A stretch of 64,000 nucleotides of DNA, from NCBI RefSeq assembly GCF_042453785.1, contig NC_091661.1, positions 25,783,501 to 25,847,500 on the forward strand, given 5' to 3'. The notes below the pieces were generated by a model, which was not told where the DNA came from, made no database searches, and saw only the letters and a program-made list of their open reading frames with translations. A program made the position numbers and the translations under genes. The stretch comes from Malus domestica (Eukaryota > Streptophyta > Magnoliopsida > Rosales > Rosaceae). This document shows positions 1 through 64,000 of this stretch, in pieces (position 1 is the stretch's first letter; each line of letters starts with the position of its first letter).

Positions 1-29
1 GGCCGCCTAGGCCGATTTTTAAAACACTG

Positions 30-699
30 CCTATATCAGCTTATCAACCAACGCGCATATGTCCCTATAAATACAGAAGCAGAGGCAACGGAAGAAGGAC
101 CTCCAATTCAACACACAAAACTGCCCTGCGCAAACCCTCTCAACAACTTTGAGATTTTTTTATTTTCTCTTTTCGCTGACACATTTTCCGTTGGCATCAA
201 CAGCACTATGAAAGCAACCGGTGATATCTTAAGTCGGCATAGATAGCTATGTCACCGTAGAATCAGCCGGTCTCGCAGCATCTTCCGTTGGCATCAACAT
301 CACTACGGCGAGGACAGTTGGTTATCTATCCAAGTCTCGGTCGAGAAGTATTTCTAAATCCTTGTTGGTCGAGGTCATCTCATCAGCCTTCTCGGCGAAG
401 TGAGGTGTTACGAGTTACTACATTCGGCACATTGAAAGCCGAATTTGATATTGAACTTTGCAGAACTAGCAGCCTTGTCTTCAGGCTCTAGAACCCGAAG
501 GCCGAGAGTGTTCCTTCCTCGGCCGCAGTCGCAAGATTCAGAAGTCAGCAGCGCACCCAACGCAACATCAACAAATTTTACTCCTCGGCCGAGCACGGCC
601 GATGAGTTGGCACGCCCCGCATACAACCGAAGGACGTAGTTAGCTTACTAATTACTCGGCCTGCGCGCCACGTAGGCTTGGTAGTTTTTAGGGTCAACA
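30..699 (+). repeat. Element A left LTR (3' portion only)
   Basis: Matches 2901-3570 over its whole length with scattered substitutions, for example around 185-215 compared with 3055-3085. It ends GGGTCAACA immediately before the primer-binding-like segment. The missing 5' portion would hold the promoter, so this copy is probably not transcribed from its own LTR. Confidence 0.85.
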
Positions 700-907
700 T
701 TTTGGCACGCCCAATGGGACCCAGTGCTAAAACTACGAAGTTCACATGATCTATCTCGACTAGGCTTCAAGGGATGAGTGTTATCGCCTATTAAAGAAGC
801 AAAAACAACTTCTCGAGAGATTGGGAAGAATTTCTTAAAGGCAAGAGGCCGGGGGGCAAATTTCCACTCCGGCCACAACCAATACTCGGCCTAAGAAAAT
901 TGTTAAT

Positions 908-1480
908 GTGGCCGAAGAACAAAGGCCACCTATTTTTTCGGTCGAGACTGAAAGTGTGGTAGGCCTAGAAAAAAATGTTCAAGTTTCTGAGCCACAAATT
1001 GACTCAGAAAATGATTCATCAGATGAGTGCTCCAATGACGAACAAGACCAACACACGACTTCAAACCATAAAATCACATCGATTGATATGGTAATTGAAG
1101 ACATAGGTCTAGCCGAAAAACTCACGCCAATTGATATGATTATTGGTGATAAAGCCGATATGGGGAAATCTCGTTCGGCTAAGTTGTTCGAGTTAAAAGC
1201 CGAAATTGACGAAATTGTTATGCCTGGGGGGCATAATAATTGTTCAATACATTCGGCAGCCGAAAATGAAAAATATTTCGTCGAGTCAAAGATATTTGGA
1301 GAAAATTCTTTATTCAGCATAGAGCGAAATCAATTTGAAGATTTCGTTATTACAAGGTCTCGACTTGGAATAAAGCATCGTTGGCCTCCTCCTAACTATG
1401 GTTCGGCCACTTTTCTTTTCATTTGTTCAATATATATATGTTATTTTCTTAAACATACGGCTATGCAAGCAGATGCATAA
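908..1480 (+). pseudogene. Element A orphan ORF, 5'-truncated relative of the element B ORF
   Basis: The open frame is about 190 codons, but its first in-frame start is GTG, so I treat it as a remnant. It shares the phrase AEEQRPPIFSVETESVVG and the later motifs ELKAEI and RLGIKHRWPP with the 290-aa ORF of element B. The N-terminal part present in B (through its GPKTGGQFSAP region) is largely deleted here: only a short stretch separates the primer-binding site from the shared block. The protein is acidic in the middle, with Asp/Glu/Ser runs. I see no zinc knuckle, protease, RT or integrase motif and do not recognise the family. Confidence 0.6.
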
Positions 1481-2261
1481 AAAAAAGGGCAGCAACAACA
1501 TTAGTTGGCCGAATAAAAAATAAAATAAAATAAAATAATTCGGCTGTCTAGGCCGAAGCCGAGAGCCAGGAAAATGCTATGGTGGCCATATAGGTGTTGG
1601 CAGATTCAAAGTCTTGTATTGCCGAGCTCGGCGAGGTTGGTTAGATCCAAAAATGAATTGGCAGATTCAAAAAAGGGCAAAGGCGTTAAATCTTGCTGAA
1701 GAAATGGAGGCTTCTCATCTTGATGTATGCACGACATGGAAATATATATAAAAGTATGGGGCTTTGAAAGGTCAAATCAGTTGAGAAAAGGCTTTAGGCC
1801 TAAACCCTAGACCTGATTGTTGCAGACATTTTTCGGCAGAATTGGGTGAATATATATATATGGCAGTATCACATGGGTGCTGACATTGGGATATATATAT
1901 AGATATATATGTATAGCAGCGTCACATCAGGCAGGTTTATATATATATATATATATGTTATATGCCGATTGCATGGCCGAGAAATCACATCAGGCAATCT
2001 GGTTTACATGTATATATAGGCAGGCCTGGAGATTTTTATTGACCTCGGCCCCAATTTCTCTCGGCCTCGGCCTCGGCCCTGCTCGACCACAATTCTTCTC
2101 GGCCTCGACCCTACTTTATGATATTGCCAGAACAGAGGTGACTTTAATGCCGAGGAACAAACTTTGTTTTAGCAATACGACGAGATGTTGTTGGCTATGA
2201 ACCAGTTAATTTCCTTAACCATTCGGCTTACAGGCCGAAGCTCAAGGAAACTGGGGGGCAA

Positions 2262-2703
2262 TGTTTGGACCCAATTTTACACCATCAGTCCGTGTAATCA
2301 AGGCCGTTGAGTAAGCGTAGTTCTCAACCGTCGGATGGAAAATGGAAGATATTTTTGTTAAAAGATAATATTATGGTTTTTATCATAATTATCTTTTAAT
2401 ATGAATTATCTCGGTGTATAAGCAGTACAATTCGAATTGATTTGGGATGTCTGACAGCACTTGGAAGTAAAATGGATTTAAAATTCATTTGATCAGAATG
2501 ATGATGGCTATTGTTGATGAGGTGAGGATGAGATAGGATACCTAAGAGGGCTAGGTTTATGGATGTTGTCAGATGAAGTGAATTGATGATGGACATGGCC
2601 TGCATGTCGTGTCAAAGGCTACCAGCCATATACATAAATATATATATATATATATATATAATTGGCGACAAGACTGCGAACTCATTGGAAAGGTGCAAAC
2701 TTT

Positions 2704-2745
<42 letters not shown>

Positions 2746-3570
2746 GTTAGCTGTTTAGATAAACACTATTTGTTCAAAGTCCAAGCTTGCGGATTATCTT
2801 GGAATTCGAATTTGGTTGTATTTTCGACTAGATTCAGAGTCTTGGGGGTAGTATGGCTTATCTGACGAATCAGTGGAAGAGTTATAATACATGGCAGAAG
2901 CCTATATCAGCTTATCAACCAACGCGCATATGTCCTTATAAATACAGAGGCAGAGGCAACGGAAGAAGGACCTCCAATTCAACACACAAAACTGCCCTGC
3001 GCAAACCCTCTCAACAACTTTGAGATTTTTTTATTTTCTCTTTTCGCTAACACATCTTCCGTTGGTATCAACAGCAGTGTGAAAGCAACCGGTGATATCT
3101 TAAGTCGGCATAGATAGCTCTGTCACCGTAGAATCAGCCGGTCTCGCAGCATCTTCCGTTGGCATCAACAACACTACGGCGAGGACGGTTGGTTATCTAT
3201 CCAAGTCTCGGTCGAGAAGGATTTCCGAATCCTTGTTGGTCGAGGTCATCTCATTAGCCTTCTCGGCGAAGTGAGGTGTTACGAGTTACTACATTCGGCA
3301 CATTGAAAGCCGAATTTGATATTGAACTTCGCAGAACTAGCAGCCTTATCTTCAGACTCTAGAACTTGAAGGCCGAGAGTGTTCCTTCCTCGGCCGCAGT
3401 CGCGAGATTCAGAAGTCAGCAGCGCACCCAACGCAACATCAACAAATTTTACTCCTCGGCCGAGCACGGCCGACGAGTTGGCACGCCCCGCATACACCCG
3501 AACGACGTAGTTAGCTTACTAATTACTCGGCCTGCACGCCACGTAGGCTTGGTAGTTTTTAGGGTCAACA
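2262..3570 (+). repeat. Element A right (3') LTR, 1309 bp
   Basis: Starts TGTTTGG at 2262 and ends TCAACA at 3570. It contains long TA-dinucleotide tracts (about 2638-2660 and 2709-2741). The start is preceded by a purine-rich stretch. Its last base abuts the receptor-kinase fragment at 3571; the expected 5-bp target duplication there would be GAGGG, but the matching left flank is outside the window. Confidence 0.85.
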
Positions 3571-3887
3571 GAGGGTCAAAGCCTCAGAAAGCTCAAGTTA
3601 CCAATGTGGGAGGACAGAACCTTCCAATCGACTTGATCGACTGTAACTCTCTTGTGTCTGCGGCCGCAAGTAAGGCCTGGCCACTGACAGAAGTGGAGGG
3701 ATGCATTCCAGGAGCTAAGGATGGCCATGCGATCAATCACAATTTCAGCTTTAGAGGCAAGCAAGGACAGCCTATCCACTTCATCTCCTCCTAGACGTGA
3801 GCAGGGGGCAGAGGGAAAAGGAAAGAGTCGTATGAAAATAAACCTAGTACTAAGGAGGATGGGAACTCCATCAAGAAGGCCGCACAT
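3571..3887 (-). pseudogene. LRR-XII receptor-like kinase, N-terminal fragment (RLK copy 0), cut by element A
   Basis: Minus-strand translation gives a hydrophobic leader, then an LRR N-terminal cap containing SSWNASLHFCQWPGLTCG, then HIGNLSFLR, which is the start of the LRR array in its neighbours. The frame stops at the boundary with element A at 3570/3571, so the rest of the gene lies left of the element, outside the window. The stretch before HIGNLSFLR (VDQVDWKVLS) has diverged from the VTVLDL form seen in the other copies. The ATG at 3887 gives an unusual leader, so the true start is uncertain. Non-functional as it stands. Confidence 0.8.
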
Positions 3888-4833
3888 GAAAGCTTAAGTT
3901 TTGAAGCAGAAGTACATATACATGAACAGAAACAAAACATTAATTGCAGCAAATGTAGGTCTTGATGAAAGACATTGTAAGTTGATGGAAAGACTTTGAA
4001 AGTTGAAGAGCAGACAGGAGTAAATTCTGGAGTCCAAATTGGTTACTCAAAGACTTGGAAATGCTGTGGGTCTCATTGTCGCCGCCTTCATGACTCATAC
4101 TAATTTTTAGATATCATAATCTGTTAGAATATTAATTATAATGTGAATGAAAATAATTCGGCGAGAGCAGTAGGGCCTTAGATAGATGTGAAATGGGGGT
4201 CTAGGTCTTCTCCGGATTGTTCACAAAACTCTAATCACTAAGATTGATTGCTGGCCGCATGATCTGCATTAACAGGCAGGATTACAGTTTTGGAAAGAAT
4301 CCGCAGAGAGAGATTCGGGGAGAATCTGGTGTTAATTGCTGTGAGGGATTCTGGTGATCAAAATGCGGGTTATGAGTTGAATTCTTCACACCATGACTGA
4401 AGGGCATAAAGAAATTGTGCAGCAAACTGCGGAGAATATGACTATAAATTGCACTCATTCATACTAGTAAGAGTATATGTTAATCTTATATCTGTGTTCA
4501 CACTTCAAATTTTCAGTGCTACTTCCTTTGAAAGTGTTCTTACTGTTAACACTTGACACACAGAGCAAATAGATGACACGGTCTGTTGCTGTCGCTGTTG
4601 ACTGGAGGTTGACAAAGAGAAAAAGGAGAAAGTGATGATGCATGTTGGAAAGAAATACAGAAACAAAAAATGCAACTAAGAAGTTCCATTTTGAGTTGAT
4701 AATTATTACTTTTTGTTTCTGATTTTATTTGATGCTTACAATATTGTTCATGTCTGCAATTCTGCAAAGGTAACTCAGAGTCTAGAAAGCTTATGAAATA
4801 AGCCCGAATCCTTGATTCAGTACTCGAACAAAC
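3888..4833. other. Intergenic spacer between RLK copies 0 and 1
   Basis: No convincing gene is visible. It should hold the former promoter of RLK copy 0 (reading left) and the 3' flank of RLK copy 1. AT-rich, with only short open frames that resemble nothing I know. Confidence 0.5.
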
Positions 4834-7150
4834 TCAGTTGGATTGCATGCTGCTTAGGCCGTGATCTCCCGGCAAATCTGCAGAACAAGCAACTCCTATC
4901 CTGGCCATGATAACCAAGCACTTCCTAACTCTTTGCCTTTGATCATCTTGGACCTGATTCCTATTGCTTGAGCCATTACTACGAGTGCTGCTTTCTTTTA
5001 TTTGAAGAAGCACCGGATCACATATTTCTTCTACGAGTTCAAGCAAAGCTATCTGAACAAACTTGTGCAGGTTCAGACCATCATTGAACATTTCATCTGT
5101 AGGCCTCTTTCCAGTAAGCATCTCCAACAGCAGGATTCCATAGCTATACACATCACCATATGTTGAAACCTCGTTTCCCATTTCATACTCAACAGGTTTT
5201 CGTACAGAAGATACAGTTAAAAATTGAAATAAGAAGAGAATTGTTCTCTTGTACATGTTAGAAAGAGGTTGAAACAACAATCCAACTTACCAGGGGCAAT
5301 ATAGCCTATGGAACCGTTAATGACATTTGCAGTGCTTCTGTGCAAAGGAAGTGAACATGAAGCATCTGGGAGGTACCTTGCTAGACCAAAATCAGCAACG
5401 CGAGCAGTCATGTCGCCTTCCAAGAGAACGTTGCTGGGTTTCAAATCACAATGAATTATTGGTACGTGAGAGTGGTTGTGCAAATAAATTAGAGCATTAG
5501 CCACGTCGATGGCAATGTTTACCCTCTGAATAAGGTTCAAATGGCCCTGCACGATGGGGGCCCCAGGTAGTCTATGAGCTGAAAAATGCAGCCACTCTTC
5601 AAGATTTCCATTCACCATGAATGCATATATCAAAGCTTTGAAATCATGTCCTTGAAAATCGATACTTGAACACACGGTCAGTAGCTTGACAAGATTCTGG
5701 TGCTTGATGTTTTTCAAGGCTTAACATTCAGCTGTAAAACTCTCTTGAACCTTGCACATTAAGCACTTTAACTGCAACAATTCTTTCTTCCTGATTGAGA
5801 ATTCCCCTGTACACTGACCCGAAGCTACCAGCACCAATCAAATTCCGAGAAGAAAACCCATTAGTCGCTTTGAGGAGATCACTGTATGAAACTTTCAAGA
5901 GTGCAACCTCCCATGATGATCCTGAAGTTGACTTCATTCTTGATTTTCTTGATAGATAAAAAAGTACACAGCGCAATGATTTTCTTGATGGATAAAGAAG
6001 CACAAAGCACAACAGGAAGACAATTCCAATATCACTCCCACAGGCAATTGAGATAAGTACTTTTCGCCATGGAAATATTTCTTGCTTAGGTTTTTTGTTA
6101 GATTTGTCGGAGATGCATGGTGGCAACACTAACTGAGATATACCTCCACATAGCCGTTTATTTCCAATGATAGAAAACGAAGTTGAATTCTGGAAAACTC
6201 CTTTTATCTGTACTGCACCTTCTAAATCATTGAATGATAGGTTTAAGTTCCGCAAGACGCAGAAACTCCCTTAACAGTTAGGAATTCTTCCAGTTAAGAA
6301 GTTGCGAGAAAGGTCAAATTCTTCAACTCCTCTCAAAAGAACTCCAAGCGTCAGGAATGGTCCCTCGCAAAAAATGTCCTTCCAAATGCAAACTTTCCAA
6401 ACTTATGCAGTTTCCTATCGAGCTTGGAATCTCACCAGATAATTTGTTTATCAGAAAGATCCAAGTAAGCAAGCTGCAACAAAAGACCTACTCCAAATGG
6501 AATGGAATGAGTAAAATAAGTTTATTTTGAGAAAGATTCAAAGCTTGCAAATTCCTGCATTCACCGAGACTTAGCGGTATGCTTCCTTGTAAGCTGTTTG
6601 ACATGAGAAGTAATCTGCCTAACGAAGTTAGATTGCCTAGCAAAACTGGGATAGTACCGGGCAACTCATTGTGATTCAATGACAGACTAAAATTTTGTTC
6701 AGTTTACATATTGAGATTGGTATAGGGCCCGTTAATTGGTTTACCTGAAAGCCTAGTATCCCCAAGTTGATGAGATTTCCAATTCCTATAGGAATGCTAT
6801 CTGATTCCCACCCAATCTCATTACCTCGAGCTTTGCTGAGAGGTTGCTGAGAGATTCAGGTAGCACTCCTCCAAAATTATTGTCACTGATATCCAAACGC
6901 TCTAAATTGGTGCAATTAACCAGAGAAGAGAGAAAGTCCAAGTCACCTTCCTCATTATTTCCAAGATTGTTAGCATCCATTTCTAACCGAAACAGATTGG
7001 ACATCCCTGGCAGGCTAGGCACTCTTCCTGTAAACATATTGGCTGAGATACCAAATAATGCAAGGTTGGATGCATTGGAGATTGAAACTGGTATTTGTCC
7101 ACTGAATCGGTTGGATTGAAAATAAAAGGCTTCGAGGTTTGGAAATGCAG
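4834..7150 (-). pseudogene. LRR-XII receptor-like kinase pseudogene (RLK copy 1), 5'-truncated and frameshifted
   Basis: Minus-strand pieces in order: LRRs (from 7150 down to about 6490, broken), the last LRRs and transmembrane region with the start of the kinase (6255-5728), the kinase core (5717-5292) and a C-terminal exon (about 5187-4843). HCDLKPSN in place of HRD marks a non-RD kinase, as in the FLS2/EFR/Xa21 group; GDVYSYGILL is present. Lesions: missing signal peptide, cap and early LRRs; multiple frameshifts at 6260-6780; a frameshift plus in-frame TAA near 5720; an altered intron acceptor (TG instead of AG near 5188); and a scrambled C-terminus. The intron donor at 5290 (GTAAGT) matches the position in the other copies. 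The 5' truncation joins a duplicated RLK 3' flank at about 7150. Confidence 0.9.
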
Positions 7151-7440
7151 GACTTAAATTATGGTAATGCAAATAAGAAAAATTATATATCTAATAAGAA
7201 CATTTAAACATACAAAAAAACAATTGCAAAAAGTTCACTCGTTTGACTCCTCATCGTCATCATTAAGAATATCACAATGAAACACAAAAGCACCATCATG
7301 GGATTCACTAATTCGGCCGTAATCACAGATGCTCTCTAGGCCTCCTTGTTCCAGTTAGCACATCCCTTCTTAGACACAACTCAATGACAACATTGCTCAT
7401 GTCCTTCCGATCTCTCGGCATTGCTGCAGAACAAGCAACT
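7150..7440. repeat. Duplicated RLK 3' flank (copy of 7887-8178)
   Basis: Positions 7150-7440 repeat 7887-8178 with a few substitutions. Both begin at ATGCAGGACTTA and both include the antisense RLK C-terminal codons. The left end is fused to the truncated LRR region of RLK copy 1 and the right end to a clathrin light chain fragment. It is therefore a DNA segment copied from downstream of RLK copy 2 or a close relative. Confidence 0.85.
7323..7440 (-). pseudogene. RLK kinase C-terminal tail fragment
   Basis: Read on the minus strand this encodes [19 protein letters not shown] and then [19 protein letters not shown] before a TGA at 7325-7323. This is the conserved C-terminus of the cluster's receptor kinases (subdomain XI onward). 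It is cut at 7440, where a clathrin light chain fragment in the opposite orientation begins. A dispersed tail with no kinase attached. Confidence 0.85.
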
Positions 7441-7692
7441 CCTCCGTCGATCTACGCCGAATCGAATGGACAGGGCTTTGATGGAGGTTTTGGCGGGTCC
7501 GACGATCCCATTTTGCCGCCTCCGTCGGAGATGCTGCCAGAGGAGGGCTTCGCTCTCAGAGGATGGAGGAGGTAGGGTTTCGAATTTTGATTGTTTGCGA
7601 TTGAACCAATAGTTCTATATAGCAATTAAATTTTGACTCTTTTGTGCAATTCAGTTGAAAGTTCTTGGTTTTGATTTGGTTTGATATTTCTT
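7441..7692 (+). pseudogene. Clathrin light chain exon 1/intron 1 fragment
   Basis: Nearly identical to 24266-24515 in the real clathrin light chain gene. It covers the last ~127 nt of exon 1 ([17 protein letters not shown] and onward), the exon 1 donor (GAGGAG followed by GTAGGG) and the first part of intron 1. Keeping the intron shows DNA-level copying, not retroposition. It has no start codon. The left junction at CAACTCCT/CCGTCG shares a few bases with CLC (CTCCT), suggesting microhomology-mediated joining to the RLK tail. Confidence 0.9.
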
Positions 7693-8061
7693 ACAGACAA
7701 ATCTGCATATGCCAGTGCCCACACGTTCAAGACTAAACTAGCCCTCTGAAATCGCTCCAATCTTCACTATAAAAAATTTCTAGAAACGACTTCGAAACCT
7801 AAGAAAACTTTAGGGCCTGTTTGCTGGAGGACTTCGAAATCTGATTGTTATTAGTTTTGCTGGAGGACTCAGTCATGGATGCAGGACTTAGATTACGGTA
7901 ATGCAAATAAGAAAAATTACATATTTAATAAGAACATTTAAACATACATAAAAACAATTGCAAAAAGTTCACTTCACTCGTTCCACTCCTCATCGTCATC
8001 ATTAAGAATATCACAATGAAACATACAAGCACTGTCATGGGATTCACTAATTCGGCCGTGA
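7693..8061. other. Spacer after the clathrin fragment; start of RLK copy 2 3' flank
   Basis: 7693-7886 shows no recognised coding content. From about 7887 it is the 3' flank of RLK copy 2 and the source-like partner of the duplicate at 7150-7440. Confidence 0.5.
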
Positions 8062-9162
8062 TCACAGATGCTCTCTAGGCCTCCTTGTTCCAGTTAGCAC
8101 ATCCCTTGTTAGACACAACTCAGCGACAACATTGCTCATGTCCTTTCGATCTCTCGGCATTGCTGCAGAACAAGCAACTCCTATTCTTGCAATGGAAGTC
8201 AAGCACTCCACAACCCTTTGTCTTTGATCATTTGGGACTTGATTCCCCCTATTACTTCTGGGATTAGTACTGCTGCTGCTTCTTCTATTTGAACAAGTAC
8301 TGGATCACATATTTCTTCCACACGTTCTGGTAGAGCCATCATAACAAAATTGCGCAAGTCCATACCATCTTTAAACATGTCATTTGTTGGCCTCTTGCTT
8401 GTTATCATCTCCAACAGCAGGATTCCGTAGCTATACAGGTCACCATATGTTGACACCTTGCTTCCCATTCCATACTCTTAAGTTATATACACAAAAACAC
8501 AGCTAGGTTCTTATGTGTGACTTCAAAAACTCATAAACAGAAAACATCGTGCAAGCACAAACAATATATGTGTGTGTGTGTATTTATTTTCACAAAAACA
8601 GAGATATTTTTTTATGTATGACTTTAGAAATTAATGCTAAAAATAAAAGAAATCTCATTTGTGTGTGTATATATATGTCACAAAAATTTACTTGGGGCAG
8701 TATAGCCTTTGGAGCCTTTTATTGCATTGGAAGAGCTTTCGTGCACAAGAAATGAACAAGAAGCCTCTGGGAGGAACCTTGCCAAACCAAAATCACCAAC
8801 ACATGCAGTCATGTCACCATCCAAGAGAATGTTGCTTGGCTTTAAATCACAACGAACTATTGGCATGTGAGAGCGGTTGTGCAAATAATCCAGAGCACAC
8901 GCTATGTCGATTGCAATGTTTACTCTCTGAATAAGAACCAGATTTTTCTGCGAATTGGTTGGATTGTCACCCCGTTGAGCTGAATTATGCAGCCATTCTT
9001 CGAGACTTCCATTCACCATGAAGTCATAAACCAAAGCTTTGAAATCATTCCCTTGAAAATCGATGCTTGAACAAGCAGTCAATAGCTTGACAAGATTTCG
9101 ATGCCTAAATGTTCTCAGAGCTTCACATTCAGCAGTGAAACTTTTGGAAGCTCTTGCACTTT

Positions 9163-9196
9163 GAAGATTGAGTACTTTCGAAGATTGAGTACTTTC
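9163..9196. repeat. 17-bp perfect tandem duplication inside RLK copy 2 kinase
   Basis: The unit GAAGATTGAGTACTTTC occurs twice back to back. The other copies have one unit. Adding 17 bp shifts the frame early in the kinase N-lobe, just after the VAVK lysine. Confidence 0.95.
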
Positions 9197-9933
9197 ACTG
9201 CAACAACTCTTCCTTCATACTGATCGAGTATTCCCTTATATACAGACCCAAAACTACCAGCACCAATCAAATTAGCTGCAGAGAACCCGTCAGTTGCTTT
9301 AAGGAGATCTCTGTAGGACAACTTCAAAAGTGAAACCCCCAATGATGATCCTGATGTTGACTTCAGTGGTCTTGTTTTTCTTGATCGGTAAAGAATCACA
9401 AACAAAATTGCAAAACTCAATCCAACAACCCCACAAGCAGCTGAGATAATTATTTTCGGCCTAGAAGATAAGCCTTGCTTAGAATGCTTGGAGACGCATT
9501 TGGGCAATCTTAAAGAAGGTATACCTCCACAAATTCGTGAGTTTCCCGTGACAGAAAGTGCACTTATATTCTCGAAAACTCCTTTCATTGGTCATGCACC
9601 TTCAAAATCATTAAATGAGATGTTCAAATTCAGCAAGAAGTGGAAACTCTCCAAATAGTTGGGAATTATGCCAGACAAGTTGTTGCGAGAGAGGTCGAAA
9701 TCCTCAATCCCTCTCAAAGAGCTCAAGGATTCAGGAATGGTCCCCTGCAATGAGTTTTCACTCAGATTCAGAGTTGTCAAACTTGTACAAGTCCCTAAGC
9801 TTCGTGGAATCTCACCAGATAACCGATTGTGAGAAACATCCAAGAAATCTAGATGCATCAAGTTGCTTATCTCCATTGGTAGGGATCCAGTAAGCTTGTT
9901 GCTGGATAGATCCAAAACTTGTGACAAGGATGC

Positions 9934-10968
9934 TGTTTGCTCCCTAAATCCGCCATGGCGCCTTGCGGGCAAGCCGGGGATTTACTTCACATACAAGATT
10001 GGTGGTTGCGGGCGTGCCACTACTAGATGCCGCTAGTAGACGAGATTTGAATGATTGAGGTTGCGCCTTTTGACTTCAAATCAAGAGATTGTGCCATTTG
10101 AGTGGGAGTTGCTCAAATCAAGGTTCTTTCTTTGCCTTAAAAATAAGGACTTTACATATATGGAAAGGTAGAACAATATGTAAATGACAAAGGAAAGTAA
10201 ATGACTAATATTGTTGATTGTTTGCAAATTAAATGACTGAAGATGAGTTGTACATGAAAACTACAAAGGAGATCGATACTGCAAGTGAGCAGCAGAGCTA
10301 ATAAACTAGATAAAAGAAAGCTTTTAGTGAAGGTTGATCCTGAAAATGATGAAGGCTTGGTGCTGACTACAGCTTCGTTGAAGGCAAATCTGGTTTGAGC
10401 AAAGTTTGTGCTTGTATTTGTTTGTTTGTTTGAGTGTCCATAATCCTTCTCCATCTGCTTCTTTATATAGAGGTCTGGAGGAAACCCCCCTGCTGAAGAC
10501 ATTGCATCTGCCCGAAAGAAACTTGGGCAGCTTGCATTTCATTGCTTAGGCAGCTGGCAGCTTGCATTGCTTTGGGCAACTGGCAGCTTACATTGCATTT
10601 GCCAACTTGCGTGTAGAAACAATATTAAAAGGAAAACTTGCATCTCCACCACATGTTTTTAGCACATGTCTCCCCACTTGTAATAAACTAACAATTAAAA
10701 AAGAAGCAAGTTGCATCTCCACCACATGCCTTTTCCCATTTGCAATAAAATAATTAAAAGAAGCAAACTAGCTTCTTTCACTACACATTCTTGCCCGAAA
10801 GCATGCATGGTATCTTTCCATCCACTTGCATGAAAAAGCATGCCAACCTATCCCACTTGATAGCTAAATATCTTCCAAGTTAGCTTTCTTGCACATTAAT
10901 CCTCCAAATGCCATATTTTACCCAAATTGCCCAAATAAGTAAAAATGGGTATATTTTAAGTGCAAACA
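9934..10968 (-). mobile_element. Solo LTR, 1035 bp, with 5-bp target duplication GATGC
   Basis: Removing this block restores continuous homology to RLK copy 3 (around 21050). It is flanked by GATGC at 9929-9933 and 10969-10973. Its ends are a 7-bp inverted pair, TGTTTGC and GCAAACA, with the TG...CA termini of an LTR. Read on the minus strand it has a TATA-like CTATATAAAG at about 10462-10472. There is no internal coding region and no second LTR, so it fits a solo LTR left by recombination between two LTRs. The parent superfamily cannot be assigned from the LTR alone. Confidence 0.85.
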
Positions 10969-12533
10969 GATGCTAAACCAATAACTTCTTTAGGAATTTG
11001 ACCGCGGAGATTATTTTGGGAAAGAGCTAAAAGAAGAAGATTCCTGCATTCTCCGAGACTTTGCGGTATGTTGCCTTCTAACTTGTTTGACATGAGAAGC
11101 AACCTGGTCATTGAAGTTAGATTTCCAAGAGAAGATGGGATGATACCTGATAGTTTATTCTCGTTCAGATACAAAGCATCCAGCCTTTTCAATTTACCAA
11201 TAGAACTTGGTATTGTGCCTGTCAATAGGTTTGCCTCAGAGCCTACTGCCTCTAGGTTGATTAGATTTCCGATTCCTATGGGAATTCTTCCGCGAATCTG
11301 GTTATGACCAAATACCATTTGCATGAGCTTTGTTGAGAGATTGCTGATGGATTCAGGTAGTACTCCTCCAAAATTATTGACACTAAAATCAAAGATTGTT
11401 AATTTGGTGGCATTAACTAGAGAAGATATGAAATCCAAGTCACCTTCCTCATCATTTCCAAGATTGTTATGGGCAAGTGTTAACACATACAAATTTGACA
11501 GGCGTGCTAGACTAGGCACTTTTCCTGTAAACTCATTGAATAAGATTAAAAAAAGTGAAAGGCTTGAGGCATTGGAGATTGAATTCGGTATCGGTCCACT
11601 GAATTTGTTGGACCAAAAATAAAATTCTTGGAGGTTTGGAAATATAGTGTGGCCCAACCCAGGAGGAAGAGTTCCATGCAGTTCGTTTAGAACCACAGAA
11701 ATGACTGTAATTGATGAGAGGTTGTATATGGAGGGAGGGATGGTACCATTCAAATAATTTTGACCCAATGCAAGATATGTTAGACTTTTCAACTGGCCAA
11801 GGCTATTCGGAATGCCTCCATGCAGATTAATTTCTTCCACATCTAGTGCCTGGGGAGAAGAAAGATTTCCAAAAGAAGGTGGGATTTCCCCACTTAAATT
11901 GTTTTTTCTTAAAACAAGTACCTGAAGCTTGGACAAGGAGCCAATTTCAATTGGAATTTTACCCCTAAGATGGTTTCCATTTATGCGAAGTATTTGGAGG
12001 TTAGAGCAACGTGATATGTTGAATGGAATATCACCACTGAAGGAGTTGTTATCAAGGCGTAGTTGTTGCAGACGGAACAAACGACCAATTTCTTGAGGGA
12101 TGGTGTTGTTGAAGCTGTTGTTTTGGAGGTTTAAATTTCTGAGAAAGCTCAAGTTTCCAATGTGGGGAGATAGCTGACCGTACAGCCGGCTTGATTGGAG
12201 ATCCAGCACGGTGACTCTCCGGTGCCTACGGCCACAAACAATACCTTGCCACTGACAGAAGTGGAGGGATTCATTCCAGGAGCTAAGAATGCCCAGTGGA
12301 TCGTTCACGATTTCAGCTTTAAATGCAAGTAAAGACTATCTATCCGTCTCATTCCCCACTAGATGTAAGGAGGATAAATTAACCATCAAGAGAAACAGTT
12401 GCATGAGAATTGATCAGATGCTAATAATGATACCCGAGAACCCTATGTATGCACTCTGCGAAATAAAGCTCGAGTTGTGAACCAGAGAGGCTAAGTTTTT
12501 ACAAGAAAAAACCTTTGCAAAAATTATTGAAAA

Positions 12534-12681
12534 GGGGTGTGATATCCACACACCCCATTTTACTTCTCACACACCTTTCTAATTTTCGACCGTCGGATCG
12601 GATGAATTGAAGAAAATCAACGGATAGAAATTAACAAGGGGTGTGTGAGAAGTAATTTGGGGTGTGTGGATAACACACCCC
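12534..12681. mobile_element. 148-bp MITE with 9-bp target duplication
   Basis: Flanked by TATTGAAAA at 12525-12533 and 12682-12690. The terminal inverted repeats of about 48 bp begin GGGGTGTG and contain ATCCACACACCCCA with only a few mismatches, so nearly the whole element is a hairpin. A 9-bp duplication points to the Mutator (MULE) superfamily. It sits about 90 bp upstream of the ancestral start of RLK copy 2. Confidence 0.85.
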
Positions 12682-12959
12682 TATTGAAAAATGCAAAAAT
12701 TCTAGGCTTTGTTCAATGAACCTAACAAAGATACTTTGTGGAGTGAGACATTCTCCAATATTTAACACTGTTAGTGTTATCATTATGGCCGTGGCCCTAT
12801 GTGGGATTGACCAATTGCAACGATCAGCTTCGAGAAGTCGAGGACTCATATTTCTAAACTTTACCATTATTCTAGATTGAAGGTCACGACTCACGGCACC
12901 CAAGCCATAATGATTTCTCTTCTCTTGAGTGCAATGATTTCTCTTAGGGAAATGTGAGT

Positions 12960-13690
12960 CTCCGCCCACGTATGAGTCTTTTCTTAAAATTCCAATACCG
13001 CCACCAACACAATAAAAAAATTAAAAAAATCACAATTAAACTTGATATTTTTTCTTTTTCTCTCCGTCTTCTCTCTGCCTGATGAAAACCAGAAGCAATG
13101 CTTCCCAAGTTCCAGTTGCTTCACTCCTCTCTGAAATTGATAACCATGGCAGCCAAGTTGTAAAAAAATCCATGAAAAAACTCTCTAAACCCCAAAACTG
13201 AATTGTGTAATCGGATATAAAAATATGAAGTTTGAATCTTTAGCAAAAAAAAAAAAAAAAAAAAAAATCCCAAGATCTAAATCTCCGTCTACGTTTCTCT
13301 CTATCCAAAATTTTAGTTCTTTAATGGGCTTCTATATCTACCTTATCAACTTCTGCTGGCATGAGATGATGAGATGTTGGTGGTGTGGAATTAAAGAAGC
13401 AAACCCGCTTAGGACTGATTGAGTTCCTTCCTTTTAGATTTTTTTACGTCAATAAATTTGTTATCGTAACTTTTAATTTCTAAATCTTCTGCACTATATT
13501 AGCCATGGCCCAAGTTCATATAGATAGCAGAAATGGCTTTTTTTGCAGACTTCTGGATTCATCAGTTTGGGAAGGACGTGAAAAGAGTTAAAATAGGTGG
13601 GTTAACTTTTTTTATTGTGTTAGTGGCGGGACCCATATATTATTTTGATTTTTTTAAGGAAGGTGCATAAGTGGGCGGCGGGTTCCATGC
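12960..13690. mobile_element. Probable long-TIR DNA element with gene-like cargo
   Basis: 12970-13025 and the reverse complement of about 13600-13680 match over some 60-70 bp with indels. They share CCGCCCAC followed by TATG, then CTTAAAA, then CCGCCACCAACACAATAA (CCGCCACTAACACAATAA on the other side). The interior has a pyrimidine-rich leader, a small ATG ORF (13082-13201), an A tract near 13246-13267 and T-rich sequence. I could not find a clean target duplication, so the exact ends are approximate. The architecture suggests a Mutator-like or other TIR element that captured a gene fragment. Confidence 0.5.
13082..13201 (+). CDS. Orphan 39-codon ORF inside the long-TIR element
   Basis: ATG to TGA, encoding a short basic peptide beginning MKTRSNASQVPVASLL and ending KKLSKPQN. 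A pyrimidine-rich stretch typical of a plant 5' leader precedes it. It may be a captured first exon, but I do not recognise the parent gene. Expression is unknown and it may well be non-coding. Confidence 0.25.
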   Translation: MKTRSNASQVPVASLLSEIDNHGSQVVKKSMKKLSKPQN

Positions 13691-13830
13691 ATGACTTTCA
13701 TACTGTCTTCGATCTTTCTTTGAAGATTCGTTGACAAGTCTTTGATACGTTTCTCTTGCATTTTTAAGTGCAATGGCATAATTTTGTAACAGCACGTACC
13801 TCGGTTGATAACGAAGGTTGTTGCCTTCAT

Positions 13831-14067
13831 TTATGGTTTGTATATCTTTGTCTGCTTGTATCTGAAGTAAGCATCCATGAAGCTCAGCAGATCATGATCT
13901 GCTGTTGAGTCCACTAGCAAATTGATCTGTGGCAGTGGGTATGGGTCATTCTGATAAGCCTTTGTTAGGTATGTGAAGTCCACGCACACTCTCCACTTAC
14001 CATTTTCTACGCTCATTTGTTTACTTTTTTTGTCAATTACACTCATTTGAAGGCGAAACTTTACCAC
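13831..14067 (-). pseudogene. Ty3-gypsy reverse transcriptase fragment
   Basis: Minus-strand translation contains NGKWRVCVDFTYLTKAYQND, then YPLPQINLLVDSTADHDLLS and FMDAY. This resembles the RT segment (WRMCVDF.DLNKA...YPLP.ID.LVD...LSF.DA) of Ty3-gypsy elements. No LTR, integrase or RNase H is attached. A small relic in the spacer between the long-TIR element and the copia element. Confidence 0.75.
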
Positions 14068-14434
14068 GCTTTTCGTAGTGCAGCAACTCTAATGGAGTGT
14101 GATGTGTAAGTACAAAGGGGATATTTTTGTGAGTGCACTTTCCTACTAATGCCCATATAATAATTCCATTATCCCGATCAAAATTGAAAAATGTTATTTT
14201 TTTTTTCTTTCTAGAAAGATCGTGTTCAGTCTCTTCAGTGGATTCTTCTTTCTTATGGTTTTCACTAGAAATATTACCTATGCAGTGCTGTGGGATTAAT
14301 TAAGTACGATTACAAGAGGAAGCTGAATAAAATGTAAAAAGTTATACATTGAGATAGTTGGCCGCTTTTCAGCCTTCTTCGTATTGCACCTTCTTCGTAT
14401 GTGAAACAATTCAAGACACCCAACAATCTCTTTC

Positions 14435-14588
14435 AGAAGAGAATGCTTTGAATGATGATATATTCTTCTCAATAAGAGGAACTTATAGGTGTACAACCCT
14501 AACATAAAAGGAAAGAAAAACTAATTACAAGTGATTACATGGGATTACATATCAATTAGGGATCCTACCTAAAATACAAAAGTCAACA
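14435..14588 (-). repeat. Copia 3' LTR
   Basis: 154 bp, apparently identical to 18566-18719. On the minus strand it follows the polypurine tract. Confidence 0.93.
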
Positions 14589-14595
14589 CTCCCCC

Positions 14596-15987
14596 TCAAG
14601 TTGGTGCATATATGTCGCTCATGCCCAACTTGTGTAAGAAACTTGAAAACTTGTGACTCGAAACAGCTTTTGTGAGGATATCTGCCAACTGATCTTCTGT
14701 TCTTATCGCTGGTACTTCAATTATTTTCCCTTCCAATTTTTCTTTGATGAAGAACCGATCAACTTCAACATGCTTTGTTCTATCATGTTGTACCGGATTA
14801 TGTGCAATGTCACGAGCAGCTTTATTATCACAAAATAATTTCATGGGTTGATCATCTTGTATACCCAAATCGCTTAACAGAAGCTTAAGCCACAAAATTT
14901 CACAAATCCCCAAAGCCATACCTTTGTATTCTGCTTCTGCACTGGAACGGGCAACCACATTCTGTTTCTTACTTCTCCATGTAACCAAGTTACCATCAAC
15001 AAACGTAAAGTAACCTGATGTTGAGCGTCTATCATCAATGGAACCAGCCCAGTCTGCATCAGTATAACCTTCAACACTAAAGTGATTATTCCTCTTAAAC
15101 AAAATTCCTTTGCCCGGACTTCCCTTCAAATATCGCAATATTCTCGTCACGGCATTCATATGTTGTTCTCCAGGATCATGCATGTATTGACTCACTACAC
15201 TCAAGGCATAAGCAAGGTCCGGTCTTGTGTGTGCCAAATACATCAAACGACCTATTAACATTTGGTATCTTCCTTTGTCAATTGGTACTTGATTATGATC
15301 AACACTAAGCTTCAATCCTTCTTCTAATGGTGTAGCTACTGGCTGACAAGCTGACATGCCAGTTTCGTGCAACAAATCAATAATATACTTCCTCTGAGAC
15401 AAGAAAATTCCAGAACTGCTTCTCGACACCTCAATCCCTAAAAAATATTTCAGGGATCCAAGGTCCTTCATTTCAAATTCTGTAGACAGGTATCTTTGCA
15501 AGGCCGCACGTTCTTCTGGATCATTACCTGTTACCACCATATCGTCTACATACACAATAAGTGCAGTAAGCTTCCCATTCTGTCTTTTCAGGAACAAAGT
15601 ATGATCAGAGTTACTTTGTCTGTAACCAAATGCTCTCATAGATTTCGTGAATCTTCCAAACCATGCTCGAGGGGACTGCTTCAAACCATACAAGGATTTC
15701 TTCAATCTACACACTTTTCTTTTGTATTTATTTGGAGCATTACATCCCGGTGGAAGATCCATATAAATTTCTTCTGTCAAGTCTCCATGCAAGAAAGCAT
15801 TCTTCACATCGAACTGTTGTAAGGGCCAATTAAGATTTGCAGCCAAGGACAACAAAACACGAATTGTGTTGATCTTAGCTACAGGTGCAAATGTATCTGT
15901 GTAGTCGATTCCATATTTTTGAGTGTATCCTTTTGCTACCAGTCTTGCCTTGAAACGATCCACCGTCCCATCTGCTTTGTATTTCAC
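14596..15987 (-). pseudogene. Copia reverse transcriptase/RNase H domain
   Basis: An open stretch of 463 codons. It begins in the RT N-terminus (KARLVAKGYTQ), has QQFDVKNAFLHGDL, the active-site YVDDMV, LMYLAHTRPDLAYA and the RNase H region with ADWAGS and ADILTKA. The natural reading frame continues upstream, but a TAA at about 15990 replaces the tryptophan expected in the CKWVYTVK-type motif, so the polyprotein is interrupted. The domain itself looks complete. Confidence 0.9.
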
Positions 15988-15996
15988 AGTATAGAC

Positions 15997-17219
15997 TTAT
16001 TTGCATCCCACAGGTTTCTTACCAGCTAGCAAATCTGTGATCTCCCAGGTAGCATTCTTCTTCAAAGACTTCAACTCTTCATTCATTGCTACTTGCCAAC
16101 GTGGATCGGTTAAAGCCTCCTGCACACTGTTAGGAATATATACAGTAGATAATTGATGCATAAACGACTTATTTGATTCTGACAGGTGACTGGTAGACAC
16201 ATAATTACTTAACGGGTATAACACATTAGACTCAGGGTTGGGCTTACTCACCGGATACCTAGTTTTGCATTTAGGGTCGGCTTCATAAGTAAGTTTAGGA
16301 ATACCTCGGTTGACGCGATCAGGGAGACGACATAGTGGTGATGCATCCGGGATCGAAGACGATTGATTATGGTTATTGGGACTCAAGATCGACTGTGACG
16401 TAGCTAGCGACACATGGCTGTCCGGTGGTGAGGAAACTGGCAGTGAGCTATCAGGCAGTGAGTTATCTGGCGATGTCGACTCGTCCCTTTCAAGGTTTTC
16501 AACATTGTTTCCATGTGAATGATCACCACTTGTCTCCAAGACATTACCACTTAATTCCAATTCATTCACATCATTATTTTCGTTTGAATGATCACCACTT
16601 ATTTCCAAGACATCACCACTTAAATCCAAATCATTCACTCTATCTATATCTAGAATAGTATAATCAAGAGTTTGAACTTCTTTCTGATTCTCCCCATGAA
16701 GTGAAGACTCGGGATTGGCAAAGTACATATCATTCTCATGAAACGCAACATCCATAGTGACAAACAACTTATTCGTCGGTGGGTGATAACAACGGTATCC
16801 TTTCTGCCTTGATGCATACCCCACAAACACACATCGTAAGGCTCGAGGTTCAAGCTTACTTCGATGTTGTTTATGAAGATGAACGAAGGCCACACAACCA
16901 AACACATGAGGTGGAAGATTAGGGACTGCAGGAGCATCAACATATGAAGAAAGTGCCTGAAGGGGTGTCTGAAAATCAACCGATCGGGATGGAACACGAT
17001 TAATGAGATACGCAGCTGAGGTGAGAGCTTCTCCCCAATAGGATAACGGGAGACGAGCCTCGAATAAAGAAGCACGAACAACCTCCAGAAGCTGACGGTT
17101 TTTGCGTTCGGCAACCCCATTTTATTGTGGAGTATATGGACATGTAGTTTGATGAACAATCTCATGATGATCAAGAAAGGCACGAAGTTCAGAGTTAACA
17201 TATTCGCCATCATTATCAC
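15997..17219 (-). pseudogene. Copia integrase C-terminal part and linker, frameshifted
   Basis: 15997-16905 is open and contains the integrase-to-RT linker (FGCVAFVHLHKQHRSKLEPR, then FVGYAS..KGYRCY) and a long Ser/Asp/Asn-rich spacer with repeated SGDVLE/SGNVLE units. The integrase core between about 16900 and 17310 is spread over other frames with at least one in-frame stop near 17128 and a disrupted region near 17220-17260. Confidence 0.8.
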
Positions 17220-17319
17220 TCATGAGAACCTGTATTTGTGACTTATATTATACTTGTACCATTTTGTAAAACTATTGAAACAAAGAAGTAACTTCACATT
17301 TGGATTTCATCAAACAAAC

Positions 17320-18207
17320 TCAAGTCATACGTGTGCAGTCATCAATAAAAGTAACAAACCAATGAGCACCACCAAATGTAGCAGTTTTAGATGGACCCCA
17401 AACATCAGAATAAATTATCATAAATGGAACAGAACTTTTATTCAAACTGGATGGAAACGAAGCACGATGACTTTTAGCTAGTTCACAAACACCACATTTA
17501 AAGCTAGAAACATCATGCTTAACAAATAGGCTAGGAAACAACCTTCGTAGATAGCCGAAAGAAGCATGTCCAAGTTGACGATGCCACAACCAAACCTCCG
17601 AAGCTTTATTCCTATCCCCCGGATTTCCGTCCACTGCAAGAGCGTGAGTCAACATTCGAGAACTGTTTGATGTCAGCTCCAAGTAGTAGAGCTTCCCCTT
17701 CCTAATACCATAACCAATCGTCTTGCGAGTCCGAATATCCTTAAAAACACAAAAGGAAGGCCAAAAAATCACAAGACAATGCAGGGCGACAGTTATTTGA
17801 GCAACAGATAATAAATTATAGTCAAGAGAAGGAACAACAAGCACGGTATCAAGACTAAGGGTATCTGACAGGGAGACAGTGCCTTCTCCAATAATGGGAA
17901 CAACATTACCGTTGGCAACACTCACAACAGTTTTGGTGGGTGGTTTTAGGATTTGTACCTGTCTAGATTCACAAGTCATATGTTCAGTAGCACCGGAATC
18001 AATTATCCATGTATTATTCGTAACAGATGCAGAAACTTTTAAAGCCTTACCTTTGTTACCTGTATTAGAATCTATTTTCGATTCAACAATCGAGGTACAC
18101 GACTTGTTACAGTGGGGATCACAAGTCTTGAACTGGTCTCGATCGGTCCTACTCTCATGTCCGGTTCGGTCAAATCCATTTGAAAAAGGACAAGCACGGG
18201 GAGCCAT
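17320..18207 (-). pseudogene. Copia protease, GAG-pre-integrase and integrase N-terminal part
   Basis: Contains the aspartic protease signature WIIDSGATEHMT, then LWHRQLGHASFGYLRRLF and CGVCELAKSHR (the zinc-binding pre-integrase region) and SDVWGPS at the integrase start. The ATG at 18207 is only about 360 bp from the 5' LTR. The upstream sequence, with two similar segments sharing GACGGCGTCGCTCGCTGG, has no gag-like ORF, so gag appears deleted. Confidence 0.85.
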
Positions 18208-18565
18208 TGTGAAGTGGGTGCACTGGTTTCAATCGAATCTGGGCACGCAAAACAGATACACAGGTTGAAATCTGGGACAAATTTTAGGCAGTAGGTTGAA
18301 TCTCGGTTCGTGGTGGTGGATGTAGGGAGTGGCTCGGTGAACTCGGATCAGCAATGACGGCGTCGCTCGCTGGTTGATCGGCGCATTGCACACCTGGGTA
18401 CGTGGCGGGTAGTTCGGGTTCTCAGGTCAGCAACGACGGCGTCGCTCGCTGGTCGGACGACGCTGCACAACTGGCTGCGCGGCTGGTAGTTATGGTTTTC
18501 CGTACATAGCACGATCTCGTCTCCTCTTTCTTTTCTTTTTTTTCAAAACCTAGGCTCTGGTGCCA

Positions 18566-18719
18566 AGAAGAGAATGCTTTGAATGATGATATATTCTTCT
18601 CAATAAGAGGAACTTATAGGTGTACAACCCTAACATAAAAGGAAAGAAAAACTAATTACAAGTGATTACATGGGATTACATATCAATTAGGGATCCTACC
18701 TAAAATACAAAAGTCAACA
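18566..18719 (-). repeat. Copia 5' LTR
   Basis: 154 bp, apparently identical to 14435-14588. The primer-binding site adjoins it at 18551-18565. Confidence 0.93.
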
Positions 18720-18724
18720 CTTTC

Positions 18725-19372
18725 CACTCAACGGAATTTCAAAATTTGTAACTCTTTGCGCTATTCACCCAATTATTTATAGGGGTTTGGGTTTTAATGA
18801 AAATGAGATATAACAAATATTTAATGTAAAACACCTAATGGAGTTTTATCCGTCTAACGTGAATGTGAATTACACCTTGATCGAAACACAAATCATTGAA
18901 TAGTTTTCTTTTCTCTTAGGAAAAGTTTCACAAACTCGAAATCAGCCAACAATTTGTGAACAACAGATTCTTGAACATAATGAGAACAAAGCAGACCACA
19001 ACAAAAAGAATCAGAAAATGTAGCATGCATAAAGAAACCCAAAATTCATACTCTAAATCGAAAACTCTGACGGATCTTAGGGAGCGAAAAGAACGAATCA
19101 TTTTCGGGTCCAATGGATAGTTCATTGAGTGTCTGCTGAATTCATCGTCGAACTAGTACATGCGGTTCCTAACAGTTCGAAAGTGGGTGACGGTCTATGC
19201 TTATAAATCAAGAAAGAAAAAAAGGATCAAGGCGATTACAGCTCAAAAAAACCACAACAGACTTCTTGATTTTAAAATGGTGTTACTGAAAATAAACACA
19301 AATTGCATCGAAAATGAAAAACTAGCAAATTCTGAAAATTCGAATGAAGTGAAATGGTCCAATTTCTGAATT
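18725..19372. other. Spacer between copia element and RLK copy 3
   Basis: AT-rich. I see no coding similarity or clear repeat. It should contain the 3' flank of RLK copy 3, which reads toward it. Confidence 0.5.
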
Positions 19373-22300
19373 CTAACAATCTCTAGGCATCCTGGTACCC
19401 ATCAGCACATCCCTTATAAGACACAACTCAGATACAACAATGGTCATGTCCTTGCGCTCTCTCGGCATTGCTGAAGAACAAGCAACTCCTATTCTTGCAA
19501 GTGAAATCAAGCACTCCTCAACTTTTTGCCTTTGATCCCCACCATTTTTTTCTTCTTTTTGAAGAAGTAGCGGATCACATATTTCTTCCACGTGTTCAGG
19601 AAATGCATTCACAACAAAGCTGTGCAGATTCAGACCGTCATTGAACATGTCATCCGTTGGCCTCTTGCCTGTTAGCATCTATAGTAACAAGATTCCATAG
19701 CTATACACATCACCAGATGTTGACACCTCGCTTCCCATGCCATACTCTATAATTTAATGCACAAAAACATAGTTATGTCTTGACTGTGAATCACAAAATT
19801 AAAGCTAAAAAGAAAGATATCAGGAAAATTTACCTGGGGCAGTATAGCCTATGGAGCCTTTTATTGCATCGGAAGAGCTTTCGTGCACAGGAAATGGACG
19901 AGAAACGTCTGGGAGGAACCTTGCCAAACCAAAATCACCAACAGATGCAGTCATGTCACCACCCAAGAGAACGTTGCTCGGCTTTAAATCACAATGAACT
20001 ATCGGCATGTAAGAACCGTTGTGCAAATAATCCATAGCACACGCTACATCAATTGCAATGTTGACTATCTGAATAAGATTCAGATTTTTCTGCAGATTGG
20101 TTGGATTGTTAACCCGTTGAGCTGAATTATGCAGCCAGTCGTTGACGCTTCCGTTCACCTTGAACTCGTAAACCAGAGCTTTGAAATCGTTTCCTTGAGA
20201 ATCAATGCTTGAACAAGCAGTCAGTAGTTTGACAAGATTTCGGTGCCTAATGCTTTTCAAGGCTTCACATTCAGCTATGAAACTTTTAGAAGCCCTTGAA
20301 TTTTGACTGAGTACTTTCACTGCAACAATTCTTTGTTCATGCTGATTGAGAATTGCCTTGAATACAGACCCAAAACTTCCACCACCAATCAAATTCGCAG
20401 CCGAGAACCCATCTGTTGCTTTATGGAGATCTCCATAAGACAATTCCAAGAGTGAAACCATTAGATACGATCCTGAAGTTGAGTTAAGTGCTCTCACTTT
20501 TCTTGATCGGCAAAGAAGCACAACGGACAACACTAAGATCAACCCAATAACCCCACCAGAAACTGAGAGAATTATTTTGAGCCTAGAAGATAAGCCTTGC
20601 TTAGATTGCTTGGAGATGCATTGGGGCAATCTTAAAGAAGGAATACCTCCACAAATCCTTGAGTTTCCCATGACAGAAAACGCACTTGTGTTCTCGAAAA
20701 CTCCTTTCATTGGTAATGCACCTTCAAAATCATTAAACGAGAGGTTCAATTTCAGCAAGAAGTGGAATCTCTCCAAATAGTCGGGAATTCTGCCAGATAA
20801 GTTGTTGTGAGAGAGGTCGAAATTCTCAATCCCTCTCAAAGAGCTCAAGGATTCAGGAATGGTCCCCTGCAATGAGTTTCCACTCAGATTCAGAGTTGCC
20901 AAACTTGTACAACTCCCTAAACTTCGTGGAATCTCACCAGATAACTTATTGTCAGAAACATCCAAGTAAACTAGATGCATCAAGTTGCTTACCTCCATTG
21001 GTATGGATCCAGTAAGCTTGTTGATGGATAGATCCAAAAATTGTGACAGGGATGCTAAACCAATAACTTCTTTAGGAATTTGACCGCGAAGATTATTTTG
21101 GGAAAGAACTAGAAGTAGAAGATTCCTGCATTCTCCGAGACTTTGCGGTATGTTGCCTTCTAATTTGTTTGACATGAGAATCAACTCGGTCATTGAAGTT
21201 AGATTTCCAAGAGAAGATGGGATGGTACCTGATAGTTTATTCTCGTTCAGATACAGAGCATCCAACCTTTTTAGTTTACCAATAGAACTTGGTATTATGC
21301 CTGTCAATAGGTTTCCCTCAGAGGCTAGTGACTCCAAGTTAACTAGATTTCCGATCCCAACGGGAATTCTTCCATGTATCTGGTTATGACCAAATACCAG
21401 TGTGTTGAGCTCTGTTGAGAGATTGCCGATGGATTCAGGTAGCACTCCTCCAAAATTATTGCCACTAAAATCAAACTCTGTCAATTTGGTGCAATTAACT
21501 AGAGAAGAGATGAAATCCAAGTCACCTTCCTCATCATTTCCAAGATTGTTATCGGAAAGTGTTAACAAATACAGATTTGGCAGGCGTGCAAGACTAGGCA
21601 CTTTTCCTGTAAACTCGTTGAATGAGATTAAAAAAAGTGAAAGGTTTGAGGCATTGGAGATTGAATTTGGTATGGGTCCACTGAATTGGTTGGACCAGAA
21701 ATAAAAGTGTTGGAGGTTTGGAAATATAGTGTGGCCTAACCCAGGGGGAAGAGTTCCATGCAGTTCGTTTAGGTACACATAAATGTGTGTAATTGATGAG
21801 AGGTTGTATATGGAGGGAAGGATGGTACCATTCAAATAATTTTGACCCAATGAAAGATATGTTAGTCTTTTCAACTGGCCAAGGCTATTCGGAATACCTC
21901 CAAGCAGATTATTTTCTTCCACAGATAACACCTGGAGAGAAGAAAGATTTCCAAAAGAAGGTGGGATTTCCCCACTTAAAGTGTTTTTGCTTAAAGCAAG
22001 TACCTGAAGCTTGGACAAGGAGCTAATTTCAATTGGAAGTTTACCCCTAAGATGGTTTCCAGCTATGTGAAGTATTTGGAGGTTAGAGCAACGTGATATG
22101 TTGAATGGAATATCACCACTGAAGGAGTTGTTACCAAGGCGTATTTGTTGCAGATGGAACAAATGACCAACTTCTTCAGGGATGGTGTTGTTGAAGTTGT
22201 TGTTTTGGAGGTTTAAAATTCTGAGAAAGCTCAAGTTTCCAATGTGGGGAGGTAGCTGACCATTCAGCCGGCTTGATTCAAGGTCCAGCACGGTGACTCT

Positions 22301-22528
22301 CTGGTGTCTGCGGCCACAAGCAATGCCTTGCCACTGGCAGAAGTGGAGGGATTCATTCCAAGAGCTAAGAATGCCCAGTGGGTCGTTCATGATTTTAGCT
22401 TTAAATGCAAGCAATGACTGTCTATCTGTCTCATTCCCTCCTATACGTAAGGAGGATGAAGTGATCATAAGGAGAAACAGTTGCATGATAATATAACAGA
22501 TGCTAATAACGATACCCGAGAACCCCAT
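19373..22528 (-). pseudogene. LRR-XII receptor-like kinase, nearly complete, one nonsense codon (RLK copy 3)
   Basis: Two exons: 22528-19834 and 19746-19373, with an 87-bp GT-AG intron in the kinase, the usual place for this family. The ATG at 22528 gives a signal peptide. An LRR cap follows (W...C.W.GIAC, about residues 60-75), then about 20 LRRs, a transmembrane helix (SGGVIGLILVLSVVLLC), and a kinase with GGGSFGSVF, VAVKVL, HCDLKPSN (non-RD) and GDFGLARF. FLS2, EFR and Xa21 belong to this class, which perceives microbial patterns at the plasma membrane. TAG at 19681-19679 replaces the GAG of LLLEMLTGK, giving a predicted 920 residues instead of 1022 and removing kinase subdomains X-XI. No other lesion is visible. 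It may be a recent pseudogene or a truncated receptor. Confidence 0.9.
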
Positions 22529-23084
22529 GTGTACGCGCTGAGAAATAAAGCTCGAGTTGCGAACCAGAGAGGCTGAGTTTTTACAAGAAAAAAACTTGCA
22601 AAAAATCTAGCCTCAGCTCTTCCTATTTATTTCGGTTGTACTTGGTCTGGTTCCCCCTTGTTTTTTATATTATTCGGTTAGTGTCGGGGTCTCAATGACA
22701 AGGAACTGTCTGTGTAAGCCGGCTGTTTTGTTCTATATGTTTGGAATTTAAGGCCAAATGGCGCAAAGACTTGAAAGAAATTGTCATAGTCATGACTTGA
22801 TCTCAATTAATTATAAATTTACATATAACAAACAAGGAAAATAAAGATTAACCCAAATAAATGTGACCACAAGGTGAACGACAAACACAATTATTTGAGC
22901 TTTGATTCTCAACTGTAAAAATAATAACCTATTTTTTACGTTGAAATGGTGATAACAAGGTATTACTTAATACGTTAGGTCGTGATCAGCTGCAGCAATC
23001 AGCATTGCTGATGTCCGGCCGGTCGCTCTGTCTAGGAGTCAAGGAGTCATACTTCTACACTTAGTATCAGTCTAGTTACTTAAG
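22529..23084. promoter_or_regulatory. Upstream region of RLK copy 3
   Basis: 22529-22775 is homologous to 23555-23775 next to the clathrin gene. It shares AAATAAAGCTCGAGTT, TTGTACTTGGTCTGGTT-like sequence and GTAAGCCGGCTGTTTTGTTC, so it is a conserved RLK 5' flank/leader. 22790-23084 has no recognisable content. Confidence 0.55.
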
Positions 23085-23790
23085 TCTTCCAAGACGTACG
23101 GAGGATGAAATGATCATCAGGAGAAACAGTTGCATGAGAATAGACCAGATGCTAAGGGCTGGTTTGGTATTGCTTTCCTTTAAAAAAAAGTTGTTGTAAT
23201 AATAAACGGTTGTGTTGTGAGTATAAGCGGCTGTGAAATAAATCAGCAGAGTGTTTGGTAAACTTTTTTGTAAAAGTGCTTTTGGAAGAAAAAAAACAGT
23301 CTAATAGTGGGTCTTTTCATTAAAGAAGCATTGTAGCTCCGTGTGCTTTGAAAAAAAACTAGTTTTCCAAAGTTACAAATAGCAGCTTCAACTTTTTCCT
23401 TTGATTTCAGCTTATTCTCACAGCAGCTTCCAAAATAAGCCATTTTTTTTCAGTTTACCAAACACCTGAAACTCTCACAGCTTTTTTTCATGGATGTTTT
23501 TTTTTAAGGACCTCACTCCCAAACTAGGTCTAACAATGATACCCGATAACACCATGTATGCGCGCTTCGGAATAAAGCTCGAGTTACCAGAGGCTGAGAA
23601 ACTTGCAGAAAATCGAGCCTTAGTTCTTCCTACTTATTTGGGCTGTACTTGGTCTGGTTACCCCTTGCTTTTAATTATATTCGGTTATTTTCGGGGTCTC
23701 GGTGACAAGAACTGCCTGTGTAAGCCGGCTGTTTTGTTCTCTCTGGATTTCAGGCCAAATGGCGCAAAGACCAGGCATGCCGGATCCTGC
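23085..23790 (-). pseudogene. Remnant of another RLK 5' end next to the clathrin light chain gene
   Basis: 23098-23155 matches the RLK copy 3 signal-peptide region (22440-22500). After an interrupting block (about 23156-23530), 23536-23775 matches the RLK leader and proximal promoter (22510-22770). The rest of that RLK gene is gone. The remnant ends about 240 bp upstream of the clathrin light chain ATG. The ancestral arrangement was therefore probably a divergent RLK/clathrin pair, and RLK copy 3 is a duplicate beside it. Confidence 0.7.
23156..23530. mobile_element. Possible hAT-like MITE in the RLK remnant
   Basis: This block interrupts continuous RLK leader homology. It starts near GGGCTGGTTTGGTATTGC and carries, toward its right side, TTTACCAAACACC as an imperfect inverted counterpart, with an internal GTGTTTGGTAAAC. 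Ends of the GTTTGGTA type are common in plant hAT-like MITEs. I could not find an exact 8-bp target duplication. Confidence 0.4.
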
Positions 23791-24033
23791 ATAACTTGCT
23801 CTCAACCGGGCTGGAGGTCAAAGAAAAGGCGACGGTAAATTGATTGTATGTTCGAAAAAGAGATCTTCGGTTATTTCTTGGGCAACATTGCTTTGGGCTG
23901 AACTAATGCAAGCTCAATGGGCCGGCCTAAGCCCAAATCAAAGCCCGCGGATATATCTCCTGCGTAGTTTTTGCCTCTGCGAGCAATTCGCTCGGCAGTT
24001 TCTTGCATGTCAGTACATTTGTTTGACTCGATC

Positions 24034-25990
24034 ATGGCCTCGTTCACTCAGCCCGAAGACGACTCAGTCCCGCCCACCGTGTCAACTCGCCCATTCGACG
24101 ACGACGGTTACCTGGGTTACGACCCCCGACTCCCCTCCCAGCCATTCGACTCCTTCGTCGACACCGAGTCGCTCAAGGACTCCGCCACCGATTCCCCAAT
24201 CTTCCACGGCTCCGCCGCAGGCGATGCTTTCGCCACTCAGCCTGCGTCGGAGGCCTTCTCTCCTCCGTCGATCTACGCCGAATCGAATGGGCAGGGCTTT
24301 GATGGAGGTTTTGGCGTGTCCGACGATCCGATTTTGCCGCCTCCGTTGGAGATGCTGCCCGAGGAGGGCTTCGCTCTCAGAGAATGGAGGAGGTAGGGTT
24401 TCGAATTTCTATTGTTTGCGATTGAACCAATAGTTCTGTATAGCAATTAAATTTTGACTCTTTTGTGCAATTCAGTTGAAAGTTCTTGGTTTTTATTTGG
24501 TTTGGTTTGATCTTTCTGTTGCGCCAAAAATTGCATGCCTGGTCAGCAGTGATTATATTTCTGATATCAACTTGTTAAATTGAATGTTTATCAAAAAAAT
24601 AAAAAATATAGACTTGTTGAAATCTTTATGAATTTAACATGCCGATTGTTTGTATAAGAATGTGGGGCTCAATTCGAAGCGGAAAAGATTCGTGAATCGT
24701 GATTGTTGTCAATGTGTAGTTATTCACTGTCAGAAAATGGTTTTATGTTTGCATTAGAAGGTGGTGGAAAAATAAATGGTTGAATTGTGTGAGGTTGTAA
24801 GGGAGTTATCGTAATCCGAACTTTTGTGACATTCAGGCAGAATGCAATTCAGCTCGAGGAGAAGGAAAGGCGGGAAAAGGAGTTGTTGGTTCAGATAATC
24901 GAGGAAGCAGATGAATTCAAGGTGGGATTCTACCAGAAGAGGAAGATCACATCTGAAAATAACAAGGCTGCTAACAGGGAAAGGGAGAAGGTTAGATCAA
25001 ATTAAATTTTCCGAAAAATATGATTAGCGCTAATTTTTGTTTTTAATAAGATCCTCTGTGTAATAATGTGGATGTCTAACCTCACTGCCTCACTGCCTTA
25101 ATTTTAAGTTTGGCATGCATATTAAGATCCTTTGAGCTGATACTGGTAGGGTATTTATTTCATTCGTTCTTGAATTGCTGGTTCGTTGAATAATTGATCG
25201 AAATTGTTGTCGAACAAGAGCCACAAATTGTTGACGCATAGCTCCCCACATCCACTCGACTTGGTTTTTCATAAATTTTACTGCAGGATCATAACTTTTA
25301 TACCCTCCCTCTACTCGGACTGAACGTATGTGAATTCAATTATGTGATTGTCACAACTGTTTAGGATTTTCTACATAAATCTCAACTGCAATGTTTCCCC
25401 GTTAAGCTTCGTTGTAAAGCAAATATTACTAATACTGGATGTTTGGTCGGGTTAATGATTTCTGAAATCTAGTCTTTTTTTTGGCTAAACATTTTGGAAT
25501 TGAACTTTGTCATACCATTCTGCTTTTCTTCGCCCTTAATATCCATATCAATTTCTCTGGTGTCTAAGTTATGAAGATGCAGAGAGTTAATATGCACTCC
25601 TAACATATGTTTTGAACTTGTACGTTTGGCGTTTCTCAGCTGTTCCTGGCTAATCAAGAGAAGTTTCATGCTGAGGTAGACAAGAACTACTGGAAGGCAA
25701 TTGCTGACCTCATTCCAAATGAGGTGCCGGCTATAGAAAAGAAGAGAGGGAAGAAGGATCAGGAAAAGAAGCCATCCATTCTCGTTGTCCAAGGACCAAA
25801 GCCCGGAAAGCCAACCGAGCTTTCAAGGATGAGGCAGATACTTTTAAAGTTGAAGCACAATACACCTCCCCACCTTAAGCCTTCACCACCGGCCCCAGCT
25901 CCCGCCAAGGATGCAAAACCAAGTACTTCTGCTCCCCCCAAGGCAGCAATTGTCGCAGCTAGCCCCGACGCTGTAGTTGCTGCTTCGTAA
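24034..25990 (+). CDS. CLC: Clathrin light chain
   Basis: Three exons, 24034-24392, 24837-24990 and 25640-25990, join in frame to 287 residues, within the plant range. The N-terminal third is acidic and Pro/Ser/Asp-rich, with [11 protein letters not shown] and FDSFVD. The middle, starting [14 protein letters not shown], is the conserved coiled coil that binds the clathrin heavy-chain leg ([17 protein letters not shown], then [20 protein letters not shown]). The C-terminus is Lys-rich and then Pro/Ala-rich, as in plant clathrin light chains. The protein regulates triskelion assembly on endocytic and trans-Golgi vesicles. The chosen ATG begins [10 protein letters not shown], a family-like start; an upstream in-frame start near 23971 gives no plausible extension. 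The 3' UTR probably reaches about 26180. A fragment of exon 1/intron 1 is duplicated at 7441-7692. Confidence 0.95.
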
Positions 25991-26317
25991 TTTGCCTGGC
26001 GTTCTTTGTTAGGCGTATTTCGTAGAAACTAAATACTTCCATTACAGGGCTGTGGAGTTTTTCTTGTTTAGTAGAACAATTTCCTGAGGGGTTATCCCGT
26101 TCTTAAATTTTGTGTTTCATGTGTACAAATGCGAGTCAGAAGGGAACTAGGACCCCTCCAGATTTTATTAGAATGTTTTTTGGGTGCATGGTGGCAAAAG
26201 TCTCTCAACTTTAGCCCATGTTTGGTACCATATTAGTTTTCTCCTGCCCTCCAACTTAACTCTGTGTTGCATGATTGGTCCTTCTGTCAAATTTGTTTTT
26301 TTACCCGTCAAATTTGT

Positions 26318-28762
26318 CTTCTTACTTGCGGCCAAAGACACCATAGAGTCACGGTGCTGGACCTCCGATCATCCGCGCTGGAAGGTCAGCTATCCCCCCA
26401 CATTGGAAACTTGAGCTTCCTCAGGACATTGCGCCTTGAAAACAATAGCTTCGGCCACACCATTCCTTCAGAAATTGGTCGTTTGTTCCGCCTGCAACAA
26501 ATACGCCTTCACAACAACTCCTTCAACAGCGCTATTCCATCAACATATCGTGTTGCTCCAACCTCCAATACCTTCTCTTATATGGAAACAATCCTAGTGG
26601 CAAACTTCCAACTGAAATTGCCTCATTGTCCCGCCTTCTTTCGGAAATCTTTCTTCTCTCGAGAAGCTTTATCTGGATCACAATAATCTGCATGGAGGTA
26701 TTCCAAATAGCCTTGGCCAGTTGAAGAACTTAGCATATCTTGTATTGGGTACTAATAATTTGAATGGTACCATACCTCCTTCAATATACAACCTCTCTTC
26801 GATCACATATTTTTCCATGCTTATAAACCAACTTTGCGGAACCCTTCCACCTAGCTTGGGCCACACTATATTTCCAAACATCGAAAAGTTTTATTGCCAT
26901 ATGAACCAATTCAGTGGACCGATACCAGTTTCAGTCGCCAATGCCAACCTTATGCGATTTGTGATCTTAGACAACAAGTTTACAGGCAAAGTGCCTAGTT
27001 TGGCAGGCATGTCGAATTTGGTCTGGTTAGGAATCTCGAATAACAGTCTTGGATATAACCAGGAAGGTGACTTGGATTTCCTCTCTTCCCTAGTTAATTG
27101 TACAAATCTACAAATTTTATCAATCAGTGACAATAATTTTGGAGGAGTGCTACCTGAGTCTCTCGGAAATCTCTCAACAACGGTCAAGCAAATGATATTC
27201 GGAAGGAATTGGATGCGCGGAAACATTCCTGTCAGGGTTGGAAATCTCTTCAACTTGGAGGTACCAGCGTTTGATGCAAACCTATTGACAGGAACTATAC
27301 CAAGTTCAGTAGCCATATTGGTTCTCATGTCAAACAAGTTACAAGGCAACATACCGCAAAGTCTCTGAGAATGCAGGAAACTGCTACTTCTGGTTCTTTC
27401 AGAAAAAAATCTTAGCAGTTCGATTCCAAAACAAGTTATTGGTTTATCATCCCTGTCACAAGGTTTGAATCTATCCGGTAACCAACTTACTGGATCCATC
27501 CCCACAGAAGTAGGTAGCTTGGTGAATCTTGATTCCTTGATTGTTTCTGACAACAGGTTATCTGGTGAGATTCCATGAAGCTTAGGGAGTTGTACAAGTT
27601 TGACAACTCTGTATCTGAGTGGAAACTCATTGGGGGTTTCACTTCTGAAATTGTCCTACGGAGATCTCCTTAAAGCAACTGATGGGTTCTCTGCAGCCAA
27701 TTTGATTGGTGCTGGTAGTTTTGGGTCCATATATAAGGGAATACTCGATCAGCATGAAGGAAGAGTTGTTGCAGTGAAAGTACTCAATCTTCAAACTTCA
27801 AGAGCCACCAAAAGTTTCATTGCTGAATGTGAAGCTCTGAGAACCGTTAGGCACCGAAACCTTGTCAAGCTACTGACCGCCTGTTCAAGCATCGATTTTC
27901 AAGGGAATGACTTCAAAGCTTTGGTTTATGATTTCATGGTGAACGGAAGCCTCGAAGAATGGCTGCATAATTCAGCTCAACAGGGTGACAATCGAACCAA
28001 TCTGCAGAAAAATCTGGATCTTATTCAGAGAGTAAACATTGCAATCGACATAGCAAGTGCTCTGGATTATTTGCACAACGGCTCTGACATGCCAATAGTT
28101 CATTGCGATTTAAAGCCGAGCAACATTCTCTTGGATGGTGACATGACTGGATGTGTTGGTGATTTTGGTTTGGCAATGTTCCTCCCAGATGCTTCTCGTC
28201 CATTTACTACACAAGAAAGCTCTTCCAATGCAATAAAAGGCACCATAGGTCCATAGGCTACACTGCCCCAGGTAAATTTTCCTGATATCTTTCTTCTTTG
28301 CTTTAATTTTGTGAAGTCACAGTCAAGACATAACCATGTTATTCTGCATTAAGTTATAGAGTACGGCAGTGGAACCGCAGTGTCAACATATGGCAACGTG
28401 TATAGCTTCAGAATCCTGCTACTGGAGATGTTAACAGGCAAGAGGCGGACTGATGACATGTTTAAAGATGGTCTGGACCTGCACCACTTTGTCTTGACGG
28501 CTCTGCCCGAACGTGTGAAAGAAATATGCGATCCCCGGCTCCTTCACACAGAAGAAAGTGGAATTACTACTGCCACGGACAACAGGGGCGATCTGGGCCA
28601 AGATGATCAAAGGCAAAGAGCTGACTACTGCCACGGACAATAGGAGTTGCTTGTTCTGCAGCAATGCCGAGAGAGCGAATGGACGCGAGCAATGTTGTAG
28701 CTGAATTATGTCGAACAAGGGATGTACTCGTTGGAACCAGAATGCCGAGAGAGCGTCCATGA
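26318..28762 (+). pseudogene. LRR-XII receptor-like kinase pseudogene on the plus strand (RLK copy 4)
   Basis: Begins abruptly in the LRR cap (LTCGQRHHRVTVLDL) with no signal peptide, about 330 bp after the clathrin stop. LRRs follow to about 27600 with frameshifts near 26550-26720 and 27366. At about 27625 the LRR sequence jumps directly to SLGVSLLKLSYGDLLKATDG, so the last LRRs and the transmembrane segment are deleted. Kinase features remain: [21 protein letters not shown] (non-RD) and GDFGLAMF. A short duplication around 28245-28256 (TCCATAGG-like) introduces a stop just before the intron donor at 28271. The second exon (from about 28361) has GNVYSFRILLLEM and a partly duplicated segment (CTACTGCCACGGACAA at about 28568 and 28624) before the [13 protein letters not shown] tail. 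Confidence 0.92.
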
Positions 28763-29563
28763 CCGCGCGGTGTTTGAGTTTGTTTGAGTAATGGATTTAT
28801 GTAGTTACACAGACCTTGCATAATTTTATCACCAGCAGCTTTCCTGCTTCTGCTTACTGAACAATAGTGGTTTCTAGTTACCTAATTATAAAGAGCCATA
28901 ATTTTACAAGTTTTTCTTCTTCTTTCTAACGCATAACTCATAGAGATTTTCGAGTGTGCCGAGAACACGATGAGGTACATCAAGTGTAATAATACAATTG
29001 GTTATAAACTTGAAAAAAATATAATTCAACCAATTGTATTATGACACTTACTGTACCGAACCATAGTCGGCACACTAAAAAATCTCTCCTTAATTGTATA
29101 ATGTCATGTAGTATTCAGCCGCATGTTCCGAACAATCTCTCATTGTTCTGGCTTTTTATGTTGTATATACTTTGTTTACGTTGAGCTTACGTGTAATATT
29201 TGAATGGACCTAATATGCAAGGATTGTGGAACCGAATATACACTTGATTGACTTTTGAAATTATGTAATTCGAATATCCAGATTTCTTAAGGAAAATTGC
29301 AGCTTTCACTACACTCCCAGAAGTAAACATTCTGGTTTTTCAACAGAATATCCGTAGAAAGCGAGCCACGAAAAGCTGTTGGGTACACATCCAGATTTCT
29401 TAATATTACAAATATCATGAAGCACAGAGGGGGAATTTCTGGTCAGGTCTCTCAGAAAATTGGTTTTCTTTTGACTGTCACGATTGTTGGAACCGAAAAT
29501 ATAAAAACAAGAGGTAGATTAGAGATGCAGTTTATGTGGGATGATGGTAGCTCATCCAATCGA
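28763..29563. other. Convergent spacer between RLK copy 4 and the proline-rich gene
   Basis: AT-rich 3' flanks of two convergent units. A small inverted pair CAATTGGTT...AACCAATTG lies around 28997-29035. I see no gene or assignable element. Confidence 0.5.
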
Positions 29564-32500
29564 TTACCTACCACGCACACTGGTTGGAGATCGACCACCT
29601 CTCTCACTGCCATTATCTTCTATTTCGCACCCATCTAAACAAAGGCCATTGTTGTTTACGCTAACTTCGGAGCTCGCATTACTGCTAGTGGCAAGAGGAG
29701 AATCTGAAACACTAATTGTTCTGCTTCGTGCAGGCCCCGATCTCACACTGTACATTGAGGATGCAGGAATATTTGTCATCAACGGTCGTAAATTACCTGG
29801 AATGGATCGCCTTATGTCCTGCAACCAACAGTTGAATCAGGTTAACATTAAATATACCAAACTTGAATAAAATATTTTCTCTAAAGGAAAGTAATTATCG
29901 ACTGCGTAGCAAGCAAACTGGGAGGGAATGTGGGAAAGCCATATGGGGAAGCACACCGGCTCATAAAATATGAGATACTTCCGCAGAGTTAGCATGCACA
30001 ACTTTGCAGGCATTCTAAACCAACTCATGTAGGGATGTAACCGACTCAAAAAATGGAATAATATGCTTACCATGTGGCGTATAGCCATATCAAGGGATTT
30101 CTTTGAGAGTGATCTACCAAAGCCTGAGCTGTCTGGTGAAGCTGACTTGCCGGAGTGGTTACCATGAGGAGAATGTTTGTCCTCTTGCTTTGGTGGTGCC
30201 AGTTTCCGCATATTTATTACCCTCTCGACCATTTTTGTTCCCATTAAAACAGGGCTCACATTGTCATTAACTTTAGAATGTCCACGACTGAATGCAGGAA
30301 CAGAGCTCCCACTGGTATGACTAATGCCATTGGGAGCCCGTCCTCTTGAAGGAGAGCATGATTGCCGTCTTGGCCTTACATTAGGACCAGGCTCAATGGA
30401 AGATGATCGAGAACTGGGTGCTCCGGGCCTACCTCTAGCGGCTGAAAGTGGTCTGTCAGGAAGTGTTGTCCTTAAATTTGGTGGGGCCTCGAGTGAGAAA
30501 CCAGGCATTTCTGAGGGCTTCCATGGTCTGGACTTCACTGTTGGGGACGCACCACGTGATGGCACTGGATTTCTTGCTGCTGTAGGAGCTGGCTTGGAAA
30601 CTGAAAGTGAGGGCTTTGATGGAGGAGCGGATATACTAGGTGTAATGGATGGCATGGACGGTCGTCGAGTTGGTGTTGATGCTCTTGATGCAGATTTGGA
30701 TGGGGGTACAGTGGGTCTGGAAGTTGGTGTTGAAGATCTTGCAGTAGACCTTGACGGTGTAGAGGATCTTGAGGGAACTGTAGATTTAGTTGCAGGAGCT
30801 GTCGATCTATTCGTAGGAGTTGTCGATCTCATTGCAGGAGTTGTTGATCTATTTGCAGGAGTTGTCGATCTCTTTGCAGGAGTTGTCGATCTATTTGCAG
30901 GAGTTGTCGATCTAGTTGTGGGAACCGTAGACTTAGGTGCAGAATTTATGGACTTGTTTAACGGCAAGGTTGCTCGAGAAGTAGGTGTTGATGATCTTGA
31001 AGGTCTAGGTGCTGAAGGCAATGTGGGTCGTCCAGTTGGTGTTGCAGGTCTTGATCCTGGACCACCAGACGATGAAGGCCTCCGGGTCCCTGAACTCGAA
31101 GAACTTAGCCCAGGGGAAGAAGTTGATTGTCTGGACACTAAGCTGCTCCTAGCAGCAGGCTCTGGCTGGGGGTTTGCTAACTATGACACAATGAAGAAAT
31201 GACTAAGAATACTACATTAAACTCAAGCACAATTAGAATTTAAAACTCAAAAGTCATAAACTGAAAACCACCACGTAATTTATCCTTTTTATAGAGACTC
31301 ATAAAGGAGGGAAGCAGCATCTTCTATGAATTACTACATTCTAAGCTCAATAGTTGTTGAATCTTTTCTACGTTCAATGCTATCTATAAGTTGTTTTCTC
31401 TTAAATGCAGTTTCTAAGTTAAGCAACGAAGAGTTTGAGAGATGAGAATGAATGACAATAATTCAGATGTTCATATAACTACCAATTAAGCGCCATATAC
31501 CAAGGATATCTTTTGCAACTTTTCTGCTTCCTAATGTAACCCTTGTTCTGCAAGATTAACAGCACTCCAACATAACTATTACTTGGCAGAGAAAATAGGA
31601 GATTCCTCAAAATCAATTATCATAATGAAACGGGTGGCTTCTGCTTTAAAGAGGACTATCAACTCCCTTTCACATACTATAAATAAATTACAACCTGATC
31701 AGATGTAGAACTGCAACCCAGTTGAAAAGGAAATTCTTACTCTAGATTTCAGTGCAGTGGGACGAGCCTTTGGGGTTCCATGCTGACTCATTACGGTCTT
31801 ATGTGATTCCAACTCCAATGAAGGAAAAAGAGGAGTCCCGGGTGGAGTTAAAAGCCTGAAAGGAGAATAAAATAATTAATACCAACTTAGACAAAACTTA
31901 TCAGTACCTAATAGCATCTACGCTAGACTGAAATTTAATATGCATTTTATGATGAACGCTGTACAGACTTATTTCGTAAAAACACTTCGATTGCCATGCT
32001 TTCCTTTGTCAGAAATTTCTACCCCCTACACTGCATAGGCATGCAAAACTTCTAATGCTAAAATATGGTATTAGAAGCAAAACAAAGGGGAGGCAGGCAG
32101 GTTTAGGCCACCTTGAAAATTACCATCACACATGTAATCAGCAGAAATGCACTCCATCGATTATATCATGAGTGTATTATTATACTCTTGTACTTTATCC
32201 AGACACTTTGCAATCCAAAATATTTCATAAGATACGCGTAACTGGAACAAAATCTTCAAACATCTTAACATTTAAGGATATGGTTAACCTGATTTAAAAG
32301 TTCCATAACACGCAGGACAAATTTCGGAATCATAAGCACACAAAGGTAAAACAAATTCTGGCATTACCAATCATAATCGTTCTTGTCATTCTCAGAATTG
32401 AGGAAATCATCAGCGCCAGTCTTGCGTGGAGGTGCCGGCGTTGATGAGGAAATACTGAAAATGGGAGAAGTTCCGGGTTTCGCCCCTGCTATGTCAAAGT

Positions 32501-32874
32501 TACCATATCAGACGCAACCTTAGTAACAATATCAATGCACAAAATAAGAAACATTTCTAAACAAATTTAACATCCAAATTCAGTTTAAACTATTTTAGCA
32601 TCGATTCAAGCAAAGAAGCATATTACAGATTAAGAATTCGAAATTCGAAATCCTCTACATTGCACTTGAAAATTAAAATCTTTATACCTAATGGTGAATC
32701 GAACTCTTCGGAGCTGTTGAGAAGAAGATCGTTCCGTTCCTTCTCGCGCTTCTTCATCTCTAGGAACAAAGCGAGCTCTTCTTCCTTCTCCTTCATCACC
32801 GAGGCTCTGAGCTGCTGCCTCTGCTTAATCATCGCTTGCATTTGCGAGTCCTGAGCCCTAAAACTCCGATTCAT
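29564..32874 (-). CDS. Basic proline-rich protein, putative microtubule-associated
   Basis: Five exons on the minus strand: 32874-32688, 32488-32368, 31855-31741, 31180-30071 and 29818-29564. They join in frame to 595 residues with GT-AG introns. The start MNRSFRAQDSQMQAMIKQRQ is followed by a charged coiled-coil-like segment (EKEEELALFLEMKKREKER). Next come short blocks DFLNSENDKNDYDW and LTPPGTPLFPS. The large fourth exon is a Ser/Thr/Pro/Arg-rich basic domain with STTPANR heptads and SPSRGRAPNG. The C-terminus has SIPGNLRPLMTNIPASSMYS. Plant proteins of this layout are often auto-named endochitinase A-like or FLO11-like; Arabidopsis BPP proteins of similar composition bind microtubules. 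No catalytic domain is visible. Function by family resemblance only. Confidence 0.85.
30792..30917. repeat. Coding minisatellite, six 21-bp units
   Basis: Six imperfect direct repeats of a 21-bp unit (minus-strand sense: about seven codons of the form RSTTPAN/K/M) lie in exon 4 of the proline-rich gene. The 21-bp period preserves frame, so unit number can vary without disrupting the protein. Confidence 0.9.
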
Positions 32875-35349
32875 CGCTATAAACGCAAAGTCCACCGATA
32901 ATTTTATAAAATCTAAAACTTAATTTCCAACCACCCGCTCAAGCAACCATTCTCAAAGAAAACGCCACGCAGTCGTAGCCGAAATGAAGATCAACGGCGG
33001 TTAGATCTGAAACCGAGGCCAATCAGTGCACAAATTCGAAGGCTGCGTCGGCATGTCGGCCTCGTTTTCTACCAATCGCCTCCAGAGCTCGTAGGAGTGT
33101 AAGAACGCTGAGAAATATGAAATCTTGGAGAGCCCTCAGCTGTAAGGAACCGGAACCGCCATTGCTGAGGAACGGAGCTCTCGAGTGTAGTGGAAACTAG
33201 ACGAGAAGAGAGGTTGAGCTCGGAGGAACCGCCATTGTTGCGAAACTGAACTCGAGAGGCTGCGGAGGCGAGCGGGAGTTGCGGTGAGAAAGGTCGGAAG
33301 ATCGGAGATTTCACAGTCGATATGGAGAGAGAGTGAGGGGGAAGAGGAGGAGTGGCATTGAATGGTAATTTAGGAGAGGTTTGGAGTCCGAAATCGGGAA
33401 AATGAATGGACGTGCGGACCGTGCAGGTTTTGTTGTCTCTCTCACTTAAAGCCTACGTTTTCAGCCTGTGGGTTTTGGTGGTAGATAATCACGATAATGC
33501 CCTCCTTTTTAATTTTTTAATTTTTTTTTTCGAATTTTGAAGTGGTTGTATTTGCAGTTAAGCCCGTGTATTTTTGTGTAATTTTGATGTATGGCTTCGA
33601 GGATTTTCTTGGTTTGGTGAAGATGAATATTGTGAATCGTACTCCACCTACAAGTAGAAGAAGTCCAGTCATGAGAGCATCTTAATGGTCTTCCTTGTCC
33701 TCGTTGATTTTGTTGTGGCGGTGTTAGGGGTGACGTTTATTTTGTTTTAAACGTCTTCTGGTTGTATTCCCTTTCATCGCTTGTTCTTCGTTGTGCCTAT
33801 GTGGTGTTAGCTTCCTGGTAGGCTTTCTTGTTTCTGTTAGCTTTGTTGCATGGTTTGTTCAAAAAATAATAATAATAATAATAATAATATTGTTTTAATC
33901 TAATAATACAATGTTAGGTATTAGTATTAGCGAGATTGTCTCACTTCTTAAATCTCTTTGTAATCTTCTATATTAGATTCATTGTTTGGATTAGGCTCAT
34001 TGTATGATGATGATTAGGTTTAGCCTAAACGCTAAATCTTATAGATTAAGTTCATTGAATTATTATTAATTTGTGTATTTGTACTCAGTATATATTGAAT
34101 GTTTAAGAATGAATGAAACAACAAGAAATCATTTTCTACCGTTATTCTTACTTCACATAATATTATGTTACCGAATTAGAATGTCACAATGATGGTTTAT
34201 TATGTCCATTTGGATCCTCCTTGCCCGATGCCCTTGTATTGTAGCTTTGGGTATGTGGTCGTATCGATGACCATATGAGAATTCCTCTTGATTAGGTTTA
34301 ATACTATTGTAATTATGGAAATTTCAGTACTCGCATTAATTAAATTGAGAAGCTTCCTTTTATATTTCTTTTCACTAATGTGCAAAAAAAAAAAGTTTTC
34401 TTTAAATACGTGTGACGATTTGAATTTAAAATTTCTAAATTAATTTTTTTGGAATAATGTCTCTCTTTCAGTTTATTTTCTCGAGATAGGTAAAGACATG
34501 AACGCGTTGTAGAAGATTAGGATTGATCAAGGATTGATTAATTAGTAAATTATTCACATTCAATTTTAGATTGTATAATAGGTGTAACTAGCTCTCTTGG
34601 CATAGTGAAGTTTCTCTCTTCGGTCTCATGTAGAATGTTCAGTGAAGATAACGTGAGTAAAAAATTTATTATAGTTCAGACCATTTGCTCCGAAATTAAT
34701 ACTCAAGGTGTATAAAGTTTAAAATCTCAAAATTATGTATTTGCAATTGACGCATGCTTGAGCGCATATCAAGAGGCTAGTAACATGTATAGTGAACTTT
34801 GAAATTTGTATGTATGACCATATAAATACTCCAATTATTTATTTTTGCTGGTTATTCCTTTTTCTCACTGAAATAAAATAAATACAAATAAGAAGGGGAA
34901 AGAAGAGTAATTGCAGTTAAATTCACCACCAATTTGGCAATTTTCTTTAAAATTTTATAATAAAAAAACAAACGAAACTTAATAAAAATAATTTAAAATT
35001 TTTGAATTTTAACAATAAATATAAAATAATAGATAAAATAATAATACCAAAATTAACATTTTAATGTAAAAATATATTTTTTCGACTTTTCTTAAAGTTC
35101 TCAGAAAAACAAAACAAAAGTTTTTGTTTTTTGGTTGAAAAAACAAAACAAAAGTTAGATACACAACTGAAGTAAAGAATTAAAGCCCAATTGAAAATCA
35201 GCCGGCGAGATCAATAGAGAAGAAGGGAGGGTCGTCGTGCTCGTATAGGTGGTTATCGCGCGCCCCGACGTCGTTTGGAAGCTAAAACGCGGTCCAGAAC
35301 CTCCTATGCAGAGGAGGAGCTGAGAGGAGAGAGAGGATCGAATCGGAAA
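32875..35349. promoter_or_regulatory. Divergent intergenic region between the proline-rich gene and ATE
   Basis: The two genes are transcribed away from each other, so this 2.5-kb stretch holds both promoters and 5' leaders. A CT/GA-rich portion at about 33040-33360 is likely the 5' leader of the minus-strand gene. An AAT trinucleotide tract lies at about 33865-33889 and the region 34850-35150 is very A/T-rich. I found no confident TATA box. Confidence 0.55.
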
Positions 35350-38300
35350 ATGGCAGGGAAGATGAAGAAGGGCGAGGCGAGCAGTAGCAGCAGAAGCGGC
35401 GGCGGCAGTAACCACAGAGGGGAAAGCGTGGTGGATGATTACGGCGAAAATAAAAGCTCCTGCGGCTACTGCAGATCCCCTGCTCGCACCAGTATCACTC
35501 ACGGTTCGTCTCTCTCGTCAACTCCGTCTCTCTCTGTCGTAGTTTGTTTGGTTTTAAGTTCGTAATCCAGTTGATTTGTCTTGCTGATTAGAATCTGAAC
35601 AAGTTTAGAATTTTGATTGTGATTAATGGAGCTGTGTGAAAAAAATTAGGCCTTTAAAGTTGATTACATTCTTCGGATGGTTGCTGTTCATTCAGTAGTC
35701 GTTGCGAATCCTCGAAAAATTTGTAGTTTTGAATCATTGGGTTTAATTCCATGAATACAAGGTACTGTGATCAATTTACAAATTAGTTATCAGGTTTCTA
35801 AGCGATTCGAATTCGACAGAAAGAGTTGTGATGTTAGTCCAATGCTAATATGGTAACTATAGCTCTATTTTCCGTCCCCGTGTTAAAGTTCTTTTGCTGT
35901 TTTTTTGATGAATTTAATGTTTCTGATTACGTTCTTAACTTGTCTTTGATTTTTCAGGTTTGTGGGCACATAGCATTACGATTGATGACTACCAAGGTTG
36001 GTTTTTTATTGGCTGCTCTTTATATTTTGTGAACAATACTACTGTTATTCTACTGGCATGATTTCTTTATTGTGTACGTATTTTAACGAGTCTCTGTTTA
36101 GATCTTCTTGACCGGGGTTGGAGGCGATCTGGTTGTTTCCTTTACAAACCTGACATGGAAAGAACATGCTGCCCTGCTTATACTATTCGTCTGAGAGCAG
36201 GCGATTTTGTTCCTTCCAAAGAGCAAGTGCGGGTGTCTAGACGAATGCAAAGGTATAGTTATGTTGCCTTTTATTATTCTTCCACCTCTCCCCAAAAAGC
36301 ACAGTTTTCAGTGTTGTTGCGTGTAGATTGGGAATGATCATTCTTTTGGTATGTTTAGAATAATTCATCAGTTAACTTACAATATAGAACCCCTCCAAAG
36401 ATAATGTCTGATGATCTTTCAAGGTTTCTGCACAGAATCTGCTTTAAAGAAAATTCTAATGTCGTATTTTGCAATTTTCCAAGGTTTTTAGTGGGTCATG
36501 GACTAATTGATGGCGATTACTTTCAGTTATCAGTAGTGTAATTTTTTATGATCTTCGTATCACTATTAAGTTCTAGCAAAACATACGTTTATTTAGATTT
36601 GTACTTTATCCTGATCACTGAAAATGATCTATGCCTAGGTACTTAGAAGGTAACTTGGAATGTAAGAAACTAGGGGAGTGTATGGAGAATCCAAATGCCT
36701 CTAAGGACACACGCAGCCATACCCATCTCGAAGTTTCAAGCTCAGCTGCGAAAGAATCCTGTTCCAATAACAATGAACAGAAGGGTGGGGAAGAAAAGAT
36801 TATGCATTACTTATCAGATCAAGTTGATAATGCCGTTCGTGGTTGCTCTGAAAATGGGGAATTCCCTGACATTCAATTTCCAAAAGCTATTGTTAAAAAG
36901 GTTTTACAAGCCAAAAGAAAGCTATTGGTTGAAGGATCTGAAGATCTCTTGTACTCGAGCAATATTGCATTCCAAATAGCGGCTACTATAAGGAGGTCGT
37001 TACCAGGTGAGAAGGATGTCCACCAGGGAAGATTGTCGACGCATATTACAGATGAAAAAGGGCCATCTCCAAAACTTATTGCTGAAAAGCTAGAGAGTTA
37101 CTTGAATCAGTTGGCAGAAACATCTGGTCTGTTAGTCAGGGCTTGCAACGGACATTTAAATTTTTATTCTGCCACAAAACAAGCTTCCTCATACGAAAGT
37201 GCTCAAACTGTTAACATCTCAAAAGGATCTGCTGCCGGGTCTGAAAGTAAAGGCTGCAGTGTGACACATAGCTCTCAAAATGCTCCAGTAAAGAGGCGTA
37301 GACTTGAGATTCATTTGAGAAGGTCCAGTTTCGATTCAGAAGAATATGCTTTATATAGACGGTATCAAATAGCGGTGCATAATGATACCCCTGAGCATGT
37401 TACTGAAAAATCGTATAAGAGGTTCCTGGTTGATACTCCCTTAAATTATGTGCCTCCAAAAGGTGATGGAACAGTTCCACCTTGTGGCTTTGGTTCTTTC
37501 CATCAGCAATATGTTGTTGATGGCAAGCTTATTGCAGTTGGTGTTATAGATATCCTCCCTAGATGTTTGTCGAGTAAATACTTATTTTGGGACCCAGATT
37601 TTGCCTTCCTATCACCTGGAAAGTATTCAGCACTACAAGAAATAAATTGGGTGAAAGAAAATCACGCCCATTGCTCTACTCTCCAGTATTATTATCTCGG
37701 TTATTACATTCACACTTGCAGTAAGATGAGATACAAAGCAGCATATTGCCCGTCTGAGTTACTCTGTCCGCTCCGTTACCAGTAAGTTCCCTTTCACTTG
37801 TAGCAGCTGACAATGGAAAGCCGTTACTTGTTTCAATTTACTAATTAGGTTGAAAATTCTTCCTTTATACATTTGTCCTCTTTGTTACTTCTCTTGATAA
37901 TTATATACATGCGAGCTGAAGTTTCAGATGAGACCAATGTCAACTTTATTTACACACGATGGAAATCATTACTTGTCAATATTTTCATATAAATCAAGAA
38001 AATTTTCTAGTGTCCTGATATTCAAAGTTTTTCGGTGACTGACAAACAGAAATTTTAACTCCAGGTGGATTCCTTTTCATATTGCCAAGCCTTTGCTTGA
38101 TAAAAAGCGGTATGCTGTTCTGTCGGATGTTTCCGTCTCACAAGATAGAGAGTCCTTGCCACCTCATGTTTCTGAAGAAGTCATGGAAGTGCAACATGAT
38201 GACATCGGGAAAGAAGACACTAATGATTTTCCTATGTATGATGATGAAGGAGCAATTGACGTTGAATATGAAAGCTCAGACAACGAACAAAATCTGGTAT

Positions 38301-38587
38301 CTGTTGATGTGAAAGATGGAGATATCGGTAACATTTTAATCGGGTTGAATGGATCTCGTGTGAGATTCAAGGTATGTATACTCAAGAGTCATAGAATTTT
38401 CAGACCTCCCCACCCAAAATCCAGATACCTTCGGGCATTCATTTACTTGCTACACTGTTTTTCGTTGAAGGATATAAAGTTCGCTTTTGGTTCTTCAAAA
38501 AGGAGTTACTTGGAGTTCCAGCTGCACCGATATATGAGAGTTGTAGGTGAAGAGCTGGCTGAGCGAATGGTTTATTCACTCGAGTGA
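35350..38587 (+). CDS. ATE1: Arginyl-tRNA--protein transferase (ATE)
   Basis: Six exons: 35350-35503, 35958-35996, 36102-36252, 36639-37781, 38065-38371 and 38471-38587. They join in frame to 636 residues, the usual plant length. ATE moves arginine from Arg-tRNA to N-terminal Asp, Glu or oxidised Cys, marking proteins for the N-degron (PRT6) pathway in cytosol and nucleus. The N-terminal domain has CGYC (residues 38-41) and CCPAY (Cys 87-88), the four cysteines that bind an Fe-S cluster in yeast Ate1. [20 protein letters not shown] and RRSGCFLYKPDME are family hallmarks. The C-terminal domain has YALYRRYQ, VDGKLIAVGVIDILPRCLSS, YLFWDPDF and LQYYYLGYYIH. The ATG at 35350 starts MAGKMKKGEASS; nothing upstream in frame looks better. 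The last intron is 99 nt, in frame and free of stops. Arabidopsis has two ATE genes, so the paralogue number is not certain. Confidence 0.95.
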
Positions 38588-38830
38588 TTTGGTCGTTCTC
38601 GTGACCCTTCGATTGATTTCATCACAAATGAAAGATTTGCACAATGTAGCCGGAGCCGACTTTTCTGCCTGAATCAACCGCCTGGCCATTTTACCTGGGG
38701 GCTAAACCGGTAAGCCAATGCCGAGTAGTTTGGTTCCGGCAGCCGTTCCAACCGGCTATGTTCAATATCCGACAGACTCCTTCCTCGGATGCATCTTGCA
38801 GTTTACATTTTTTTCTTCATGTCAAGTTAT

Positions 38831-39026
38831 GGAAAGGGATCCTGTTCCATCAAATCCTCCCCATCAATCAATCCGGACCTCTTGAAATTTGATACAACAA
38901 TTAAAGTTATTATAACTTTTAAAGTGGATCCCTGTATGTAGCCGTTAGATCAAATTTTAAGGGTCTGAATTAGTTGATGAGGTGATGAGGAGGATTTGGT
39001 AGAAGGGAGAGGATCCCCTTCCTTCC
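38831..39026. mobile_element. 196-bp MITE with 9-bp target duplication
   Basis: Flanked by TCAAGTTAT at 38822-38830 and 39027-39035. The terminal inverted repeats begin GGAAAGGGATCCT on the left and, reverse-complemented, GGAAGGAAGGGGATCCT on the right. Further inverted matches follow (ATCAAATCCTCC and CCAAATCCTCC; CCGGACC and TCAGACC). A 9-bp duplication suggests a Mutator-type MITE. It lies about 240 bp downstream of the ATE stop codon. Confidence 0.8.
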
Positions 39027-39035
39027 TCAAGTTAT

Positions 39036-39733
39036 ATCTATTTAAATTGGTAAATTTATAAGAGTTGCCCAAATGCATAATTAAGCTACGATTCACCCTT
39101 TTATATTTTAATATAATATTAGATTTAATTTGGTCCCCAGCATTAATTTTGTGGGTCCCGTTGTACGATTGAAATTCTGACGTCAGCAAACTGTTTTTTC
39201 CCGCCGGACTGTGCGGATTAATTTTGGCGAATGAAGATGTTCGAGTCGGTTTATATTTGCTTCTGTTTCTTCATGTGCTAACTTTAAAAGTCCTTAGAAA
39301 ATAAGGTGAGAAAATGACCAAATTAGGAATTCAAACAGAATCACCGATAATCGTGATTTATATAGCCCCGTACTGAAAACACGAGATAATCTGTCTTAAC
39401 GTAATGAGAGGGATAGACAAAAAGAAATATACCATCGATGTCTGCTAAGAATGTCTCGATCACAAACACGCTAGACGAGCAAATCAATCATCGATCAATC
39501 ACAATGGTGAGGGCAAGTGGGAATTTTATTGAACAAGAGATTGCATTTAAAGAGAGGTTACATACAAGAAGATCATATTCGAACACAATCAAAAGTTTTA
39601 CGATTCCGTTATTGAAGGCAAGTTCGGATGGTTGCCTAAATTCAGGAATTACGAGCTTCTAATTCACACGAGTTGAAGAAGAAGAACAATGAGATTTGAA
39701 GAATGTACAGTTGAGTATGAACGGGGTCATCGA
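39036..39733. other. Convergent spacer between ATE and the Yippee-like gene
   Basis: 3' flanks of two convergent genes. The part nearest 39734 is probably the 3' UTR of the Yippee-like gene. No other coding signal is seen. Confidence 0.5.
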
Positions 39734-41650
39734 TCAAGCTTCATCTGCATCGCTGCTACCGACTTGTGCTTCGTGACTGACCCAATAATTGTTTCCATCC
39801 GGACCCAACACCTTCACCCTGCTCAAGCATGAAGCTCACAAACTTATTTTCACATAACTCAGATTAGATTAGAATGCTAAATTTTCTTTCTCCGCACGTC
39901 TACTGACCGCTCAAGTACGGATTTTCCTTCCTTGTACTTCTGGGCCTCTTCGTGGGCAGTCTCCTAAAAGAAACCATCAGAACGAATAACAGCAGAAAAA
40001 GAAATGTATAAATCATGATAGTTCTAATCATGGCTCATGATCTTACATATTTCCACCCCACTATCGATCCACACCCGACACAGAAAATGTCAGCAACTGT
40101 GTGCAGTCCAGTGATCATCGATCTATCTTCACACTCTCCGGAAAATACGTTCACTCTGTAATATGATTGGAGATGTGAATCACATATCTAAAACCAACTA
40201 ATTGCATGCATATACGGCTCAATGACAAATTTCGTTGAATGAGCTTGCAAATGTGCACTTATTATCCTATTTCAGACGGCATTATCCCCCCCACATTCCA
40301 TACTTTCAGCTATGTTGGGACATAATTTGAGAGACCAAATGAAAAATATGACTCAGAGACTGAGTGCTGGAAGCTATTGGGGCAATTCTCTCGTTATATA
40401 TAAATTCAAGGAAAGAAAGCAGATTTTCATTGAAACGGAAATAGACCAGTGTCGTATGATCAATAAAGCACACATGCAATCGATAAATGTTTCTTGAACA
40501 CGGGTAAAAACAAACAGAATAGTCTTTCACTATTTCAACATCTCATCTGTAACTCCCATATCAGACATGGTAAAGATGTCCAAATATTAAGAAAAACTTA
40601 CACCTTCTTGAAGAGATACGCCTTCCCGTGCCTGGAGTGGAAAGACTGAATGAAACACAGGCAAAACATGTAGTCAGAAAACGCGCTTGTTTTCAAATTT
40701 GAAATTACCAATCAAGAGTTATTTGACTCCAAATGAAAAGTGAAAATAAGTGGCAATCACAACAACGAAGAACAGAACAAGCCTTAGTTATACTAAACTA
40801 TTCAATAATCAACATTGTTTCATACCTTGTCATCAAAACTTTAAAGACAGCACAGACTATAACCATCTTTCATTTCATTCTAATTAGAGCATTACGTTCT
40901 CTTACATTATACCACTCGAGACAATACCGATGCACTCATTCGCTGACAAATGCTTCTAAAACTAGTTGTGCACATGGACGTGAAGGCGCATTTGAAAGCA
41001 ATGAACAATGAAAACTATGAAAGCATAATAACCAAAATTCTAACAGCTACACCATACACCACCAATCCATGTCCTCTCTCGGTCGAAAAGAGGATAAGGT
41101 TTCAATTAAGTTCTAGCTGTCCTCTTCACTAAAAACTAGAACCAAGTTCTTCCGGCACTCCCGGCCTTCAAGAGAAACAATAAAATGCAGCATCATGTTG
41201 GTCCTTGATATAAGTTCCAACTGCCTTATCATTAAATCCATATACTTCAACGGACAGACACCCTATTGAACATTCCTCTATTATCTAGATCATAGTCAAT
41301 CAAGCTCACAAAAGACTATCTAAGAAACTACGACATACTTAACCAGATCTTCTGCTAATAACATTAATCACAAAAGCAGACCAAGTAATAGAGTTGACCA
41401 ATTACACCGTCAAAGAACATGCACATCATCTCAAAAAAAGAAAAAAGAAAAAAGAAACAATTAATCAAGACCCGGATGGAAAATTCAGTAGAAAATCACA
41501 AAAAAGGAATAAATTGTTGCTGATTAAAAGATTGTAAAAGATCAAATTAACAACCCTGGAAACTATGTCCTCACAAAGAGCAAGATGGGTCCGGCAGTGC
41601 CTGCAGCTGTAGATCTTCCCCTCGAGACTCACCACAAATAGCCTCCCCAT
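39734..41650 (-). CDS. Yippee-like putative zinc-binding protein
   Basis: Five exons on the minus strand: 41650-41555, 40645-40602, 40155-40047, 39963-39908 and 39818-39734. They join in frame to 129 residues, matching the family's usual 120-130. The order of conserved segments is complete: [80 protein letters not shown] and EGKSVLER. The two CxxC pairs (CRHC at 16-19 and CVGC) form the single zinc site of the Yippee fold. The exact cellular role in plants is not established; animal Yippee proteins and cereblon share this fold. Start chosen at ATG 41650; the ATG upstream at 41701 would add a non-family extension. Confidence 0.93.
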
Positions 41651-43390
41651 GTCTCCACCGCACACCCAGAAAATTCCTCTAGCCACCCAAATCCGAAGCA
41701 AGATGAAGATCCAGGAAAAGGGTAGTCGTTAAAATCGAAGAAAACCCAGAGGAAGATAGATTTTTGAAGAAATGAATCGACTGAGAGAGAAAAAGAATAC
41801 CCAATTGAGAAAGAAAAGGGCAGATGCCTGAAAAGAAGAGAGAGAATTTCCGGCTGAATATTTTTTACCTTTACCCGGTGTCGTTGGTCTGGTCAAGTCT
41901 CTGTATGTAGTCGCAAGAAATGTGGACGGAAAGGAGGTATCACTTTTTCGGTCACAGTGGAACCCGACAACATGAAATCTACGGTTCTTTGCCCCTTATT
42001 AACAAAATATTTAAGGTTGGTTTTTGCAATAACCTCTGTCGTGTTTTCTACTTATTCATAATTAAAACTTCGCAGGTATGATGTATGGTTTTCATTTCAA
42101 GACAATAGGAGAATTCGAGTTTAAGTGCAAAAAGAGAATAAGACATTTTGTATATTGTTTTTGTTGGGAATGTCTTAGCGCAAAATTAGAAGTTAAGGAT
42201 TTCGATTGATTTGATCACAACCTTCGTATACTAGACACATTGATTTAACAAACTTAATTACAGTTAAAAGTTACATATATGATATGTTTTCGTTATTAGA
42301 AATGCTAAGAAGACTTAATGGAATTCTTCATGGACTTTCTATCACATCACATTTTAACGTAATTCTCGTATTTACATTATAAAACATGGATATTAAAGAG
42401 ACTCTAAAAACATGACTTTTCATGAACTGTCTGTCACTTCACACTTTAACGTCAATTCTCGAACCAATATTATAAAACATCGAATGAGACCGTTTAGGAA
42501 AAAGGGCCTCCAAGACGAATAGTTCTTCCTGATCATGATCACCAACATGTATTATTAATTTATTATCATAAAAGAAGCTTAAAGATATTCACCAAAAAAT
42601 GAAGCTCAAAGATGATATTGACCGTAAGGTTGTAATGTGAGTTTACAAAGGTTCATAAAATATCACCCTAGTACATCTACTTACCATGTTTCCCCATATG
42701 TAACTAAATTTTGATGTCAAAGTTTCAACTTCTTTGGTATTCTTATATTAACAATTATTGTTGATAACATATGAATTTCTGATCTGTATATATATATATA
42801 TATATATTTTTTATATGAAGGTAAGGTATAAAATAGAAACGTATCGCAAGCTCTCATAGGATAGGCCATTTAGAACCTGACAATTTCAAATTGGTATGCT
42901 ATACCTATTACCTGAAAGGGATTTGACTCATGATTACTCAGGCCAGACTCTAAGAATTTGGGGTCTCAAGCAAGTCTTCGAAGCGGAGCCCTAAAGTTCT
43001 TGGACTCCCGAGCCTTTGTACATTGATATGTATAAAAAAAAATCGCTAAATACATGAAAGAGTATATTTCTATATCAAATATCATTAAAAATCAATATCA
43101 AAAGAAGAAAGATATACAAACATTACTTGAATATCACACGTCTGGCGTTTTTAGACACAAATATACTAATTAAGTTTACGTAATCTAATTTTTGAACCAA
43201 TACTTTTTCAATTGATAAAATAGCTAACCCATCCAAATGGTTCAGCCGTTTAGGGTTTGGTGTATAGCAATCTAGGGAGTGCAAAAAAAGAAGTAAACAA
43301 ATTTGTTTTTCAAGTTAATAAGAACATGTTTGAGTTGCTAGACATTTCACTCTTCATGTACAAAATAGGTTTGCTGTTTTTTATTCTATT
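41651..43390. other. Upstream region of the Yippee-like gene and AT-rich spacer
   Basis: The first few hundred bases are the 5' leader and promoter of the minus-strand Yippee-like gene. The remainder to the target site of element B is AT-rich, with a TA tract at about 42787-42806. I see no gene. Confidence 0.5.
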
Positions 43391-43395
43391 AATAT

Positions 43396-43679
43396 TGTTT
43401 GGGCCCAAATTTACACAATCGGCCCGTGCAATCAAGGCCGTTGAGTGAGCATAGTTCTCAACCGTCAGATGGAAAAATGAGATATTTTTGTTAGAGGATA
43501 ATATTATGGTTTTTATCATAATTATCTTTTAATACGAATTATATGCATCTTTTTAAACCAGATAAATATGATTCGAATTATATCTCAACGGAGAGACATG
43601 TGGAACAGTCCAATTTAATTTGGGTTTGTTAGCAGTATACCGTGTGGGTTAGAATAACTCGACTATATATATATATATG

Positions 43680-43712
<33 letters not shown>

Positions 43713-44602
43713 TTTTTATTGATGGCTGCCGTAACATACATATGGCAAGGAAAGGAGGCCTAGCCTAGCTAGGCTTCTAATATGATGAGGTTTGAATAAG
43801 TCAGGATGCATGGTTTTGGGATAATGTTGAAGTCAAGATAATGATGCAAATTGGAGCAGATAATGGTGCATGGGAATTTGGATGGCAGTAATCCACGACA
43901 TTTAAATATTATTATAACCAATCTTTGGGTTAGATTGGTGTTCTGCAAAGATGAAAGAAGCATGGCATTACAAAATCTATAAATAGAGGCAGCGGCAATG
44001 ATATAAGCCCACAAAAATCAATACAAAATTGCCCTGCGCAAACTCTCACAACTTGTGATTTTTCTTTTTCCTTTTTCGCTGACACATCTTCCGTTGGCAT
44101 CAACAGCACTGTGGAAGCAACCGGTGATATCTTAAGTCGGCATAGATAGCTCTGTCACCGTAGAGTCAGTCGGTCTCGCAGTATCTTCCGTTGGCATCAA
44201 CAGCACTGCGGCGAGAACGATTGATTACCTATCCAAGTCTCGGTCGAGAAGGGTTCCTAAATCCTTATTGGTCGAGGTCATCTCATCAGCCTTCTCGGCA
44301 AAGTGAGGTGTTACAGTTATTACATTCGGCACATTGAAAGCCGAATTTGATATTGAACTTCGTAAGAATAGTAACCTTGTCTTCAGGTTCGAGAGCCCAA
44401 GAGGCCGAGACGTGTTCCTTTCTCGGCCGCAATCGCAAGACGCAGAAGTCAGTAGCGCGACCCAACGCAACATCAACAAATTTACTCCTCGGCCGAGCTC
44501 GGCCGACGAGTTGGCACGCCCCGCATTCACCGAAGGACGTAGTTAGCTCATTAATTACTCGGCCTGCACGCCACGTAGGCTTTGTAGTTTCTAGGGTCAA
44601 CA
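43396..44602 (+). repeat. Element B 5' LTR
   Basis: 1207 bp. Contains a long TA tract followed by a T run near 43660-43720. A TATA-like CTATAAATAGAG at about 43976-43988 is a plausible LTR promoter. Confidence 0.93.
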
Positions 44603-44625
44603 TTTTGGCACGCCCGGTGGGACCC
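44603..44625 (+). other. Element B primer-binding-like site
   Basis: Begins TTTTGGCACGCCCGGTGGG directly after the LTR end. The same position in element A has TTTTGGCACGCCCAATGGG. I could not assign the priming tRNA by memory. Confidence 0.6.
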
Positions 44626-44648
44626 AGTGCTAATACTACGAAGTTCAT

Positions 44649-45521
44649 ATGATATATCAAGATTCCAATCTGGCTCAACGTAGCCGATTGTACGAGCTCC
44701 TGGAGGAATTGAAAAAACATAATGAGGAATGTAAAAAATCTTTGGAAGCAGAAAAAGTTCTTCGTGGCCATAGAGAGATGCAAAAGTCATTCGCTTGCAT
44801 GTTGGAAATAAAAACTCCTGTTACCCTACAAGGGCAATGGGTAAATGAAGACAGGGCTCGATTTAATGCCTGGCTAGATAAAGAAAAATTTCCTTACGTT
44901 TCTGATTACAGATCAATTCCATTTGAAAAATGGTTAGGTCCAAAGACCGGGGGACAATTTTCCGCTCCGGCCGTAATCAAACATCGGCCTAAGAAAATTG
45001 TTAATTTGGCCGAAGAACAAAGGCCACCTATTTTTTCGGTCGAGGCTGAAAATATGGTCGGCCAAGAAGACAAACCTAGGCCACCTATTTTTTCGGTCGA
45101 GACTGAAAGTGTGGTAGGCCTAGATGGAAAAATTCAAGTTTTTGAGCCACAAATCGACTCAGAAAATAATTTGTCAAAAGAATGCTCCAATGACGAACGA
45201 GGCCGAGATATTGGCCTAGCCCAAGAAACTACGCCAATTGATATGATTATTGGCGATAAAGTCGATATGGAGAAATCTCATTCGGCCAAGTTATTTGAAT
45301 TAAAAGCCGAAATTATGCCTAGGGGGCATAATAATTTTTTAACACATTCGGCGACCGATAAAAAACATTCCTTCAAGCCGAACGTATTTGGAGATGATTT
45401 TTTATTCGGCTTTGGAAAATGTCAAAATGAAAATTTTGATGTAAAAAGATCTCGGCTTGGAATAAAACATCGTTGGCCTCCTTCTCTTGATAGCTCGGCC
45501 ACTTTTGTTTTCTTTTATTAA
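44649..45521 (+). CDS. Element B orphan ORF, 290 aa, unrecognised
   Basis: An uninterrupted ATG-to-TAA frame starting 46 bp after the LTR, in the position of gag. Residues 1-60 are Leu/Glu/Lys-rich and coiled-coil-like (RLYELLEELKKHNEECKKSL). Next comes LQGQWVNEDRARFNAWLDKE and RSIPFEKWLGPK. The middle has two tandem copies of RPPIFSVE, each followed by an xVG motif, then an acidic Asp/Asn-rich section and TPIDMIIGDK. The C-terminus has RSRLGIKHRWPP. No zinc knuckle or enzyme motif is visible. Element A preserves the C-terminal two thirds (908-1480), with one RPPIFSVE copy. It may be a divergent gag-like or trans-mobilisation factor; that is inference from position only. Confidence 0.7.
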   Translation: MIYQDSNLAQRSRLYELLEELKKHNEECKKSLEAEKVLRGHREMQKSFACMLEIKTPVTLQGQWVNEDRARFNAWLDKEKFPYVSDYRSIPFEKWLGPKTGGQFSAPAVIKHRPKKIVNLAEEQRPPIFSVEAENMVGQEDKPRPPIFSVETESVVGLDGKIQVFEPQIDSENNLSKECSNDERGRDIGLAQETTPIDMIIGDKVDMEKSHSAKLFELKAEIMPRGHNNFLTHSATDKKHSFKPNVFGDDFLFGFGKCQNENFDVKRSRLGIKHRWPPSLDSSATFVFFY

Positions 45522-46511
45522 GAAAATGAATAAATTATTTTCTTAATCATCTGGCTAATTAAGCCGATGCATAAGAAAATAAGGGGGCCAACGGAATAAA
45601 AAAAAAATGTATCGATGCATAGAGGGTCTGTGGTAGTTGAATAATTGATCAAGACCACATGGTTTCGTGGTGTTGTTGCACTGTACAGCCAAGCCCCAGG
45701 AATAATTTGTAGATGGCCGAGTAAAATAGGTTTTTATATATAGGCAGACCGATGTCTTATTTTTTTATTTTTTGGTATCGGTCTCGACCTCGGCCACTCT
45801 ACAAAGGCCTCGGCCTCGACCACCTCATATATAAGCCTTGGCACACATATATATATATATAAAGGAAATGGGAGATGCTCTCGGCCAAAACTATATATAT
45901 AAAGGAAATGGGGGGTTGTTTTTAATGAAGGCATTAGAAACTCGGTGGACCTCAATTTGAAGGAATGGGTTTGACTTTCAACAGCCATGTGGGGCCGACA
46001 TCATCATTTCATGGGATATATATATATATATATATATATATAGTTGAGGAGAGAAGCAGGAATGAAGAGTGAAGGTGATTCACAGATTCGGTCAAAGAAT
46101 ATGGTTGTGGCCATGGGGTGCTATTCTTCAGCAAATTATTTATTCAGCCGAGATGACTGATTTAGCAGAGATGAAGTCGAGCATTTTATGTTCACACTTG
46201 CTCGGCTGTTAGTCTGCCGAGTAGTGTATAAAAAAAAAAGAATGGCTTTTCGACAATTGTTCTTCATTGATAAGTTGGTGTATAGTCTTTCGGCTGGTGT
46301 ATTCGGCTAGAAAGACAGGAAAGGTAACATCTTTGATAGGTGACAGGCCGAGCTGCCAGGAGTGGTTTGCCTCGGCCCCTATTTTTCTCGACTCTCTAAA
46401 AGTTTTTCGACCTCGGCAGTCGAGAACTACGGCAGGTTTTTATTGGCTGTGAACAATTAATTTCCTTAACCTTCGGCTTACGGGCCGAAGCTCAAGGAAA
46501 CTGGAGGGCAA

Positions 46512-46801
46512 TGTTTGGGCCCAAATTTACACAATCGGCCCGTGCAATCAAGGCCGTTGAGTGAGCATAGTTCTCAACCGTCAGATGGAAAAATGAGATA
46601 TTTTTGTTAGAGGATAATATTATGGTTTTTATCATAATTATCTTTTAATACGAATTATATGCATCTTTTTAAACCAGATAAATATGATTCAAATTATATC
46701 TCAACGGAGAGACATGTGGAACAGTCCAATTTAATTTGGGTTTGTTAGCAGTATACCGTGTGGGTTAGAATAACTCGACTATATATATATATATGATTAT
46801 A

Positions 46802-46838
<37 letters not shown>

Positions 46839-47723
46839 ATTGATGGCTGCCGTAACATACATATGGCAAGGAAAGGAGGCCTAGCCTAGCTAGGCTTCTA
46901 ATATGATGAGGTTTGAATAAGTCAGGATGCATGGTTTTGGGATAATGTTGAAGTCAAGATAATGATGCAAATTGGAGCAGATAATGGTGCATGGGAATTT
47001 GGATGGCAGTAATCCACGACATTTAAATATTATTATAACCAATCTTTGGGTTAGATTGGTGTTCTGCAAAGATGAAAGAAGCATGGCATTACAAAATCTA
47101 TAAATAGAGGCAGCGGCAATGATATAAGCCCACAAAAATCAATACAAAATTGCCCTGCGCAAACTCTCACAACTTGTGATTTTTCTTTTTCCTTTTTCGC
47201 TGACACATCTTCCGTTGGCATCAACAGCACTGTGGAAGCAACCGGTGATATCTTAAGTCGGCATAGATAGCTCTGTCACCGTAGAGTCAGTCGGTCTCGC
47301 AGTATCTTCCGTTGGCATCAACAGCACTGCGGCGAGAACGATTGATTACCTATCCAAGTCTCGGTCGAGAAGGGTTCCTAAATCCTTATTGGTCGAGGTC
47401 ATCTCATCAGCCTTCTCGGCAAAGTGAGGTGTTACAGTTATTACATTCGGCACATTGAAAGCCGAATTTGATATTGAACTTCGTAAGAATAGTAACCTTG
47501 TCTTCAGGTTCGAGAGCCCAAGAGGCCGAGACGTGTTCCTTTCTCGGCCGCAATCGCAAGACGCAGAAGTCAGTAGCGCGACCCAACGCAACATCAACAA
47601 ATTTACTCCTCGGCCGAGCTCGGCCGACGAGTTGGCACGCCCCGCATTCACCGAAGGACGTAGTTAGCTCATTAATTACTCGGCCTGCGCGCCACGTAGG
47701 CTTTGTAGTTTCTAGGGTCAACA
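46512..47723 (+). repeat. Element B 3' LTR
   Basis: 1212 bp. Its 5 extra bases relative to the 5' LTR are in the TA/T microsatellite. Confidence 0.93.
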
Positions 47724-47846
47724 AATATATAAAACAATTATATCTTACAAATGTTGGGGTCAGTCACTCAGCCACAAAGACTCAAAGACTCAAAGTCTCT
47801 AAACTTCTTATTTGAATAGACACAAGGTTTGTAATATTAATAATAT

Positions 47847-48053
47847 GGAAAATGATCCTCGCCGGATCCTTTTCCTGGGGATCTGCTGAACCCCGTGGTT
47901 GTGACCATTCATCGTATATCGTGCGGTCAAAAATTATTTTAAAATTTAAAATTAAATATAAATAGTACCTAACGAAAACTGATCACACGATATACAATAA
48001 ACGGTCACGATCACGGAATCTCCAAGAAAAGGATCCGGTAAGGATCCTTTTCC
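47847..48053. mobile_element. About 207-bp MITE of the GGATCC-TIR family
   Basis: Left end GGAAAATGATCCTCGCCGG and right end (reverse complement) GGAAAAGGATCCTTACCGG form inverted repeats of about 35 bp. The interior has the ATCGTATATCGTGCGGTC motif, also inverted. The flanks TAATAATAT and TAATAAAAT agree at 8 of 9 bases, a likely diverged 9-bp duplication. Related elements occur at 59520-59741 and about 63658-63876. Confidence 0.75.
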
Positions 48054-48602
48054 TAATAAAATATATATATATAATATGTATGTGGTTCAATATCCTAGTA
48101 TATAGAGTATTAGATTTCCACCCATATGTTCCAGGTTCGAAACTCCCCATTCGTTAATTTATTGTTATAGTTCGAATACTCTCCTCCCCTTAATAATAAT
48201 AATAATTTAAAAAAAATTGTATATAAAATATAAAAATATTGAAGCCCTTCCACAATATATTCCTAAGAGCAACTCCAGCGTTGCAAAGGCCTCCTAGGGC
48301 TACTCACTATTGAATCCACCCAGTGAACAATAACTGCTCTTAATGAACAGTAATTACATTTTGCATCTCCACCCCTACATTGAATAGCCCTAACAATAGG
48401 CAATGAAATATTAGTATTTTTTTAATAAAATAATACAAAATAATTTTATTTGTAATTTCGGATAAGATTTTTAATCGTTGATGAAGGTAGCCACCGTAAT
48501 AATCCTCATCCTCGTTTTCTTGTTTGGGTTGGAAGAATGGCCTATCCAAGGAGTCCCCTTCACTTACATTTTCAAAGTTAACCATTGAATTTGAACCTGC
48601 AC
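48054..48602. other. AT-rich spacer before the gypsy element
   Basis: Contains a TA tract near 48060-48075 and short AAT runs near 48192-48205. 48340-48585 has a short minus-strand open frame without recognised similarity. No supported gene. Confidence 0.45.
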
Positions 48603-50981
48603 TGTGACGACCTGTCCCGAATAATTATATATTTTTCTCCTTGCATGTGTGAAATGACGATTATGCCCTCGAGGCTTAATGGCATGGATGTACATATATA
48701 GTTTTAAATTATTATTTTTTCGCTAATGTGATCAAATTATACTCGACGTCACGAGAGCGTCGACGCAAATTAGGATCAAATCGAGTTCGTAACGGAAATG
48801 TTACGAACAAATAGGTGTATATGAATAAGTTTTAGTTTTACACTTAATCTACCAATCATTTTCTTTTCTTTTCCTACAACTTTGGACCAATTGTTAGGCT
48901 CTAATTCCATAGCCCAATCAAGGCTTTGTTTCTTTTATTTTTGCCCAATCCCATAACACACACATACACTCACACGTACAAACCTTATATTTCTCTCTTA
49001 TTTCTTCTCGACTCTTCTCCCTTGTTCGTACAATCCAAGCCTTCAACTCTCAAACACCATCCAAACTTCATCGATCGAGCTTGAGCTTTGCACCAACGTG
49101 TTTCTGGTGACTTCACGAACCCATCCATACCATTGGATCAAAGAACGGATCACGGGAACTCGAGAACCTAAGAGCTCTGGCGTGGTGCTATGTTGCTCTG
49201 TCGTGATCGTGGTTATTCCACGGAGTTTTAAAGCTTAAAGAAGTCTTAAAACCACTCCATATAGACCTGTGAACAATTTTCGGAAGGTTTTGGACGTCGG
49301 GATAGGCCAGTTCCTCGAGTTCTAGGTTGACCAGAATATTCAAGATATATTCCAACTATATTTCGTCAATTTTATGACCTCTGAGAGGAAAGATCATGTT
49401 CTACTCGTTCAGGGTTTCAAATTGATATAAAGTTTGTGAAATTTGGTTGAAAAACGAGGAAGATATTAAGGTTTAAAGATTTTTCCAGAATCCAGTGACT
49501 CAGCGACAGCCGGCAATGGATCTCGGTGAAACACCGGAGAAGAAAATAGCATATTCCGTCAACTTTGATAGAATATACTAATGGAGTCACGTATATTTAA
49601 CGAAATATTCTATTATTTAGCGGAATATTCTCTAACAGACTTAAAGGTTCCGTCCACCGTGCTAAGCACGTGCCTTGGCCGGCGCGTGAGGGCACGTGGG
49701 TCATCGGAACTTTTTTTTAAAAATATGGGGATGCTCGTGGTGTTGAGTAGGCCACGATGGTATATTCAAACACCCAAATTGAGGAACGTATGAGAAGTTA
49801 TTACACAGTTTTGGTTATGTGCTTAAAATTAACGTTGGATTAGTTGTTTCACATATAGGTGAGATGTTTTCGGAGGACAAGCGTAGCCAGGCGAGACTCG
49901 AGGGTTACGACCCAGTTACATACCAGTAAGTGGGCTTTTGGTTTTCTATATATACGTATATATGTTTTCCATTTTTCCAGAAATTGTTTTAAGTGGATTT
50001 GCATTTTTAAATGTCATGTCAATTGCATTACATTTTAGTATATGCATTAGTATATATATGCATATTATTGCATGATACTGCGGACGCCCAAGTAAGTTTC
50101 AGATGAGTACATATTAATGATAGTGATTGCAGTGTGTATAGTTATGTTTACATGCATTTAGTGCTCATTATCCTACACCTCGATGTTAGTGCTCCGCCCA
50201 AGGCCAGGTGCCAACCTGTCGTATAGACCATATTAGGTGGTTCCGACTCGTAGGTGACTTGCGATATTTCGCACAACCTTCACATGATCGTAGCACTTGA
50301 GCGTATTCATTTACACTTAGAATGTCGTACAAACCACATTAGGTGGTTTCGACTCGTGTGCAGGATTTGATTGATGAGCTATAAACTCAGCCATATAGGT
50401 CACGTTAGGTGACTCCGGCTGGCATCTCATTTTATGTTGATTCATTTCACTTGGCTTACTTATTTTATTGCTGAGATGGTTGACATAGCATATACTTGGT
50501 TTTCACTACTCTCGAGCATGATTTCTACATACGTATGTATTATTATTTTTTGGAAAATTATACGGGTTTTATGGTAAGGGGTTATTACTTTTGAAAAGTG
50601 AAATGGTTTTTAAAAGTTTTATTTTTGCCCACTCACGTTTTCTGTTTTGCGCCCCTCTAGGTTCTAAATAGAAGTTCGTGTTGGTGACTCACGAGGACTC
50701 TATGGCAGTTCTGACAGACATCCATCAATGTAGGGTTTTCTTTCATATCTTGTATAATTAGTATTTAGCTTGCTCGACTGCACCTGGGTACCTACGCTCT
50801 GATTATGTGCATCTACACTCCAATACTTCCACTCGTACTTATATACTAGTCTAGTGCAAGTTAGTTAGTTTGATTTTTATTTACCCATATTATCTTATCA
50901 CCTTCACTTCTGCATGGCTCACATGGCTACGTCACCCTCACATGAGGGCCAGCATGCCTCGATTTAGGTCGGGGTGTGTCA
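48603..50981 (+). repeat. Gypsy 5' LTR, about 2.4 kb
   Basis: TG...CA ended and directly followed by the primer-binding site. No second copy is present in the window, so the left boundary is set by TGTGACGACC only and is approximate. Confidence 0.7.
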
Positions 50982-51060
50982 GTTTGGTATCAGAGCCTAG
51001 GTTCGACAATCCTGCATATTTTGTGAGTATTCTAATCATTTTGATGTCTTATGTTAGAAC

Positions 51061-52040
51061 CATGTCGCCTTGTAGAGAGCCACGTACTTCTTCTGAGTCT
51101 AATTTTTCAGATATTACCCAACTTGGGGGAGGCTATTGCTAGTGTTATCCAATCATTACTTCGTCTTTCCCAGAAAACTCCTTTGGAAACTGTTTATAAC
51201 CTAAAGTTGAATACCTTTGCTGGTACTAAGGGGCCTGAGGGAGCTGAGCGATGGCTTAATCATGTCGAGAAAACTTATCGAGTGATGCAATGACAGGGGA
51301 ATTTCCCTGAGGATAGATAAGTCGACACGACCACTTGATTTTTGGGTGAGGATGCTGCATCCTAGTGGAGGCATGAATCTTTTTAGTTGTCACCAGAAGA
51401 AACCGCAGACTAGGAGGTTTTTAAGCAGCTATTCCATAAGAGATTTTTACCTCCAGAGTATTTGAATTGTAAAAAGCAAGAATTCTCGTCTGTAAAGAAA
51501 GGGAAAATATCAACTAATGAGTATTATTGGAAGTTTACCGATTTGTCTCGGTATTGTCCGAAGATTGTTGAGAATCTTGTTAAGATGTTTCGACGATTTA
51601 AATGGGGTACTCAAAAGAAGTGGCGTTTTATGGCGACCACAACTCCCTGCTCTACATATCAAGAGTTTTATGAGATTCTACTACGGGTTGAGGATTCTGA
51701 AAACATGCCCAGTGACAGTGAGGAAGAGGAAGAAAAAGATAATAATAAGAAACAAAATAATAATAAAGATAAAGATCAGTCATCACAAGGACCTTGCAAG
51801 ACGCAAAGTTTTAAGAAAAGTGGTACTAGTTTTAGTTCTTCTAGTGAGGGTTCAAATTCCATGACGTCATGAAGGGGTCGTTGTTCAGGCGGTTCTCGCT
51901 TCCAATGACATAGAGGTTTTAGTGATTCTGGTGGTCCATTCTGCCGTAGGTGCAATAATCGACAATTTGGGGAGTGCAAGCAAGGTAACAGATGATGTTT
52001 TGTTTATGGTTAGATGGGACATCAAGCTAATCAGTGCCTA
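51061..52040 (+). pseudogene. Gypsy gag remnant
   Basis: Fragments in order: FAGTKGPEGAERWLNHVEKT (retrotransposon gag), KQLFHKRFLPPEYLN, EFSSVKKGKISTNEYYWKFT and, after a Lys/Asn/Glu-rich stretch, a zinc knuckle CFVYGQMGHQANQC-like segment containing a stop. Several in-frame TAG/TAA codons fall where Trp or Gln is expected. Confidence 0.8.
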
Positions 52041-52479
52041 CAGAGCTAGCAAAAGCCCCAACCATTTGCCTTACCACCACCAATTCCTATTCAGCAGGTT
52101 CCAAGACCTAGTGGTCATACTCAGACTGGTTATGATGGAGCATATCATTATCAGGGTGATATAGCTCCATATTTTGGAGGAAAGTATTAGTACCTACATG
52201 ATTCGTATCATCAGAGTGGTTATGCTCAATATCCAGGAGGTTATGCGCCATATTCGACATATCCAGCTGGTGGATCACAGTGGTATCCTAGAAGACAGTC
52301 CTAGAACGTTAAGGTTGCTTCTAGCAGTGCAGGATCATCGAGGTAGCCTAACCAGCCTAGTCAGGGATGAGGTACACAAGGGCGTGGAAATCAGGGTAAC
52401 ATGGGTCGTGGATAACGACAACAGCCACAGGGCTATGTTCACCATATCATCTTGCAGGATGCCCAGAACAATCATGATC

Positions 52480-54245
52480 TGATTATGGGTACGTTAAATA
52501 TTCTTGGCCATTTTGCTACGGTATTAATTGATTCTGGTGCTACATACTCTGGTATTTCTCATACGTTTGCTTAGACAACGCAACCCTACCCTACACCTCT
52601 CGGTTATGAGTTAGAGTTTTCGATGCCTAAGGTTGAGACATGTTATGTTAGCTGGGTATATCAAGGATGTCCTGTTCTGGTGGAGGACATCGTTAGGCCG
52701 GCTAATCTTGTTCCATTAGATATTGTTGACTTTAATGTTATTATAGGCATGGATTGGTTACATTACAATCGTGCCAAGATGGATTGTTATGAGAAGACAG
52801 TCACATTTCATCGGCCTATTAAGGAAAGGTTGTCAGGGTTATTTGGCATACATGGTATTGAATGAGGATACTCCTATCCGTGTGGAGGATGTTCGAGTAG
52901 TTAAGCATTTCCCTAATGTTTTCCCTGATGATTTACTTGGATTACCACCAGATACAGAAGTAGAGTTCACTATTGATTTACTTCCAGGTACATATCGTAT
53001 TTCCTTAACTCCTTACCAAATGGCTCCCGCTGAGTTGAGGGAATTGAAAACCCAGTTGTAGGAATTGGTTTGATAAGGACTTCATTCAGCCTAGTACTTC
53101 ACCCTGGGGAGCTCCAATATTATTTGTACGGAAGAATGACGGAACCTTGAGGCTATGTATCGATTATCGACAACTGAATTAGGTAACAATTAAAAATCGT
53201 TATCCGTTGCCACGTATAGATGATTTATTTAACCAACTTCAAGGCGCTTAAGGTCAGGGTACTATTAATTAAAGATTAAAAGTGAAGATGTTCCTAAGAT
53301 GACTTTCAGGACTCGATATGGTCATTACGAATTCCTCGTGATGCCATTTGGGTTAACAAATGCACCCGCAGCTTTTATGAATTTAATGAATCGAGTATTT
53401 AAGCCATACCTCAGCAGGTTTGTTATCGTCTTCATTGATGATATATTGGTGTATTCTAAGTTTAAAGCAGAGCATACTCGACATCTCACTTTGGTTTTGA
53501 AGATATTGAGGGAGCACCAATTATATGCTAAGTTTAGTAAATGCCAGTTTTGGTTAGATCAAGTAGCATTTTTGGGGCATGTAATATCAACTCAGGGTAT
53601 TCAGGTGGATCCACAGAAAGTAGCTGCAGTCGAGAATTGGGAGCAGCCACAAACCGTCACCAAGGTATGGAGTTTTCTCGACTTAGCAGGTTATTACCGA
53701 CAGTTTGTTAAAGACTTTTCAACTATAGCACTACCACTGATGAGGTTGACTAGAAAAGATGTTAGATTTGAGTAGGACGACGATTGTGAGGGGAGTTTCC
53801 AGCAGCTAAAGTATCGTCTCACTCATGCACCTGTTTTGGCACTTCCAGACGACGATGGTAATTTTGAGATTTTCAGTGATGCTTCTCTGAATGGCTTAGG
53901 TTGCGTGTTAATGCAACATGGCAGGGTAATTGCATATGCTTCACGACAATTGAAGCCACAAGAGATGAATTACCCTACCCATGATCTTGAGCTAGCAGCC
54001 ATTATTTTTGCCCTGAAGATTTGGAGGCATTATTTGTATGGAGAAAAATGTCGAATTTTCATAGATCATAAAAGCCTCAAGTACCTTTTCACCCAGAAAG
54101 ATCTAACCTTCGACAACGGAGGTGGATAAAATTAGTCAGTGATTATGATTGCATGATTGAGTACCATCCTGGTCGTGCAAACTTAGTGGCTGACTCGCTT
54201 AGCAGAAGATCACATGGCCGACTTAATACTTTATATGCTTGCCAT
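52480..54245 (+). pseudogene. Gypsy protease, RT and RNase H remnant
   Basis: Protease VLIDSGATYSGISH; RT N-terminus VEFTIDLLPGTYRISLTPYQ; then [12 protein letters not shown] interrupted by TAG; DFR-type finger; [20 protein letters not shown]; active site [18 protein letters not shown]. RNase H has [18 protein letters not shown] and [17 protein letters not shown], followed by a frameshift and [18 protein letters not shown]. At least four stops and two frameshifts. Confidence 0.88.
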
Positions 54246-54475
54246 ATCCCTTTCCTCACATAATTAAGATCTACTGGAGTTGATTTGGGAGTGATAGATC
54301 AGGAAGAAGCTTTACTTGTTAGTTTCTAGGTTAGACCAATTTTAATAGATCGTGTGCTAGAAGCTCAAGTGGAGGATGAGGAATCCCAGGAATTAGCAGA
54401 GGTAGTGTCACGAGGGAAAAAGAAGAATCTTAGGATTCCACGTGATCTAGCTGTTTTCTTAGCTGGGTCGTCATT

Positions 54476-54928
54476 TTTTCCTTTAAATTCAGTTGGGTTT
54501 TTGTAAAGTTTGGAAATTTCAGGGATTTTGGTGGGTTTTTCGTATGAGTTGTGTCGACGGCGGATAAAAGTGGTTATGCGGGGGTGAAAAGATAGTGGGT
54601 TAGGGTGTTTGATGGTATCTGGATTTGATTGTTTTAAGGTTTGTGAGAAATGGGTTTGAAAGTTGATGACGGTAAAGTAAAGGCCTGGGACATCTGCAAA
54701 TCGAAGGTAAGGAGGAAGAATAAGCAGACGTCAGCTTTGCATCACTTGGCCCTCAAGCTCTTGAGCCACTGATTGGAGCTGGGCCTCTCGATCGAGCACC
54801 CTTTCATCCACACGCTAGCATGGGTTAGAGCTTGCAACTCTGGCTATTGGGTTGGTGGAATGGTCGGTTCATCGGGCTAAAGAGTACGGTAGAGTTGCTC
54901 TAAGTTGCCGTCTATTCCAACTACCAGA
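54476..54928. other. Unassigned segment between gypsy remnant and inverted repeat
   Basis: Unlike either neighbour. It is moderately GC-rich and contains short gene-like frames (for example a stretch near 54652 reading MGLKVDDGKVKAWDICKSK), but no recognised family. Confidence 0.35.
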
Positions 54929-55815
54929 CTTGGATCATCTTCTGAGCTAGCCCCAACGGAGCCTAGGGATCAATTGATCCCAACCCTTCAATTTGATCAT
55001 ACGGCTAAGAACGGCCAATAAGCTTTCAAATTGTTTCACATAACCCAAGGCAATTTTGTTTGCCTTATACCATTCCCGTTCATAATCCACTTCTTTCTCC
55101 TCTTTCCCCCTAGTCTCCAGCTTTTTACGAAATTTCTGTTTCCCTAATCTCCAGCTTCCTTCCTCCGAAAAAAAAATCCAATTCCTGCATGCAATTTGGT
55201 GGCGGATGAGGAGGTGAGCTTGGCTGGGGTATGGGCCCGAATGGCTGTGCTGGATCAACGTCATCAGCTGCTTTGCCGTCTTCATCGTCATCGGCCGCGT
55301 TGACGTCGCAATTGGGTTTTGATTCTGTGCAGCATCAACAACATCAACAGCAGTAATTGGGGTCTAGACAGGTAATGATTGATTTTTATGGCTGGAAATT
55401 TGGTTTTTTGTGAGAATTTAGTTGAATTGGAATGTGGGTTTTGGAATTTGGAATCAGATCCTCTCCTGATCTCCACCTTTATTGGCTTTAGGGTCCGTAG
55501 CTCTTTCTTCAAGTAGAGGAATTTATGGAATTTGTTTCAATTAGGGAGAAAACATTAGGGAAAAAGTCGAAAACAATAAAAAATTGTTACATGTATAATG
55601 TATTTGATGCAGAAGTGAATTTTTTCTTAAGTTTTTTGGAAATTTGTGTTTTGATTTCAGTTGGAGGCATAATTTGCAGAAAAGATGGCTATGGTTGATG
55701 AAACCTTGTACCCAATCACCATTTTAATTGATGAGCTGAAGAATGAAGACATGAAGCTCCGTTTGAACTCAATCCGGAGGATTTCCACGATTGCCCTTGC
55801 ACTGGGAGAAGAGAT
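54929..55815 (+). repeat. Left arm of a ~0.88-kb inverted repeat (PP2A-A promoter and exon 1)
   Basis: Matches the reverse complement of 57176-58055 along its length with scattered substitutions and small indels. It starts at ACTTGGATC and ends within the exon-1 codons for ALGEE at GAGAAGAGAT. It includes a 5' flank, leader intron-like sequence and the first ~43 codons of a PP2A scaffold gene. Confidence 0.88.
55685..55815 (+). pseudogene. PP2A scaffolding A-subunit exon 1 copy, plus strand
   Basis: Encodes [20 protein letters not shown] and [20 protein letters not shown] followed by GEE, the N-terminal HEAT repeat of the PP2A 65-kDa A subunit. Homology stops at 55815. The following sequence has two tandem copies of a ~43-bp unit, not the rest of the gene, so no functional product is expected. 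Confidence 0.85.
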
Positions 55816-55821
55816 ATGTAG

Positions 55822-55903
55822 CTATTGTTTTTTGGTCATCATTGGATTTCCTGATGTACAACTATTGTTTTTTGGTCATCATTGGATTTCCTGATGTACA
55901 AGA
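55822..55903. repeat. Two tandem copies of a ~40-bp unit
   Basis: The unit beginning CTATTGTTTTTTGGTCATC and ending TGATGTACAA occurs twice in succession right at the inner end of the left arm. Confidence 0.85.
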
Positions 55904-56239
55904 AATCCAAATGTATTAGGGACTCACTAGAGAATGCATGAGTTAGGGCATGTAAAGCTAGAGGTTTTTTGTAAACCATAACCTGTTATGTAAATGTCTA
56001 CCTCAATTGATTATGTAAATGTCTACCTAACGTTCATCTTTTACTTCTTAAAGTGAAAATATATCACATGTGTATTTCCTTAGAGCTATGTCTATTCAGA
56101 TAAGAATCTTGTTGATTCATTCTTCAAATAATATGCTCCAACACAGTCAGTTACACCAAAAACAAAAAGTAAAAAACATAGTACTCTGTACAAGCAAAAA
56201 AACAGAGTACTTCATGAAGTTAAGGTTTTGGGAAAAAGG

Positions 56240-57302
56240 AAGGATCTGCTGAATGGCAAGTTCTGGAATCAAAATTCGGCAAAACTTAATTACTTTTCCT
56301 GCAGCAGCTATTCGTAATTCAGCCTTATTATCTCTTTGAACCTGAACATATGCAGGCACCAGGTCCGACCTAATATATACCAACATCACCACACTCATCA
56401 ATTAATTTAGAACTTAACAAAGCAGGTAGAGAGAGATCAGACAATTGATTCACATTTACATAATTACAACATCCTAATCCAAGTAATACAATATTCACAA
56501 TAAAAGCCAAGCCACAAAATAAACTGACTACCTTGTAGCTTCTGGACCAACAACTTTACACAACTCGTATAATTTATTCACAACCATGTACCGAACACGC
56601 CAAGACTTATCCTAGTCCAAAGAAAAAGTTTGCATCATGAACTAGGGTAAGCAATATGAAACAAATTACTCGGGCTATAAACCATTATCCGGCAGCAAGT
56701 CTCTGTATTCAAAATGATGTATGGAGAGAAATACAGATAAGTCGTTCCAATACACTGAGGTAGAGCATTCTCATAGGGATAACGTGAACAAAATATAAGT
56801 TCTAGTGGATTTTGTGAATAATTACATTTTATGAACTGGAAAGAAAATAAAAGAGATAACGAAACTTTTGAATTGTGAACCTACTACCATGGCATTTTAT
56901 ATACACTCTACAACTCAATTCGCCAAGTCAAACCACAAGATCATGTGTCCAGAGTGAAAACGTAATGAGAAGGCAAACAACTACAATTAAATAATGGAAT
57001 AGGATCAAATCATCTAACCTTAACCAAGGAAGGAAATATTCAACCCAGAACGTTGGCATGATCCACACCACCCACATAAAGGATAAACACCCCTAACTCT
57101 TCCGCCATTGCCAGCAGCACTTCATCATCGTCGTCATTGTTCTCGCTAAGGAAAGGAATCAGTTCCTTCTTGGTCATCTCTTCTCCGAGTGCACGGGCAA
57201 TCGTGGAAATCCTCCGGATTGAGTTCAAATGGAGCTTTATGTCTTCGTTCTTCAGCTCATCAATTAAAACGGCGATTGAGTACAAGGTTTCATCAACCAT
57301 AG
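56240..57302 (-). pseudogene. PP2A scaffolding A-subunit pseudogene, minus strand
   Basis: Exon-1 block 57302-57040 encodes [20 protein letters not shown] and, further on, [20 protein letters not shown] and [10 protein letters not shown] second block at about 56612-56533 encodes DKSWRVRYMVVNKLYELCKV and VGPEATR, here with a stop (TAG) just before it. A third block at about 56372-56245 encodes SDLVPAYVQVQRDNKAELRI and AAAGKVIKFCRILIPELAIQ. Introns with GT-AG borders remain between blocks two and three, so this came from genomic DNA. The middle HEAT repeats and the whole C-terminal half are missing. The A subunit is the scaffold that holds PP2A catalytic and B subunits; this copy cannot do so. 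Confidence 0.88.
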
Positions 57303-58055
57303 CCTTCTTTTCTACAAATTATGCCTCTAACTGGAATCAAAATACAAATTTCCAAAAAACTTTAGAAAAAATCCACTTCTACATCAAATACATGTAACAA
57401 TTTTTTATTGTTTTTTACTTTTTCCCTAACTTTTACTCCCTGATTGAAAAAAAATTCCATAAATTCCTATACTTGAAGAAAGAGCTACAGACTCTAAATC
57501 CAATAAAGCTGGAGATCAGGAGAGGATTTGATTCCAAATTCCAAAACCCACATTCTAATTCAACTAAATTCTCACAAAAAAAACCAAATTTCCAGCCACA
57601 CATATCAATCATTACATGTCTAGACCCCAATTGCTACTGCTGATGTTGTTGATGCTACACCGAATCAAAACCCAGTTGCGGTGTCGACACGGCAGATGAC
57701 GATGAAGACAGTGAAGCAGCCGATGACGTTGATTTTGCATGGCCAACCGGGCCCACTCCCCGGCTAGGCCCACCTCCTCTTCCGCCACCAGATTGCATGC
57801 AGGAATTGGATTTTTTTTTTTCAAATGAAGGAAGCTATAGATTAGGAGAGCGGGAATTTCGTAGAGAGCTGGAGATTAAGGGGAGAGAGAGAAGAGAGGG
57901 AGGTGGATTATGAGCGGGAATGGTAAAAGGCAAACAAAATTGCCTTGGGTTGCGTGAAATATTTTGAAAACTTCTTGGCCACATGATCAAATTGAAGGGC
58001 TGGGATCAATTGATCCCGAGGCTTCGTTGGGGCTAGCTCAGGAGAGGATCCAAGT
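57176..58055 (-). repeat. Right arm of the ~0.88-kb inverted repeat
   Basis: Reverse complement of 54929-55815. Shared landmarks include GATCAATTGATCCC, the promoter stretch around CCCAAGGCAATTTTGTTTGCC, the leader around TGGGTTTTGGAATTTGGAATC and exon 1. Arms are separated by a 1.36-kb spacer (55816-57175). Confidence 0.88.
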
Positions 58056-58116
58056 CCCCAGCTACCTTTAAGGCAGCATATATTTGTGAAAAATATCTAT
58101 TAGGTAGTTTTATTTA

Positions 58117-59423
58117 GGGTAAATTACATAGTAATCCCTCAGGTTTGAGGTCTATTACAACCCCATACAACAACTTTAAAAAATTTCACTTTCATACCTC
58201 ACGTATTATTTTATTTCAAAATAATACATCTGTTACATTTTCCATCAATTGATCCGTTAAGCGCTGACGTGGCTGCCACATTTGTGCTGATGTGGTTGCC
58301 ACGTGGCAAAAAAGATCTTTTATACATTAAAAATATTATAATATTAACCATATTTAAAATTTAAAAAAAAAAAAGCTGAAACCCAACAACCCATTCCCCT
58401 GACCCTCATTCATTCTTTTCACTATCTCTATCTCTCTCTCTCTCAAACCCTAAACCCCCCAAAATCCCCAAGTCCAAAACCCACACAATGCTGCTCAGCT
58501 GACGCCTTCCTCCTCACACTCACACTCCTCACGACCCTCACTGAAGCGAATGGCACAACATCACACGCTGCCAATCCCCTTCCGCCATGTTATCAGACCC
58601 CTTCTTCGACCTCTCCGACTACCTCACCCCCACTGAGGACTGATCGACAATACCCAACACGGCCTCCGACCCACCCCTTATCTGATCTGACCCAGCCCAC
58701 GGAGATCGTCTCGGCCCCGTCGCCGTCCGTTGACCGGGACATCCCAACTGACACCGACAAGACGTCGTCGTCTCAGGAGAACGAAACGAGCGCTACGGCA
58801 GCAACGACCAATACGAGGTTCAACTATCTCTCTTTCTCTGTAATTGAATTTGTTGAAATTTGTGCATTTCGGTCTCGATTGGTGATTGAATTGGTATTTG
58901 CAATCCCTTAAATTTTCAGATAAGAGTTTGGAATTGATTTGATTAGGGTTCTAGGGTTTATTTTACTCGTTTTATTTGTGATATTGGTAAGAGAGGCTCA
59001 AAACAAGTTGAGCTTTTTATTCAACTCTGACGGGAAGGAAGAGATGGGTAGGGGTGGAAGGCATGGACGGAAGGGAAGGAAAAGATGGGTAGGGGGTGGA
59101 GGGCATGGACGGACAGGAAGGAAGAGATAGGTAAGGGGTGGGATGTGGGGTTGCGGGGAATCATTTCTGGGTTTGGTTTTTTTTTTAATAGGATTAATAT
59201 TATAATATTTTTAATGTATAAAAAAATTATTTGCCACGTGGCAGCCACATCAGCACAAATGTGGCAGCCACGTCAACGCTTAACGGATCAATGGATAAAA
59301 AATGTAACGGATGTATTATTTTGAAATAAAATAGTATGTGAGGTATGAAAGTGAAATGTTTTAAAGTTGTTGTATGAGATTGTAATAGACTTCAAACCTG
59401 AGGTGCTACTATGTAATTTACCA
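58117..59423. mobile_element. Mutator-like element with long TIRs and captured gene-like cargo (Pack-MULE candidate)
   Basis: Flanked by the 9-bp duplication TTTTATTTA at 58108-58116 and 59424-59432. Inverted repeats of about 220 bp (58117 to ~58340; ~59198 to 59423) begin GGGTAAATTACATAGTA on the left and, reverse-complemented, TGGTAAATTACATAGTA on the right. They share CTGACGTGGCTGCCACATTT-like sequence. No transposase is present. The 850-bp interior begins with a CT-rich leader, then a GC-rich exon-like stretch (about 58490-58815) ending near a possible donor at GAGGTTCAAC, then AT-rich intron-like sequence. A gypsy-unlike, plant-gene-like composition suggests capture of a gene's first exon and intron. 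Confidence 0.82.
58587..58820 (+). pseudogene. Captured exon-like fragment inside the MULE, unidentified
   Basis: From ATG at 58587 one frame gives MLSDPFFDLSDYLTPTED before TGA; adjoining frames give Ser/Thr/Asp/Pro-rich segments such as IVSAPSPSVDRDIPTDTDKT. The composition is that of an acidic N-terminal region of a plant protein, now broken by frameshifts or stops. I cannot name the parent gene. Confidence 0.4.
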
Positions 59424-59519
59424 TTTTATTTATTTAGCTTACTCTTGAACTACCCATTATCAATTTTCTTTTGGGGTTAATTTATCTGTTATTATTGGAT
59501 ATCAAGAGAGGGTGGGTGG

Positions 59520-59741
59520 CGAGAGAGATCCTCGTCAGATTCTCTTTGTGAGAATTTCTGGATCCTCCAATCGCATCCCTTCATCGTACATCATGCTGCT
59601 TGTTTTCGCCATGTACTATTTATATTCAATTTTAAATAAAAAAATTTACAAAGATTTATAACCGCACAATATACGATGAACGAATGTGATTTGAGAATTC
59701 CCGGAATCCTCACAAAGAGGATCCGGCGAGAATCCTCACTC
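59520..59741. mobile_element. 222-bp MITE of the GGATCC-TIR family, 9-bp target duplication
   Basis: Flanked by GGTGGGTGG at 59511-59519 and 59742-59750. The ends form an inverted repeat with shared GATCCTC, TTCTCTTTGTGAG and GGATCC blocks. The interior ATCGTACATCATGC and CACAATATACGATG correspond to the same motifs in 47847-48053. Confidence 0.8.
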
Positions 59742-59750
59742 GGTGGGTGG

Positions 59751-60614
59751 GATGTGATTGTGCAAGACACTATGATGATAAGATGTTTTAGGCAGCTAAG
59801 ACTGCTAGTGCCCATTGAATTTGCACAGCAAGGTTTAATATAAGAAAGTTTTAACGAAACACGCCAAATATTAAACAATTGATCTATTTACATCACATAT
59901 CTGAATACACTGTGCCAATGATTGGAGATAAGGTGATCCAAGGTGGCTAAAATAGGTCCTTGGAGTTGAACCTACAACTCCACAAAATCTTAATTTGAAC
60001 ATAAAATAAAGTCCACTAGTTCTTGAACCTCATAAAAGTCCACACCTCCTACACATCGTCCAAATTATGCTCATCGATATGTTTGGCCCTTATTTTAGGG
60101 TAAATAATGCAAAGTTACAGTCTTACTTAAAAAATTACTCGTTAAAATATTAATAGTTTCACATATTTTAGTATGTTACAAACTTTTACCACACATATGC
60201 CAAACAAAGTTTTTTGTTCAAACGATATTCAAAACTAATTGAAAGGTGAATTCAAACGAACTTTGATACAAGAAGCCAAGTTGGTTACACCCAACATGTC
60301 AGGCGTTTCTTCTTCATCTTTTTTTTTTCTTATTGATAAATTGTTCATAATGACGTCCGCGATAAATGACAATTTGATTATCTGTTTTTTCTCCACAATT
60401 ATACATTTGTAAAATCAAAGCATTATGAGTTTATAAGTGTACAAAATCACATCACAATTCGCATAAATATAGCAATTAAATATATGATAAAGAGCTAAGG
60501 AGGGCCATATATATATAGGTGATAAGGGTACTCTTAATCTTAGTCTTGGACTCTTTGGCTAGAGAGGAATAGACTGATACAATTAAGCTTGATTTTTTTT
60601 TTCTTTTAATTATC
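59751..60614. other. 3' flank of the antenna gene, AT-rich spacer
   Basis: Contains the presumed 3' UTR of the minus-strand antenna gene near 60480-60614. The rest is AT-rich with no recognised element. Confidence 0.5.
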
Positions 60615-62345
60615 TTATTTGTTAAAGGTAAGAAGAAAACTGATAGGTCCCTTTCCTGTGACAGCAGCTTGGATTCCAAAAATGAGGAAGACGACCATGG
60701 CAAGACGGGCATGCTTGATCTCAGCCAGTTGAAGCCTTTCAAATTCATCGGGGTCGGAGGCCAAACCCAATGGGTCGAAAAACTTGCCACCCGGGTACAA
60801 CCTCTTCTCCGGGTCAAGCTCGGCATTCCTCTGGAACTCAATGTAGCCAATCACCAACACCTCGATCCATATCAATGTGGTGATGGAGAAGGGAAGTGGA
60901 AGGCCAAGGTAGGACGATCCTTCGATCAACTCAACCTGTTGAGTCAGTAAAAAGAAAATTAGTCGTCGACAATTTATAGTAATGTTAAATTACGTGATGA
61001 GTGTTGTAAACATAAGAAGATAAATCTCCGGCTGTGGGGCAAACTTTCTCAGATTATCATGAGCACTAATAGGTTAAGTAAATTATTGTGTGAGATGTAT
61101 AGAACAAGCCTGGAATTTGGAATGGTGTGGCTTTCATTTTCAGTATCTCTATCATCACATTCATCGTCAATAAGGACCTTACCTTTGGAGTTAGGACCAT
61201 CATATGTTTTTTGCATGGATTATACTAAGACACGACGACGAAAACGCTGTGCCAGATATATGTATATACTCAGCTCTTTATATAATACTTACAAGATACG
61301 AGATACGGCCTATATGTCATAAATACAAATTAAAAAAAATGCATTTCCAGGACAAATAAGAAGAAAAAGCTTCAATGGGCACATGCACATCTTTATCTTT
61401 ATCCACTCTTGAATGTTTTATATCTAGAATCTATGTATAAAATAGAAGATATATTTATTAAAATACGATTTTTAATATCTTTATATAGCTGAAAAATTCG
61501 TCAATTTTGACTCTATGGTTGATGAAAAAAATCAAAAAAATTACATTAGATTATTTTATCTGTTATCAACATAGATGAAAGATTTGAACTTTGGTGTTTT
61601 TTTATTTCTTAAGTTCTTGATAACTTTTTTGTACGTATAAACTCTATGATTTACATACAGTGTACATGTATTAAGCAGGCAACTGAGATCCATCGCACTA
61701 GCTAAACATTTTCATTAGAATCCTAAAACTAAAACAAATTTGGAATAATCAAATTAATGAAACTTAATTTAGCATGTGATGCACATACGATGTATTTTAG
61801 ATTAATTAAGTAACCTTTCCAGCGTCTTGCCATGCAACACCGGTGAGTCCCTCAACGGCAAGAGCACCAAGCGCTCCTAGCATGGCCCACCTCCCGTGAA
61901 TCAGCTCGCACTCCCTGAACCTCTGCAGCCCAAAAACCTCCGTGTACGGCTGAAAAGGCGTCGGATTCACCTCCACGGTCTCGATCCTTGTCCCGATGAT
62001 GTCACCCGCCACATTCTTGGCCAGGTTCTGGTCGAGCCCATCGTAATCGTACTGCAAGTACTCGGCGGGCTTCCCCAACCCAAAGGGGTCAAACCCACGG
62101 TCCCCGGGCAGAGATCCGTCAAGCCACTCTGGCGGTTCAACACCCGGAAACCATACCAGTCGTTCGCCGTCATCAAACTTTTTTTGCTTTTGCTTTGGCG
62201 GTGCAGGTTGTGGTGACTTCTTGGTGCCGAAGCTGAAGCCTCCGAAGCCGCCAAGGCGGGCTTGGAAGCGTCCGAAACTGGGCTCTGGGGTTCGGAGTTG
62301 GGATCCAAAGAAGTGGGAGGTAACGGTGGCTGTGGCGGCAGTCAT
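60615..62345 (-). CDS. LHCB4.3: Chlorophyll a/b-binding protein CP29, LHCB4.3/LHCB8 type
   Basis: Two exons on the minus strand, 62345-61815 and 60935-60615, join in frame to 283 residues. The N-terminus is a chloroplast transit peptide rich in Ala/Thr/Ser. The mature protein has [20 protein letters not shown] and [17 protein letters not shown], typical of CP29, the monomeric photosystem II antenna. Three membrane helices are visible: [32 protein letters not shown] and [16 protein letters not shown]; ExxxxR salt-bridge and chlorophyll-ligand residues are present. The C-terminus ends soon after TGKGP with ISFLLTFNK, lacking the longer tail of LHCB4.1/4.2, which points to the LHCB4.3 (LHCB8) group. 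It binds chlorophyll and xanthophyll in thylakoids and takes part in PSII supercomplex structure. Intron 60936-61814. Confidence 0.93.
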
Positions 62346-62397
62346 TGTCTCAAAAATGGAGGAGAGTAGGGTGGTGGGGTGGGACTGTAAGCGGAGA

Positions 62398-62409
62398 GCT
62401 ATATAGTGT
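62398..62409 (-). promoter_or_regulatory. Likely TATA box of the antenna gene
   Basis: Minus-strand sequence CACTATATAGCT lies about 55-60 bp upstream of the ATG at 62345. Confidence 0.5.
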
Positions 62410-62485
62410 AAAAATAGTGGGAATTTTGTGAAGGATGTGTGTGAAATGTGAATGTTTAATTTTAGGCCTTACCTTTTGGCAAAGC

Positions 62486-62491
62486 CTTATC
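62486..62491 (-). promoter_or_regulatory. I-box-like GATAAG element upstream of the antenna gene
   Basis: Minus-strand GATAAG about 80 bp upstream of the TATA-like sequence. GATAAG I-boxes are common in light-regulated photosynthesis promoters. A six-base match alone is weak. Confidence 0.35.
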
Positions 62492-62499
62492 TTTTGGAT

Positions 62500-63657
62500 A
62501 TGTATGTACTATGTAATTTACGTAGGTGTGGGGTTATGCCTTCATCATCAGTCTCAGTCCTCATAAAAGGGATTGCGATTCTTTCTGGATCTCATACTTC
62601 AGAGTTCACAGATTGAGAGATATGGACCGCATAATATAAAATGAACGGTCTAAATTTCTTGTTTTGTAGGCTCTAAAGTGTGAGATTCGGAAATTATCTC
62701 AATCTGAATATGCACATGTATTTTAGTCTTTTACCCCACACAATGTATAGTTTTATCATAGAATTGTCATGTTACACTATGAACATATAATACACAGATG
62801 TCTCAATCTGTGGTTCAATATGTGATTTATATTCACCACCTAGCAATATACACATTTTGAGGTGGTAATATAGCTAGTTAGAGTAAGATCTCTTCATAGT
62901 AGCTCGAAAAACGGAAAAATTCTTTAATGTAACTATCACATCATCATGTATATTATCAATTTACTTATATTATAACACGTAAATCTATTTACTAGTACTA
63001 ACTTTAAGTAAATGATATATTAATTACATTATTCACGTATATTATAATACATAAATTAATAACACCACATCATATTTCACCATCACCATATATTTTCTCC
63101 AATAAATGGGAGCAATGTGCTTCTTAAATTCATTGTAATTGTGGTAAGAGTGCTTCTTAAATTCTTAAACTCATTATTTTCTCAAATAATGATGCCAAAG
63201 CCCAACAAAATAAAGGCCTTGAAAGTTGGAAACCACCCATGTATGATCCCAACTCCCAAAATCAGGTCCGAAACCGACTTTAGGCCATGAAAGTCCAATG
63301 ACAGATTTCAACCCAAATAAAAAAATAAAAAAATAAGTCCAATGACAGATGGACAAAACTTTCCATGCATTCATCTATAGGAAAACTAATGAAAATGACT
63401 TAAAAGCTTTAAGTTTTAACGAAAAAGACAAAATAAAAGGTAAAGTGAATAGTACTAGAATTGACTTTTTAGTGTAAAAAATATGGTTTTTCGTTGTGAA
63501 CAGTATTAAAAGCTTTTCGTTAAAGTTCCCTTCATCTATTTTGAGAGGAAATATGTAAAAGTTTGTAAATATTTATTTATATATTAAGATTTTAAGTTTG
63601 ATTCCGTTGTTGTTGTATAATAATAATAAAAAAAAAAGAAATAGAAGAGAAATTCCA
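62500..63657. other. Upstream region of the antenna gene and spacer
   Basis: AT-rich. 62560-62710 has weak inverted similarity to the GGATCC-type MITEs (GGATCTCATACTTCAGAG and CTCTAAAGTGTGAGATTC). No gene is seen. Confidence 0.45.
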
Positions 63658-63876
63658 CGAATGAGGATTCTCTTCTGATCTTATTTGTGATGATCCCGGT
63701 AATCCTCTAATCATGTCCATTCATTGTATATCATGTGGTCAGAAATCATTGTAAATTCTTTTATTTAAAATTGAATATAAACAGTACCTGACAAATATCG
63801 ATCGCACGGTATACGATAAACAAACATAATTAAAAGATATGATCAAAAGAGGATCCTCATGCCACCAGTAAACACC
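63658..63876. mobile_element. Probable third GGATCC-TIR MITE
   Basis: Ends ATGAGGATTCTCTTCTGATC and the reverse complement of GATCAAAAGAGGATCCTCAT form an inverted repeat. The internal ATTGTATATCATGTGGTC and CGCACGGTATACGATAA correspond to the relatives at 47847 and 59520. No clean target duplication found, so ends are approximate. Confidence 0.65.
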
Positions 63877-64000
63877 TATAACTCATGACGTTAGGTAAAA
63901 TATAATATTTTATTTTATACACATATAATATTGCTTTGCATAAAACCAAATAGGATTGATGTGCTCTAGCCTTCTGGGTTACACTTTGAAAACATCATTC

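Follow-up and report, generated by a model that had tools for sequence, protein, structure and literature searches.

MULE transposons usually carry terminal repeats (TIRs) of 100–500 bp (PMC4858842) and are expected to be flanked by a target-site duplication (TSD) of 8–11 bp. In Pack-MULEs, the integration of acquired host sequence into extended TIRs is stated as known in section 4.2 of PMC3310237 (citing Hanada 2009), the same section in which the acquisition of host sequence by MULEs was called 'yet to be understood' in 2012. We analyzed a stretch of 64,000 nucleotides of the Malus domestica genome (C1:25783501-25847500, hereafter the window) and describe a locus that is a known kind of element, a Pack-MULE, in an instructive form. 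Contigs of this genome (651 Mb, 19 contigs) are designated C1, C5, C6 and so on, and L numbers denote sequence stretches taken from the genome around matches. We conclude that the locus is very probably a decayed, non-autonomous Pack-MULE, built by stepwise capture and end duplication, moved in trans and now silent.

The inverted repeat consists of a left arm (54926–55813) and a right arm (57176–58057) around a 1,362-bp spacer. A gapped alignment of the arms, with 6 gap events, has 778 identical positions among 888 ungapped columns (87.6%; K2P 0.1375). A repeat search returned inverted pairs (I1, I2, I4, I6, I7 and I8) that span 54927–55815 against 57176–58056 and are 83–91% complementary. The sequence-only reading had described a foldable inverted repeat at 54929–58055, with arms of about 0.88 kb derived from a PP2A scaffold subunit (PP2A-A) gene, and is partly supported. 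The repeat is real, and its limits are corrected here to 54926–58057. The PP2A-A content is also real: an 86-residue frame (57043–57300, − strand) matches PP2A scaffold subunits with a best E value of 1e-47. The arms do carry the PP2A-A leader and the start of exon 1, as proposed, but their outer part is a transposon end followed by exon 1 of a SWI/SNF ATPase gene. Similarly, the spacer, taken for the rest of a broken PP2A-A copy, holds later exons and introns of that gene with internal gaps but also ~420 bp of transposon sequence. What had been overlooked is the MULE identity: the repeat is an extended terminal repeat with a TSD, transposase-bearing siblings and a second gene fragment. The features are collected in Table 1. 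By eye, the counterpart of the 40-bp tandem duplication listed there is single in the aligned C10, C9, C7 and C15 stretches, amid related shorter repeats.

Table 1. Coordinates of the element and its parts, counted from the first letter of the window.
Feature	Position	Strand	Basis
Left TSD copy, 9 bp, ccaactacc	54917..54925	.	8/9 identical to 58058-58066, zero shift
Whole Pack-MULE insertion, 3,132 bp	54926..58057	.	Family termini at both ends, TSD, sibling insertions elsewhere
Left outer TIR, begins AGACTTGGATC	54926..55184	+	Homologous to TIRs of C10, C9, C14, C7, C15 elements and short elements
Left-arm copy, exon 1 and start of intron 1 of BRAHMA-type SWI/SNF ATPase gene	55185..55452	+	84.0% to C7 gene, 79.2% to C1 gene (293 sites)
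Second, inner TIR relic: terminal 22-mer and short inner-TIR-like block	55450..55479	+	2-7 mismatches to ten family termini
Left-arm PP2A-A leader and exon 1 start (ATG 55685)	55487..55813	+	90.6% to C6 gene, 330 sites
40-bp tandem duplication, left arm/spacer junction	55813..55892	+	Repeat search
Transposon-own sequence, downstream of lost transposase	55814..56233	+	Aligns to C10, C9, C7, C15 elements
Later PP2A-A exons and introns, two blocks joined at 56641	56234..57048	-	C6 gene matches: L011 5019-5430 (92.5%), 5964-6383 (91.7%)
PP2A-A exon 1 and leader	57046..57507	-	90.9% to C6 gene; 86-aa frame matches PP2A-A at 1e-47
Right arm	57176..58057	-	Repeat search and arm alignment
Inner TIR relic, right-arm copy	57514..57535	-	3-8 mismatches to ten family termini
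Right-arm copy, SWI/SNF ATPase exon 1 and start of intron 1	57533..57802	-	84.4% to C7 gene, 308 sites
Right outer TIR, begins GGACTTGGATCC on - strand	57803..58057	-	Family TIR comparison
Right TSD copy, ccagctacc	58058..58066	.	Pairs with 54917-54925, one mismatch

A genome search with the 3.1-kb stretch gave 100 matches, and 28 places around matches were examined. The outermost 80–260 bp of the arms are found elsewhere in the genome as inverted pairs. The family comprises short elements (seven of ~490–740 bp and one of 1,560 bp) and long elements of 2.1 to 12.7 kb. Most family ends are like GGACTYRGATCCTCTCCTGAGC, with variants in C10 and C7; in the window element, whose ends were fixed by eye after inspecting the flanks, the left terminal base is A and the right is G. 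Its outer TIRs are long, as in MULEs (~258 bp, within arms of ~0.88 kb that include captured sequence), and its 9-bp TSD, with one mismatch, is within the two mismatches or indels that PMC4858842 tolerates in TSDs of 9–11 bp. Flanking duplications were counted as a TSD if they were 9 bp long with no more than one mismatch, or 8 bp long and perfect. With shifts of up to 3 bases allowed, 10 of the 13 family insertions tested have such a TSD (window, C10, C9, L023, L025, L026, L027, L028, L029 and L031, but not L010 on C14, L013 on C7 or L024); when no shift is allowed, the number is 6 of 13. Among random site pairs, 26 of 4000 had one with shifts up to 3 and 1 of 4000 without shift. L013 shows a perfect flanking match of 7 bp when bases belonging to its own TIR are included.

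The long siblings on C9, C10, C7 and C15 share a transposase-coding internal region. FAR1, MULE and SWIM domains score above Pfam cut-offs in the C9 and/or C10 elements, of which two pieces each were scanned: the MULE transposase domain (PF10551) at 3.6e-23 in C9 and 1.7e-29 in C10, FAR1 (PF03101) at 1.8e-26 and 4.5e-22, and SWIM at 1.1e-8 (C9). The genome was also searched with the transposase protein; 91 of 302 first-look candidates were scored, and frames with stops were left unaltered. Among the 97 matches listed, five loci (C9, C10, C5, C15 and C7) are at least 71% identical and the remaining ones at most 55%. None of the matches listed in this genome-wide search lies inside the window element. 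The family transposase is found in the siblings and not in the window copy itself, whose membership rests on the ends, the TSD and the siblings. With its pieces of PP2A-A and SWI/SNF exons, the window copy is a non-autonomous MULE carrying host gene fragments.

PP2A-A homology alone covers much of the repeat, as would be the case if a PP2A-A pseudogene had simply been duplicated in place in inverted orientation and the transposon ends were there by coincidence. Family TIRs stand at both arm tips within a TSD, however, dispersed siblings on C10 and C14 have the same gene joints, and a second host gene lies inside the arms. This explanation is almost certainly wrong, and we rejected a plain pseudogene inversion on the TIRs, the TSD and the siblings.

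The two host genes can be traced to their relatives in the genome. The spacer and inner arms are ~91–92% identical to a PP2A-A gene on C6, 80–85% to its C14 partner and, over shorter parts, ~75–81% to relatives on C13 and C16; the C6 exon also matches PP2A scaffold subunits. The PP2A-A introns are kept, indicating capture from DNA. Approximately 533 bp of the C6 gene are absent at 56641 in the window, C9 and C10 copies, and a further PP2A-A loss of ~100 bp at 57046–57048 is not seen in the C9 copy. The PP2A-A copy at 57046–57507 (−) has AAG as its first codon and a second Met at 57300–57298. The other piece comes from SWI/SNF genes represented on C7 and C1, which carry Helicase_C and match BRG1/SNF2/STH1; BRG1, SNF2 and STH1 are among the best solved chains matched by the C7 protein. 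From the N-terminal sequence, we take the C7/C1 gene to be BRAHMA. The host genes and their relatives occur as pairs on C1/C7, C6/C14 and C13/C16.

Homology to the host genes begins ~4 nt before the SWI/SNF ATG and ~200 nt before the PP2A-A ATG, so sequence farther upstream was not captured. Judging by a splice-acceptor-like site and by CT-rich sequence further upstream, the PP2A-A homology seems to start within the leader. The proposal that each arm contains a promoter is not supported: with homology stopping near the start codons, a full PP2A-A or SWI/SNF promoter was rejected. A promoter may lie within those ~200 nt of PP2A-A or in the transposon ends; Mutator elements have promoters in their TIRs (PMC3310237).

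Read inward from its tip, each arm consists of the TIR, SWI/SNF exon 1 (~270 bp), an inner TIR relic, and the PP2A-A leader with the start of exon 1. The joint between the SWI/SNF intron and the PP2A-A leader reads GGAATCAGATCCTCTCCTGATC in the window copy (55450, +), with one change at 57535 (−). Of the ten family termini compared, L024 is closest to the left relic, with 2 mismatches. The same joint has 5–8 mismatches in C10 and 4–8 in C14, and the C7 gene at that place has 15–18; in 150 shuffled left arms, compared with two termini, no position came closer than 7 mismatches. An inner-TIR-like block of 11 bp adjoins the relic, exact in the right arm and with one change in the left. The presence of this TIR-like relic between the SWI/SNF and PP2A-A pieces suggests that an older TIR separates two captured pieces. 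The exact position of the inner joint is uncertain because GGA, or TCAGAT with a gap, is common to gene and TIR; at the outer joint, CTGCA is common to the TIR and the SWI/SNF gene (by eye).

The siblings differ in how much of this layout they have. PP2A-A fragments are present in four known copies (the window element, C9, C10 and C14), and the SWI/SNF exon, with the inner TIR relic at the gene–gene joint, in the window element, C10 and C14. C9 has PP2A-A after the TIR; C10 and C14 have TIR, SWI/SNF exon and PP2A-A on one side, and the window element has them on both. The transposase-bearing copies on C7 and C15 have none of these gene pieces, and the C14 copy is short and has no transposase. 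A subterminal block that adjoins the left TIR in C10, C9 and C14 is missing from the window element, suggesting that an inverted right-end copy took the place of its left end. This is a layout like that of maize Mu killer, with the left-end block of three siblings missing and the right end present twice.

The gene trees are short and weakly resolved (support 59, 70 and 82 in the PP2A-A tree), and the order of capture therefore relies on presence and absence of the pieces; the SWI/SNF part of C9 could have been lost instead of never gained. In the order we propose, an autonomous MULE with a FAR1-type transposase would first have gained, next to its right end, part of a PP2A-A gene to which the C6 gene is the closest. 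The BRAHMA-type exon 1 would then have been added to the same end on the outer side of the older TIR; a new TIR would have followed beyond the exon, the older one persisting as a relic. In the window lineage, the left half, comprising the old left end and the transposase, would have been lost and an inverted copy of the right end put in its place, giving the 880-bp arms; template switching is the cause that we infer. The window copy or an ancestor was presumably mobilized in trans by the family transposase, leaving the 9-bp TSD.

Alternatively, two separate one-sided Pack-MULE copies might have recombined head to head, with no copying of one end within the element. In the SWI/SNF part the arms are 87.7% identical to each other and 86.7 and 88.3% identical to the C10 element, values at which the left arm could derive from another copy. 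The trees nevertheless set the window arms apart, with support of 97 (TIR), 74 (SWI/SNF) and 70 (PP2A-A), and no sibling among the copies compared groups with one arm only. The flanking duplication, moreover, suggests that the product inserted as a single unit. We consider head-to-head joining unlikely and favor duplication of the right end within one element.

As had been suggested, RNA from the repeat could fold on itself. In the predicted fold, the + strand has 813 arm–arm pairs and the − strand 799, compared with 73 and 44 pairs between the first and last 895 bases of two 3,132-base control stretches of the window. The C14 sibling has 275 predicted pairs in its 300-bp ends. Nor have the arms diverged too far from a PP2A-A gene in the genome: 44 of 885 21-mers in the left arm and 36 of 877 in the right are exact matches to the C6 region (introns included). 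For the SWI/SNF genes the exact counts are 23 (left) and 9 (right) with C7, and 11 and 3 with C1. Neither arm shares an exact 21-mer with the C14, C13 or C16 PP2A-A gene regions. When one mismatch is allowed, the C6 region matches 125/885 and 121/877 and the C14 region 27 and 20 (left and right), and the C13 and C16 regions match none. In the left arm, the exact stretches shared with C6 PP2A-A are one of 36 nt across the ATG and one of 43 nt; those in the right arm measure 45, 25 and 23 nt. In exon 1 itself they reach 43 nt (left) and 45 nt (right).

These matches raise the question whether the locus acts on its donors: a through-transcript would fold and be cut by a Dicer-like enzyme, and the resulting 21–22-nt siRNAs would silence PP2A-A and/or SWI/SNF in trans. 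The predicted pairing, the exact C6 stretches of up to 45 nt around and in exon 1, and the one-mismatch 21-mers to C6 and C14 would suit such a role. So would the precedents: Mu killer, with the same derivation of both ends from one end, silences MuDR (PMC3440606), and gene-carrying transposons of maize are reported in a 2026 review (PMC13317346) to be siRNA reservoirs acting on donor genes. Against it, nothing that lies upstream of the two genes' 5′ ends was captured, and the arms have no exact 21-mer in common with the C14, C13 and C16 PP2A-A gene regions. The longest perfect arm–arm run is 35 nt, a length to be expected by chance for arms this diverged (mean 39, P(≥35) 0.66); selection for a perfect hairpin is not seen. 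Between the arms, dN is 0.065 and dS 0.072 over 42 codons, so the arms appear to differ as if neutral; purifying selection was rejected on these near-equal values, from 42 codons only. In Mu killer plants that showed silencing, two short antisense transcripts were described, which by the authors' account are unable to form large hairpins (PMC3440606). Finally, loss of PP2A-A or SWI/SNF function is likely harmful, and strong silencing should therefore be selected against. A curated microRNA or other RNA family was also considered and rejected, Rfam (microRNAs included) giving 0 matches in 54000–60000 at gathering scores.

The decay of the arms is a further consideration. Taking the present parent gene as ancestor, CG sites show C-to-T changes at 8/36 in the SWI/SNF part of each arm and at 7/28 in the PP2A-A part of each. 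A/T-to-G/C transitions, in the order SWI/SNF left and right, PP2A-A left and right, number 2/122, 1/124, 4/205 and 3/205. The excess of CG C-to-T over the reverse gives Fisher P values of 1.2e-4 or less in each case, in tests that are not independent since the arms share history. In the CHG context the counts are 7/37 and 4/37 (SWI/SNF, left and right) and 1/16 and 3/16 (PP2A-A), a weak signal in the PP2A-A part (left, P 0.32); in CHH they are 4/73 and 4/73, and 5/81 and 6/81. Siblings without long arms decay in like manner, with CG C-to-T at 5/36 in C10, 6/36 in C14 and 8/28 in C9, a further argument against trans-silencing. As controls, the C1 SWI/SNF gene compared with C7 has CG changes at 3/36 and reverse changes at 8/131 (P 0.70), and the C14 PP2A-A gene compared with C6 has 6/28 and 14/201 (P 0.02). 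Because the CG rate of this C6/C14 pair is nearly as high, the case for decay in the PP2A-A part rests mainly on the rarity of reverse changes. The pattern appears to fit past methylation of the whole family, not an effect of the hairpin, and suggests that the window element is a methylated relic.

Rice MULEs are reported to have 24-nt small RNAs and methylated TIRs, and it has been proposed that diverged TIRs perhaps do not fold (PMC4858842). The apple element is at present most likely a methylated, silent relic; if it were read through, its RNA would fold and mainly feed 24-nt siRNA methylation of the element and its siblings. Silencing of the donors is possible, as judged from foldability and short exact matches, but a hairpin siRNA locus acting in trans is very unlikely. 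The same low probability applies to the two-target form, in which a Mu-killer-like locus would yield siRNAs tuning both the C6 PP2A-A gene and the C7/C1 remodeller genes. If it were true, a transposon would have turned the ends of PP2A scaffold and BRAHMA-type genes into a hairpin, and the remodeller is itself part of chromatin control.

What makes the locus valuable is the layering of its ends, since this bears on the question of how host sequence is acquired by MULEs. The family seems to keep the steps side by side: C7 and C15 with no gene pieces, C9 with PP2A-A, and C10 with the second gene added and an outer TIR lying beyond the inner relic. Beside these stand the short C14 copy without transposase and the window copy, in which one end has been duplicated to form the opposite one. 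The layered ends may record a stepwise gain of host sequence by a MULE, perhaps through the joining of sequence outside an existing TIR and the addition of a new one. Searches on apple, Pack-MULE hairpins, extended TIRs and gene capture, covering titles and the beginnings of abstracts and so leaving room for one in print, returned no publication naming the locus.

Compared with Pack-MULEs with extended TIRs (PMC3310237), the window element is alike in its MULE ends, 9-bp TSD and host gene fragments, and in having acquired sequence doubled into both TIRs. It differs from them, as they are described there, in that its arm holds two host genes with an inner TIR relic between them and that transposase-bearing siblings carry the same fragments. 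Tandem-TIR MULEs (PMC3310237) likewise carry two TIRs of like orientation, one outer and one inner, at one end; in the window element the two are separated by a piece of a host gene, and the inner TIR is only a relic of ~30 bp. With maize Mu killer (PMC3440606) the element shares an inverted duplication and possible hairpin RNA, both ends derived from one end of the parent element, and an internal deletion. The arms of Mu killer, however, are transposase sequence, and Mu killer silences MuDR, whereas the window arms are largely host-gene sequence and are not known to silence any gene. The short sequence shared at the outer joint, noted above by eye, recalls animal Pack-TIRs formed by gap filling or template switching (PMC8277862). 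In PMC8277862 the relevance of these models to plant Pack-MULEs is called worth exploring, and the apple element is a plant MULE with several sequential gains.

End exchange may be recurrent in the family of the window Pack-MULE, judging by the sequences of its siblings, because a subterminal block adjoins the left terminal inverted repeat (TIR) in the C9, C10 and C14 elements but, in the C7 element, sits next to the 3' end, on the other side.

The C10 element contains a fragment resembling the BPM/SPOP BACK domain (1.6e-5), whose score of 25.4 bits is below the Pfam cut-off of 27.4. This sub-cut-off match represents a third host-like piece in that element, and the stretch holding it has no counterpart in the C9 element when the two are compared. 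Inside the C9 element, approximately 1.4 kb interrupts exon 1/leader of PP2A-A, the PP2A scaffold A subunit; the interruption holds a repetitive open frame of 246 amino acids on the minus strand. Elsewhere in the genome, 77-bp pieces on C8 and C5 share 95% identity with part of a PP2A-A exon in the Pack-MULE spacer.

Features of the window and of stretches fetched around family matches (L numbers)
Feature	Position	Basis
Subterminal block, left-TIR side, C9	L009 1338-1433	element comparison
Same, C10	L008 1982-2032	element comparison
Same, C14	L010 3874-3925	element comparison
Counterpart block, 3' end, C7	L013 1653-1750	element comparison
BACK-like fragment, C10	L008 2634-2912	Pfam match
PP2A-A interruption, C9	L009 6833-8219
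PP2A-A piece, C8	L034 1118-1194
PP2A-A piece, C5	L035 1039-1115
Second inverted-repeat element	window 58118-59422	repeat search
Its matched interior	window 58440-58830
Inverted pair	window 59580-63820	repeat search
Ty3-type retrotransposon remnant	window 51462-54250	by eye, sequence and reading frames
Ty1-type retrotransposon remnant	window 14596-18207	by eye, sequence and reading frames
LRR receptor kinase reading frames	window 4834-28256	by eye

The window also holds retrotransposon remnants and several LRR receptor kinase frames, both broken and open. Two inverted 163-nt stretches with 77% complementarity form a pair separated by 3.9 kb. Directly adjoining the Pack-MULE is a second inverted-repeat element with 203-nt arms that are 91% complementary. 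Its interior has near full-length matches of 82–83% at four other places, and partial matches elsewhere; the whole is possibly another gene-carrying TIR element.
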